NCBI GenBank assembly: GCA_034687125.1
Contig: JAQGBZ010000318.1
Location: 1 to 64,000 of the forward strand
Reading direction: 5' to 3'
From: Neelides folsomi
Taxonomy: Eukaryota > Arthropoda > Collembola > Neelipleona > Neelidae
DNA length: 64,000 nucleotides
Below, one piece after another: positions 1 through 64,000 of the stretch; position 1 is the first letter of the stretch, and each line of letters begins with the position of its first letter. The translations under genes were made by a program, and so were the position numbers. The notes under the pieces are model-generated. The model had not been told where the DNA came from and did not search any database. It saw only the letters and a program-made list of their open reading frames with translations.

Positions 1-3000
1 TTTATAACCTCATTGGATATGTAAGATATTTTCGAATAGATTATTTATTATTATACCAAGAAAAGAAACACAATTTGTGCCCATATTCACGACAATTCTA
101 AGCGAATCTATAAGTTACAGATATTTTTCTTACTTTAATTTATTTTCAGCGCGTTAAAATTATATCTATTTTCAGTTAAATCATATTTATTTAATAAAAT
201 TTCAAGTAATTTGCGTTAATAAAACCTTAACATTTTTACTGACGTAACAGTGACGTTTAAAATATTGTTATTTTAAAATCAACAAACTTCTAAACTGGTT
301 ATTACATTCACGCCTTCATATGTTCTAGATGTTAGGGAATAATCTATGTTTTATATACCTACTAGTTATGGATGTAAAAGCTAGCTAATATCGAAAGCAA
401 TTTTAATTAGGAAAACCAAGATTTTATTTTATTCGATAACTCTATATAATTTTTCATCTCATCATAACACAATCGACATGTATTTATATTGTGTAGGTTT
501 ACATACAAGTACTTACGTTAGTATTTATACTACATAATGTGATTCTTTAATTCTTTACATACCTTCTCTTACAGAATTCTCATAATAATTATTGATACAC
601 AGGTAATAAAAATAATTGTACGATAATAAGTATAATAAGTAGGTATACTCGATTCAAGTTATATCATTTCAATTTATAGCGCTATTGAAAAATGTTATGT
701 AAAATATACAATAAGTGTAAAAGCTAAATCGATTATGAAGATTAGAAATCGGTTATTATACCTAGGTATATTAAATACATAGAAGTCTTATTCATCTTAT
801 ATCACTCCTCACTCACAGTCGAAATAAGTTGCTCAGGAGGTTACGGATATGAAAATTCTTCCAAGACTCTCCCCATGACGCTTAGGTTGAGGAAAGAGAG
901 ATAAATAGAAAGAGACGACAACAATTGGTTGAAAGACTCCCTCGGGAACCCTCGGCCCAACATTTATAATATGATTCTCGCGTTTTATAATGAAGGAAAA
1001 GGAGAAAGCACTCAGGGAATCTCCAGCACTATTAAATTTTATTAAATCAGATTACAACTCAACCTGATTAAAGATCTAAAAGGAAGACTTGTGATGATGA
1101 TTGAAGGGCCGTCGTGTCTCATATTCGTATGGGACAATAAGCATGAGAGTATGACCTCCACTTGAGTTGTGGAGAATTGGAGAAATCCTCAAGGATATTA
1201 TAATGAAAAAAAATCTCCATCCTCCAATGAAATCTCATTCATACAAATAAAGGCAGATAAAGGGGGAATTAGGGGAAGAAGAAGAGGGAAAACTTATATT
1301 AAATGTACTCAATAATCCTTGGGGAAAACCAATGTCCCTTTTGAAATCCGAGTGAGCAGAATCAAATCCAAATCTCCAATTTTCCATATCTCCTAATGGC
1401 CAATTTTTTGTCAAGAAAATGACCAACTTTCTTATTATGGTCCCAGGGCAAAGGACTCTGAGGAAAAAGTAATCAAATTGTCAACCTGGACGACCTGCAT
1501 TTCCTATACATTTCTGTACCTTCCTCTCATAATCCTCCAAAGGAGTAATCACAACCTGGGGAATTTATTCCCACCAAATCCCCATTTTCTTCCCAATCTT
1601 CTCTGATTCATTTCCATTTCAACAGCCCTCCTAGACCTTGCCTTGTAAACTTACTCCTTGCTTTAAAGCGATTCTTATGGGAATTAATATGAAAGTCATA
1701 TTCCGCTCCTTCCCATCCGTGCATGTCGTGAGTTTTCAATCAGCCTCTTTTCTTCTCCTCTTGAAAGCATATTTAAGAGCCTCTCAACTCTTCAAGAGCC
1801 CTTTTGCCAAAATTCATTAGGCTTAAGAATTTAAGATTTAAGCACTGTTTCATTTTCTCATATTGGCAGTCGTGGTAAAAGGGGAGATAGATAAATTGAA
1901 ATCCCCAGAAAACGATATAAAATTAAATGTATGTAGTATGTACTTAAAGTTAGTACTTTAAATGTATAACTATTCTAATCATAAGGATACCTATACAGTT
2001 ATAAGTAAATATGGTATTTGTATCTGTATATACCTGTAGGCTGTAGGTATGTAATTCTTAATGGTTAATGCCAATGTGCTCTATCTGATTCAATAGAATC
2101 TTTTCTTCTATTTGTTCTTAACTTGAAGGAACAAATTAAAAATTTCTTAACCCCCAAGAACTATTTCACTACTAGGATAAGACGAGAAAGACAAAGTCTC
2201 GTATTTAAAATTGTAATTGAACGTTTCATTAGTCCCAGGCGTTCATTTTAGCTGTAATGAATAATTTACTTGGGATTAATTTTCCCGTTCATTTTGCCAT
2301 TTAAAAATAAGCTTGAAGAGTTAATTAACAGACCTCATTATTTTCTTCACATTTTCCTAAAGAGTTTTTAATGGAAGAAATTCACATTGTCTTGTTATAT
2401 TTATAATAATAAGTTGTTGACATCAATGGCGACTCAAACAACGTGAAAACAAATAGTTTGGCAACAATATGCCATATTGTATGAACCAAAGTTGAGAATA
2501 ATAATGAGGTAATTATTAGTTCACTTTGTTTGCAAATGTTAATTTCAACTCCGCACATGGACCTCACGACAAGCGACATTATGAGAAATAAAGGCCTCAA
2601 TATTTATAATAAATACCACGAGGTTCCAATGAGCTCTTAAAACTTAAAAGGAATTGACATGATCAATGGTAAGTTATTCCGAGTAAATAGACCAAAGGAA
2701 ATGGTTGTGATCATTTACTGTCTCCGTTCATTTAATCTCCTTCTTCTTCACCAATTCACCATCTCCTCCAATACAAATATTTGCTCAAACTCCTGCTGAG
2801 AGGGCAATGAAGGCAATGTGGAGATAATAATGGAAAATCACACACATGTTAAATGCACACATGCGAACTCCCTTCATTAAACTTAATTTTCTACACAATA
2901 ATAAATAGATTATATATTATTAGGTATATCTTAAGCACAAATTATCTTGACCCAATACCTATTCTACAGATATTATTATGTAGTAATAATAAAAAAATAC

Positions 3001-3088
3001 TGTTAATAATGATGCTTAAGTGGTTACATAATAAAGGAAAAGATGTTAAATCAGAGCGTGTTTGGATGAAAAATGAGAAATTCTTCAC
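1..3088. other. No exon seen: probable GABA-B receptor intron 1 or intergenic DNA
   Basis: No reading frame here resembles a protein family. Because the GABA-B receptor exon at 3089-3460 is on the minus strand and ends in a splice donor, most of this stretch is probably its first intron, with exon 2 beyond the left edge. About 800-1850 is visibly less AT-rich and purine-rich (many GA/AGG runs) than the surroundings, which could reflect intronic regulatory DNA. No repeat or RNA gene was recognised. Confidence 0.5.
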
Positions 3089-3460
3089 CTGCGTATCGTT
3101 GTAATGGAGCGTCAAATTGTAGCCTTCCAAAAGGCCATTCATCTTGTTAATATCGGAAATGGCGAGCTCAGCAGCAAATTTTTCACTTTCACCCTCCAAC
3201 CGCCTTTTATTCCTCATGGTGAGGTCGAAGAGGCCAAGAATCGCAAGTTGTTTGATTCCCCTCACTTCAACCTGGCCGTGGTTGATCACTTTGGGGTCGG
3301 GGAAGTCAACTTCCACTTTCCCCTCTTCCTTTAGAATCCGAGAAGGGCGGAAGAGATGGGCGAAATCCGAGCCCTTGTTTTCCGCCTGTAGTAATGGCAA
3401 GGAAAGGAGGGCTAATTGGATTAAGAAGGTGATTAGGGGAATTTGATTCGGTCCACTCAT
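3089..3460 (-). CDS. GABBR2: GABA-B receptor subunit, first coding exon (partial gene)
   Basis: This exon encodes the first 124 residues of a metabotropic GABA receptor, a class C GPCR of the plasma membrane. Residues 1-26 form a signal peptide with a Leu-rich core (ITFLIQLALLSLPLLQA). From about residue 70 the start of the Venus-flytrap ligand-binding domain is visible: ILGLFDLT, then AAELAISDINKMN, GYNLTL and NDTQ. This order matches GABA-B family members, and the LGLF and NDTQ motifs fit subtype 2 better than subtype 1, which has GGIFP and NDSE. The exon ends in frame after NDTQ at a good donor (CAG|GTGAAG on minus). The other exons, including the seven-TM core, are not in the window. The subtype call is an inference from a short segment. 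Confidence 0.82.
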
Positions 3461-4529
3461 CTCGGCTGACTCGAGGGAACGTGTGGAGCTCCCTACAGCA
3501 AATGATAAGATCCGATCGGCACGCTTGAGAGTGATTCAATGAACAACCCCATTTGCCCACCCGGCTTTTTCCGATCCTTTCCCCTTACCAGGAACTCAAA
3601 GTGCGAGGGAGAGGAATTTATCTCTCAGGAGTCGGAAATGAATGAGGTAGTTGGGTTGGGCGGAGCACGGCGGGTTCGACGGGAATATATTCCTTGTCTC
3701 TCATCTGCTCCAAAATGAGATGGATGAAATTAAGGTTATGAACTCGTGCGTGCTTGGCTCTGCCCTTTACCAACCGAATGTCAGTAAGTCAATCTGTCCA
3801 TGTAGGGAGTGAACGAGGTTCTTCCTTGCGAGAAGGGAACGATAAGTAGCGAGGGAAACTTTTATACCTATGTGTATTTATACGATCTTTCCTCGCGTCC
3901 TCACCGTCTCGGCTGCGCATTGTCCTCATCAAGAATGAATAATGTCAGTCAGTTCCTTATTTTCCTGTCACTCACGGAGCTCTTGATTTTGAAGTGTTAA
4001 CACTTAAAGAGTGATGCGGTTTTCAAAAATTCATTTAAAAATTCAATTTCACCACTCATTGAATATTTTGAAAAATAATTGAACATCCATATGTGAAAGA
4101 GTTTAAAAGTCAAAATCGTTTGTAAGAAGTACATATTTTATAGGTTACATAATGTATACCTGAGTATATTATACTTAATATATTATACTTTTTTGTCATT
4201 ATTTCATTATTATAAAAATATTATATTAATGCAGTATATAAAAATTAAATTAAGATTATTATTAAATAGAAATTAAAGCAATTTACTCATTCTAATAAAA
4301 TAACACGTAAAACTTGAAACTATAATTTCTTGACTCATTGTCAGTAATTTAATTCAACATTACTTAACTTGAATAAAACTTAATGTGTATACAATACAAT
4401 AGTTTGCTTTGATTAGTGTTGATGTGCTAACATAAAATGAATGCAAAGGCCTCAAAATAATATTTTTTCCATAAATGATTTATTGCAACTATAACAACTA
4501 TACTATAATTACTAATCCTAGGATAATTT

Positions 4530-4830
4530 TTTAATATGAAATGGATGCATGAAAGGAAGGGGGAGACAAACTATTAAAAGTGCAATAAATTTCACTAAAA
4601 CAAAGTCTGAAATCTACTTTTGACTGATCGAAATGGCTTCGTTATTGCTGACACTGAGAAATGTTTGTAATTTTAAAATTATTTTAATTGGTGATTTAAC
4701 CTTCTCCCGGCGATAGTGAAAATTTCAGTATTTTTAAAAAGCTACTGAGAAACTGAATCTACTGAAATTTCAGTATTTTCGTAAACAAAGGCAAAATGGG
4801 CGAATTGAAACTTTAGCTTTGTTGCACTAA
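4530..4830 (-). pseudogene. Possible relic of a makorin 3' end
   Basis: About 90 bp at 4530-4620 can be lined up by eye with 19890-19985, the 3' flank and terminal codons of the makorin gene. Shared blocks include CAAACTATTAAAA, AAAACAAAGT and GAAATCT in the same order. Upstream on the minus strand, two copies of a short block reading NTEI echo the makorin tail motif NTEIGQW, and a PFC-like block echoes CPFGNQC, with different spacing and in-frame stops. I read this as a decayed partial copy, perhaps with internal deletion. The alignment is short and AT-rich, so chance similarity or a shared dispersed repeat remains possible. Confidence 0.3.
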
Positions 4831-5340
4831 ACTAAATGTTAAAAATTACTTTCACCGGTGCCAATGTACTTCATTAATGAAATTCTTTACTTTCTTTTCA
4901 TATTTAAGATAATAATTTACAAATATGTATAATTTCCAATGTGTTTTTCTACCAAATCGATGGTGATGATTACGAATTCAATAGTTATTAGACAAAATAC
5001 TTCTGATGTAGAATTGGACCGGTTGCACCATCAGTGAAAATAGAATATTTAACTAGCTATAATTTCTCAATTACAATTTTCTCCCTCTAATAACCATCCG
5101 ATTAGGAATGGAATGGATTTTATATCAATACGGTCCATATCCATGGGAATAAAATGTTACTTAAAAACTTTGAATAATTTCTGATCGAATGGATCAAATT
5201 AAATTAACAGTATCTTGGGTGTACTTTTGTATTAGCTAAATAACAAGTGAAATGATTTTTCATATCCGCTACTTTTAACCTCAACTTGCTTGTAGTTAAG
5301 TTAAATAGATTTTCGGCTAGCCGTGAGAAAGTTAATGCCA

Positions 5341-5430
5341 TGTTACTGTTGATTGCAATAACAAAAATACCATGTCATTCTTTTAAACATTCAATGACAT
5401 GGAAAAATATTTGCAATAAAAAAAGTAACA
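5341..5430. repeat. Imperfect inverted repeat (hairpin) upstream of TSEN54
   Basis: The arms 5341-5379 and 5393-5430 are imperfect reverse complements: TGTTACT...TTGCAAT...CCATGTCATT faces AATGACATGG...TTGCAAT...AGTAACA, around a loop of about 13 bp. The outermost and innermost blocks pair best. It could be a small foldback element or a structured regulatory sequence. It lies about 370 bp before the TSEN54 start codon. Confidence 0.5.
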
Positions 5431-5796
5431 ACTAGATAATGGAAGATTCTGTATGTAATGTCATCAGTGGTATATGACAAAATGAATAGTGATAGATTCT
5501 AAATTCTGTGATGAAACCGGTCACCTACAAGATTCATGTGCCGAAATCCAAAAGAAAAGTCCATAAAAATAAAGCGAAATGGCTCGCTCGCTCGACTAAT
5601 TTCGTTCAGACATAATTTGTCGTTTCATAATTTACTTGTCGTTTCGTTTTTGTATAATTTCCATACTTGTCGATTCATATTCTAAAGCAGATTAATTGAA
5701 CAATGAAGATCAGTGTTGTTTTTTCGTCTTCGGATCACTGCTAGTTTTGATACTACTTTATTCGGGATTCTTCAGAAGCATAAATATTTTCCAAAA

Positions 5797-8070
5797 ATGG
5801 AAGAAGGGATGGTTTTAGAACCACCTAAAGAATTAGAGTGCGTGAATAGCGTTGAAATCACAGAGGAAATAGCCGACTCCAAATTGGGAAATGACAATGT
5901 AAAGATTCTCGAGAAACAAGGTTTCAGACGAGTCCCGCTAATCGACAGCCCGACTTTGTTTTCGCCGAATCCATCAGAGTCGATGTCTAAATTTGTGAGG
6001 AATGATAAGGCTAGTTCGCTGGAAGAAATTTTTGATCAAATTAGTGAACCCACTTTTACTAAAACGTAAGTTACAAAATATACTTCTCATGTACTAGGTA
6101 CGAGTATTAAAAGGTAATTAAATATTTATTTTATAGGGATTCCTGTGCAAGAGCTGACATTTGTCGTGTGATGAAAAGCTCCAAGATATCCATAAATAAA
6201 GGAAAAATTCGTGACATGTATGGTTATGAAAACGGAAATGAATCTTATCTCTATCCTGAAGAAACATTGTACCTTCTCGAAATTGTAAACATCCATTTTA
6301 TAATTTAAATATAATTAATGTAAATTACTCAAATTACGTTGTTTTTAATAGTATTATCGAGAATACATTTCCAATTTGATTACATAATATGAAATTCTTT
6401 GTTTTATTTTAGGGCAAGTTGGAGCTTTATTGTGATGAAGTTTCATTAAGTGTTGAAAGAGCAAGATCTCTACTTTTACATTCGGATTCTCCTGTGAATA
6501 ATGCAGACAAGATTCAAACATGCCACATTGACGAATATGCCGTTTACAAGTATTTGTCCAAATTAGGCTACAGATTAATTCGCAAATCCAAAGTCAAGGC
6601 CGACCAAAATGAAGCTACCAAATCGGTCCCGATCCCAACTCCGATGGACGTTGAAGGATCAGGCGATAAAGAGGATCCACTCGAAATTGAAATCATAACT
6701 GACGAAATCCAAATTAATAATGGGAACGATGCGAATCCAGACAATGAAGAAATCCTGGGCCTTAACCGATCCGCCGTCATTAAACGTGGAGTGAAGCGCA
6801 AAGCGGATGACAAAACCGCTCCTCAAAATGTTCCAATTCTCCGCCAATCTTCTTTCAATGGACCTGTCCTGTCAAAGATTGCTGAAGAACCCATGGAGAG
6901 CGGGGACGATGATTGCGAAGTCATTGGAATGGGACCTCTCAATACAGCCGTTCCAGTCCCAATAGAACAATCGGTCGCAATTGACTCTCAATCCAACGTT
7001 TATCTGGTCATACAAAGCTCGTCTTTTGGTTTGGAAGAGGACGAAGAGGACGACGACGACGAAGAAGAAAATTATACAGTGGCAGAGGCCGATTCAGACA
7101 TTGAGATTGTCGACGAAGTTTATAATTGCCATTCTGGAGTTGTTATTGAAGAAATTGAAGCTACGGATGAACAATCAACAATTCCATTTTGTAAAAATTT
7201 AATTAAAATTTACAATTACAATTAAATTATAATATATTTAATTAATTGAGATTATTTATTCCCAGGTATGCCTTCCACTTCTCGTGGAGTCGTGAGTTCT
7301 CAAGTAGTGGATTTAGTGTCAAGCGATTCTGAACCGGAAGAGGCGAATGAAGGTGAAGAATCATTGGAAAATGTTTGGACCAAATTTGTTCCAAACGGCA
7401 GTGGCAAACTCACATTCCCACCACCTTCCTATTTGCCAGAAAATATCCCATGGAGTGAAAAAGTATATAATTTCAATTTTACGAAAGGAGGTGAGAAGGG
7501 CGATTTGGATCTCGAGATGATCGACGGGCTCAATTTGGATTCTGGGACCAAGAATGCAAATCCAAGCAAAGTTCCCTGTAATTCATGGAAAGAATGGCGT
7601 GAGACGATCTGTGAGGAAGTTCGCGGGCTGCGGAACGACTCACTTCTTGGCGACCCTGACTCCAAAGCCAAATCCGTGTATGAGAAATTGGACTTGTGGC
7701 CAACGAAGTCGAGCGGGGAATTTTTGGCCTCTCTCAATATTCCATATGATCTTTATCCACCAACATTGACTGCAAGTAGGAAGAGGATGCAGGGAATGAG
7801 ACCCAAAGCTCGGATTGTTGTAGTGAAGTAATCCTGAATTTATTTTATAAATTATATAAATTTAACAATTAACTTTTATTGGAAAATGATAAGTTTTTGC
7901 TTGAGTAAATGTTTAATCTTTAATTGTCTTGCAGAGGTAACGAACGAGTTCCAGATTTCTCTACATGGAAAACAAAAGAAAAGGATGTGCCTCTATTGGT
8001 CGCAATTGTTTGTGATGAAAGTGATATCATTTTCCTCATGCTCGATAAAAATATTCAAAGCCTTTTTTAA
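5797..8070 (+). CDS. TSEN54: tRNA-splicing endonuclease subunit Sen54
   Basis: This is a non-catalytic structural subunit of the tetrameric nuclear tRNA-splicing endonuclease, which removes introns from pre-tRNAs. Exons 5797-6065, 6137-6284, 6413-7190, 7266-7827 and 7935-8070 join in frame to 630 aa. The family signature spans exons 2-3: YLYPEETLYLLE followed by ELYCDEVSLSVERARSLLL and EYAVYKYLSKLGYRLIRK, the N-terminal tRNA endonuclease domain. A long acidic insert follows, with a run of Asp/Glu around 7030-7120. The C-terminus carries YDLYPP and then, in the last exon, VPLLVAIVCDESDIIFLML, the usual Sen54 end. The length is close to vertebrate TSEN54 (about 526 aa) plus the acidic insert. 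The start ATG is the first in frame with the conserved region. Confidence 0.9.
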
Positions 8071-8640
8071 TTCACAATTTATCCTTCGTTTTTAACAATA
8101 ATCTCGTAAATTTTAACGCATTTCTTATGTATTATAAATATACCTATATGTACCTATATTATTTAGTTTATTACCTAACTTAACTACTGTAGATGAACCC
8201 TTTTACAAAACAAATAGCATGATTTAGATTCCAATAATAGGAAAAACAGATCATTTATTCTACTTACCTACCTATAAAATACATTGTGGAGGTTGCTTAA
8301 AAATTACCCAGACTGATAACTGATATAACCTAAATATAATAGAAAGAATTGGATATGTGGGTGAAAATGTTAGTGCTAGAATTTATTAAAATGTATTAAT
8401 TAGGTTCGGAGATTTTGATTTAATGTTTAAAGTTGATTGTTATATTATAGATAAATACCTATGCACATATAATTTTTATCAAATAATTTTAAGAAACGTA
8501 AAATGAATTAACAAACCTTCTTACTGTATTTTCATATCCCAGGCAACATTTGATAAAACAGTCAAAAAATATTTTAGTTTGGAAATTATTTTTGTTTGAA
8601 AACGTATTTACGATCATTAATTGTCTAAAATTCAATATTA
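8071..8640. other. Intergenic gap, no gene seen
   Basis: AT-rich sequence between TSEN54 and the small membrane-protein gene, both on plus. It presumably contains the 3' end of the first and the promoter of the second. No recognisable motif or ORF was found. Confidence 0.5.
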
Positions 8641-9014
8641 ATGGCGGAGTCAAACAATCATTACAAAAATCTTCACTTTAATGGACCCAAGGTGTATCAC
8701 AACGAGGGTCCACCTCGAATTATAAGTAAAATCTTTATTAATACAGTGAAATATTTTTTAATTCTTTAGGCATGTGCCAGAGATGAATTTTAAATTGTAG
8801 TAATATCAATGTAGTGAGGGGGAGTCTCATGAGAAACATTTCTGCTCTCTGGAACATCGATGTTGAAATTGTTCTCCTCATCCTTTTCCTCTCCGTGACG
8901 CTTCTTTTTGTCGGAATGATCCTCACAGTCAAATATGCTAAAAGCCCAGGGCGAAAATGTGAAAAGGTTCGAAAACATCCGAAAATCGAGAAGTTAGAAG
9001 CTTGGAGAGTTTAA
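8641..9014 (+). CDS. Small single-pass membrane protein, unknown family
   Basis: Two exons, 8641-8725 and 8815-9014, join in frame to 94 aa. The donor (A|GTAAAA) is phase 1 and the acceptor (GTAG|TG) restores the frame exactly. Residues 1-50 are polar, with several His and Asn. Residues about 50-68 form one strong transmembrane helix (IVLLILFLSVTLLFVGMIL). The last 26 residues are Lys/Arg-rich and probably cytosolic. No signal-peptide cleavage pattern is seen, so it looks like a type II or type III single-pass protein. I do not recognise the family. It lies 570 bp after TSEN54 and converges on MAP2K at 9268. Support comes from the clean splice phase and the hydrophobic segment. An unspliced or non-coding alternative cannot be excluded. 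Confidence 0.55.
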
Positions 9015-9267
9015 TCGTAATAATTATTAAATAATGGTTATTCAACTTAATGTATAACCTATTAAATTTTACTTTAACCCAAATCGTAATTTTTAACCAT
9101 TTGCAACAAAAATTCTTTGCCAATTCATTTTACTTATTGTAATCTATTCTTTGTTACTTAAAGTATGCCATTAAATCGATTAATATTCTAAAAAGGATTG
9201 TCACGCATTATTTATTATCAAAATTTGTTACATGGTCTTAGCGACTTTTGGCACATTTGTAACTTAA

Positions 9268-10818
9268 CTAGAGCTCCATGATTTCTATAACAAAATTAGC
9301 AACATCGGGCCACTCGAAATTTGCACCTTCTTGAAGTGATTCCTTAACATTGGAGATAAAGGGATGTTCCAACAACACATTGTAGGAAGGTCGTTCGGTG
9401 AAAGTCTTCTTTAAGCTAGGAAAATAATAGATTTAATTAAAATAAATGTAACATTAGAATTATAATAAAATTGTTATTTATCAATAAATAAGGAACAAAT
9501 AACAACTAACTTTAAACTTAATAAACAGCGTATAGATTTAAATTAGATTAATTACCATTGATTGACAAAGTTTTGAAGGTCAATTGAAAATCCTTTATTT
9601 TCTGGAATCTTGGGTGATTCTCCCTTCACAACTTCCTTGAGTTGATCGAAAGGAGTAAGCCATGTTGGATAAGGGAAGATCCCAGTGGAGATTTCTACGA
9701 GAGAAATCCCAAGTGACCAAACGTCAGATCGGATGTCGTACCCAGTTTGATTTTCTCCGGGATCAATTCGTTCCGGAGCCATATATGGCTTGCAACCCGC
9801 ATCCACCGTTTTCGCCACGGAGTCAATTAGGAAACCAGAAATCCCAAAATCGCAAAGTTTGACTCGACCAGTTCTCGAAATTAAAATGTTGGACGGCTTC
9901 ACATCCCGATGAATTACGCGGAGTTCGGAATAAAGATAATGCAGAGCTTTCACAACCTAAGGGTACAGAATTGCAATTCAATTCATTTCCAATCTGCGAA
10001 CTAAATATATTTAACCAAATATCGTATTTTATAATCCTCATGTCAAATAATTATAAATATTACCGCGAACGTAATTTTCGATATGATTGTTTCGGGTATG
10101 GACTTTTCATGTTTATAAGCGATGGGATAAAATTTGTCGAGAGAGAAATCCATGACCTCCATGCAAATCCAAACATCTCCTTCTCGAAACATGGCACCAT
10201 AAAACTGAACCGTGAATGGGCAGTCGGAGGATCGCATTGAAATATCCAAATCCATCAAGAGTCTTTTTTGCTCTAATGAATTCACAGTAGCTGTGATCCT
10301 CTGCAATTAAAAACGTGTTATTTAATTTATATTTAATAATAAAATTCAATATTCTCATCATAATTTATATGGCCAACTTCTTTAAAAAATTCTCAATAGT
10401 TGTAAAATTTACCTTTACAGCCATCAAAGTCCCAGTTGGTCTGTGTTTCATTTTTTCCACAATTCCATAAGCTCCTCTTCCAAGCTCAACGATAGATTCC
10501 AAATCATGGGATTCAACTTGAAAAGTTTTATCGTCTATTGTAATGGTTGTGCTTGTATCCAAATTTCGGGGAGGGCTGTAAAAATATCAGTAATGAATAT
10601 AATTAATTACTCTGATGACTCTAAAGGATTCGAGGGAGAAACGGAGGACAAATGGAGGAACTTAAATATAAGTATTAATTAAAGTACTTATAATATGTTA
10701 TTTATTATCATAATATTAAAATAATATTTTAATGTCTATTATCAACTTACGTAACAGGCTGTTCTGATGGTGGAAGAACAATTGAAAGTTTATCCCTTTT
10801 TGGTTTCATTTTGCTCAT
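9268..10818 (-). CDS. MAP2K6: Dual-specificity MAP kinase kinase 3/6 (licorne-like)
   Basis: A cytosolic kinase that phosphorylates p38 MAP kinase in stress signalling. The five coding exons are 10818-10751, 10575-10413, 10300-10064, 9956-9556 and 9415-9268. They join to 338 aa, against 334 for human MKK6. Visible motifs are the P-loop GRGAYGIVEK, the AVK lysine, GDVWICMEVMD, the catalytic loop VIHRDVKPSNIL, DFG, an activation segment SVAKTVDAG with the Ser and Thr of the MKK3/6 type, and GCKPYMAPERI. The C-terminus has CLKKTFTERPSY. The spacing Ser-Val-Ala-Lys-Thr and the overall wording place it with MKK3/6 rather than MEK1/2, MKK4 or MKK7. It is transcribed divergently from the tetraspanin gene, with about 0.9 kb between start codons. 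Confidence 0.95.
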
Positions 10819-11715
10819 AATTCTTAAAGCAGCACAAGTTTATTTCTCTTTAAACATTAAGGTTTAAATGGAAAATAATACTTATTTGTTAAACGGCGTA
10901 CAATATAATTTTTTAAAACAATTAACATACAAATGATTTAAAAAGTCTATAAGATTTAACAAACCTCCAAAAGTCCTAGCCCCCCTAAATCCTATAAAGG
11001 ATAAAGAAAATCCTTAGGAAATAGGAAAGCTAATTTTTTGCAAATATGAGGATTCGATATTATGCGCTCCTTTTGAGTCAAAATATATAGCATGTTGGGA
11101 TGTTGGGAGAGAGAGAGAACTAGGAGAATCTTTTCTCATACAAATAGATCAACATCTCAAAAGTTCATTCTTCTTTTCTACTTGACCTACAGTAGTTTTA
11201 TACCTAATAAAATAATAATACTATTATTCTCTTATAAATAACATCTTGGTTAATGTTGCCTCTATGCTTTGTTCTGTATCTTCTTGATATAAATAATATG
11301 TAAAGTCGCATATAATTGATATACTGTGGCATGGTAGTTTATATGGTAGTACCAAGATAGTCATTGTTATTATATGGATTGCGGATGCCTCGTATTTTCA
11401 TATTCCTTTAACTTTTTATCGTTATGCTAAATACTAATATTAATCTCATGAATTTTATGCTCAATAAACCATTGGTACATTCAGCAGTATACTAAATTAG
11501 CCACATTCACATTATGAGACATTATGTGAGGGCAATGTTACTTTTTGATGATGACAACTTTTTTATTCAATGGTAGGAGTGGGAAGATTAAACATACTTG
11601 ATGTCAAAGTTACTTTTTCTGCAATTGAATTGGAATGGGAAATGGAATAGATTACTAATGGCAAGATGGCAAGTCAATTCTAGTATCCATAAATTACACA
11701 TATAAAGATAAAACA
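10819..11715. other. Divergent intergenic region between MAP2K and tetraspanin
   Basis: This region separates the start codons of two divergently transcribed genes, so promoters for both should lie here. It is AT-rich with a short GA run (GAGAGAGAGA near 11107-11118). GA runs of this kind can bind GAGA-type factors in arthropods, which is only an inference here. No coding sequence was seen. Confidence 0.45.
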
Positions 11716-13001
11716 ATGGCACGGATGCGAAGAGAAGTTGAATATAAAACAAGAAATATCGATTACTTCTTTTTTATCTTTCATGTTTTTTGCTTGGTAA
11801 ATTAAAATTGATTCATTATTATCATTATGTACCAATATGTTAATACAGATTGAAATCGGTAGTTAATTTTATGTTCTTGTATAATATTACTCACAGCTTT
11901 TCTACAATTAACAATGATCATTTTTACTTAATGCAATGTTTAGAAAAATTTAAGTAATTTTAAAACCCCATATATTTAAAGTTGGTTGTAGGGAGTTACA
12001 TCGGTCTCAGCGTCCTTGCCCTAACACAAGAAAATCATGATCTGAAAGATCTGAATCTAAATATAACTCGAGGAATTTGCTATGTTTTCATTTCTTGCTC
12101 CATTGGTCTTTTCCTTCTAATTATTCTTGGAATCTTTGCATATTACAAAAAGAAAAAGGCTTACTTATGGATACTCGTAAGTTGATTAGTTATATACTAC
12201 ATATTACATTTTGTTGCTAAATTATTCATTGAAGGCATTGAATCTGTCATTTTTAGTATTGCTTGCTTCTTTCTATGCTTAGCATAACTCAAATTGGAGC
12301 ATCGGCAACGGCAATTTCTAAATACATTGACCACGAGGACGTAGAAATTAAATTAAAGGCCTTCATTGAAGGATATTTACCGGTCAGCAAGGAGGTCAAT
12401 GCGACCAAAGTAGCTTGGGATAATGTTCAAATTAAGGTTCATGCCAAAATATTACATAACATTGTGCTTTTAAATACTATGTAACTTAAATATGAGAGCG
12501 TTTGATTAATGTATTACGTTCAACTTGTTATGAATCTTATGTTAGTTTTCTTGTTGCGGAGTTCGAGATTACAAAGATTGGAAAGAAGTTGAATATGGTC
12601 GCACAAGTCTCCAAGTCCCACAATCATGTTGCCTTCCACATTTGAGAATTGATGAAGATTGTGGTCAAAATCTTCTTCCTGATCACCCTGACCCAAGTTC
12701 ATTAATTAACCCAGAAGTGAGACGCTTATGCTTATGTATTTAATATCTACTTATATTTATTAGCATATCTGTTCAACTCATATTAAAATTAGAACAAAAT
12801 ACTAAATATTATACAAGTGTTACTCACAAAGACTTTAAATTTAAAATATTTCTTCCTTCATTATAGGGCTGCCTTATTCCAATTGTAAAAGAACTCGAAG
12901 AAGTTCTTCTCATACTAGGAGTGTTCGGATTAGCCGTTACATTTTGTCAATGTCTCGTCGTCGCTCTTTCCTGCTTTCTCGTCATAACAAGAAGATTATG
13001 A
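11716..13001 (+). CDS. Tetraspanin
   Basis: A four-pass membrane protein that organises plasma-membrane or endosomal microdomains. Exons 11716-11796, 11982-12176, 12257-12436, 12546-12716 and 12867-13001 join in frame, all in phase 0, to 253 aa. TM1 spans the exon 1/2 junction (YFFFIFHVFCLLVVGSYIGL). TM2 is around GICYVFISCSIGLFLLIILG, TM3 around LLLSMLSITQIGASA, and TM4 around EEVLLILGVFGLAVTFCQCL. The large extracellular loop has the diagnostic CCG, then PQSCC and a final GC, giving the usual disulfide set. The loop begins at the exon 3/4 junction (VQIK then FSCCG), a common tetraspanin intron site. Exon 1 is the least certain, because its acceptor (TTAAAG|TTG) has a poor pyrimidine tract. 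I cannot assign a specific orthologue. Confidence 0.88.
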
Positions 13002-13093
13002 TCTGAAGTTTGTAAATTAATTGACATTTTCAATCGAGAGTCAAAAAAAATTTGCATGATGGAGCTTGTAAGTGCGACAATGAAACTTTGATA

Positions 13094-13103
13094 AATAAAT
13101 AAA
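13094..13103 (+). terminator. Tetraspanin polyadenylation signals
   Basis: Two overlapping AATAAA hexamers lie 93-102 bases after the tetraspanin stop codon. Cleavage 10-30 bases downstream would fall inside the convergent PEX12 gene, whose stop codon is at 13114-13116. Confidence 0.5.
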
Positions 13104-13113
13104 TGGAGTTTAT

Positions 13114-14774
13114 TTAAATAAAGATTCTGACTAGATGATTCACGTTAGAAGGAATTTGAGTCAAAGGACACTTTCCTTCGCTCCTTATGTAGTTGAAGAT
13201 GCAGCTATAACAGTAAACAGTTCTGAAATAAAATAAAATTAAGACTTAATTATAACTTTATTTAAATATTATGGGTGTACAATTAATTTGCATAATTTTA
13301 AACAATATTAATAATTATCGATACCCTGAAGTCTGAAGAGCAGTTGGATTTTTGAATGGACAGCTACAAAGAATGCATTTGTTCTTTTCCAAATGGCTCT
13401 AAAACAATTAAAAATACAAATAAATGTCTACACTCAAATTGTACTCCTATTATAATTATACAATCACCAAATAATATGCAAAATGATTCAATTGTTAAGA
13501 TGAAATTTTAATACCGTTGGTGGTGGTGGAGGAATTGGCAAGTTATCAAAAACTAAATGACTTCTTTCTCCAGATGCTCCCCACCAGCTCAAGAATTGCA
13601 TGAAAAATGATGACATCTCAATGGCAAACAAAGCACATTCTCCAAATCCAAAAAAGAACTTCATAGGAAATTGTCTTATATCTCTGTAAATACATATTAA
13701 TTAGAAAATCATAATATAACTTACTTAGATTTAGAAGTTAGATTTAATGAACTAGAAAAATTCTAACTAGTGAATTTTAGGTAATTTACAAGTAATAAAC
13801 ATATTTTATTATATGGTAAATGTATGGAATTTGACATCATTTATCATTACCTCCAATAATCAAAATTGAAAATTTGCCGACTATTGCTTTCAATCTCAAG
13901 AGCCCTTTCATTAGACAAGTAATCGAGTCTTAGGGAAAGCAGCCAAAACAAGAGAGAATGTTGACGAGTTTTTCCAAAAGCGTAAAATATGTAATAGACA
14001 ACCCTTATGAAATCCAAAGCACCAAAGAAGATGATATAGAATTTCTTGAAAGCTTCTTCCTTTAAATTAAAAAAATAATTCTATTATTTAGAAATATGAA
14101 TTTGTAGAATTCTTAAATAGTAATTTATAATCTTGAAAGATAGTGAATGGAGAATGGAATTAAGTATTTAGTTTTTTGAACCTTAAAAGTGAGAGTAGTC
14201 TTTTCACAAATTCTATCATACAATTTCTTCAGTTTTTCTTTGAAATACGGTAGGAGAACAGCCGAGGCGAGTGACAAATAACGATGATTAAGTCCATTAT
14301 CTCTAATTGAAACTCTTTCTAGACCGTAAAATGCTTCGCTTATTGTTCCACCTGTAATAAAAGATTGATTGACTGTTATGTACATTATGTATGCATAATA
14401 TGTATGTTATTAAAATTTAGATATTAAAATACTTAAAATATTAAATCGAATAAAAACTAATATTTCAAAAATTCCAAACCTCTTGTTTTCAAATAATGAT
14501 TTTGCAGCAAAGTGTCAAAGAAGAGATAGACCTCATCAAACCGTCTAAATAAAACTCCAAGCTTTTCTGGATAACTTCTTGCTAAAAACTATTATGAAAT
14601 TAATTTAAACATCATCAGCTTTCCATTTTATCTAATTATATTTACTTTAACTATATGGAATGATGCAGAAGCAATAGCTTTTCGAAAATTTTCCTCAGAG
14701 ATGACTTCAAAGATTGAAGGAGTTTGCAGCCTTATTGTTCCTGTTAAATGAGCACCACCTTCACCTTCTTGCAT
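13114..14774 (-). CDS. PEX12: Peroxin-12, peroxisomal RING E3 ligase subunit
   Basis: Part of the PEX2-PEX10-PEX12 ubiquitin ligase in the peroxisomal membrane, which recycles the import receptor PEX5. Exons 14774-14646, 14588-14480, 14351-14182, 14059-13851, 13683-13515, 13398-13325 and 13222-13114 join in frame to 322 aa (human 359). The N-terminus has PSIFEVI, followed by RRFDEVY and then SEAFYGLER, all PEX12 hallmarks. Hydrophobic helices occupy the middle. The C-terminal RING-like domain reads CILCSCPF, NPTALQTSG, TVYCYSCIFNYI and GKCPLT. As in other PEX12 proteins, the RING has a reduced set of zinc ligands. A possible AATAAA on the minus strand (13109-13114) overlaps the stop codon by one base. 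The gene converges on the tetraspanin gene with only 112 bp between stop codons. Confidence 0.94.
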
Positions 14775-15317
14775 TTTATGTACATGAATAACAACCAGTG
14801 CTTTAAAAAATTATGATTTACTATGAGTTGAAAGCTGATGCTTTATAAAAGCACAAAATTGTTTTAAATTGCAATTGTGTATTGGTGTACTAACTATATA
14901 TTTTTGTTTTTGTATTGCTTTCTGAATAAAAACTCAAATGATGGGGAAGGTTGGTCCACATATAGTATCATACTATCATATTATCATTTCTCCTATATAT
15001 GTAATGCAGTTCATACTCACAATCAATCTCACTCTTTTTTTGCAAAATTTTATTCTCCATTCATACAAAATTTCCTAAAATATTTTTAGTGTTTATTATC
15101 TAAACCTACATAATGATTTTAATGATGTGTTTAACAATATGATCATTATGAGACAAATCTTAATATTCATATTATACGAAATTTCAAATTTGTCATTTCT
15201 GACTTTCTAGACCCCTTTATAGTTTTATATCATTGAATTTTACAAAAAGATAAGAAGATGAAGATATTCTTCTACACCATGAATCTGTTTAAGATATAAA
15301 TTTATTCAAGGAAAGGA
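14775..15317. other. Intergenic gap, no gene seen
   Basis: AT-rich sequence between the start of PEX12 and the stop of TRMT10, both on minus. It should hold the PEX12 promoter. No motif or coding frame was recognised. Confidence 0.5.
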
Positions 15318-16571
15318 TTACGTTGATTGTATTTCACTGAGAATTTCCAATTCTGTCGAAACTGGAGGTGATTTCAAAACTGCGTTCATACGATCTGGAA
15401 TGACTTTTGTTAATACTTCCTCCCATGACTTTCCTTGAGCTCGTAAGGATACGATTTCGAAAACTATGAAAAATTTATATTTTCATTAAATGAAATATCA
15501 ATCATTTCAATTTTAAAGGGAAATCAAACCAATTGATCCGATAAAATAAATAATTGAATGCATATAAAATATCACTATTTACCGTGATCAATAGTAAGCA
15601 CTTTTTTGGTCTTCATGTCTAAAAATTTGTCAATAGGAAGTCTTGCGTGATTTAAACCATTTTCAAGTGCAATTCGATGGCAAAGACCCTAAAAGAACAA
15701 ATAAATATATTAATTTACAAGATTTAAATGACAATTCTAAAGACTACAATATATTTAGAAATAGTATATATTTTACCTTTTGAGAATTATGATCAACTAA
15801 TCCGCCAATCATGTAAATGCTCTTTTCATCAATAACATCAATTTCATTCTCACTTTCGCTAGTTAGATAAACGATCTTCGACTTTTCAAACACGTCCAGA
15901 AAAGAGCTTTCGTGAAAATGAATATCCCAATTTGTAAAACCGTTGTGCTTTTCCATCATATTCTTTGAATCGCCTTCAAAACCACATACGTGAAATTGAA
16001 TCGGGTCTTCAAACCTTCTATTTATACTGTAACACCGATGAATTTGCTTAATACATTTCCCAAGATCCTGCAAACAAGGACATAGTTAAACGAACATTTT
16101 GATATTTAATTCTAAATAATTGGCACAATCTTTTATAGATTTGTGTGGAATAATTTTTTAAAATAAAACTAAATGTAAGTACTAGAAATACAGATAGTAT
16201 TAAATATTATCCTAAAACATATAGAAAATATAATTTTTATAATTGTGCCAATTTAATTTAATCGAAATTACAAGTACCTTTTCGTTCATTAGATGATCAA
16301 ATGAAAGATCAATTGCAATTGAAGCTTTACAATTACTAGTAATCATTTTCCTTTTTTTCAGAACTTTACGAGAAATGTCTCGTTTTTTTGCTTTGTTCTT
16401 TTCCTTTTCTTTCAATCTTCTTAATACTTTCTTCTCTGCCCATCTTTCTTTCTTTGCAAGTTTCTTCAGGGCTTGTTTTGACATTGCTGAATTTTGAGTT
16501 GAATTCAATGAATTTTGGTTTGATTCGCTCTCCTCAACTACATCTAGCTCTATTTCGCTAATATTGTTCAT
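15318..16571 (-). CDS. TRMT10A: tRNA (guanine-N1-)-methyltransferase, TRM10 family
   Basis: Methylates N1 of purine 9 in tRNAs using S-adenosylmethionine, through a SPOUT-class fold. Exons 16571-16278, 16067-15777, 15688-15583 and 15463-15318 join in frame to 278 aa (yeast Trm10 is 293). Residues about 30-75 form a Lys/Arg-rich helical segment, a presumed tRNA-binding region. The SPOUT core follows: SIAIDLSFDHLM, CYSINRR, PIQFHVCG, IVYLTSES, then YMIGGLVDHN, GLCHRIALENGLNHARLP and KVLTIDHVFEI, the cofactor-binding trefoil-knot motifs. No mitochondrial presequence is seen, so this is the cytosolic/nuclear TRMT10A/B type rather than mitochondrial TRMT10C. A versus B is not resolved here. Confidence 0.92.
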
Positions 16572-17875
16572 TATTTATTTATAATTAAATGGCTAACTCG
16601 AATTCTAATATTATCAAAATGGCAAAACTCCAAAAATTAATTAGCTGGTTATAGAAATGAAAAAGAGTGCGTGTTTCAATGTATTCCTTGGCAGGACAGA
16701 TCGGACTCCGTTAAAGCATGTGGACTTTTATGCCTTGCACCTTGCACTCCATTGCTGGTTGCCGTGCATGTGAATTTTGCGCTTTTGGCCAATAAATAGT
16801 TTGATGTCTATAGTTTGTGTATAATATTTCCCAAACAACTTTTATATTATAGCGTCCAAGTATTCCTCCATTCCCTTAAGGGGACATTTACCCTTTGAAA
16901 CAATCCATTGGTTTTTAAATTTTATTAGAATTACCACAATAGTTGTAACAATTAAAATATTGAACTTGATAATTGATAAATTGAAAAGGTGAAATGAATT
17001 GAATGGATTTCAATATATTTCTCAGCCCAAATCATAGCTATTTGTTACTAAATATGGTTACTGTGTTCGTACAATTAATTAAAAGTGGCTATTTAATTAA
17101 ATTCGTGTTTAATCGTTAATAATAATTAACCAGTTTACTTATTCGAAAATATGATAAAAAATAATTTACACAATAGTTTGCCATTATATTTATTAATGTA
17201 TTGGCGAATTGTATTAGTATTTTATAGAACCATTTGTTTATTATAATTATATGACTTTTCATGTATTTAACTATATCTTTAAACTGATGTTATTCGAAAG
17301 TCCTCCATATTTAAGAAAAGATATTTGGAGACAGTATTCTACATCATGTAAACTACATTGACTACATAAAATGTGTTAAGGAATTATTTTTAGTTTCTCA
17401 TCTGTAACGACTCAAACATGATGGGCTTTATTATGTATATATTGAAATGTGTAAACTTATATGTTGTAACTTAGGGAAATTTGTTATATATTGTAACCGA
17501 GTTTTCCTTTATGAGAATTCAATATCATGAATTCAGCCTGACACCACATTTGGTAACGAAAGGTTGTGTTTTACTCTTCTCTCCGCAATTGTGACCTTTT
17601 TCTGAAATAAAGTTATAAAGTTTGACCTCTGACCTTTCATTTTCTCGAGTGAGATTTGATAGCAATTGGTTTAGAGTTTAAAGTCATTAGTCGACGAAAC
17701 AATTAATATTTGTTACTTCTAAAATATTAAATAGGTGAAGTAGATTTTTAAATTATTGTATTGTGATTAAAATAATTTACACTTATATGTATTCAAGAAA
17801 CAATTGGCATATTTTTATTTTTTTCAATATCTTGAAGGTCTTGAACTGTATCATATTCACTTGATCGACGGATTT
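16572..17875. other. Intergenic region between TRMT10 and GST omega
   Basis: About 1.3 kb without a gene, AT-rich. It is upstream of TRMT10 and downstream of the GST gene (both minus). A perfect direct repeat of the nuclear-receptor half-site is present at 17623-17635 and is listed separately. Otherwise nothing is recognised. Confidence 0.5.
17623..17635 (-). promoter_or_regulatory. Candidate DR1 nuclear-receptor site
   Basis: On the minus strand the sequence is AGGTCAGAGGTCA, a perfect direct repeat of AGGTCA with a one-base spacer. This is the classic site for RXR/USP- or HNF4-type nuclear receptors. A further GTGACCTT half-site occurs near 17591. The sites lie about 1 kb upstream of TRMT10 and just 3' of the GST gene. 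Function is inferred only from the motif. Confidence 0.35.
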
Positions 17876-19298
17876 CTACAATTTAGAATCATGAAGCAAG
17901 TCGTAATTAGAAGCACCTTGTCTTCGCTCAAGTGTGTATCGATAATGAACATCAATGTCTAAGTAAATCTCATTGATGGCTTTATCTTCTTTCATAAAGC
18001 TCTCCCATTGATTCTTAAAAATTACATTAATAAAATATAATGTATCAAATATCAATAATTTAAGTACACGAATGTAAGCATTTTAATGAAAAAATTGCTG
18101 TTATTTATATTAATTTACCATATCCGGACGAGCATCTTTTCCTTTGAAATAGGAGGCTTCGATTTCTGGACATAACTTTGGGAGAATATCCATTCTTTCC
18201 ATCCATGGCCAAATCATATAGTCAAGCATTCCAGGACAATCCTTTCCTATAAAGTTAATACTCGTATTTACAGAATTCATTGACACAATTAATATGCTTG
18301 ATATAAATTAATGTGATACTTAAATATAATATTTTTATTTTATACACACCACGTGTCAGTGTAAAGTATATGTGTCAATGTGTGTTTACCTGAAAAGAAC
18401 TTTGTCTTTCTCTGTCCAAGTTCTTGCTCAAATAAACTCAGTCGATCGTTTAATTTTTGAAGATTATCCTCTAAATTTGGATCTTTCTCACAAGAATATG
18501 CGACTTTGTAATACGAGCCAATTGCCTACATAATATAATAAAATAAAATAATATTACATACTCACTAATAAGCAAAATTCAACGCGATTTCCAAAATATA
18601 CAATCTTAAATGTGAGCTAGTCTCAGCTATTAGTTAGTAGGTATCCTATCTATTAGATTACTAGTTAGTATAATAATACATTATATTATTATACATTTAC
18701 ATTATAAACATTGTATTATTTTACCGGGTTAAACCGTTCAACCCAAATTCGGTCAAGTGCCTTTTGGAAATGATCTTCTGGATGTAAAGATCTCCCACTG
18801 ACGTATTTTTCATCGAGATAATCAGAAACAATCAAGCTCTCGTATAAAATTCCGCAAGGAGCTTCGAGAGTTGGAACTTTTCCTTCGGGGTTTTTGTCAA
18901 AAAGCCATTCCGGTTTATCCACCAAGTTGCAATTTACAACATCGAAGCTGTAATTAAAATATTAATGTTCTAATATTAGGCCCAGTACTATTTTGTTATT
19001 TGCATACACTTACAGATATCGTTTATTTATGTATTCACTATAAAATTAGAAATTAATTACGGGATTTCTTTTGCAACTGCAACCAACAAGGATCTCTGGG
19101 CATAAGGACAGAATCTCATGCTGTAGATTCTGATCCGACCATCTGCCGGGGATGGACATTCCGATCCTGTCAACACAATTAAAAACTAAATAAACTTTTT
19201 AATGACATTAAATGACTCTCAACTTTGATGTTAAACAAGTTTAAAATGAATCAAAACAATTTTCCACCTGTGGCAAGATGTTTAGAATTTAAATTCAT
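17876..19298 (-). CDS. GSTO1: Glutathione S-transferase, omega class
   Basis: A cytosolic glutathione-dependent thiol transferase/dehydroascorbate reductase. Exons 19298-19268, 19166-19061, 18947-18725, 18525-18390, 18246-18119 and 18013-17876 join in frame to 253 aa (human GSTO1 is 241). The thioredoxin-like domain has [15 protein letters not shown], with the catalytic Cys of the omega class (FCP[FY]A). It is followed by [18 protein letters not shown] and [12 protein letters not shown], which bind glutathione. The C-terminal helical domain contains [10 protein letters not shown], typical of omega GSTs. The first coding exon is only 31 bp. No truncation or missing active-site residue is seen. 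Confidence 0.94.
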
Positions 19299-19969
19299 CG
19301 CAATGACCTTCGAAATATTTATATTCAAGTTTTGCCTTTTGCCTCACTCTCAAAGTCAAAGTGAGAATTCCCTCTAATATGTCAGAGCAGCCAAAAGGTA
19401 AGGATGAGTGAAGTGAGACAGTGAGAGCAAAGAAGCACTTGGATAAAAAAGCGTGTGTCTTGTGTCTATTCTATTTTATGATATTGCAGATACTTTTGTA
19501 GTTCATCTTATAATGATGTAAATATAAATTGTTTGTTATTCTTTTAAAATAATGTTTTCCACCTTTTTTACTATGATTTGAGGTCGTTTCTTCGTTTCTA
19601 ACGCTGAAGCTATTGAGAAATTTGATAATTTTAAGCTAAAATTAAAAAGGATGAAAACCTTGTTTCGTGTAAAGAATGCTTTTGGATTTCATGATAATTA
19701 ACTTGTAACAACTAAGCATACTTTAGTGATGAGATGAGCGTGATGAGTGATGACTTAATGATAAAATGCTGATAAACACTTATCTAAAAGGAGAATTATT
19801 GATGTACAGTGAATTTATTAACAATATACTTCAAAGCCTCGTTTAAGACTTGTTCCATATAATTGTTGTAACAAAAAGAACGTTTCAATCAGGAAATTTT
19901 TAGTCAATATGGAATGATGTGGGGAAGGACGCAAACTATTAAAAACATAGGGGATTTCATAAAACAAAG
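19299..19969. other. Intergenic gap between GST omega and makorin
   Basis: No gene is seen. This contains the GST promoter side and the makorin 3' flank. Part of the makorin flank (about 19890-19969) resembles sequence near 4.55 kb. Confidence 0.5.
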
Positions 19970-22223
19970 TTAGAAATCTCCATCTGAATGTGAGATCTCT
20001 TCGGGTGATCTGCCACACTGCGCTGATAAACTTGAACTGTCGTTGACGGAATCTTCAGGGAAGCGGAGTTGTTCCTCTATTGGATTCCATTGACCAATTT
20101 CAGTATTTACATAACTTCCATCTTCCTCATCCCAGTAATTCTGAGAAGGCGGAGGTCCACCGTCAATCCGGGTGCCGTCAGGAAGAGAATGCATGTAAAA
20201 ACATTGGTTCCCAAATGGGCATTTTCCAGAACCATATGAATAGTAGCGGCAAGGAATATGACTAGAAATGATCATTAAAAAATACTGTCGTGCCTTGTAT
20301 TGTAGGTAATAATGATAAAATTTACCTCAATGCGTCTTTGTAGTTTTGAATCAATTTCATTTTCTCTTCTTTAGAATTAAACCAGGTTCTGCTGGCACAA
20401 ATGAAATTTGAAGGGAGTCGACACACTGGGCATCCCCTGGTCACTTTATCGTCCAAATCTTTATTTTTCCTCCATTTCCTAATGCAGGAAATGCAAAAAC
20501 AATGATTGCAGTTTGGGAGGATTCCAAATCTACGATCTCCTGGAATTTCTTTCTCCATTACGGCCTATTTAAATGTAAAGAAATACATTAATTTCAACTA
20601 TTTATATTTTATATACACTCAATATAATCAATTACAGAAGCAAAATACTTACTTTAATTTCAATTAACTATACTGATAATTTTTTATTGAAATATTTTTT
20701 AAAACCTCCATACATATGGCGCAAGTAAGAGCATTCGTTTCAGCCACACAGAAAGAAAATTCCATCGCCTTTTCATGCTCTTTAATGCATTCCTTAATAA
20801 TTAGCTTAATTTAATTTTTATTACAATTTTATTCATAAGCTGCCGCTCATACGTTTAACCGAGAGACAAAATTATGAGGACTAAGTAATGTGACAAGTTT
20901 GAATTTTCAAATTTGGTCTGAATTTATGGCTATGCATTATAAATTAATTGATCAAGTGTCCAAAATTAAATTTGTTCAGTTCATTAGATAAAATTAAAAG
21001 TAATGACCGAACTCAACTTGGATGCATCCCTTTCAACAATTAAGAGGTTCATCCATAACTCTCCAACCATTAAAAGAAAAAAATTAAGGAAAGCACCTAA
21101 TTTGACACCGCAGCACATTCGGAATCGCTTGGAATGGGCCAGACGCCATATGAATTATGGTGAAAGATGGAGACGCTGCATCTTTTCCGACGAAAGGCGT
21201 TTTTGCCTTGACGGTCCTGACGAATTTAAACATTATTTCCACGATTTGAGGAAAGAAGAAATATTCTTTTTGATAATCTCCTTCCACACGGGGAAAGACT
21301 AGGAGGTGAAAATTGGAGTTTTGTTCAAGACAACGCTCGACCTCATGTATCCGAAGAAACTCTGAACTGGTTATTGTACCATGGGATCGCTGGAGAATGA
21401 CTCATTAAATGGCCAGCATGTTCCCCTGATTGTAATCCAATTGAGAATCTTTGGGGTTATCTCACTCGCAAACTTTACGAGAACAGTAAAGTTTATGCCA
21501 TTGAGCTTCAGACTGCGTTGGAGCGGGCGTGGCGTGAAATCCCCGAAAACCTGCTTCTAACTCTGGCTGATTCAATGGAGAATCGAATTTTCGCTTTAAT
21601 TCAGCAAAATGGAAGACCAATTAATTATTAAACCCAAAATTTTAATTTTAATCACCATAATTAAGCAAAGTGTTTATTCGAATGAGCGGTTTGAATGTAA
21701 CGATTTTCGATTAATTAATTATTATAAAACAATCAATTTTCCAATATGCCATTTCTTTACGTTGTTCAACTTCATTTCAAATGATTAATATAATATACAA
21801 ATTTTGAGTAAAAATCTAAAATGGTTTTAGAAATATTAAATATTTAATCATTCGGCTATTCATTTGAGCGCCAGCTTACTTAAATAATAGCATATATTCA
21901 GTACTAACGTATGCAATATGCAGTGTACATTTATAAATTAAGTTTTGGCTCCAAATCAATTAATTTACTTTGACATGATTTTTCCTTTGTTCTTCGTCGA
22001 GCGGATGAAGGCAGAAGAGTCCACAAAATTCGCATTTTTCTCCATGAACTTTTCGACATTTGTCTCCAAATCGACACTTTCCGTATATTGCATAAGAGCA
22101 CAAATCGCTTTTGATACTTTTTTCTTTTAAAATAATAGAAAATAATTTAACATGTTTGATTAGCATTTGATTTCAAATGGAACTCTATCATTCCAAAATA
22201 TTGAATATTTTCAACTCACCCAT
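19970..22223 (-). CDS. MKRN1: Makorin-type RING and CCCH zinc-finger E3 ubiquitin ligase
   Basis: Makorins are RNA-binding E3 ubiquitin ligases. Coding exons 22223-22220 (only ATG plus G), 22123-21969, 20792-20706, 20564-20326 and 20261-19970 join in frame to 258 aa. In order, one sees a CCCH finger (CSYAIYGKCRFGDKCRKVH), the makorin Cys-His motif (CEFCGLFCLHPLD), the RING (CAICME, CNHCFCISCIRKW, CPVCRL) and a second CCCH finger (CRYYSYGSGKCPFGNQCFYMH). An acidic Ser-rich tail ends the protein. Human MKRN1 is 482 aa with four CCCH fingers. Here the two N-terminal fingers are absent from the model, so either the protein is short or upstream exons were missed. Intron 2 (20793-21968) is unusually long because it holds a transposon on the opposite strand. 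Confidence 0.87.
20838..21876 (+). mobile_element. Degenerate Tc1/mariner-superfamily element
   Basis: About 1.04 kb bounded by imperfect terminal inverted repeats. The left end begins AGCTGCCGCTCA and the right end, read in reverse complement, begins AGCTGGCGCTCA. Similarity continues for roughly 30 bp. Each end is flanked by TA (20836-20837 and 21877-21878), the duplication typical of this superfamily. Inside lies a broken transposase. The element sits wholly within makorin intron 2, in the opposite orientation. Removing it leaves an intron of about 137 bp, like its neighbours, so it inserted into an existing small intron. Confidence 0.8.
21003..21631 (+). pseudogene. Broken Tc1/mariner-like transposase
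   Basis: Three segments of a DDE transposase remain. The first has LTPQHIRNRLEWARRH and IFSDERRF (first catalytic Asp). After a frame change comes VQDNARPH (second Asp). Then, past an in-frame TGA, comes WPACSPDCNPIENLWGYL with the third acidic residue. The distance between the first two Asp is only about 47 codons rather than about 90, implying an internal deletion. Between the second Asp and the final Glu I count 37 codons (including the stop), which suggests a DD37E-type rather than a DD34E/D-type triad. The frame shift, stop and deletion make it inactive. Confidence 0.8.
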
Positions 22224-22908
22224 TTTCCCTCACGAAAATTTACATAATAGAAATAAAAAATGTAAAAATAAAAAGTATGGCTCAAATGTAATGTGATTTT
22301 GTTATACCAAGATGCTGATTCATTTCTTGGGATACTCGTGTCACTTATGGAATAGAAATCTCTCAAGTAAAACATTGTTAATTCAACGTTTGAGAGAAAG
22401 CTCTCATAAAGCCATTCTTAAATTACTCAATTACTATTTATTTTAGGTTTTAGTTTAATGTATGGTATATATCTAAAATATGCTTACCTATGTAAATTGA
22501 TGATTTTAGACGGTTAAATTTATTATTCTTATTATAATTTATAATTCAACTTGGAATTAATGAGGTCAAATTTTAGACATAAAGTTATAATGATTTACAT
22601 AATGACACGACATAAATTGCCCTAATTAGGAATTACTTAAACTTTATTTAATTAATGAATTTAGGTTAAAGTATTTAAACAGAAAATGCCAAATGGTATT
22701 AATAATAAACAATACTGGCCATTTTTAATGAATTTATTTTATAAAAAAAACGTTTACCTTAAAGGAAGCAATCAAAAGATTAAACATGGTTAATTAATTA
22801 ATTAAAAGGTAACTAAAATTAATTAAGAAACAATAATGATTAAAATTTAGTATTCCTATGCACAATTATATTATTTTCATTGAATTTGGATGTGATTTCA
22901 AATGGAAA
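22224..22908. other. Intergenic gap between makorin and CFA synthase 1
   Basis: AT-rich, no coding frame or RNA gene recognised. It would contain the makorin promoter and the 3' end of the first CFA synthase gene. Confidence 0.5.
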
Positions 22909-24504
22909 TCATCTAACAGATTCGTATCCTCCAACAAGTCCATCTTTAGTGAGCACAACTTGCCATAGTTGGAATCTCCTCGCTCTGAATCCCGCAGAAG
23001 CCATTTTCAAGTAATATGTCCACATTCGGAAGAATCTTTCTCCCTTTTCCTTCTCAAACCGGGGCCAAGATCTGATGAAGTTGTCGTACCATGCTCGGAG
23101 TGTCTTACTGTAATCCGGCCCAAAACTATGCCAGTCCTCAATGATGAACAAACCTTCTGTGTATTTCGGAATGTGTTGATAGTAAGGAAGAACTCCATTG
23201 GGGAAAATGTACTAAAAATGATAAGCATAAACATTTTCAAAAATAGCATTATTGCATTATTTACACGTTACACCTATTATTGTTTTTCTGTACTTATTTA
23301 TAATTTATAAGTAAATAAACAGAAAATTTAAATTACTTTGTGAGTCCAAGGATCTGCTAAAACCATGTCCGGATTGCTAACTCCAATGGTGTGAAGAAGT
23401 AAAATTCCATCATCCACCAAACACCTTTTGGAAACTTCAAAGAACGTTCGATAATTTGATTCTCCAACGTGTTCAAACATTCCAACAGAAACAATCCGAT
23501 CGAATTTCTCATCCAAATCTCGGTAATCCATAAGTCTGATGTCAACTGGCAAATTTTTGCATTTTTTGTCCGCGTAACATGCTCCTTCTTTTGAAATGGT
23601 GATTCCAACCATTTTAACTCCGTGATTTTGAGCCAAATATTGACAGAGCCCACCCCATCCGCATCCAATATCAAGAACTCTCATCCCTGGCTTCAACTTA
23701 AGCTTCTGAGCAATGAGCTCCATTTTATTTCGTTGGGCTTCTTCAAGATTTTTTGCGCTTTTCCAATAGCCGCAACTGTAATTCATTGAGGAGTCGAGCA
23801 TTGCTTCAAATAAATCATTACCTGAAATTGAAATAAATATACACTATGAATAATAACATAACGTATTCATGTATTAAGTATTTGATATTTAATAATTTCT
23901 TAAATCCATTCATTTAACCTTAATATTTTAAGCTTTTTGTGTAAGCAAATAAACAAACTCATTATTGGGTAAATTTAATTAAGTAATACAAATGTTTACC
24001 AATATCGTAATGTTTTTCTCCTACTTGCCAACATCTAACTTTGGTTTGCAAATTAAAGAGGTTGAAGATGAGTTTGTATCCAATCATGTTGATCCTGCTC
24101 ATATGAGTTTTGTAATATTTTCCTCTCAAATAACGATACCCAAACTCTTCCAAATCTTGACAATCCCACCAACCGTCCTATTAATAAAGAGCAATTGCCC
24201 ATAATAATTTACCTATTTATGTATATTATTTAATTTCTCAAAATATCTGTAAAACAAAGCTTACCATATAACTTTCGCCTTCTCCGAGTGAAGTCATTGC
24301 TGCGGATTTTGAGTAAAAATTCTTATTATGAACTTGTGGATCCCACTTGTTCTTTCCATTAGGAATAATCCCCACTTCTGCCAATTGAGCTTTGGCTCGT
24401 CGCTCAATAATTGGGTTAATAAATCGCAACAAAAAGCTTTCAACATATTTGAGAAGTTCTAGGAAGTGTACGAAATATTCGTATATTGAACTTTGATTGA
24501 ACAT
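22909..24504 (-). CDS. cfa: Cyclopropane-fatty-acyl-phospholipid synthase, copy 1
   Basis: Bacterial-type CFA synthase, which transfers a methylene from S-adenosylmethionine to the double bond of an unsaturated phospholipid acyl chain to make a cyclopropane ring. Exons 24504-24265, 24177-24000, 23821-23337 and 23211-22909 join in frame to 401 aa (E. coli Cfa is 382). Seen are YSCGYW, the SAM site VLDIGCGWGGL, VGITISKEGA, YRDLDEKFDRIVSVGMFEHV (the EHVG region), LLLHTIG, YIFPNG, EDWHSFGPDY and GFRARRFQLWQVV, all in the order of the bacterial enzyme. The catalytic core is intact. Spliceosomal introns and animal neighbour genes show it is nuclear, not contamination. Copy 2 lies 1.3 kb upstream on the same strand with the same intron positions. 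Confidence 0.95.
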
Positions 24505-25818
24505 TTTTGTTCAATATTTTAATGTAACTAAATGTATAATAAATATGAGATTTTTATATCTGAATTGTATGGAGTAAAATGAATGCTCCTGATTCTTAGC
24601 CTAGCGTATAACGTTCCTTTTTCCTAAGTGAAATGATGTTTGAGGAGTCTTTCTTTAAACTCTCTTCACCTCTTTGCGGCTATGCAGATTTTAATGGGTC
24701 AGTCAGTCGAAACTTTTACTCTGAGAGTTAATCTTCTAAAAATAGCAACATATAGAGTCAATTTATAAAGAGAGATATGGTCAACTTTCTTGATACATTC
24801 ATATTCGCACACTCATTGTCCCTTCTACTTATACGCATAGACGCAGATCATCTCATTCATCTCTCTCTTAAGCCATTCACCTTTTGACAATCAATACATC
24901 CCAATAATTCGCCTTCGGCATATTAAACAATGGACAGCAAATACAACCGGCCAACTTCACTTAGCATTAGAGAACTATTTATGTAGTATTTGTACAAATA
25001 CATTAGTATTTATGTATACTTAATACCAAGATACTATTTTACATATAACTACACATTTTATAACTATGTATTGTATAAATATGATTTGATTTGACTAAAT
25101 ATTTATTTAAATATGCTACTGCATAAGAAAACGCATACAATGCAAATGTCGAATAAAATATTCCATATTTTGATATATGTACGATATGTCGCATATCCAA
25201 TTCGTTCCTATTATCCTATTCCAATCAAGAGTACGGTAGATTATGAAATGATTAGTTGATTGTATTATTATTTATTGGAAAAAAACCAAATTTTAATAAA
25301 ATCCATTTATTCAATTTCATTTAGGTTAGGTATTCTCATAATTTGTATTACTACAGAAAGGCAGTTGGTCATAGTTTAGTAATATTTACACATAAATACT
25401 ATTTTAGTTAAACCTTTAATATATATGTATTGTATCCTTTATGAGATTAGGTTAAAAGTATGATATAATAAGAAATGACGCTTTGAAAGAAATAAGCGCA
25501 TAATAGATGTAAATAGTATTCTGATTTGTGTTTGTGTATTTAAACAAATGAAAGTGCAAATCAAAGAATGAAATGTAAATTGGGTTTTTAACTATGCTAA
25601 GTAAATTGACGAAATAAATCAAATATTCAAACACAAATTCCTACAAATATAAATGTAATGAATGTACTTTAAGTATTTTGATATAGCCAAACATACCGAC
25701 AAAGGCATTAACTAAAAAATCTAACAAAAGTTCTAACATGGATCAAATTAGACCATCATTATTTTAAATGAAAGTGCAAATATAAATTTCCAATCATGTG
25801 CAAATATTAAAAAGAGAG
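24505..25818. other. Spacer between the two CFA synthase genes
   Basis: About 1.3 kb, mostly AT-rich. It would hold the promoter of copy 1 and the 3' end of copy 2. No further gene copy or fragment of CFA synthase is visible here. Confidence 0.5.
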
Positions 25819-27361
25819 TTAACGGACAGATTCATATCCATCCACGATCCCGTCTTTGGACAACACCACTTGCCAAAGTTGAAATCTTCTTGCCCTGAAC
25901 CCCGCAGCTGCCAACTTGAGATAATACGTCCACATCCTGTAGAATTTCTCTCCCTTTTCAGCTGAAAATCTCGGCCATGCCTTTTCGAATTTCTCCAACC
26001 AGGCTCTGAGAGTTTTACAATAATCAGGCCCAAAGTTATGCCAGTCTTCAATGATGAAAAGGCCCTCAGTGTATTTTGCAATATGCCTGTAGTAAGGAAG
26101 TTGACCATTGGGGAAGATATACTGAAATATTTAAATATCATGCAGTCATCAATTAGAGTTTCATTTATTATTTTTCCATCATCCCATGTCCTCATATTCT
26201 ACATTCAGTCATCAATTATTATTTTCATTATTTATACCAATTTAACATAGGTAGGTAATATAATATAGCTTACTTTATGAGTCCATGGCTCAGTAAAAGG
26301 CATGTTATCATGATTGATTCCAATTGTGTGTAAAAGGAATAATCCATCATCGGCTAAACAACGATTGGCTACTTCAAAGAAAGTTTTGTAGTTTGATTCC
26401 CCAACATGTTCAAACATTCCAACGGAGACAATCCGATCGAACTTCTCATTCAAATCTCTATAGTCCATAAGGCGGATGTCCACAGGTAGATCTTTGCATC
26501 TCTCTCGTCCGAATTTGGCTCCTTCTTTGGAAATGGTGATTCCAACGACATCAACCCCATAATTTTTTGCCAAGTATTTGCACAACCCTCCCCATCCACA
26601 ACCAATGTCCAGAACTTTCATTCCAGGTTCCAGCTTCAACTTCTTGGCGATCAATTCCATCTTATTCTGTTGAGCTTCTTCGAGATTCTTTGCATTGCGC
26701 CAATAGCCACAACTGTAATTCATCTCTGAATCCAACATGGCTTCAAAGAGATCGTTACCTAAATAATATACAAGATGGTTAAAATTTTTAAGAGCAAATT
26801 GATCTTTCCATTTTGTCTTATAACTAATAAAATATAAAATCATCTTTAGTAGAAATGTAAATTATTACCAATATCGTAATGCTTCTCTCCAACTTCCCAT
26901 GATCGAGCCTTTGTTTGCAAATTGAATATTTTAAATACAATGAACAATTTGATTTTGCTCCGTAAACTCATCATTTCCGTATACAAATTATATCTAAAGG
27001 TTCTGAAAACCATTTCTTCCATATCCTTGCATTCCCACCATTCGTCCTATTATAAAACATTTAAATGAAAAATAAACCTCAATAGTTATGATGAGAAAAT
27101 AATTAATGTAATAAAAATATTTACCATATAAGATTCCCCAGCTCCTAAGCTTGTTTCAGAAGCCAGACGAACATAATAATCTTTATGGAGAACTTGAACG
27201 TCGATTGGATTGCTCCCATTGATGTTCACTCCGATCCGTTTCAAATTCTCTTTCACTCGGGATTCAGCAATTGGGCGAATTAAACGGAAGAAAATGTCTT
27301 CAATCCATTTAAAACAATCGATAAAAAACAAAATAACGGAGTACAGAGGATTTTGTTGCAT
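25819..27361 (-). CDS. cfa: Cyclopropane-fatty-acyl-phospholipid synthase, copy 2
   Basis: Tandem paralogue of the gene at 22909-24504. Exons 27361-27125, 27046-26869, 26758-26274 and 26121-25819 join in frame to 400 aa. Exons 2, 3 and 4 have exactly the same lengths as in copy 1 (178, 485 and 303 bp), and exon 1 differs by one codon. The motifs are intact: YSCGYW, VLDIGCGWGGL, VVGITISKEGA, FDRIVSVGMFEHVGESNY, LLHTIG, YIFPNG, EDWHNFGPDY and GFRARRFQLWQVVL. The N-terminal 140 residues, which in bacteria contact lipid, differ most between the copies, whereas the SAM-binding core is highly similar. Both copies therefore look functional, perhaps with different lipid substrates or expression (inference). 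Confidence 0.95.
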
Positions 27362-29040
27362 TTTAATTTAATTTTTGAATTAGTTAAATTAAGCTGAATT
27401 CTTAATTTTTTAATATGCGGCAGACGAGAGCTATGAGATCCTATGAAGAGGATCTCTCGAAGACTATCAGCTAATGGTTGATGGTAGTAGGAAAAGATCT
27501 CAAGAAAGAACTTTCACAAATTACCTCTACTACCTCAGTATTTGCAAGGGAGTTTGAACACACAGCTAGGGTTTTAGGTACATTTAATAGAACATCAGAG
27601 AATTGTCATATTTAGCATATAGATTAGACTATTCTATTTTTTATACTCATCTATCTACTTTCTGTGTGTATTTATAAGATATCTATTTACTTTCTAGGTA
27701 AAAAATGTTCCGTAAATATTCTCTGTTCTCTCTTTTATAACTATATCTAGACCTAGGAATATTTGTTCCAAAATTTTCAAAATCATCTATAATTGAATAA
27801 TTTCTGAAAATAACTAGAAAACTTTGGATTTGAAATAATGCAGAATAATGTAATGATCAAATTTTTATAATGTATATATGGTATATGAACTAATGACAAG
27901 TTTAAGAAAGTTAAATTGAAAAAAAAAACATATTTTATATGCCGAAAATAATTTAATTAAATTATTTGCAAGTAATATGAATGTCATTTCATGAGGTAGG
28001 AGAGTATTTCATGAGATAGGCAAGACCCAAGCAAATCACATTTTGAATATTGAATACGGTATGCATGTCAAATATCAAACGCATTGAGTGTTATAAAAAT
28101 CACTCATATGGGTCAATGTGTATTATTATAGGAACCGGGTTATTGGTATCTTCAAAGGTCGCAAAATGAGTCGATTGTCAGAGTCAGAGCCATGTCCTCC
28201 ATTATGAATAAGTGGGACGTTGTTCATTCACTGAAGATTTTCTCCACCTCTATAAATAGGTATAGGGAATAATCTTTCAACTTTCCACTTGGGTCGACGG
28301 TCGACCAGAGAAGGAACGCCATAAATATAAAGTGAAAGACAATTCATTCATGGACTACATTTTTGAGCAATGATTTTTTTATCTCTGCGTTTATTAATAA
28401 TTCATGCTACGTGCAATCTAAACATTCAAGGGGTATAGCGAAGATCTTTAAAAATTAAAAAATAATTGAAAAGAAATTATTCTCAAATGAAATTACAATT
28501 AAAGATAAAGGGCATAATGATTGTTTAGGTAAATGATTAAATATGAATGAAAATCTTAGCGAAAAAATTACCTTAACGTTTTTTGGCTTCTTTAGCGTCT
28601 GGTAGATATTGAGAATTCGCTAAATGCCCAAATTCTAAATATTGTGAATCCAATAAAGGAAATACGATTTGAATATTTATTTTATGTCGATTTTACTTTC
28701 AATTTCACCCTTTCACTTCGCAAAATTTATTTATATTGTAATTAATTTATCTTTGTTTTTGTATTATTTTCTTATAAACATTACCATTTAAGTTACTTTA
28801 TTTTCTCAGAAGCGACTAACATTCAATGGTATTTTCAATATATCACCAGCACCCTTGATAAAAGACACAAGAGTTCAGCTTATTTTGGTAAAAGATTATC
28901 ATATTTTGTTATTTTAAATATACTAACGATGAGTATAATAATAAGATTAATTTATAATTAACATAATATGTGATAATTGGAAAATACAAAATATAACTTT
29001 ATTTCCCAGACGGCGAAAAGAATTCAGAATAAAGGAGAAA
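27362..29040. other. Divergent intergenic region between CFA copy 2 and GPANK1-like gene
   Basis: No coding sequence recognised. A TATAAATA at 28251-28258 on plus is a candidate core promoter. A good splice acceptor (TTTATTTCCCAG) ends at 29009, only 31 bp before the GPANK1 start codon, implying a non-coding 5' exon within this region or trans-splicing. Confidence 0.45.
28251..28258 (+). promoter_or_regulatory. Candidate TATA box
   Basis: TATAAATA in a locally less AT-rich stretch, about 790 bp before the GPANK1-like start codon. Combined with the acceptor ending at 29009 it could mark the promoter of a 5' non-coding exon. This is motif evidence only. Confidence 0.25.
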
Positions 29041-30048
29041 ATGTTTAAATGGAAATCATTCATTCAAGGACCAGGACTCTTCTGTGAAAAAATCTCCTAT
29101 GAGAAAGGCAAACGTAAAAAAGAAACCATCGATTTAGCTAATGGACTCAACACAGCCGAGTTCTACAAAGAAGTTTTAAGTTCAAAACCAAGTTCATCCG
29201 TTTCAAGCTACACGAGAAGTAGAATCCTTGAAAAAAGTACAAAATCAAAGAAGGAACCGAAACAAATCCCGACTCTTTCTCAACTAATGAGACACTGCGA
29301 ATCAGATAATGTTAAAGAGTTAAAAAGACTTCATGAAGATGGTTGCATTGAGAATATCAATGCTCAAGACGAATTTGGATGGACAGTTCTCATGTGCGCT
29401 GCAGCAGCCGGAGCCCTTGAATCCACCCAATTATTGCTGCAAATCGGAGCAGATCTCGAAATAAGTGATAAAGGGAATCTGACAGCCCTCGATTTGGCAA
29501 AACGGAAAAAAAGATACAAAATTGCTGAGTTTCTTCAAGAATGGACGAAAAAGGCCAAAACCAAAAGCAGAGATGATTCAGGAACGTCCAATATTAGTTC
29601 TAGTAATATTATCCCCGAGCCATTTTATTGTGAAAAGTGTCAGAATCAATACACTGATAAATTTAAACATTTGAATTCAATATCTCACCAATTTGTAAGT
29701 AACGAGAAGGGGGCTGAAAAAGCTCATTATGGAATTCCTGAGTCAAATGTTGGATTCCAGTTGATGTTGCAAAGTGGCTGGGATCGGGACAAAGGGCTGG
29801 GACCTGACGAGTCCGGGCAGAAATATCCAGTTAAAACATTATTAAAAAGGGACAGGAAAGGATTCGGTTCAAATGGAGAAGCAAAACCGCGTGTGACTCA
29901 TTTCGGACCTTTTGACATAACTGCAGTGGAAGGGATTAGAAGATCGAAGAGGATGGAAAAACCAATTGTTTTGAAGAAAAAAGACAGACATAAGAAAATT
30001 ACAAAAGAAATGAGAAAAACAATAAATTTAAGACAAGAGTTTAGTTAA
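29041..30048 (+). CDS. GPANK1: G-patch and ankyrin-repeat protein (GPANK1-like)
   Basis: A single coding exon of 335 aa, close to human GPANK1 (356 aa). Residues about 80-155 hold two ankyrin repeats (DEFGWTVLMCAAAAGALEST, then NLTALDLAKRKK). Around residue 195 there is a C2H2-like segment (FYCEKCQNQY ... HLNSISHQF). Residues about 235-280 form a G-patch (GFQLMLQSGWDRDKGLGPD ... DRKGFG), which usually recruits DEAH RNA helicases. Basic stretches at both ends suggest nuclear location. The exact biochemical role in animals is poorly known. An acceptor ends 31 bp upstream of the ATG, and AATAAA lies at 30081-30086. It converges on DTWD1, with 242 bp between the genes. Confidence 0.88.
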   Translation: MFKWKSFIQGPGLFCEKISYEKGKRKKETIDLANGLNTAEFYKEVLSSKPSSSVSSYTRSRILEKSTKSKKEPKQIPTLSQLMRHCESDNVKELKRLHEDGCIENINAQDEFGWTVLMCAAAAGALESTQLLLQIGADLEISDKGNLTALDLAKRKKRYKIAEFLQEWTKKAKTKSRDDSGTSNISSSNIIPEPFYCEKCQNQYTDKFKHLNSISHQFVSNEKGAEKAHYGIPESNVGFQLMLQSGWDRDKGLGPDESGQKYPVKTLLKRDRKGFGSNGEAKPRVTHFGPFDITAVEGIRRSKRMEKPIVLKKKDRHKKITKEMRKTINLRQEFS

Positions 30049-30080
30049 TTGGTCAATGTATTTTTTTATTAATTTTTTCA

Positions 30081-30086
30081 AATAAA
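30081..30086 (+). terminator. GPANK1-like polyadenylation signal
   Basis: AATAAA lies 33 bases after the stop codon. Confidence 0.5.
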
Positions 30087-30290
30087 TTGTTTATCTGTTT
30101 GAATCTGAAAATGAGTTTATCTTTGATTAAATTGTTCATATTATTTATACATTTGTTAGCGTATATTATACATTATGACAATAATAAAATATAAATAATT
30201 TAGTAAAAGAATGTACAATTTGTATTAGAATCGCATTTAATAATTTATTGCAAAAAATCGAACCGTACTAAAGTCATGGATTGCATAATT

Positions 30291-31380
30291 CTATTCTTGT
30301 AAGTGAGGTCGAGTGGCATAAGCTTTGATGGTTTTAGGGTCATACAAATTTCGGATTTTGTTAAACATGTAACGGAAGAAGAACAACAGATTATCATATT
30401 CACCATTGTAAAGATTGGGAGACAAGAAATGGTCATGGTAAATTCTGCAAAAATGATACACAGCTTCAATGGTTGCTAAATGCGTTATTGGATTTCCTCT
30501 TTGATAACGCCAAAAAAGCGATTCAATTCCATTAAGCTTCACTTTTGGAAGATCTGTAAAAATACATTATTGTAATAAATTATAATACTTTTTTATATTA
30601 TCTATATATAAACACTTTATATCGTTAAATATTAATTAAATAGTTATGTAATGTATTTTGTGATGCTCACTTTTGATTTTTTCATCATTTCTTATTTTAA
30701 ATGACTGGTTCCATGTAGAATCAATGAAAATGACTCGCTTGTATTGGAATTCTTTGTCGTTGATTAACCTTTGATTCTTCATTAAATCAACAGCATCAAC
30801 GGCATCATCGGATGGAAAAATGAGAACAGCCTATTAAAATTAAAATTTATTTAATCTAAATTCAAATAACGAATGAATAATATATTTAGGCATAAAATAT
30901 ATGTTTATAATATAATATTACATTTTCAGTATCCGGAAGATTTGGATATGTGCAAATTTTCACATTGGGAGATAAAATGACACCGTGTATGGCAGTACTT
31001 TTTCCATCAATCTCTTGTCGATGTTTCACAATTAAGATTTCAATAGGAAGCTAAATTTAAATTTTAAGATTGAATTAGTAAAGCAAATCAAATAAATGAT
31101 GCAGACTTATCAATATATAAATATTTATTAAAAGTTGTAATATCATCGGGAATAAGATTCTTACATTAACAGATGGCAAACGATCTTTAATGCAAGGCAT
31201 TGGGACATAACAAGAATAGCAGAAAAACTTCCTTGACTTTGAGCAAATTGGACAACTAAAGCGATCCTCAATTTGGTCCAGAAAATCATGAGAGTCGATT
31301 TTATAATTCTTGAATGCTTCAATCGTATGAGTTAACATTCCTTCGGCGAGGGTGTTTTTCATTTCCTTATTATTCTCCAT
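30291..31380 (-). CDS. DTWD1: tRNA-uridine aminocarboxypropyltransferase, DTW-domain protein 1
   Basis: Adds the aminocarboxypropyl group of S-adenosylmethionine to uridine in the tRNA D-loop (acp3U). Coding exons 31380-31165, 31050-30922, 30830-30671 and 30553-30291 join in frame to 255 aa (human 304). The zinc-ribbon-like start CPICSKSRKFFCYSCYVP is followed by LPIEILIVKH, DGKSTAIHG, YPNLPDT, AVLIFPS, DSTWNQS (the DTW-type motif) and FWRYQRGNPITHLATIEAVY, which match DTWD1 rather than DTWD2. The exon containing the start opens 34 bp upstream of the ATG at an acceptor and is open in frame. An upstream coding exon is therefore possible, and the N-terminus is the least certain part. Confidence 0.9.
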
Positions 31381-32037
31381 TTCTAAATCGTGGGATTCCT
31401 GAAGTCCTTTGGATCTACAAAGAAAAAATATAAAAACGATGATACAAGTTAGACATTTAATAATAAGTATATTATTATATAACATTTTTAATATATTTGT
31501 ATTATACTCACATTTAGCAATAACTATGTTATGTAAAATTCATGATTCATGATGCTAATATAAATATATAAGGAATTAATATTCAACCAAGATACTATTT
31601 TTCTGAATTCATCAATAAAACTTAAAAATATGATTGATGATATTATACATTATTATATGTAATAATTTTAACTTATAACAATTATTTAATATTCATTTGT
31701 ATTTGTATTGCGTAAGTTTTATTCAAAAATGAAATAATTTAATATAATCTGAACAATTGAACATTATAATTTGTAAATTTTTTAATTCAAATGTAAAACT
31801 TTAATTATATTTACCTACATTTAGTTGGCTAAATATATCAAAATGATATATTTATCAACCTGCTCAAAGATAAGTTAAAAACTCTTCCAGAGTCTGAGAT
31901 TAGTATTATGAACAAATAATTTAATTACATGCTTAAACTTCACTTTGATCTAGTTCGTTAAAAGATCATTAAATAGAAAGAATAATCTTAATGAACTTCC
32001 TGCAAGACACGAACGTCTCGAAAATAAAGGGGAAATT
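31381..32037. other. Intergenic gap between DTWD1 and MFF
   Basis: Very AT-rich. It may contain a 5' exon of DTWD1. Nothing else is recognised. Confidence 0.5.
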
Positions 32038-32980
32038 TTAATTATTATGGTTTGACCTAAAAAGCCATGAAATAGCTTTATAAACGAAAAATATAACTCC
32101 GCCAATGACAACATATCGCTCTTTTTCTTTCATGGCATTGTTGTCTTCTTCAAGAGATCGAACGCGATTGTTCAATGACTTCATCGAATTGCACATCCTT
32201 TCAATTTCCATCCACGTCCGATGGGCATTCGTTTCATCCATTCCGTCTTGCTTCCCCATTGAATCTCTAAAGAAGAATCCGTCAATTTTGGAATTTTGGA
32301 TCTTTAATCTTGATCTTTAATCAAGGGGATTCTTTAATACCTCGAAAAGAAGGAATTGTTATGCTCGACATTTCCAAGTCTGACGACTGAGCCATTGGGG
32401 AAATCGGCAGTCAAAGTCTCATTTTGTTCAATCACGAGAGTTTCTTCTCCCTCAGAATTTGTCATGTATGGATAACTTCCGGAAGTTGACTGAGGAGAGC
32501 TGAGTTGACTCAGAGTAATTGATCTTGGCGGTGTCTGTTATTATTTTCAATATTTCTTTAATATTTCCAATTCTCTTCATTCTTATTCTTAGTATTATTA
32601 GATAAAATGTGGAATTATGAATGGATCTAGTTTTATTTTTATTAATTTCAAACCTGAAGGAAAATATTATCTGGATGAGGCATTACAACATTTTCCAATT
32701 GAAGCTCTCTCGGAAGAGCTTTTGATCCTACATGTTGCTCTTGCCCTTTAATTGAATTCAATTTTATAATTTCACCCTGAACTTGAACTACCACGTTGGA
32801 AAATAGTAATAAATATATGAAATGTCTTAAATTATGTTTAAAAGTACCAGAAACAAGAATCCTATCAGGAACTCTCATCTGTGTCTTGTCGGAGCTACTC
32901 CCATACTGACGACTCCAGTTCCCATTTAACTCTTCAGCTCCGTATCCTCCTCCAACTAACCTTGTTTCAGAAGAAGACAT
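32038..32980 (-). CDS. MFF: Mitochondrial fission factor (Tango11)
   Basis: A tail-anchored outer-membrane receptor of mitochondria and peroxisomes that recruits the dynamin-related GTPase Drp1. Exons 32980-32848, 32787-32654, 32534-32341 and 32266-32038 join in frame to 229 aa. The N-terminal motif MRVPDRILV and the later TPPRSITL block are typical MFF elements, linked to Drp1 binding in the family. A coiled coil lies near the C-terminus (WMEIERMCNSMKSLNNRVRS). The protein ends with one transmembrane helix (YVVIGGVIFFVYKAISWLF) and a short polar tail, the usual tail-anchor. Exon 1 to 2 depends on an acceptor GTGGTAG|TTCAAG chosen to keep the frame. Confidence 0.88.
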
Positions 32981-34226
32981 CGGACCGACGAGTAAAACAG
33001 CAAAAGGTGTGGTTCTTCGGTCAGATCAATAGGATTTTAATTTGTCGTGAGCGAATCCTAATCAAAGTCGTCTTTGAAGTACTTAGAGAGACTCGTCCAG
33101 CGAAGATCAATTTTTGTAGAGATGAAGAAATGATTTTGTTTTACAGTTGATGGCTGGCCCTGATGCGGGTGTCTGACTGCGAATCTGCGAGAAGTGGGGA
33201 GGACACAAACTTGTTTCTATTCGACTTCATAATTCATATGCGAAATGTTGAGCTTCACTCGTTTACCGCCACCTTACAGAGATGCATCACACGTTATGGA
33301 TTGATTGAACTAAATTACATATACATGTTATTATTAATAGGTACTAACTAATCACATTTACTTAATGTGGATCTATACATTACGGATTCAGAAAGTTATT
33401 AAACATTTAAACTATGCATATTAAACTACATGTATTTACTATACGCGATACAGAGATCTACGGTCAAGATCACATGAGTTTCATGAGATTTAATCTTTTT
33501 GCAGGCACTAATAAGAATTTCTTCGTGTTTATGTGCTATAACGAGTAAAAGATAACGAGTTACTGTTTAATGCAGTATTGGGTGTTTGATTATCAATACA
33601 ATATAATGAGCAATTTGAGGAATAAGGATTTTATTATATAAATGTCGATTATATATTTTAATAGTAGGTAAATAACAAAATTAACCTTTAATCCGATTAA
33701 ACTACTTGAATGTTATGTTTTAAAATATAACTTAAAACAATTTTACTATTGATTACTAGGTATATTACATTACAAAATTTACAAGGTTTGTTCAAGATTA
33801 AACTTATTTATAAATAATAAATGCCTGAACTTATATTTATAGAAAAACTTTTAAACATTGTTGTAAGAAGTAATGTTAATTATCTTTTTTATAATTAATA
33901 AAATTTTTGTTTATAAAATCAAAGTTTTATCAAGTTTACTTTTACTATATAAGAACTGTACACCACAATAATGTAATTTGGTATTACTTTTTACAAAACC
34001 TAATATTTAACAGTGATTTTAATTTTCAATAAATACGGATATTCATAATAATCTTAAACTCATAAACTCAAACCTTTATACAGAAATAAGAAATAAGTGA
34101 GAATACATTTAAGTGCAGAATACATTGAAAGATTGAAAACTTAAGTTCTTGATTCGAAAACCATCATTCCATAATATTATTACCTTTATATCAAATTATT
34201 TATAATAGTTGGCTTATAAAATTATA
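32981..34226. other. Intergenic region between MFF and CPSF4
   Basis: About 32981-33260 is less AT-rich and lies directly 5' of MFF, so probably its promoter and 5' UTR. The remaining 0.95 kb is AT-rich with no recognised feature. Confidence 0.5.
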
Positions 34227-35634
34227 TTATGGTCGACCGGCTTCTCTTGTATTTACACCAGCTTTATGACTTAGGAATGCAAGATGACCTTTATTGCATT
34301 TATTGGCGTAATGTCCTTTATATCCGCACTGAAAATTGAAAATAAACAATAGTATCTTACATTTTAAAAATATTAAATAATGTTTTTATTTAATGAAAAA
34401 CTTACTTTATAGCAAACGACATCTTCCAGAGCTCTCCTTGGTTGTCCATCGTTATTCTCTCTCTCGGGCCTCTCTCCTCTTTCTCGATGCCCACGTTGGA
34501 AGAAGGGAGGACGTGGATGAAATTGGTATGGTTGATACGGTTGGAAAGTTCCTTCTGAGGCCATATAAGTTCCTGGTCGAGATGGGGGCTGTTGCTGAGA
34601 TTGATGTGGTTGGTTAGGTCTCATTCCAGCCATTCCTTCAGGCTGTTCTTTTACGTCTTCCTCCGGTCGATTTCCATGATCTCTAACTTGCTCTTGTTGA
34701 TGGAGTAATTCAATATTTTGAGGACAATGGTAAGATTTATGTCCAACTTCTCCACAAACATGACAAATAATTCCAGCTTTTCTCGCATCTCTTTTTGCCA
34801 ATTCTTCAAGTTGAGGAAGTTCAAATGTAGCACTAAAATATAAATATTATAAATATGAAAATCATGTGTAAAATGTTTAAAATGTATTGAATTTTTTTAG
34901 AATGAATCTAATCAATGAGAATCAACTTACTGAACAAATTTACAGGCAGATCCATCAGGGCAGAAACCAGCAAGATAATTTAAACATAAAACTTTCCTAA
35001 CATGTCGATGTCGGCAATGTGGACCGTGACGGCAAAATCCTCTATCATACCAAGGACAAGGCCTCACTTTAGATTCTGGATCAATGTGCAAAAACGGGCA
35101 TTCTTTATTGTGGCACGCATCTGTAATGATAAAAAACATTAAATGGATATTTATTGGGTACTTTCATAATAAATAATTCGTTTCGTCATTAATTTAATAA
35201 AAATTAAAATGTCATACTGAATCTTGTGTAGAAATAGCATTCGGGCATTTTTGTCATATCATATTCGTGAAGGAACTCGCACTGATCTCCTTTTTTGCAG
35301 AGGCCTCGAAGCCAATGTTTACAGACGACAGTTCTGTCTCCTCTGACATGTCTGAATGGGCATTGGGTTCCTTTGACACAAGATCCTTCCACGAAGAAGA
35401 CACAAATGGCTGAAGTCGATTCTAAAAATTAAAACAATTTTAAAATATTACAAAATTACTTATGCATATTTAGAAAAACATAACTAAACTCTAGATAAAA
35501 CAATTAAATTAATGATTGATAGTTAACTTACTGTCCATTCCGATAAATGGAAGAGGTTGAGCGCCGAGTTGTTGTTCAAGAGCCACTTCAATGTCGAACT
35601 TGACATTGTCCACATTTGCAACAACTGATTCCAT
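34227..35634 (-). CDS. CPSF4: Cleavage and polyadenylation specificity factor, 30 kDa subunit
   Basis: The nuclear CPSF subunit that recognises the AAUAAA polyadenylation signal. Exons 35634-35532, 35421-35218, 35120-34931, 34832-34406 and 34328-34227 join in frame to 341 aa. Five tandem CCCH zinc fingers are seen. The near-invariant part reads VVCKHWLRGLCKKGDQCEFLH and continues through CPWYDRGFCRHGPHCRHRH to CLNYLAGFCPDGSACKF. They are followed by a first CCHC knuckle (CHVCGEVGHKSYHC), a Gln/Pro/Arg-rich linker and a second CCHC knuckle split by the last intron (CYKCGYKGHYANKC). Human CPSF4 (269 aa) has one knuckle, whereas fly Clipper has two, so this is the invertebrate form. It is by far the most conserved protein in this part of the window. 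Confidence 0.96.
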
Positions 35635-36183
35635 GTTTCTTTATTGCCTTATATTAATACTTTAAAAATAATAATTATGCCTAAAGCCTATCAAGTTTAC
35701 TCCAGACCCCAACTCCAAGTATAATTTATTTTAGAAACCAAAGGCTTTATATCTGTAATATCAATTACCTTTTTAAATCTAAATTAACCCTTTAAATTTT
35801 TAATTCCAATTCAAGAATGAAGAGTCGACGAGTTAATAAATTAGCCGCACTTTCAAATCCTCTATTATACAATACTAAACCGGGGAAGTTTGGGAATGCG
35901 AAGGGAAGAATTTCTCTCATTGCATTTTATAGGATTCAAATCAACCCAACACATTTCCAATTTATAGTTTCTTACAACCTCTTTATTTAGATATGAGTTT
36001 TACCGTTTTATGGTTTATAAAGCTTAGTTTTAAAATTTCTATTAAATGATCGCCTATCTTATAGCATATTAAAATTGTAAAATTATTTTTCATTGTGGGT
36101 TTAGCATTCAACAATTTGATATTTGATCATAAATCATAATCGACTTTTGATCGTGGCATTATTAGTAAAACCAAGTATGGTTT
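35635..36183. other. Intergenic gap between CPSF4 and prolyl 4-hydroxylase
   Basis: AT-rich. It should hold the CPSF4 promoter and the hydroxylase 3' UTR. No coding sequence was recognised. Confidence 0.5.
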
Positions 36184-38763
36184 CTATTTTCTGCAGGGAT
36201 GGGTCATGAAATTATTTCCAGCAAGTATCCATTTATTTGCAACTAAAAATAAGTCACATTTGATTATCCAATACATACTTAATTAATTAAAGAACTTGCT
36301 TTTTATTATTTTGTATTATATTATGTATTAGGTAAATATTTTCATACGCCATTTTGAGCCAAGTAAAACTGGGCATCCTCCGTGAAACATTCTCTCATCG
36401 GCAGTTCCATTACGGTGGCTGTTAAACCAAAATAATGCTGATCCTTTTTTCGGTTCTATTGACAATCCTAAAGCTGGAAAAGCTGTGTTTCCACCTTGTT
36501 CAACATTATTTAACTATGAAACATTAAATAATATAATTTCAATACAAAATGCCAATCTTATAGTTAGTATTTACAATTACATAGTTGAGTTTTATAAATT
36601 ATATGGATAAATCAAGCTTACGTATATCATGAAGGTGGCCATGCGATGAAGTTCATATGATTTATCAGTATACTGTCCATATATTAAAAAATAATCATGA
36701 AATTTATATTAAATAGACATTTGAAAACAATACATATAAAGCATAAAATTGCATATTACAGCTTGTAATTTATTTATTGTATTTACAGTATCATGATGAA
36801 CATTAAAATATCCTCCAAAAGCATAGGAGAGAATTTTCATGGGTTCACTCGAGCTGTTGGACACTTTGAGTCCAACCATTTTTTCGATCTTCAATGACAG
36901 TTTGGCTAATAATGGATGAGTCTCGAATAAAAGACTTTGGTAAGAAGCTCTAACTTTGTCAATTACGTATTCCCCGAGATCGTAATCATTTCCAATTTTA
37001 CTTTCCTTTTTACTCAAAACTGCAACTTTAGTTGGTTCCATTTGAAGTATTGCGAGTTTTTTCAAGCTTTCCATTTCTTCATCGTTTAATACATTGTAAA
37101 TTTCAATGAGGAGAGGTTCCACACTGTGAAATTCTATCTTTAACGGGTTAATTAACCAATAAGCGTCTTTGGAAATTCCACCATAAAAGCATTTTAATTT
37201 GGATTTTTCCATATCTGTCTATATGATATAAAGAAAACTTAATTTTAAGATTATTTAACAAAACAAATAATAACAACCAATTATCTACTATTGGTTGACT
37301 AAATATGATACAAGTGATAATGCTTTTATTTAATATTGTATGTATGTATAAATATGTAGCATACTTGAAAGTTATTTCCTCTGCAAAGAGAAATGAAATC
37401 AAGAGTCTCAAAATCCTTTTTTCGTGTTCCGGAAAAATTTTCTTGGCCATATTGAATAAAACTTTGCGGTTTTTTCCATTCACCCTTGGAATATTTTATA
37501 GGCATAGTGAACATGTGAAGATTTGTTGAAGATTCAGTCCAACTTCGGTCATGCTATATGAGAAAATGTCACAATATGTACCCATTATAAAATTAATCTC
37601 TATGTATTATCATTATTACATGCTATTTCTTTTAATTTTATAATCTTTAACTATGTTATCTGACAGTAACATGATATGAATTTAATGAGAATTTGAGTTA
37701 ATACCTCAGAAATGACCCCATTGATTATCCTTATAAATTCTAATTTATCGTGAAGGCTTGCATAGTCACTCCGAAGACTTTTCAATCCTGATTTAAGCCA
37801 ATCGAGTGCAAGAGTAAAATATTTATTTTTTCCAGCAAATGATCCAAAAATCAAAGCATCAATTGATGTCAGAAGTGTTTTTTGGAAACTTGATCCTGGT
37901 ATAATTCCCTTCGTATACTGAAATTGAATGATTTGTTTTTATCTTTAGATAAATTATGTGTTTATAAATGGTATGTATAATCACATATTTTAATGTATGT
38001 ATTCCATAATTACATATTTGGGATCAATATCATAGACATATTGGAGTCTCAATATTCCATGCATCACATCTTCAAGATCTTTTGTTGTCGGCCACAACTC
38101 ATGAGGTAATATTTCTTCAATTTCTTGTAGAAGCCCTTGAATAAATAAAATGAATCAAATAAAAACATTGAACTACGGACGAACAAAAAGTCGAGAAAAA
38201 AGATATTCACAACTACAAATACTTACCTGGATATTTTTCATTAGTTCCCAATTTAATAAACTCGCGAATTTGTGTAAGATGAATAGCAAATCTCTTGATG
38301 ACTTTGAATCCCAAAAATGGATGGTCTGCTTTATGAACTTTTTGGTTCTCTTCATGACGATTTTTTTTCACTTTCGCTTTTCTGAACTTCTCTATGATGG
38401 TATCATTTTCATAATCCATTTTGTAATCTTTAATCCTATGTTCGAATACATAAATGTCAATTTTCATTAATGGAATTAAACCCTTTCAATAAAATTAAAT
38501 AATTTAATAGTGTACAATGATATGAAATATCGATTATCTTCTTTCTTGTGTTCAGTAATTACTAAAGTCGTCATTTGAATTCTTTTTAATACATGATAAA
38601 TCTTTTTTTCAAGGTTGCACAAATTCATTAAATCGGGATAAGAAATTGAATATAAAGGTCGCTGGTTTAATTTGTTTGATTTTGCTTTTTCATCTGCTTG
38701 GGTTTTATACCTTAAAACGATATAAATGCAGAGGAAAAACACTATATTTTCGTGGATTTTCAT
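36184..38763 (-). CDS. P4HA: Prolyl 4-hydroxylase alpha subunit
   Basis: The ER-lumen catalytic subunit that hydroxylates proline in collagen-like proteins using Fe(II), 2-oxoglutarate and O2. Nine exons join in frame to 571 aa: 38763-38516, 38435-38227, 38135-38014, 37917-37705, 37553-37365, 37218-36760, 36672-36622, 36513-36348 and 36242-36184. There is an N-terminal signal peptide (ENIVFFLCIYIVLRY), an N-terminal dimerisation region (HPFLGFKVIKRF), the peptide-substrate/TPR region (LDWLKSGLKSL) and SLCRGN before the catalytic domain. Iron ligands are the His/Asp of NVHHDTV and the His of MFHGGCPV. GSKW supplies the 2-oxoglutarate lysine, and ANKWI follows in the last exon. The sequence is diverged from vertebrate P4HA (human P4HA1 is 534 aa). 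The exon 1 donor (ATT|GTACAC) is weak and was chosen because it restores the frame. Confidence 0.88.
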
Positions 38764-39450
38764 GATGATGATTATAAATGATTACAATTATCTAAAAACT
38801 TTTAATTATACACAGTCTTTCCTTTTTTATTAGAAAAATACTTGAAACCTTTATCATTAAGAGTTAAAGACATAAAACTTTGAAGAATTCAAAGTTTATT
38901 GTACTTTCAAAATGATGACTGTTTACAAAAAGAAAAGTATCATGAATAATATTGGTCTACACAATTATGCTCACAAGTATGAATATATTTTGCATTAATT
39001 ATAATTTATAATTAATCAAGTTCATAAACATACTTTCAACATTTTTATAATTTGGGTTATAAATTACAACTGTTTAAGCTTCATTGGTAACTTTCACTAT
39101 GATTTATAATTATTTATATGTATAAGGTATGTTTAAATAGTTGAAAAGTTAAAAGTTAAAAAAACTATTCGTAATTTACATTATTAATTCATACACTTTA
39201 CAATATTGGATAAGATGGGCAGGAAACGTTTATGATGAGAAAATTGAGAAAATGCATGGAGCTTGTTTGGAACCATCGTCTAAATAGTCGCTTCATATGC
39301 CAAATTTCAAACTTCATGCTGCTGCATTGATCATTGAATAAAATGAATTATAAAAATTTGTTTAATTTCCCTGTTTTTCATTAATTAACTAGCATAATTT
39401 CATTGAGTTAAAAATTTAGTTTATACTTGGGATTCCTCTTTGAATTCGAA
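38764..39450. other. Divergent intergenic region between P4HA and DRG2
   Basis: 687 bp separate the two divergent start codons, so both promoters probably lie here. It is AT-rich with no clear TATA box next to either start. Confidence 0.5.
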
Positions 39451-41530
39451 ATGGGAATACTCGAGAAAATATCCGAAATCGAAAAGGAAATTGCAAGAAC
39501 GCAGAAAAATAAAGGTAAAAAGCAAAAACAGAATTCTCATATTTTCGGCATATTGCATATGGTATTGTACTTTTATAAAATGTAAATCTTGTTTATTTAT
39601 TTATTAACTTATAAATTAACCCTAAAATTTAAATGATTATCTCTCTATACAGATTTATGTGAATGTGAAATTATGATTAATCAATTTAATGTCATTTAGC
39701 CACTGAATACCATCTTGGAGTTTTGAAGGCAAAATTAGCCAAGTATCGAAGTCAGTTATTGGAGCCATCCAAAAAAGGAGGCGAGAAAGGAGAAGGCTTC
39801 GATGTCTTGAAATCTGGAGATGCTAGATGTGCACTAATTGGATTCCCTTCTGTTGGAAAAGTAAGTATTAAGTATTCCATTTTAAGAATTTAAATCAATA
39901 TTTTAATCAATTAACTATTTTTCTGAATTCATACCAAAATTGTAAATCATTATACATCTAATAACGTCATTAACTTCAATTTTCTATTTTAGTCAACGCT
40001 TCTAAGCACTGTGACAAAAACCGAGAGTGAATGCGCTGCTTATGAGTAAGCTGATTCTGAATTTACCATTTAATTATCATATTGCTTGTCAAGTAAAAAG
40101 TAAAATATACTTCAAAGTTTCTTTAATGTCATCATCATTATTTTAATTTATTTAGATTCACAACTCTTACTTGCATTCCGGGTGTCATTGAATACAAAGG
40201 AGCAAATATCCAACTTCTTGATTTACCTGGAATCATTGAGGGTGCTGCACAAGGAAAAGGTATTCTTCTTTCTCTCCAATTTCAAGCATTTTAAAAATGT
40301 TTTTAAATGAATAAAAGCGAAAATAAATATAATATTTTATAATGCTGACAGGTCGAGGACGACAAGTTATTGCTGTGGCTCGAACTGCCGACGTCGTTTT
40401 GATGATGTTAGACGCGACCAAAGGAGAAGTGCAGAAAGATTTGCTTGAAAAGGAGTTGGAAGCTGTTGGAATCAGATTGAACAGACCAAAACCAAACATC
40501 TACTTTAAAATTAAAAAAGCCGGAGGAATCTCTTTCAATTCTACTTGTCCTCTGACCAAGTGCGATGAAAAACTCGTTCAAATGATTCTACATGAATATA
40601 AATTATTCAATGCAGAAGTAAGAAATCTGAGAAACCTCAGATCTTATATCAATTAATATCAGTCAATTAATTTTACTTTTTGATAGATTTCAAATATTTT
40701 AATCTTTATTTAGGTTTTATTTCGAGAGGATTGTACTGCAGATGAATTGATTGACGTGATTTCGGGGAATCGAGTTTATATGCCTTGCCTTTACGTATAT
40801 AATAAGATTGATCAAATCTCAATTGAAGAAATTGATAAAATTGCTCGCCAGCCAAACTCTGTGGTGGTTAGGTATACGTTGTTTTTATTTCAACCCAAAT
40901 ATGGTTTTATATTTACTTATGAGATAGATAATAAATTTAATAGGAATAATTAAATGATGATCATAATTTTATATATTGCAGTTGTAACATGAAGCTCAAC
41001 ATTGAATATCTTCTTGAAGTTCTTTGGGAATATTTGTCTTTAATTCGGGTATATACCAAGAAGCCTGGCCAACCCCCTGATTTCAATGATTCACTCATTT
41101 TACGACAAGGCGTTACCGTTGAACATGTTTGCCACAGTATACATCGCACAATTGTTCAGCACTTTAAATACGCTTTAGTTTGGGTTAGTTTTCTCTCATA
41201 AACAACATTTATGATTATATTGCATTAGTGTTTTACAATTGGATCGTAACAATAAGTAGTATTTAAGTGTATTTATATCTAACGTTGAGTTTTTATAATA
41301 TTTTAACCTCATTTTCATTTAATATTTTCTAGGGCACGAGCACAAAATACAGCCCTCAGAGAGTTGGTCTCCATCATGGTAAAAAAAACTATGCCTAATA
41401 TATAATATTTAAATTAAAAATTGATGATAAGTTAGTGTAAATTATTGTAATTGTTACATTTATGTATAATTTAAATGTATAATTTACAGTTATGCACGAT
41501 GAAGATGTTATTCGTGTTGTGAAGAAATGA
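39451..41530 (+). CDS. DRG2: Developmentally regulated GTP-binding protein 2
   Basis: A cytosolic OBG-family GTPase that associates with translating ribosomes together with a DFRP partner. Nine exons join in frame to 364 aa, the same length as human DRG2: 39451-39514, 39700-39860, 39993-40045, 40156-40259, 40352-40617, 40714-40871, 40982-41183, 41333-41378 and 41490-41530. The start [20 protein letters not shown] is diagnostic for DRG2 over DRG1. G motifs are GFPSVGKST (P-loop), the switch region [19 protein letters not shown] and NKID. The C-terminal TGS domain reads [16 protein letters not shown] and ends EDVIRVVKK. All residues expected for GTP binding are present. AATAAA lies at 41567-41572. 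Confidence 0.98.
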
Positions 41531-41566
41531 AGGACACTTATCAATTTCTACATTTTTTGAGGGTTA

Positions 41567-41576
41567 AATAAATAAA
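41567..41576 (+). terminator. DRG2 polyadenylation signals
   Basis: Two overlapping AATAAA hexamers lie 37-46 bases after the DRG2 stop codon. Confidence 0.5.
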
Positions 41577-41928
41577 TATTACAATTAATCAAAATATTTG
41601 ATTCTTATCATTGACAAATTCATTGTTCATTTTTGATTCATCGGACATCTTCATATAAATATGGTTTAATTTTTAAGCTTTATTAGTTATAGGACATGCA
41701 GAAGAGCATTTATAGTTTATGCATACCAGTACTTGCTCATAAGTTTGTATTTATGTAACATATTAATATATTTGTACTATACAATAGTAATACTCTTGAC
41801 AAGACATGAGTGTACACATCATAGTGAATGTGATTAGTCTGATAAGCAATGGGATATATGAATGTTTAAACTCTAACCAAAGGTCATTCATCTTGGTATT
41901 TCTCATGATTACAAATATTTTTATATTC

Positions 41929-41936
41929 TATAAATA
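41929..41936 (+). promoter_or_regulatory. TATA box of the dioxygenase gene
   Basis: TATAAATA lies 131 bp before the start codon of the dioxygenase gene. A start of transcription about 30 bp downstream (near 41960-41970) would give a 5' UTR of about 100 bases. Such a clear TATA box is unusual among the genes in this window and suggests regulated rather than constitutive expression. Confidence 0.5.
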
Positions 41937-42066
41937 GCAGATGAGTTAAGAGTCTGTCTTACATTTAGTGAGTTCGATTGTTCTTGCAGTTTCTCTTTAA
42001 TAGTTAAAATATAATATTTAACTATTCGAAGTTCCATTTTCATAATTGTTGAAACTGAATTTTGAA

Positions 42067-44147
42067 ATGTCAATTCCTATTATTGATTTGAGTAAAATCT
42101 CTCAAAGAGATGGGCGGATTCCATCATCCGAAGATTGGGAAGTTGTATCGAACGAAATGAAGAATGCTTTAAGCAAAATTGGATTTGTTTGTTTGGTCAA
42201 CCATGATATTTGCCAAGAAAAGGTAAAAATTATTCTGTTCAGTGCATTAAATTACAATCTTTATCTTAATTTACCTTTTTATATTCCGGATGCGGAAATT
42301 ACCAATACTTACGATTTAGTACACTTAAGTAATAGAAAATAAACTATCCTAATGCATAGATTCAAAAGGCATTCTCAGAAGGAAAGAAATTCTTTCAACT
42401 TCCTTCATCGACAAAAGAAAAGTACACAAAAGACTTGAAAAAAATTAATCATGGATATACAAAACCTGGACAAGAGTTGTAAGTTGTGAAAGCATAAAAA
42501 AACAACTACTATACATTAATTGGGCAACTGCAATATACCCGATACCCGACTAGTGGTAAACGACAGTCGCTTACCCTACCTAAACTACCTAACCTATCTA
42601 ATACATGTCGCATGTATTAGGGTGATGTTAAAGGCGGTGTCGTTTACCTCACTTCGGGCATCGGGTGTTTAGAATCTCTCCACTAATTGTATATGGAGGT
42701 TTAAATCGGAAAAATTATTTTTAGGCGTAACTAATGAAATAAAAACAAATTTTCATGGCGACTATTCCTACGTTAAAGATAATCATAATAGCATGACAAA
42801 TTGAAGGGGATATTTGAGAAAATGTTAATATAGATTATAGATTAATTCCGTCCGTTTTAGAAAACTCATTTATACCTTTTCGATTAATACAAGTTAAATA
42901 ATATAATTAATAGAAGATTCAGATTATTTTAGCATCTTAAGATATACAGAATGAATAAAATAGAGTTAAGTTTGAAAAAAATACAGAATAAAAACAGTTT
43001 AAAAAAGAGAAAAGTCAACATCACTGAAGACAAATACATAAAATATTTGGATCCTCAATTAAATAACACGTTTAATGATTAATTAACTTAAATTCGAATT
43101 AATATTATGTTGAGTATATTTAAATTTGACTGACTATTCTTATAACATTGCATTTTATTAATATTGTGAAAATAATGTAAATAAACAGTTACTAACGCTG
43201 AAATTTAAAATGAATTTTCCGAGATACGGTCCTTTTCGATTTAAACCTTCATAATAATATGTAATATTTACCTGATGCGTAGTGTATTTATTTTCTATTT
43301 TTATTTATTTTTCGTAGATTGGACGAAAGTGGCAAATTCGAATGTCGAGAAACATTTGACTTTTTCCGTAAGAAAATGGACAATGGCGATGCATTAAGTG
43401 AAGCTCCAGACTTTCAATCCTGCCATATCAATCTCGCCAACGAGTGTCATGTATTGGTTACAAATCTTTTGCGAATTTTGGCTCTTTCTCTCAAGCTGGA
43501 TGACGAACAATTTTTTGTCAAATCTGCTCAATGCCTCATTGACCCAAGAATCCCAAGCTTCACAACATTCAGGGCATTGTACTATCCCCCTATTTCAGAT
43601 CAAATTGAAATTCAAGAAGGAACAGTTAGATGTGCTGAGCATTCCGATTATGGTCAGCAAATAAAAAAAATAAGCAGAGATTAAAAAAATATTTTAAAAA
43701 ATTATCTATTATTGTAATAGGAATCCTCACTCTCCTTTTTCAAGACATGATGGGCGGATTGGAAATCAAAACCTTGGATGGCTCATGGATTCCTGCGACT
43801 CCGATAGAAGGATCTATCTTTGTTAATACTGGAGATTTGTTGGAATTTTGGTCTGGTGGATTTTTTCCTGCAACTGTAAATATACCTAAAATTGTTTATT
43901 AAACTCTTAATAAAATTAATTAATTAATTAATTAAATGGTTTTGTTTTAAAGAAACATCGTGTCTTAATCCCACTATTGGAAATGAAGCGTCGAACTCAT
44001 CGGCAGTCAATCACTTACTTCGTTCATCCTGATGACAAAGTTATGGTGTCGCCGCTTAAATCAAGCGTAGTGGGAAACGAAGACTTCCAACCAGTGACGG
44101 CTTATGAACATGCCAAGAAACGACTCGATAAAAGTTATGGGATTTAA
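42067..44147 (+). CDS. 2-oxoglutarate/Fe(II)-dependent dioxygenase, isopenicillin-N-synthase-like fold
   Basis: A soluble non-haem iron oxygenase of the DIOX_N plus 2OG-FeII_Oxy architecture. Exons 42067-42222, 42360-42478, 43318-43652, 43721-43875 and 43953-44147 join in frame to 319 aa. The N-terminus has IPIIDLSKIS and GFVCLVNHDI (DIOX_N). The iron triad is the His/Asp of AEHSDYG and the His of KHRVLIP at the start of the last exon. The Arg of HRQSITYFV is the RxS motif that binds the 2-oxoglutarate carboxylate. LTLLFQD and GGLEIKTLDG complete the core. The substrate cannot be predicted. Isopenicillin N synthase itself shares this fold, and the RxS motif alone does not separate it from 2-oxoglutarate users. 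Intron 2 (839 bp) carries a MITE-like palindrome. Confidence 0.9.
42510..42695. mobile_element. MITE-like palindromic element in dioxygenase intron 2
   Basis: Arms 42537-42570 and 42633-42666 are reverse complements at 25 of 34 positions, sharing ACCCGAT, CCCGA and GGTAAACGAC. A perfect 10-bp palindrome (CTAATACATG/CATGTATTAG around TCG) sits in the centre at 42598-42620. Weaker pairing continues outward to about 42510 and 42695. No coding capacity is present. It is GC-richer than the intron around it, as expected for an inserted element. The exact ends and target duplication are not certain. Confidence 0.55.
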
Positions 44148-44692
44148 TAATCCATGATTGAAAAATTAATTTAAGTTCATTTTATTCAATGGGTCAATGA
44201 GATATGTTATTTGTCGTATACAAAGATGGAAAATTTCTATCGTGTAATGATATTTGAAAATAATTGTTTGCAATTTTAAGATTTTAAACTGAACGATAAT
44301 TTGATAAATGTGGTTAAAAAGTCTTTTTCTTTTAAATAAATAAATATATTATTAATTATCAAAGGTATAAAGTGTATAAATTCTTTATAAAAAAGAAATA
44401 CTTTGAAATTCTTTGGAAAGTTATGAATTCATTAATTATATGATAATAACAAGTGTTGTCTGAATCGAGTTATTAGATTAGTTAAGTAAATTAAAAGTAA
44501 CTTGTAAAATTATTAGGAAATTGTGATTTTAACAAGTATTTAAAGTATAAAATGGGTATACCATACACTATAACATGTATGTATGTATTACTGATATATA
44601 TTTAACATGTGTATATATAGTTTTTTTTAGCTCTCAGGTACATTTAAAGAATAAGGAAAATACTTATGGACAATTAATGTCATTAATGTGAC
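44148..44692. other. Intergenic gap between dioxygenase and ERCC6
   Basis: The two genes converge here. AATAAA at 44335-44340 on plus is a candidate dioxygenase polyadenylation signal. No other feature was seen. Confidence 0.5.
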
Positions 44693-49744
<5,052 letters not shown>

Positions 49745-52198
49745 TTTAGCTGAAATAAATAAAATCACCGTATAATTAGTCTTAATGTAATAATATATCT
49801 TAATATATCCTAATGTATTCAGATTACTTACAAGATTTTGTTTTATAAAATTTTTTACATTATTTAAAGACTAGTAATTTTACCAATTGTTCTTCCTTAA
49901 AAGATATGATATTATATTATCTTATAAAAAAATATTCAACATCTAAATTATTAATTATCAAACAAAAATATTAATATAAATATTTCGGTAATATGATATA
50001 AGTATATATTATATTTTTTATAGTGCAGTGATTATACTTTGTCAAAGCTCACCAGTATTTAACTTCCGATTAAAGTTTGCAGTCGAAGTTCATTTTTAAA
50101 AATAACTTGCCAAGTTCAATTAGGATGTAAAGGAACGAGAAGAAATTGAATAGGAAACCCCATTAAAATATAATATTCCGCTACAACTTATTTTAGTGCG
50201 AATAACGTTAATTTCATAACGTTAATTAGTTTATTGGACAATTATCGAGTTACTTTATAAAATTGTTAAAATGAAAGAGTGGTATTAAATGGATAAAAAC
50301 AAATACGATTTCTCAACTCTCGGTGAATTTGAAATCTCTTAGCCGTGCGATCGCAGTTTTGAGTCCCAACCTTGAATTTGCAATATACGAACTATGAACT
50401 TATGAACGCTTTGCGTTATGAACGTTATGCTTGGAACAATATGTAAATTAATACATACATATTTACTGAACACTAAAGGAATGAAGTTTGATTGTTTATA
50501 CTGTTTATATACTGTTTATTCATTAAATGTGAAAAAAATATTACATATTATAAAGGATCTTATAATATTTATCAACTATTAATAAAAGTTACATTATTAA
50601 ATAATTTTCAACTAGAATACATATTGGATTTTAACAACAAAAGCAAAATTGAGAAGTTGTGATACTATTAAGCCTTGAAAGAGAAACGTGTAAATGATGC
50701 ATTGCATTGAAAAATATGGGTGCAAGTCAAAAAATTTTTGGAAGATCAAAAAATAATTTTATTAGGTAAAAGAAGAAACAAGTTACAAAATAAATTTATG
50801 ACGTAAAAATCTAAAATGGATATTACATCTAATTAAAATAATATATATGTTATACATGTTATTTTTATAATTAACTAATTTCTAAACGCATATTTTTGAC
50901 TATTCAACAAAGAATTTAATTATATAATGTATAAATATTTATTATAATCCTTATAATGTTTTCTAATATATTTATTTAGTTATTTTTAATAAGCACATGC
51001 TATATACTAAATATATTAGAATTTCACTGTATAGATAGACATAAGTATGAAAACTTTAATTGAAACTTAAAAGTGCTAAATACTTTGAAGGATTGGAATT
51101 GAAGGCTATTCTTCAAGTCTAAATAAGTTTAAGCACTCATATGTTTTGATAAATTATTTATATAGGTAAACATTTCTATATTATATTTTTAGAACAATAT
51201 TTCTTACATTCATATTCCATATTTGTTTTTACCAAGTTTACATTCATAAGGTACCATGCTCAGACATGTTCGGTGTCTTTTTAATTTAAAGTAGGCACAC
51301 TATAAAATAGGTTATCAATAAAATAAAAATATTTGTCTTGCATACCATACATTACTTTTACAGATTTCACTTGCGTAATTCTTAAATGTAAAGAAGACAG
51401 AAATTTATAAGATAACAGCGTTAAGCTTAAAATATAGCCTCTTTGTTCTCTCTTCTTTTTATACATTTGTCCAGTTTGCAGATAAGTTCAAATTACTCAA
51501 AATATAAATATGAATAAATTCAAATGAATATTGCTGATGCAAGTCTTAATTGTATTAAACTTTACAATTAAAACAAAAGCTACTCGCTCTATTTATTACT
51601 TTAATTTCTATTATTGCTAATTTTCATATAAAATAACTTCAAATTCAAAATATTCTAGGTATAATTTATAAGGATAATTTGAATTTGATGATCTGTTTAA
51701 TACATGATACTACATAATACCCAATTTAGTTATTTTATTACCTATTAAGTCTATTTATCTTACTCGTCTGCATATCAATTTAATTTCCCCGTATTTCTTC
51801 TATGTATTTCATTTATAATTAACATTTATTATAATCGTTAACACCTCTAAAAACCAACATTATTGTGTTTAAATAATATATATTTTACAAAGATATGTTG
51901 ACGCACTGGAATTTTGGTTCTTTATAAGAATCTTAGTTGTATACAGCATATGTGATTGAAAACTTGAAAAATTATAGTCATTGAAGGTCAATTATTGAAA
52001 TAAAAATATATAGTAATTTTATAACCGCTGGACGTCTAGGTATAAAGTAAATTATGTGTGAACTATTTGAACTTGCATATTATCTTTTTAATAATAATGA
52101 TAATTATTTTATATTATATTATCCCTGCATTAAATTCTTCATACTTGTTTAGAAAATATTTACAGATATGACATACATAATATAATACATTCAAATCT
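49745..52198. other. Intergenic region, no gene seen
   Basis: About 2.45 kb, one of the most AT-rich stretches in the window, between ERCC6 and the four-TM gene (both minus). It would hold the ERCC6 promoter on the left and the 3' UTR of the four-TM gene on the right. No coding frame, RNA gene or clear repeat was recognised. Confidence 0.5.
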
Positions 52199-55100
52199 TC
52201 AGTGGCTCTTTCCGCTATTCATCGTTGTTGAAATGAAATCTTCGGCTATTTCTCTATCCAGACCAGTATAAGTCTTGGCTACATCTTCTTCTGTAATTTC
52301 CTTTTTCTTCTCTCTTTTAGTTCGAGACTTTGAACTTGAACATTCTGACTTTCCGCTTGAAAGTCTCTTCCTCTCGCATGTTGGCAGATGACTAAATTAA
52401 ATCAACCAAGTAATTATATCACATTAATGGTATTTTTATATTCAATTATACTTAGCAATAAAATTTTCTTTGTTAATTCTTACCCTCCAATATGTGAATG
52501 AGAGTAATGGATTGGCGGAGGTGGTTGACACATTGGCACCATCATTGGATATCCATATGGAAGGGACCTCGGCCCTGTTGGATACGGAACTCTCATCATT
52601 GGAGGTGGATAAGCAAACACGGGCGGAAGAGACGTCATTTGATGTTGGAGTTGGAATTGTGCAGGGCTGAGAGCAACCATTTGGGGAATCAACCTATTGT
52701 CCCGCTTCATTCTCACTGGTGTCACAGAGAGGACTGAAAAGACAAATTCTACATGTTATCTTTTTATTAAAGTTATAAGTTACGTTATAACTTCCTTATA
52801 AATTAATTCAGCGATGGATAAAATTTCTTTTGTGCACTATCTAGTATACCAAAGTATCTTGGTAATAATTTCATTTTCCCTAAACGACATTCCATGCTCT
52901 GACATTCCACGATTTATATACAAAACGAGGAAAAAAAGAATAGGCGAGGAAAATAATTTAAACTTATGCATGATAGAGATTTATTTAACCTGATGTCTTT
53001 GTTGGCTGGGCTGACGGGCTGGAAGCTTGAGAAAAGAAGTTTTTCCTTTGATGTCCAAGCCATCTGAGCAACCTGTCTTTCCTTGCTTCGTATTCTGGCC
53101 CTGTTGCAGTCCCAAGAAAATCTCGCATTGCAGCGTCTTGTTCACTCCCACTTGATCCGGAAGAGAGAAGAGACCCAGCGTTGGGGGAGCACAACACCCG
53201 AAGAGATATCCCAATTGAGCAAAATCCTAAAATGATCTCGAGGAGAGCTAAAAGAAGGAGAATTGCGTTGATGGCAATTCCTGACGACTTCCTCCGCTCG
53301 AATGTTTCTTCATCTTTTGTTTGAGGAGGAGTGTCCTGTGAGATCCAAGAAATTTGATAACCATTATTTTTCAAACTTCATTTTCGAGGAACATGCTGTT
53401 TCTTATTAATTAAGCGATATGATCTTCCTAATGAATTCATTTTACAGTTTCTGTTTGTCATTTTCATTCTCCGAATAAAGTTAATTTGATATGACTGTGC
53501 TCTTTTTTCATTTAGTAATGATCTTGATTTTTAGATCTTTTGGCAATAATATAATACTCGTATATTATATAATATACATAGACTTCATCTTATATTATTT
53601 ATCTTAGGTATATTATAGCACAACAAGTGCTACGTATTGAAATACAATACTAATACTATTGAAGATATTTATGAACTTGTTTTAGTTAACTAACTTAAAG
53701 TTAATGTTATCCGATTGCTACTGACATACCAAACCTATGATCATGTTAATAGTTATAGGGCAGTTATAAGTTCTTATAAGTAATACTCACAAAAATAGAT
53801 AAGGTAAGTTGTGTAAAAAAGGCTGATCATTTAAAATGATATCTTAAATTAAATTGTCATCATCTCATCATTGATATTAATGCAAATTCTACAAATCAGG
53901 AAATACATATATTATTATATGTAGTTAAACACATAGCTTTCAACATCTTGTAATTCTTAGTAAAAAATTTTTGCTATCTGATTCAATGGCGTCACTGACC
54001 ATTTTTTCTATTCTATCATTTCTATTCTAAAACATTGTACGGGATGGTGCCCAAATACATAGGTATACTTATTTCAAAGTTTTCAATATCTGAAACTTTC
54101 AAATGGTGTGATATAATAATACTAGATTATTCAATATATAGTGTCTTATTGTGTCATGGGAGATGCAAAATTTACATTGGTAACATAGGGAAAACATGCA
54201 GGTAATTTTTTCAACTATTCCGAGTATCTAAAAATCTAAAGCAATGGAGAATATTTCAATTGAGTTATATTGTTTGTAGTTAAATAAAATGTTGGATTAT
54301 TTTTGAATTTCCCACGACACAATAAGACACAAATTATTGAATGATCTATACTCTATTCCATTTGAGAAGATTATTGAGAATTGAATCATATTACTTGACC
54401 GGGCAATCGAATGTCATGTCACCCGCAAATTATTTCTACAGGAAATAATATCGGTTTATTTGAATTTCTAATGACTTGTCAAGTAACATGATTCAATTCT
54501 CAATAATCTTCTCAAATGGAATAGAGTATAGTATTTTATTTAAATAATTTTCACATAATTTAAAAAAAATGTTATAGCCAATTTGTCAATTCAACATTCC
54601 CAGACTTCTCATTATTCGAACACTTCTCATTTACGAGTTCAAAGAAACTTTATACGATTTCAAATGCAATATATTCAAATTAGATGGACATAACTACCTT
54701 TTCTTTTTGTTTTTTGCTGATCAGAAATGTGTAAAAGTAAATTATACGGTATAACAGGCAATGTTAATTTTAGTGCATAGCATAAAATATTTATCTATGG
54801 CCTTATAAGGATAGGGTGTAAGTGCAAGTTCATTATAATCACAGGGTTGGATGATTCTTTTCCCCCGTGAAAATTTTTATTAGTTAATTGAAGTTAATTG
54901 CGATGAGACTTTAATATATTTCCTATGAATCATTTCGGGATTTATATGACCCATTCTTCCTCATTCTTAAATTAATCTTCTAAGCTTGGGACCGGAATGA
55001 GAGAGAATTATGCTACCGTAAAATATTATCCCACACATTCTGCACTTAATCCTTACATTCCATCCTGCATGGTCTCCTGTGCGGTGTAACTTAAGTGGTC

Positions 55101-57097
55101 TTATCAACTATCATGTGTCATTAATAGTGTTGGCCTTTCTCACCATTCCAACGGTATACTGAGCATCCCGGACGAGCCCAGATGTAGAGAAGATGGAGAC
55201 GAGAACGGAGGCTGTGAGGGAAAGCATGGCAGCGGCGAGGAAGACGTGAATTTGCCATTTATTGCCTCCACAAAGCCATTTGGGCTTTTGAACACCCTTC
55301 TTCGTGGCCATAACAGAGAGAGCTCCTGTGATTCCTGCTAGCGTTCCGGCCCAAAGACCTGACCCGTAGTAGAAAAGGTAGCTCTGATATCTGAGGGCGA
55401 AGCTTCCACATACAACCATGGCTCCTCCAAGGAACACCTGAGAAATAATAAAAGTTCATGAGCGACAGATTAAGGATTCTGTCAAATCCACACTTCCAGT
55501 TATGTGGTTTTATTTATTCATTGAGCATAATGAAGATTTCACCCTTTCAGCCCGCACCTTCCTTTATTTTCATGCGGCACTCGGGGCTTTTTACTTGATC
55601 AAGGCGGAGCGAAAGACGCTAATTCGATATGTGACTTTACACACCCATATCTCATATATAGATAAAATACAAATATTTCTTGCTGAATACGGTTAATACC
55701 TTCTGTACATTTTGCATATACCTTAAAGCCTCACATCACGATCCTTCGACCTAAATTTTGGAGCCTACATTAGAATATTGGAACTACACACGAACTTGTC
55801 CAAATATTCTTTATTTTTTGTTAAATATTTTGCATAAAAGTTTTTTTATTATTCGATAAAAAATTCTTGTAAAGTTGATATTATGTAGAAAATCAAGAAA
55901 TGAACGAGATACTTTTTTTTATTAATTATCTTGTGTTCATTAAATGTCTAATAAATGTCTTCAATGATGTTTAGAGTAAGATTTGTTTTTGTATTACTTT
56001 TGTTCTACCAAATATTGTTAGAAATGTTTAATGTGTATATTAATTTAATTGCACTTTAGCCAACATAAAATATTCGTTATCAAAAGTATATAAATTAAGT
56101 ACAGATGTACTCTATGCTTTCTTTTAACTTCTGTTTGTATTTACTACCTATTAATTTCAATCAAAAAATCTCATTAGCATTAAATTCTTTCATTTTAGTT
56201 AAAACATTGAACTGATTGTAAGGTCATTTATTGATTGATAATTTCAATATTTAAAATTCTACTTTAATTAATTGAAATTATATTCTTAACATAGGTTATT
56301 ACAATTAGCATTTCCTAATCCTTATGTACGCTAATGCGCTTGTAGCTTGTACGCCATTGAATTTCAAACTTCTCGCTTGAATTCATACATCTCATTTTGA
56401 TATATCAGTGTCCTAATGGGTTTTTTGTTTTTTGCCAATTGGCATTTAAAATTTAACGTTAATTATAATGAGTAAAACTAATGAAGCGTGAAGTTACGCC
56501 CAACGTTCTTGACTCGGATCGGATCAAAAAACATTGTGGATATTTCTCTTATTATACCAACTATTAACAAAGATTAGTTCAAAGTCATGCTGAATGCTCA
56601 CGGCCGAAATAAACAATTCCTTATTCTAATTCGCAACATTGGTAAATTAGACCTGTCAATTGAAAGAAGGGTCTTTAGACGGAAATAATGGAATTGACGG
56701 AAATAAAAGATTGACTACGTGCAATTATATTCATAATACAATACATAATCATGCATTCAATATGTAAAGTATGGTATAATGTAGGATATTAATATAGTAA
56801 GGTATAGCATACCTGAGCGAGGCCCATGGGAATGGCAATGTTCACGGGCAACGTTGTGGTGCTTCCACGTTTGTCTGGAGAATGCGGTTGTTGTGTATAG
56901 GGGAAGGGAACTTGAATCATCAAATTATTGTCAATGCTTTTTGGCGACTTTTGTTGCTGAAATGCCGTCGTAATGATTTCGACAGGTTCTTGTGTTCTAC
57001 TCCGATCAGTTCTTGCACTTTTCCCGCTCTTCACAGACTTCACACTTCCGCCGTGAACGGACCCAACTGGCGTCTTGGCAATCACAATGTCCGACAT
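52199..57097 (-). CDS. Four-transmembrane (CD20/MARVEL-like) membrane protein
   Basis: Exons 57097-56813, 55437-55144, 53335-52990, 52733-52484 and 52391-52199 join in frame to 455 aa. The first 85 residues are polar with repeated Ser-Val-Lys and Ser-Gly-Lys. TM1 spans the first junction (IAIPMGLAQVFLGGAMVV), TM2 is around GLWAGTLAGITGALSVMA, TM3 around HVFLAAAMLSLTASVLVSIF and TM4 around AINAILLLLALLEIILGF. This spacing resembles four-pass MS4A/CD20- or MARVEL-type proteins. The long C-terminal tail is Pro/Met/Tyr-rich, then basic (KSRTKREKKK), and ends with TYTGLDREIAEDF, which looks like a conserved short motif. Both N- and C-termini would be cytosolic. I do not recognise a named orthologue. 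Two introns exceed 1.3 kb, and one contains inverted repeats. Confidence 0.8.
54125..54346. repeat. Inverted repeat pair 1 in four-TM gene intron
   Basis: 54125-54161 and 54310-54346 are reverse complements at 32 of 37 positions, sharing GTGTCTTATTGTGTC. The spacer is 148 bp. The right arm abuts the left arm of inverted repeat 2, so the two form one compound structure. Confidence 0.7.
54347..54530. repeat. Near-perfect 53-bp inverted repeat in four-TM gene intron
   Basis: 54347-54399 and 54478-54530 are reverse complements at 52 of 53 positions, with a 78-bp loop. The arms contain TATACTCTATTCCATTTGAG and its complement. A small further palindrome (ATTATTTC/GAAATAAT) is in the loop. Such low divergence implies a recent origin or selection to keep pairing. 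In a transcript the arms would form a long double-stranded hairpin. Confidence 0.85.
55438..56812. other. First long intron of the four-TM gene
   Basis: 1.37 kb intron between the N-terminal exon and the TM1-3 exon. No coding or repeat feature was recognised. Confidence 0.6.
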
Positions 57098-60000
57098 TTT
57101 GTTAATGATTTATTAGTCTCGAAAGTAATGGCACTTGAAACAATTGACTCGTAAATGGGAAACGAGAGTGAGACGAATGTGGCTTTAAAGGTGTCAGCCA
57201 AAAGAGTTGTTAGCGTATAATCAAAATATTTTTCATTATTCACTTCTCTTTATCGAAACGAAGATTTGTGTCCTGAGCATTACACTTTTAACTTTAATTC
57301 AGACACAAACTCGAATGAACTTTACAGCACTTTAGTAGATCACTTGGAGAACGGGAAGGTGATTGGAATTGATAGTGAATGTGTTGTTCTTTCAGGATGA
57401 GGAGTGGAGGAATTTGAGCAGCATCCTCTCAAGGCGAGGGCAGTTGGTTGAGTGGGTGATGAAGCTCGTGGCTCGTCTCCCCAGAAGAATACCTGGGTCA
57501 AGCGAGTCGGAGAATTAATAAGGACGGAGAATGTATAAAGTGGTAATTGTTATGAGAGATGGGTTCGAGCTTTCATTTGGGGTTTCTACGACTTGAAGGT
57601 GTGTCCGAAAAGAATTATGATTATGAATAGGTGAGACGGAAGAGAGAAGTGAAACTCACCTTCAAGACTTCTTCTAATAAATGAAATATGCACTGGTGGT
57701 GGTATGAGCCTTGCCTTGCACTCTGGCTATTCCCGTTCAAGAAGCTCGTTTTCCCGTTAGTAATACTAGAACTGAGGTAAAGGTATGCAAGTGTATTTAT
57801 TGAGCGATGCATGGGAATATAGGGAAAAGCTACTCGAGGATCCCTCTGTCCCTTCACCTCTACAAAAGCTATAGGGGAAAAGAGATGAGCAGACGACCGA
57901 AGGTTTTAGAGAGTTTCTTCAATTTGAGCTATTATTACTCAAATGCAATATTATTAAAGTGACAGAAGACCTTCAGCCTCCTCACCTCTAAATAATGACC
58001 ACCGCTGGTTCGGCTTTCACTCTCGTCTGGTGCGATCCCATATCAAATAAATGGATTGGAATAAGAATGAAAGGAGGGCGACGTGAGTTGACCATTTCTC
58101 GCTTTCTGACTCAATTTTTCACTTTGCAATTAACTTCGTGTGCTGAGTTGAGACTTTTATTTGTTTTCATTTCCTCCTGCATCTCCTTCTATGAAGAGAC
58201 TTTGAATTTGTTGGTTTGAAGAAGGGAAATTGTCAAATCATTCCTCTTGTACTAACCTAGAGAGAATTATGAGGGAATGAAGGAGGGTTGAAGATGAGCT
58301 CGTCTGTCTTTCACCATCTTCAACTACTTGAGCATCTCCCATGAGAGTTGTTCAGGTATTCAGAGTTATTGGAGGAGGAAGAGAACGACTGATATACAAT
58401 GATATGCTTTATCTTGCGAGAGTCGACAGTTGACAATTGAGACTGTGGACAGGGCAGATAATTAACTCCTGTATGTCCCATCATCCTCTGAATGTAGGTA
58501 CGAATGTGGGTGTGTGGGGATTGAGATTGAGAAAATTCTGTCGCCTGTCACCAATAATAATTTTCCGCTGGGCCCACCGACGCCTGACCATTCTCGAAAT
58601 AATAGGAAGGCTTTGACAATCCTCCTCGTCGCTCAACACAAACCTGGAAGCTAATTGTTATTTTTTAAATAGGACTCGCATTTTTGTCAAACCAGCAGCA
58701 GACCATTGCTTGGGAAAATGAGTGTGCGTCTCTCTCTTTCGCCTTTAAAGGAGGTGGAAACCACAACAGCCCAGCTTTTGTCTCTTTCCTTTGGATTTAA
58801 AGAGATGAGGTTCCTTAGTGTCTGGCGATGAGGAAGCGAGTTTAAGAAATAAATGTTCAAGGCTGCCTTGGTCTTTCATTGGGGGCTCACATACTCTACT
58901 TACGAGGACGATCGAGTGAAAGAGGGCCAATAAATAGGAAAGTGTTTGCATTCCCAATGAATGGAAACTGAATTTGATCTGAATACCTCTGTGGTCCTTG
59001 AAGAGAAAAAGATTGGTGGTAAATGGAGGGAAGAGGAGAGAGAGAGAGAAACCTGTCAATCGAAACGAATGGGCTCCACTGTTCTCTTTATGAGTGTGCA
59101 ATGGGCAGGGGAATATATGGTTGAGAGATAATAATACGATCCAATGCAATCATTATAATTCTTATTTGAATTCTCATCATCTCCTTGAGAAGTTTGGGCG
59201 AAGAGGGTTAAAACAATGGAGGAGGGACAGCACGAGGAGCTGAAGATCAACACAATGGAGGACAAAGGGGGATCGATTCATGTGGAAGTCATAGGGAAAT
59301 GAACATACAATAGGTAGTGCTAATACTGGCTGACCCCAAAAGACCGCTTTACTTTTTCGATTTGATCTACTCTCTCGAAGATCTGGTCTCTGGTCCTAAG
59401 GGCGAGTCAGAGGCGCTTCGCCCCAGACCTCCGCACTATCTCCACTCAAATGATCGAGAGTATATGCTAATGAGCCATTGAAGCATTAATTCGTTGCGGG
59501 CCAAGATTTACTTTTCCACTTGCCACGTATGCCACTTGACACTTGATCCCCCTGCTTCTCCCCTATTAATCTCCGCAATTCATTAAAGCGAGCTCGCTGA
59601 GACCAGGTTACTTCGTTACCGCTCCACTCCCCATCCCATCACGCTCCTATATCTGCTCTTCATTATCATCCTCCGCTCAATTTCACTTCTCTTCCTAATT
59701 GACATTCCAATCTCTTCCACCATAGTTTCTCTATTTATTATCATCGCGATCCCAGTACACGCCCAAACAACATTGCACTCGGAGGACCTCAATTTGAAAC
59801 CTTAATCTCGCTGCAATTGAAGGTCTTAGAAATCGAAATGAGGATTTAGAGCCCTCAAATAAACCCTGGTGAAAAGACTTCATTCATTTCAAATTCGCTG
59901 TTATAATTATGTATGCAAATCTATAATTTGAAAAACACAGTGGAACTTGCGGACCGTCCATATTACCCTTCTTCCTAATAAACTTTGAACATAAAAGACC

Positions 60001-63000
60001 ATTAGTTAGGCCACCATTAAAGGGAGCCAGGCGTTATAAATGAATGGACTTTTAGAAGAAGGGAATTTAAATCTCTCTGTTCTTATTTCATCATGGAATA
60101 TCTTAAGCAGAAAGCTAATTTTGTCCGCACGTTCAGTTTCAACGGATTCCCCATCGAGATCCTATAATTCACCATGATCGTGAGCCTCACGAAATAGGAA
60201 ATACATACATTATATGTATTCTACATGAATAATTTGACGGGTGTTAAAGAATTAAGTAAAATCCTCAGCGTAATCTTAAGTAGAAGCCTCTTCATTTTCA
60301 AATAAGTACTATAGAATACCTATATTACTAACATTAAGAAGTTTTGTAAACAAAAGGGCGAGCACCTTTGGGTTTTTTCTTTTAAAATCAAGTCTCATGA
60401 TTTACATCGCCCACATGAGACAATTAAATGTGTCTGTTTCGCGTAAATGTAGCGTTAAATGTTTGGGAGTTGTTCTTTGTGTCTTTCTCCCTTTCCTTTC
60501 ACGAAAACATTGAATTGAGGGCTATCCATTCAATGTGCTATTACACATGAGAATAATTTCAACAATGATTGTTTGAGGCCGAATTGAGAATCAATGAACC
60601 GCCGCAAGAGAAACAACGAAAAGAACATTAATGAACATGAAGTGAACAAGTGAAAAGTTACAAGCTGACACACAGGCTGTGAATGGTAATGAGTAATGAG
60701 GAAGATGAAAATAGGAATTAAGAGAGTTGAACTAAGAGAATTAAGAGAATTTAAGTAGGTGGAGAATGAGAGACGGTTATTACGTGTCTTGTTGTCTTTC
60801 TGTGATGAAGATCCACCGGAATTCTTCCTCGTGTTTGATCCGATCTTTCAAGTCGCTCCCCTCACAAACGCCAACCTCTGAATGAAATGAGTCGGTGAGG
60901 TACAACGCGTTTTTTCCTTGTGAGGAACAACCCAAACTTCATACCTGAACCAAAACCTCTTTCTCCTCCATACATTACATTTACATTCACAGAATCCACT
61001 CCAAAGACCCACGCATACATGCACACATGAATTATCGAAGAGATGAAACTATTGTTACAAGCACCGTCCACCCCTACTTGCTTCAACCTCATATATTATA
61101 CGTATCAACTACTGTCTCAGCCTCCAAAGAAAAAAGCAGTTAAAACCCTGCACCACAGCATATAAGTATTATGTGAGAAAAAGGAGATCTTCCTTCTCTT
61201 TTACTTACATTCAGTCCCTTCATGTAAAAGATTTAAATAATAAAAAATGACCAAGTCGTGTCCAGAAGGCAGTGAAAGAACGTTGTATTAAATCTAATAT
61301 TTCATCTTTTAAGCTTTCGTATCAATACCCGGAGAATGTGCTCCTAACTATAAAGTGTGGCTCCAGCCTTCTTCATCTTTAATGGCTTAAGAGACTTAAG
61401 ACCCATAAATGTATTATAATACACCTGTAGCCACGACCCAACTCACCTCACACATAGAAAAAGCTCACATTCCTCCGACCCTTTCCTCTTCAATATAAAC
61501 TCTCACACTCAAACGCTGTTCATACGGATAATAAGTAGAGAGATGTTTGATTCTAAGTATGAGATTCCTCGTCTTCGACGGTTCCTATCGCATTGTTGAT
61601 GTTGACTACCCCACGGGCATCTGAGTTCCTTGGGAAGCGAATGCTAATAGAGCCCCAATCTCTTTCCTATGCCGCCGCCGAAGGGTTGCTTCGCAGGTGG
61701 ATCGAACTCATCTCTGGGTCGCCTCCTTCATGTGCCCCTTACCCACTTTTCAATAATAATAGGGAGATAAAAGGCAGTGCATACAATCATAATCTAATAT
61801 AATTTACTATGTATGTGGGATGGAGTGGACCAGACAGAAGTAACCAAATCTAAACTCTTCTTGTTGTCTCCTTAATTTCGATCTCTCTTTTTCCAATTCC
61901 AATCCTATGATCCGATCCATTACATTATAGACCCATTAACCAAGCTATGACTTCAGGCTCACCACAATCAACATTGTAAATGAAGTTAAACTCAATGCTT
62001 TTCTTCCCTTAATCTCTCACTTGCGTCTCTCACTCACTCTCGTCCTTTTGTCCATTGGCATAATTTTTCTTTCTTGTTAAAATATTTAAGCTTGGCCATA
62101 ATGATAACATTTGAATATTCTTTCTCGTCACCATCACTCACTTTTCTTGCAATCCCCTATTTTAAATTCAGAAGAGCGAAAAGACATTACTAATCATATC
62201 ACCATTATTTACAATTTAGAACATGATCGAAGTCCTGAATTGTAACAATTCACATATGGGTATTTTATATATTATTCTTTTCTTAATAATCAAGCCAACA
62301 TTTTTGATATCCTTAGATTGAGACGAAGCGAATGTGAAATACCTAAACTATTCTGTGTTTTATTTTAATGAACTATGTTTAAATATTTTAAACAAAGAGA
62401 TAAGAAAGCTGGCAATTTCATCTTCAAAATAATTAAATAAGAGAAAAGTGTTAATCAATTGTCTGTCATTCTATAACTTGCCAATTTTCCATATACCTAC
62501 TTGCATGTAAATATTCCCTCAACATCTGACATCAATAGTAATTCTAAATTAGAAATTTTAATCAAATACGAAAAACTTAAGCTTTACATTTACAGACAAA
62601 CAATAAACTTCTTAATTTAACAATCCAACACTAAGTCCAAACACAGTTGGAACAAATTATTATTTGTAAACTATAAAATTAAGTGTATGAAAAGAGTAGG
62701 CAATGTCGATATTGCACTTCAGAATATTTGTATATGATACAATATTGAAGATTATATATTTGCATATTTATTAATATTTGAATTTGAGCGAGATTCGAAA
62801 TTAAATGCTAAAAATGACGAGAGAAACTTTAAGCTAATATATTTACGGTCACTGAACAATTGAACACGAACACTGACATTTAGCATATGACAAAATATTT
62901 AAATAAAGTTATACATTTTGAAGATCAACAAGGGATCTTATTAAACAGGCCATTTTAAAATGAAATTGAAATCTTAAATGTAGTCAGGCTGAGCACGCAA

Positions 63001-63175
63001 CGGATTTCAACTGCTTTCATTATATTTATGAAAGAGGCCAAGTAACAAGAAAGGAACATTGACGCGATGTCAAGCAGACTCTTTAACTTTTCCAAAGTCC
63101 ATCTATTTTGCATCTTTATAGTAAACGTTTAGCGATTCAACTATTCAGTTTCATCTCTAGCTATTCAATTTGTAC
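57098..63175. other. Large non-coding region upstream of the four-TM gene
   Basis: No convincing coding exon was found in over 6 kb. From 57.1 to about 61.8 kb the sequence is clearly less AT-rich and has fewer poly-A/T tracts than the rest of the window, with many GAGA/CTCT stretches. It could contain the four-TM gene promoter, non-coding 5' exons, conserved regulatory DNA or introns of a gene beyond the right edge. From 62 kb it returns to AT-rich DNA. Confidence 0.4.
59030..59050. repeat. Short GA microsatellite
   Basis: A run of GA dinucleotides (about 8 units, slightly interrupted) within the less AT-rich region. GA runs can be binding sites for GAGA-type factors, but here this is only a composition observation. 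Confidence 0.6.
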
Positions 63176-63183
63176 TATAAAAA
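63176..63183 (+). promoter_or_regulatory. Candidate TATA box and short 5' exon near the right edge
   Basis: TATAAAAA is followed 55 bases later by a consensus donor (TTT|GTAAGT at 63238). A transcript starting about 30 bp after the TATA box would have a short non-coding first exon (about 63206-63237) spliced to exons beyond 64,000. No start codon lies in that exon. This is motif-based only. Confidence 0.3.
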
Positions 63184-64000
63184 GAAGCTCAAAGGCAGAG
63201 ATTTGATTGAAAGCTCCTGGTCGATAAAGAATACTTTGTAAGTTACTTTTCTTCACAGAAGGTCCTAAATCAATCATTGTGTTTTTAGCCAAAAAAGAGC
63301 GAAATGAAACACATGCGATTGTTGGTGGTTCTGTAATCTTGTGTACCTTATGAAACGATGGAATGACGAAGCAGAAGAAGATCCTTTTGAATATAATTCC
63401 TAAGCATCTTACATTTTCCCCTCATCTTTTTATTTACTTTGTATATGTGGAAGTGATAATGACTGAGGTTTCAAAATGAGAAAATTCTTAGGAATCTTTT
63501 TCAATGCATTTAATTGAATAAGTGAATTGATGGGAATTAAGGAAGTCGAGGAAGGAAAGTGCAAAAGGCACAGAATAATAATAAAGAATTTAAAGATCAG
63601 TTATACTTATACTCGTAAACACCTTTTGCAGACATGTGCTAGTGTGCCTCTACTGATGCATGCATGCACAAACACAGAAGTTTATTCGCAATATCTACCT
63701 ACATTAACTAATAAATGGATATATGCACTAAATCTTATACAGTATATACTAATACTGTATACCATATTTATCAAATGTAGTTACTTGTAATAGTTATTTG
63801 TTTGATACATGAATCGTTATAAGTATATATCTACATTCTGTATGGTATTATTTATTTGGTATTTATTATAATTATAAAATAATTTGTGGGCTATTCTTTT
63901 GTAAGCTTTTTATATGCCAAGGTACCAACTGTTCTGGCCTAGTCTCACAATTTTAGATTTGTATGTGCTACTGTAAAATGGGAAAGAAATGGTCAATGCC
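63184..64000. other. Right edge, no coding exon seen
   Basis: AT-rich with no recognisable protein frame. If the candidate promoter at 63176 is real, this would be the start of intron 1 of a plus-strand gene continuing outside the window. Confidence 0.4.

Follow-up and report, generated by a model that had tools for sequence, protein, structure and literature searches.

Two adjacent, intron-bearing genes in the window (the first 64,000 bp of contig JAQGBZ010000318.1 of the springtail Neelides folsomi) encode predicted cyclopropane-fatty-acid (CFA) synthases of the E. coli type, and they belong to a nuclear family of at least five members whose origin is likely bacterial. In the account that we favor, and consider fairly probable as a whole, a functional nuclear family of a pancrustacean arthropod traces back to a single bacterial cfa gene of the E. 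coli type, taken up long ago. The transferred gene would have acquired spliceosomal introns along with an N-terminal stretch that is hydrophobic and partly amphipathic, and repeated duplication would then have produced the present copies. The enzymes, presumably expressed, would most probably be located at an intracellular membrane. There they would use S-adenosylmethionine (SAM) to bridge the cis double bond of monounsaturated phospholipid acyl chains with a one-carbon unit, after which a bound bicarbonate would remove a proton to yield cyclopropane fatty acids. A bacterial enzyme of membrane lipids would thus have turned into a family of animal genes that contain introns and encode an extra hydrophobic stretch, and the animal may make cyclopropane lipids independently of its bacteria.

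A sequence-only reading had described the two genes in the window as CFA synthases lying side by side on the same strand with matching introns. Our gene models agree with its outer coordinates, exon lengths, motifs and one-codon difference in exon 1 (Table 1), and matches to the Pfam CMAS profile and to the E. coli CFA synthase structure 6BQC are beyond chance. The two copies are separated by 1,314 bp. Each has three introns at matching sites, all six of them GT...AG and 78-178 bp long, and these shared sites bear out the earlier suggestion that the introns predate the duplication that gave rise to the pair. The proteins are 68% identical overall, with values of 42, 51, 78, and 80% for exons 1 to 4; conservation thus lies in the catalytic half and does not extend to the N-terminal half.

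Table 1. Coordinates of copies A and B and of the flanking genes, numbered along the window.
Feature	Position	Strand	Length	Remarks
Copy B, gene	27361-25819	-	400 aa	Stop TAA; open after splicing (gene model)
Copy B, coding exon 1	27125-27361	-	237 bp	Holds the start codon, a hydrophobic N-terminal stretch and the beginning of the lipid-binding domain
Copy B, intron 1	27047-27124	-	78 bp	
Copy B, exon 2	26869-27046	-	178 bp	
Copy B, intron 2	26759-26868	-	110 bp	Phase 1, at the G-N junction
Copy B, exon 3	26274-26758	-	485 bp	SAM-binding and catalytic core (YSCGYW, DIGCGWGG, FEHVG, HTIG)
Copy B, intron 3	26122-26273	-	152 bp	Phase 0, at the K-YIFPNG junction
Copy B, exon 4	25819-26121	-	303 bp	Includes TAA; carries YIFPNG, the final bicarbonate ligand (Tyr317 in E. 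coli) and GFRARRFQLWQVV
Copy A, gene	24504-22909	-	401 aa	Stop TGA; open after splicing (gene model)
Copy A, coding exon 1	24265-24504	-	240 bp	
Copy A, intron 1	24178-24264	-	87 bp	
Copy A, exon 2	24000-24177	-	178 bp	
Copy A, intron 2	23822-23999	-	178 bp	
Copy A, exon 3	23337-23821	-	485 bp	SAM-binding and catalytic core
Copy A, intron 3	23212-23336	-	125 bp	
Copy A, exon 4	22909-23211	-	303 bp	Includes TGA
Flanking eukaryotic gene	28951-30048	+		Ankyrin repeats and G-patch (Pfam Ank_2 and G-patch above cut-off)
Flanking eukaryotic gene, split	19970-22172	-		CCCH finger, RING, CCCH finger

The earlier description covered the pair in the window, which is part of a larger family. A search of the whole 75.1 Mb assembly (840 contigs) with the CMAS profile, which gives a lower bound on gene number, returned 12 exon matches from 17 candidates, 10 of which fall in five genes: copies A and B, two copies on contig C285 (C285a and C285b, about 17 kb apart) and one on contig C65. 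The remaining two matches, on contigs C250 and C287, have weak E values (4.8e-7 and 3.7e-6), and their alignments are confined to the region around the SAM motif; we have taken them for other methyltransferases outside the family. Gene models of the three additional copies are open frames with GT-AG introns, although in the C65 copy, which enters the comparisons below, the final intron and the short final exon were positioned by eye. Introns 2 and 3 occupy identical sites in all five genes. Intron 1 is present in A, B and, shifted by one codon, in the C65 copy, and is absent from both C285 copies; the C65 copy has two additional introns, and the number per gene across the family ranges from two to five.

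High similarity to bacterial proteins could in principle reflect bacterial contamination of the assembly, an explanation to which we give a negligible chance. Copies A and B each carry three spliceosomal introns, two of these intron sites recur in the three family members located on contigs C285 and C65, and eukaryotic genes flank the pair on both sides. On the basis of the introns, the flanking genes and the occurrence of the family at three loci, contamination was rejected. One of the neighbors combines ankyrin repeats with a G-patch, and we take it to be GPANK1-like. The other has a domain order that is presumably makorin-like; its RING domain scored above cut-off, its first CCCH finger barely so (PF00642, 20.8 against 20.5) and its second below. 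Host-type structure thus supports A and B as genuine animal nuclear genes.

Copy B matched the CMAS profile over residues 125-385 (E = 1.8e-92), and its best match among solved structures was 6BQC (437 bits, E = 8e-130, residues 37-395), followed by a structure at 194 bits. Mycobacterial CmaA1 and CmaA2, which share the CMAS catalytic domain, reached 135-138 bits. Against NF008686, the equivalog model for E. coli-type CFA synthase (PRK11705), all five proteins passed the cut-off of 400 bits (B 562, C65 549, A 539, C285a 520, C285b 496), with the four proteins other than B matching from residue 26-33 through to the end. The two-domain layout of an N-terminal lipid-binding domain followed by the CMAS catalytic domain is present. 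Each of three other CFA-type or mycolic models gave all five proteins less than half of its cut-off, and scores against NF040660 (mycolic acid cyclopropane synthase) were 141-172 bits against a cut-off of 390.

Catalytic residues tell the same story. The bicarbonate ligands described for this enzyme (PMC3132707; PMC11387697), namely C139, E239, H266, I268, and Y317 in E. coli numbering, are kept in all five animal proteins and in 80 or 81 of the 81 prokaryotic proteins compared, so the earlier statement that A and B retain a complete catalytic set holds. Given that full set, we would expect the reaction of known CFA synthases. The SAM motif is more variable, reading GCGWGG in A and B, GCGWAG in the C65 copy and GCGYGS in both C285 copies, and C285b further carries MEHVG and HSIG. 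These departures suggest that the C285 branch may have shifted in function.

Such a shift is relevant to another reading of the family, in which the enzymes act as fatty-acid C-methyltransferases, comparable to FCMT-1 of nematodes or UfaM of bacteria, with the same fold and first step and a methyl-branched product. In print we found a single animal relative with a tested function, FCMT-1 of Caenorhabditis elegans, which is itself thought to go back to an ancient transfer of a bacterial CFA synthase; it is required for beta-methyl fatty acids, and the published account describes C. elegans as making no cyclopropane lipids (PMC10876521). The GCGYGS motif of the C285 copies also allows that part of the family has changed. 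All five proteins, however, score as equivalogs of the E. coli enzyme, and all five keep every bicarbonate ligand. We therefore regard a methyl-branched product as unlikely, and cyclopropane synthesis as the better prediction.

Relative to E. coli Cfa, which the animal genes also differ from in having introns and in forming a five-gene family, the animal copies begin 14-17 residues further upstream, and a hydrophobic stretch lies there. The animal proteins have 72-75 residues before GESYM, compared with 58 in E. coli and a median of 48 in the 81 prokaryotic rows, the prokaryotic start codons being putative ones that a script picked (the most upstream Met no more than 165 residues from the YSC motif). 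Upstream of GESYM, the maximum hydropathy over 19 residues ranged from 0.84 to 1.62 across the five animal proteins and did not exceed 0.63 in prokaryotes (76 of the 81 rows being long enough to score). A value of 1.6 is a usual transmembrane threshold, and just one of the five animal stretches reached it. On the Eisenberg scale, maxima over the first 30 residues were 0.40-0.62 in the animal proteins, two of which fall inside the prokaryotic range (median 0.25, maximum 0.50). Our reading is that the stretch forms a putative membrane-contacting helix. The N-terminal halves of A and B do differ, as had been observed from sequence, and a possible divergence in substrate or expression had been proposed on that basis. 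The lipid-binding domain is reported to vary throughout the CFA synthase family (PMC11387697), so N-terminal variability alone is no evidence of new substrates.

Could these genes be remnants of a transfer, decaying or transcriptionally silent? We find this highly improbable, since the five frames are open with GT-AG introns and dN/dS (NG86) is 0.12 for A and B (dN 0.261, dS 2.20) and 0.11-0.32 for the six other computable pairs, ratios that are rough at such high dS. In three of the ten pairs, dS lies beyond saturation. These values record purifying selection, and together they point to paralogues under constraint and to old duplications. A recent tandem duplication of A and B is ruled out by their dS of about 2.2, which is near saturation.

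Identity of each protein to its top-scoring prokaryotic match was 50-58%, and these matches were scattered over Bacteroidota, Ignavibacteriota, Gammaproteobacteria, Myxococcota, and candidate phyla. For phylogeny we used 80 of 455 prokaryotic relatives found by two peptide patterns and selected by similarity, together with 28 further loci from 274 genomes of the class of one Legionella genome (56 of the 274 matched at E <= 1e-100). Tree 1 contained all 80 and E. coli. Trees 2 and 3 contained a hand-chosen 36 of the 80, E. coli and the 28; tree 2 was unrooted, and for tree 3 eight rows were removed (four with odd letter composition, four near-duplicates) and two very distant, long-branch CFA-like proteins were added as outgroups. 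All three trees set the five animal rows, as the eukaryotic sequences included, against prokaryotic homologues. The animal rows formed a single clade in all three (100/99). One acquisition followed by duplication fits best, since introns 2 and 3 are common to all five genes and the clade is single.

In the rooted tree, the animal genes fell in a 23-row group with 18 others, nearly all gammaproteobacterial, at a support of 92/93 that falls just short of the tree tool's own mark of 95. The group includes E. coli and three Legionella rows; several other gammaproteobacterial rows lie outside it. An AU test did not reject all 57 prokaryotic rows together as one clade (p-AU 0.09), and placing the animals with Bacteroidota and Ignavibacteriota rows was borderline (p-AU 0.054). 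With these alternatives not clearly rejected, nesting of the animal genes inside bacterial diversity is suggested rather than proven. The transfer proposed in the sequence-only reading is supported by strong bacterial similarity and is likely, with the AU result leaving prokaryotes as a single clade unrejected. A search for the donor pointed to no single source, given the scatter of top matches over phyla and the unsettled position in the AU tests.

The same AU result is compatible with old animal or eukaryotic inheritance, that is, one transfer far back followed by many losses, with no separate transfer into this group. A long stem branch and paralogue dS values near or beyond saturation would fit such a history, as would the ten non-nematode animal matches to FCMT-1 used in PMC10876521, which indicate related genes in other animals. 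Against it stand the identity to prokaryotic proteins and the equivalog scores to a bacterial model, and we judge it improbable. A single transfer from bacteria, preceding the duplications, is the reading that we retain.

Movement of CFA-type genes into animals has been reported before, both for nematode FCMT-1 and for ants. In Formica-group ants, cfa genes derived from Sodalis-like bacteria are expressed (PMC13320244), and Formica and Iberoformica resemble the present case in that a bacterial cfa gene moved into an arthropod and was then duplicated. The ant genes are reported as about 75% identical to bacterial ones and about 33 Myr old, whereas the genes described here show 50-58% identity and contain two to five introns. 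Complete ant genes measure 1,148 bp in three species (PMC13320244), close to the 1,149 bp of the E. coli coding sequence, so they are apparently intronless. As far as the excerpted text of that paper goes, it reports expression, not products. In the main text of a compendium of transfers in Metazoa (PMC13342648), a search for the term "cyclopropan" gave no result.

Cyclopropane rings themselves have been described in arthropods. The springtail Vertagopus sarekensis has a cuticular hydrocarbon, sarekensane, with two cis cyclopropane rings, which is said to derive from the fatty-acid pathway and would need CFA-type chemistry; a millipede is cited in the same paper as making cis-9,10-methyleneoctadecanoic acid (PMC10825826). 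The main text of that study names no enzyme for sarekensane (the terms "synthase" and "genome" each occur 0 times), and in excerpts from it and from a second springtail lipid paper (PMC11321324) no such gene is named. The family thus supplies candidate host genes for cyclopropane chemistry in arthropods, for which the literature that we found names no enzyme. A more tentative extension, possible though on the doubtful side, is that five domesticated CFA synthases, some of them retargeted by the N-terminal stretch, cyclopropanate chains destined for cuticular hydrocarbons or membrane lipids, as sarekensane requires. If this were true, the cyclopropane lipids of arthropods would be attributable to genes of the host and not to microbes. 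The five genes make it testable whether arthropods build such rings themselves or obtain them from bacteria.

We also searched the genome for NRPS condensation domains of the kind found in springtail beta-lactam genes and obtained one match, below cut-off; this excludes nothing, because two springtails are reported without those genes (PMC8138834). The mitochondrial contig is 15,157 bp long and has tRNA-Leu(UUR) between COX1 and COX2, its protein genes being named by eye; ARAGORN called 21 of the 22 expected tRNAs, missing tRNA-Asn. The COX1 sequence gives a springtail-like impression; among solved structures its first matches were mammal-type entries, a result that says nothing about affinity. 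We take this gene order to fit the pancrustacean ground plan.

Both cyclopropane-fatty-acid (CFA) synthase copies on contig C285 carry an altered SAM-binding motif, GCGYGS, and one of them, C285b, additionally has MEHVG and HSIG; together, these residues suggest that the C285 copies may represent a branch shifted in function. Intron 1, the first CFA intron, is absent from the gene models of both. The CFA copy on contig C65 has two additional introns in the last part of the gene (listed below), the first of them with a poly-G run close to its acceptor.

Outside the CFA family, the window holds 2-oxoglutarate oxygenase exons with a DIOX_N domain. Judged by eye, a further frame on the same strand is perhaps the following exon of this gene, and no Pfam family was matched by it. 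A genome-wide search of the assembly returned eight DIOX_N matches over five contigs, with the best on C223. Such oxygenase genes are unusual among animals, and they may be another transferred gene family.

Coordinates of features in the window and on contig C65
Feature	Location	Strand	Basis
Tc1/mariner-type transposase remnants	window 20988-21631	+	Pfam HTH_Tnp_Tc3_2 above cut-off; DDE_3 below cut-off
2-oxoglutarate oxygenase exons	window 42073-42488	+	DIOX_N match
Further frame	window 43283-43684	+	
Two additional introns, C65 CFA copy	contig C65, 4533-4631 and after 4819		gene model

The transposase remnants are situated between exons of the CCCH/RING gene that flanks the CFA pair, on the strand opposite to that gene. 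Elsewhere in the assembly, contig C742 (15157 bp) is the mitochondrial genome, with 21 of the 22 expected tRNAs called and a gene order that resembles the pancrustacean ground plan.
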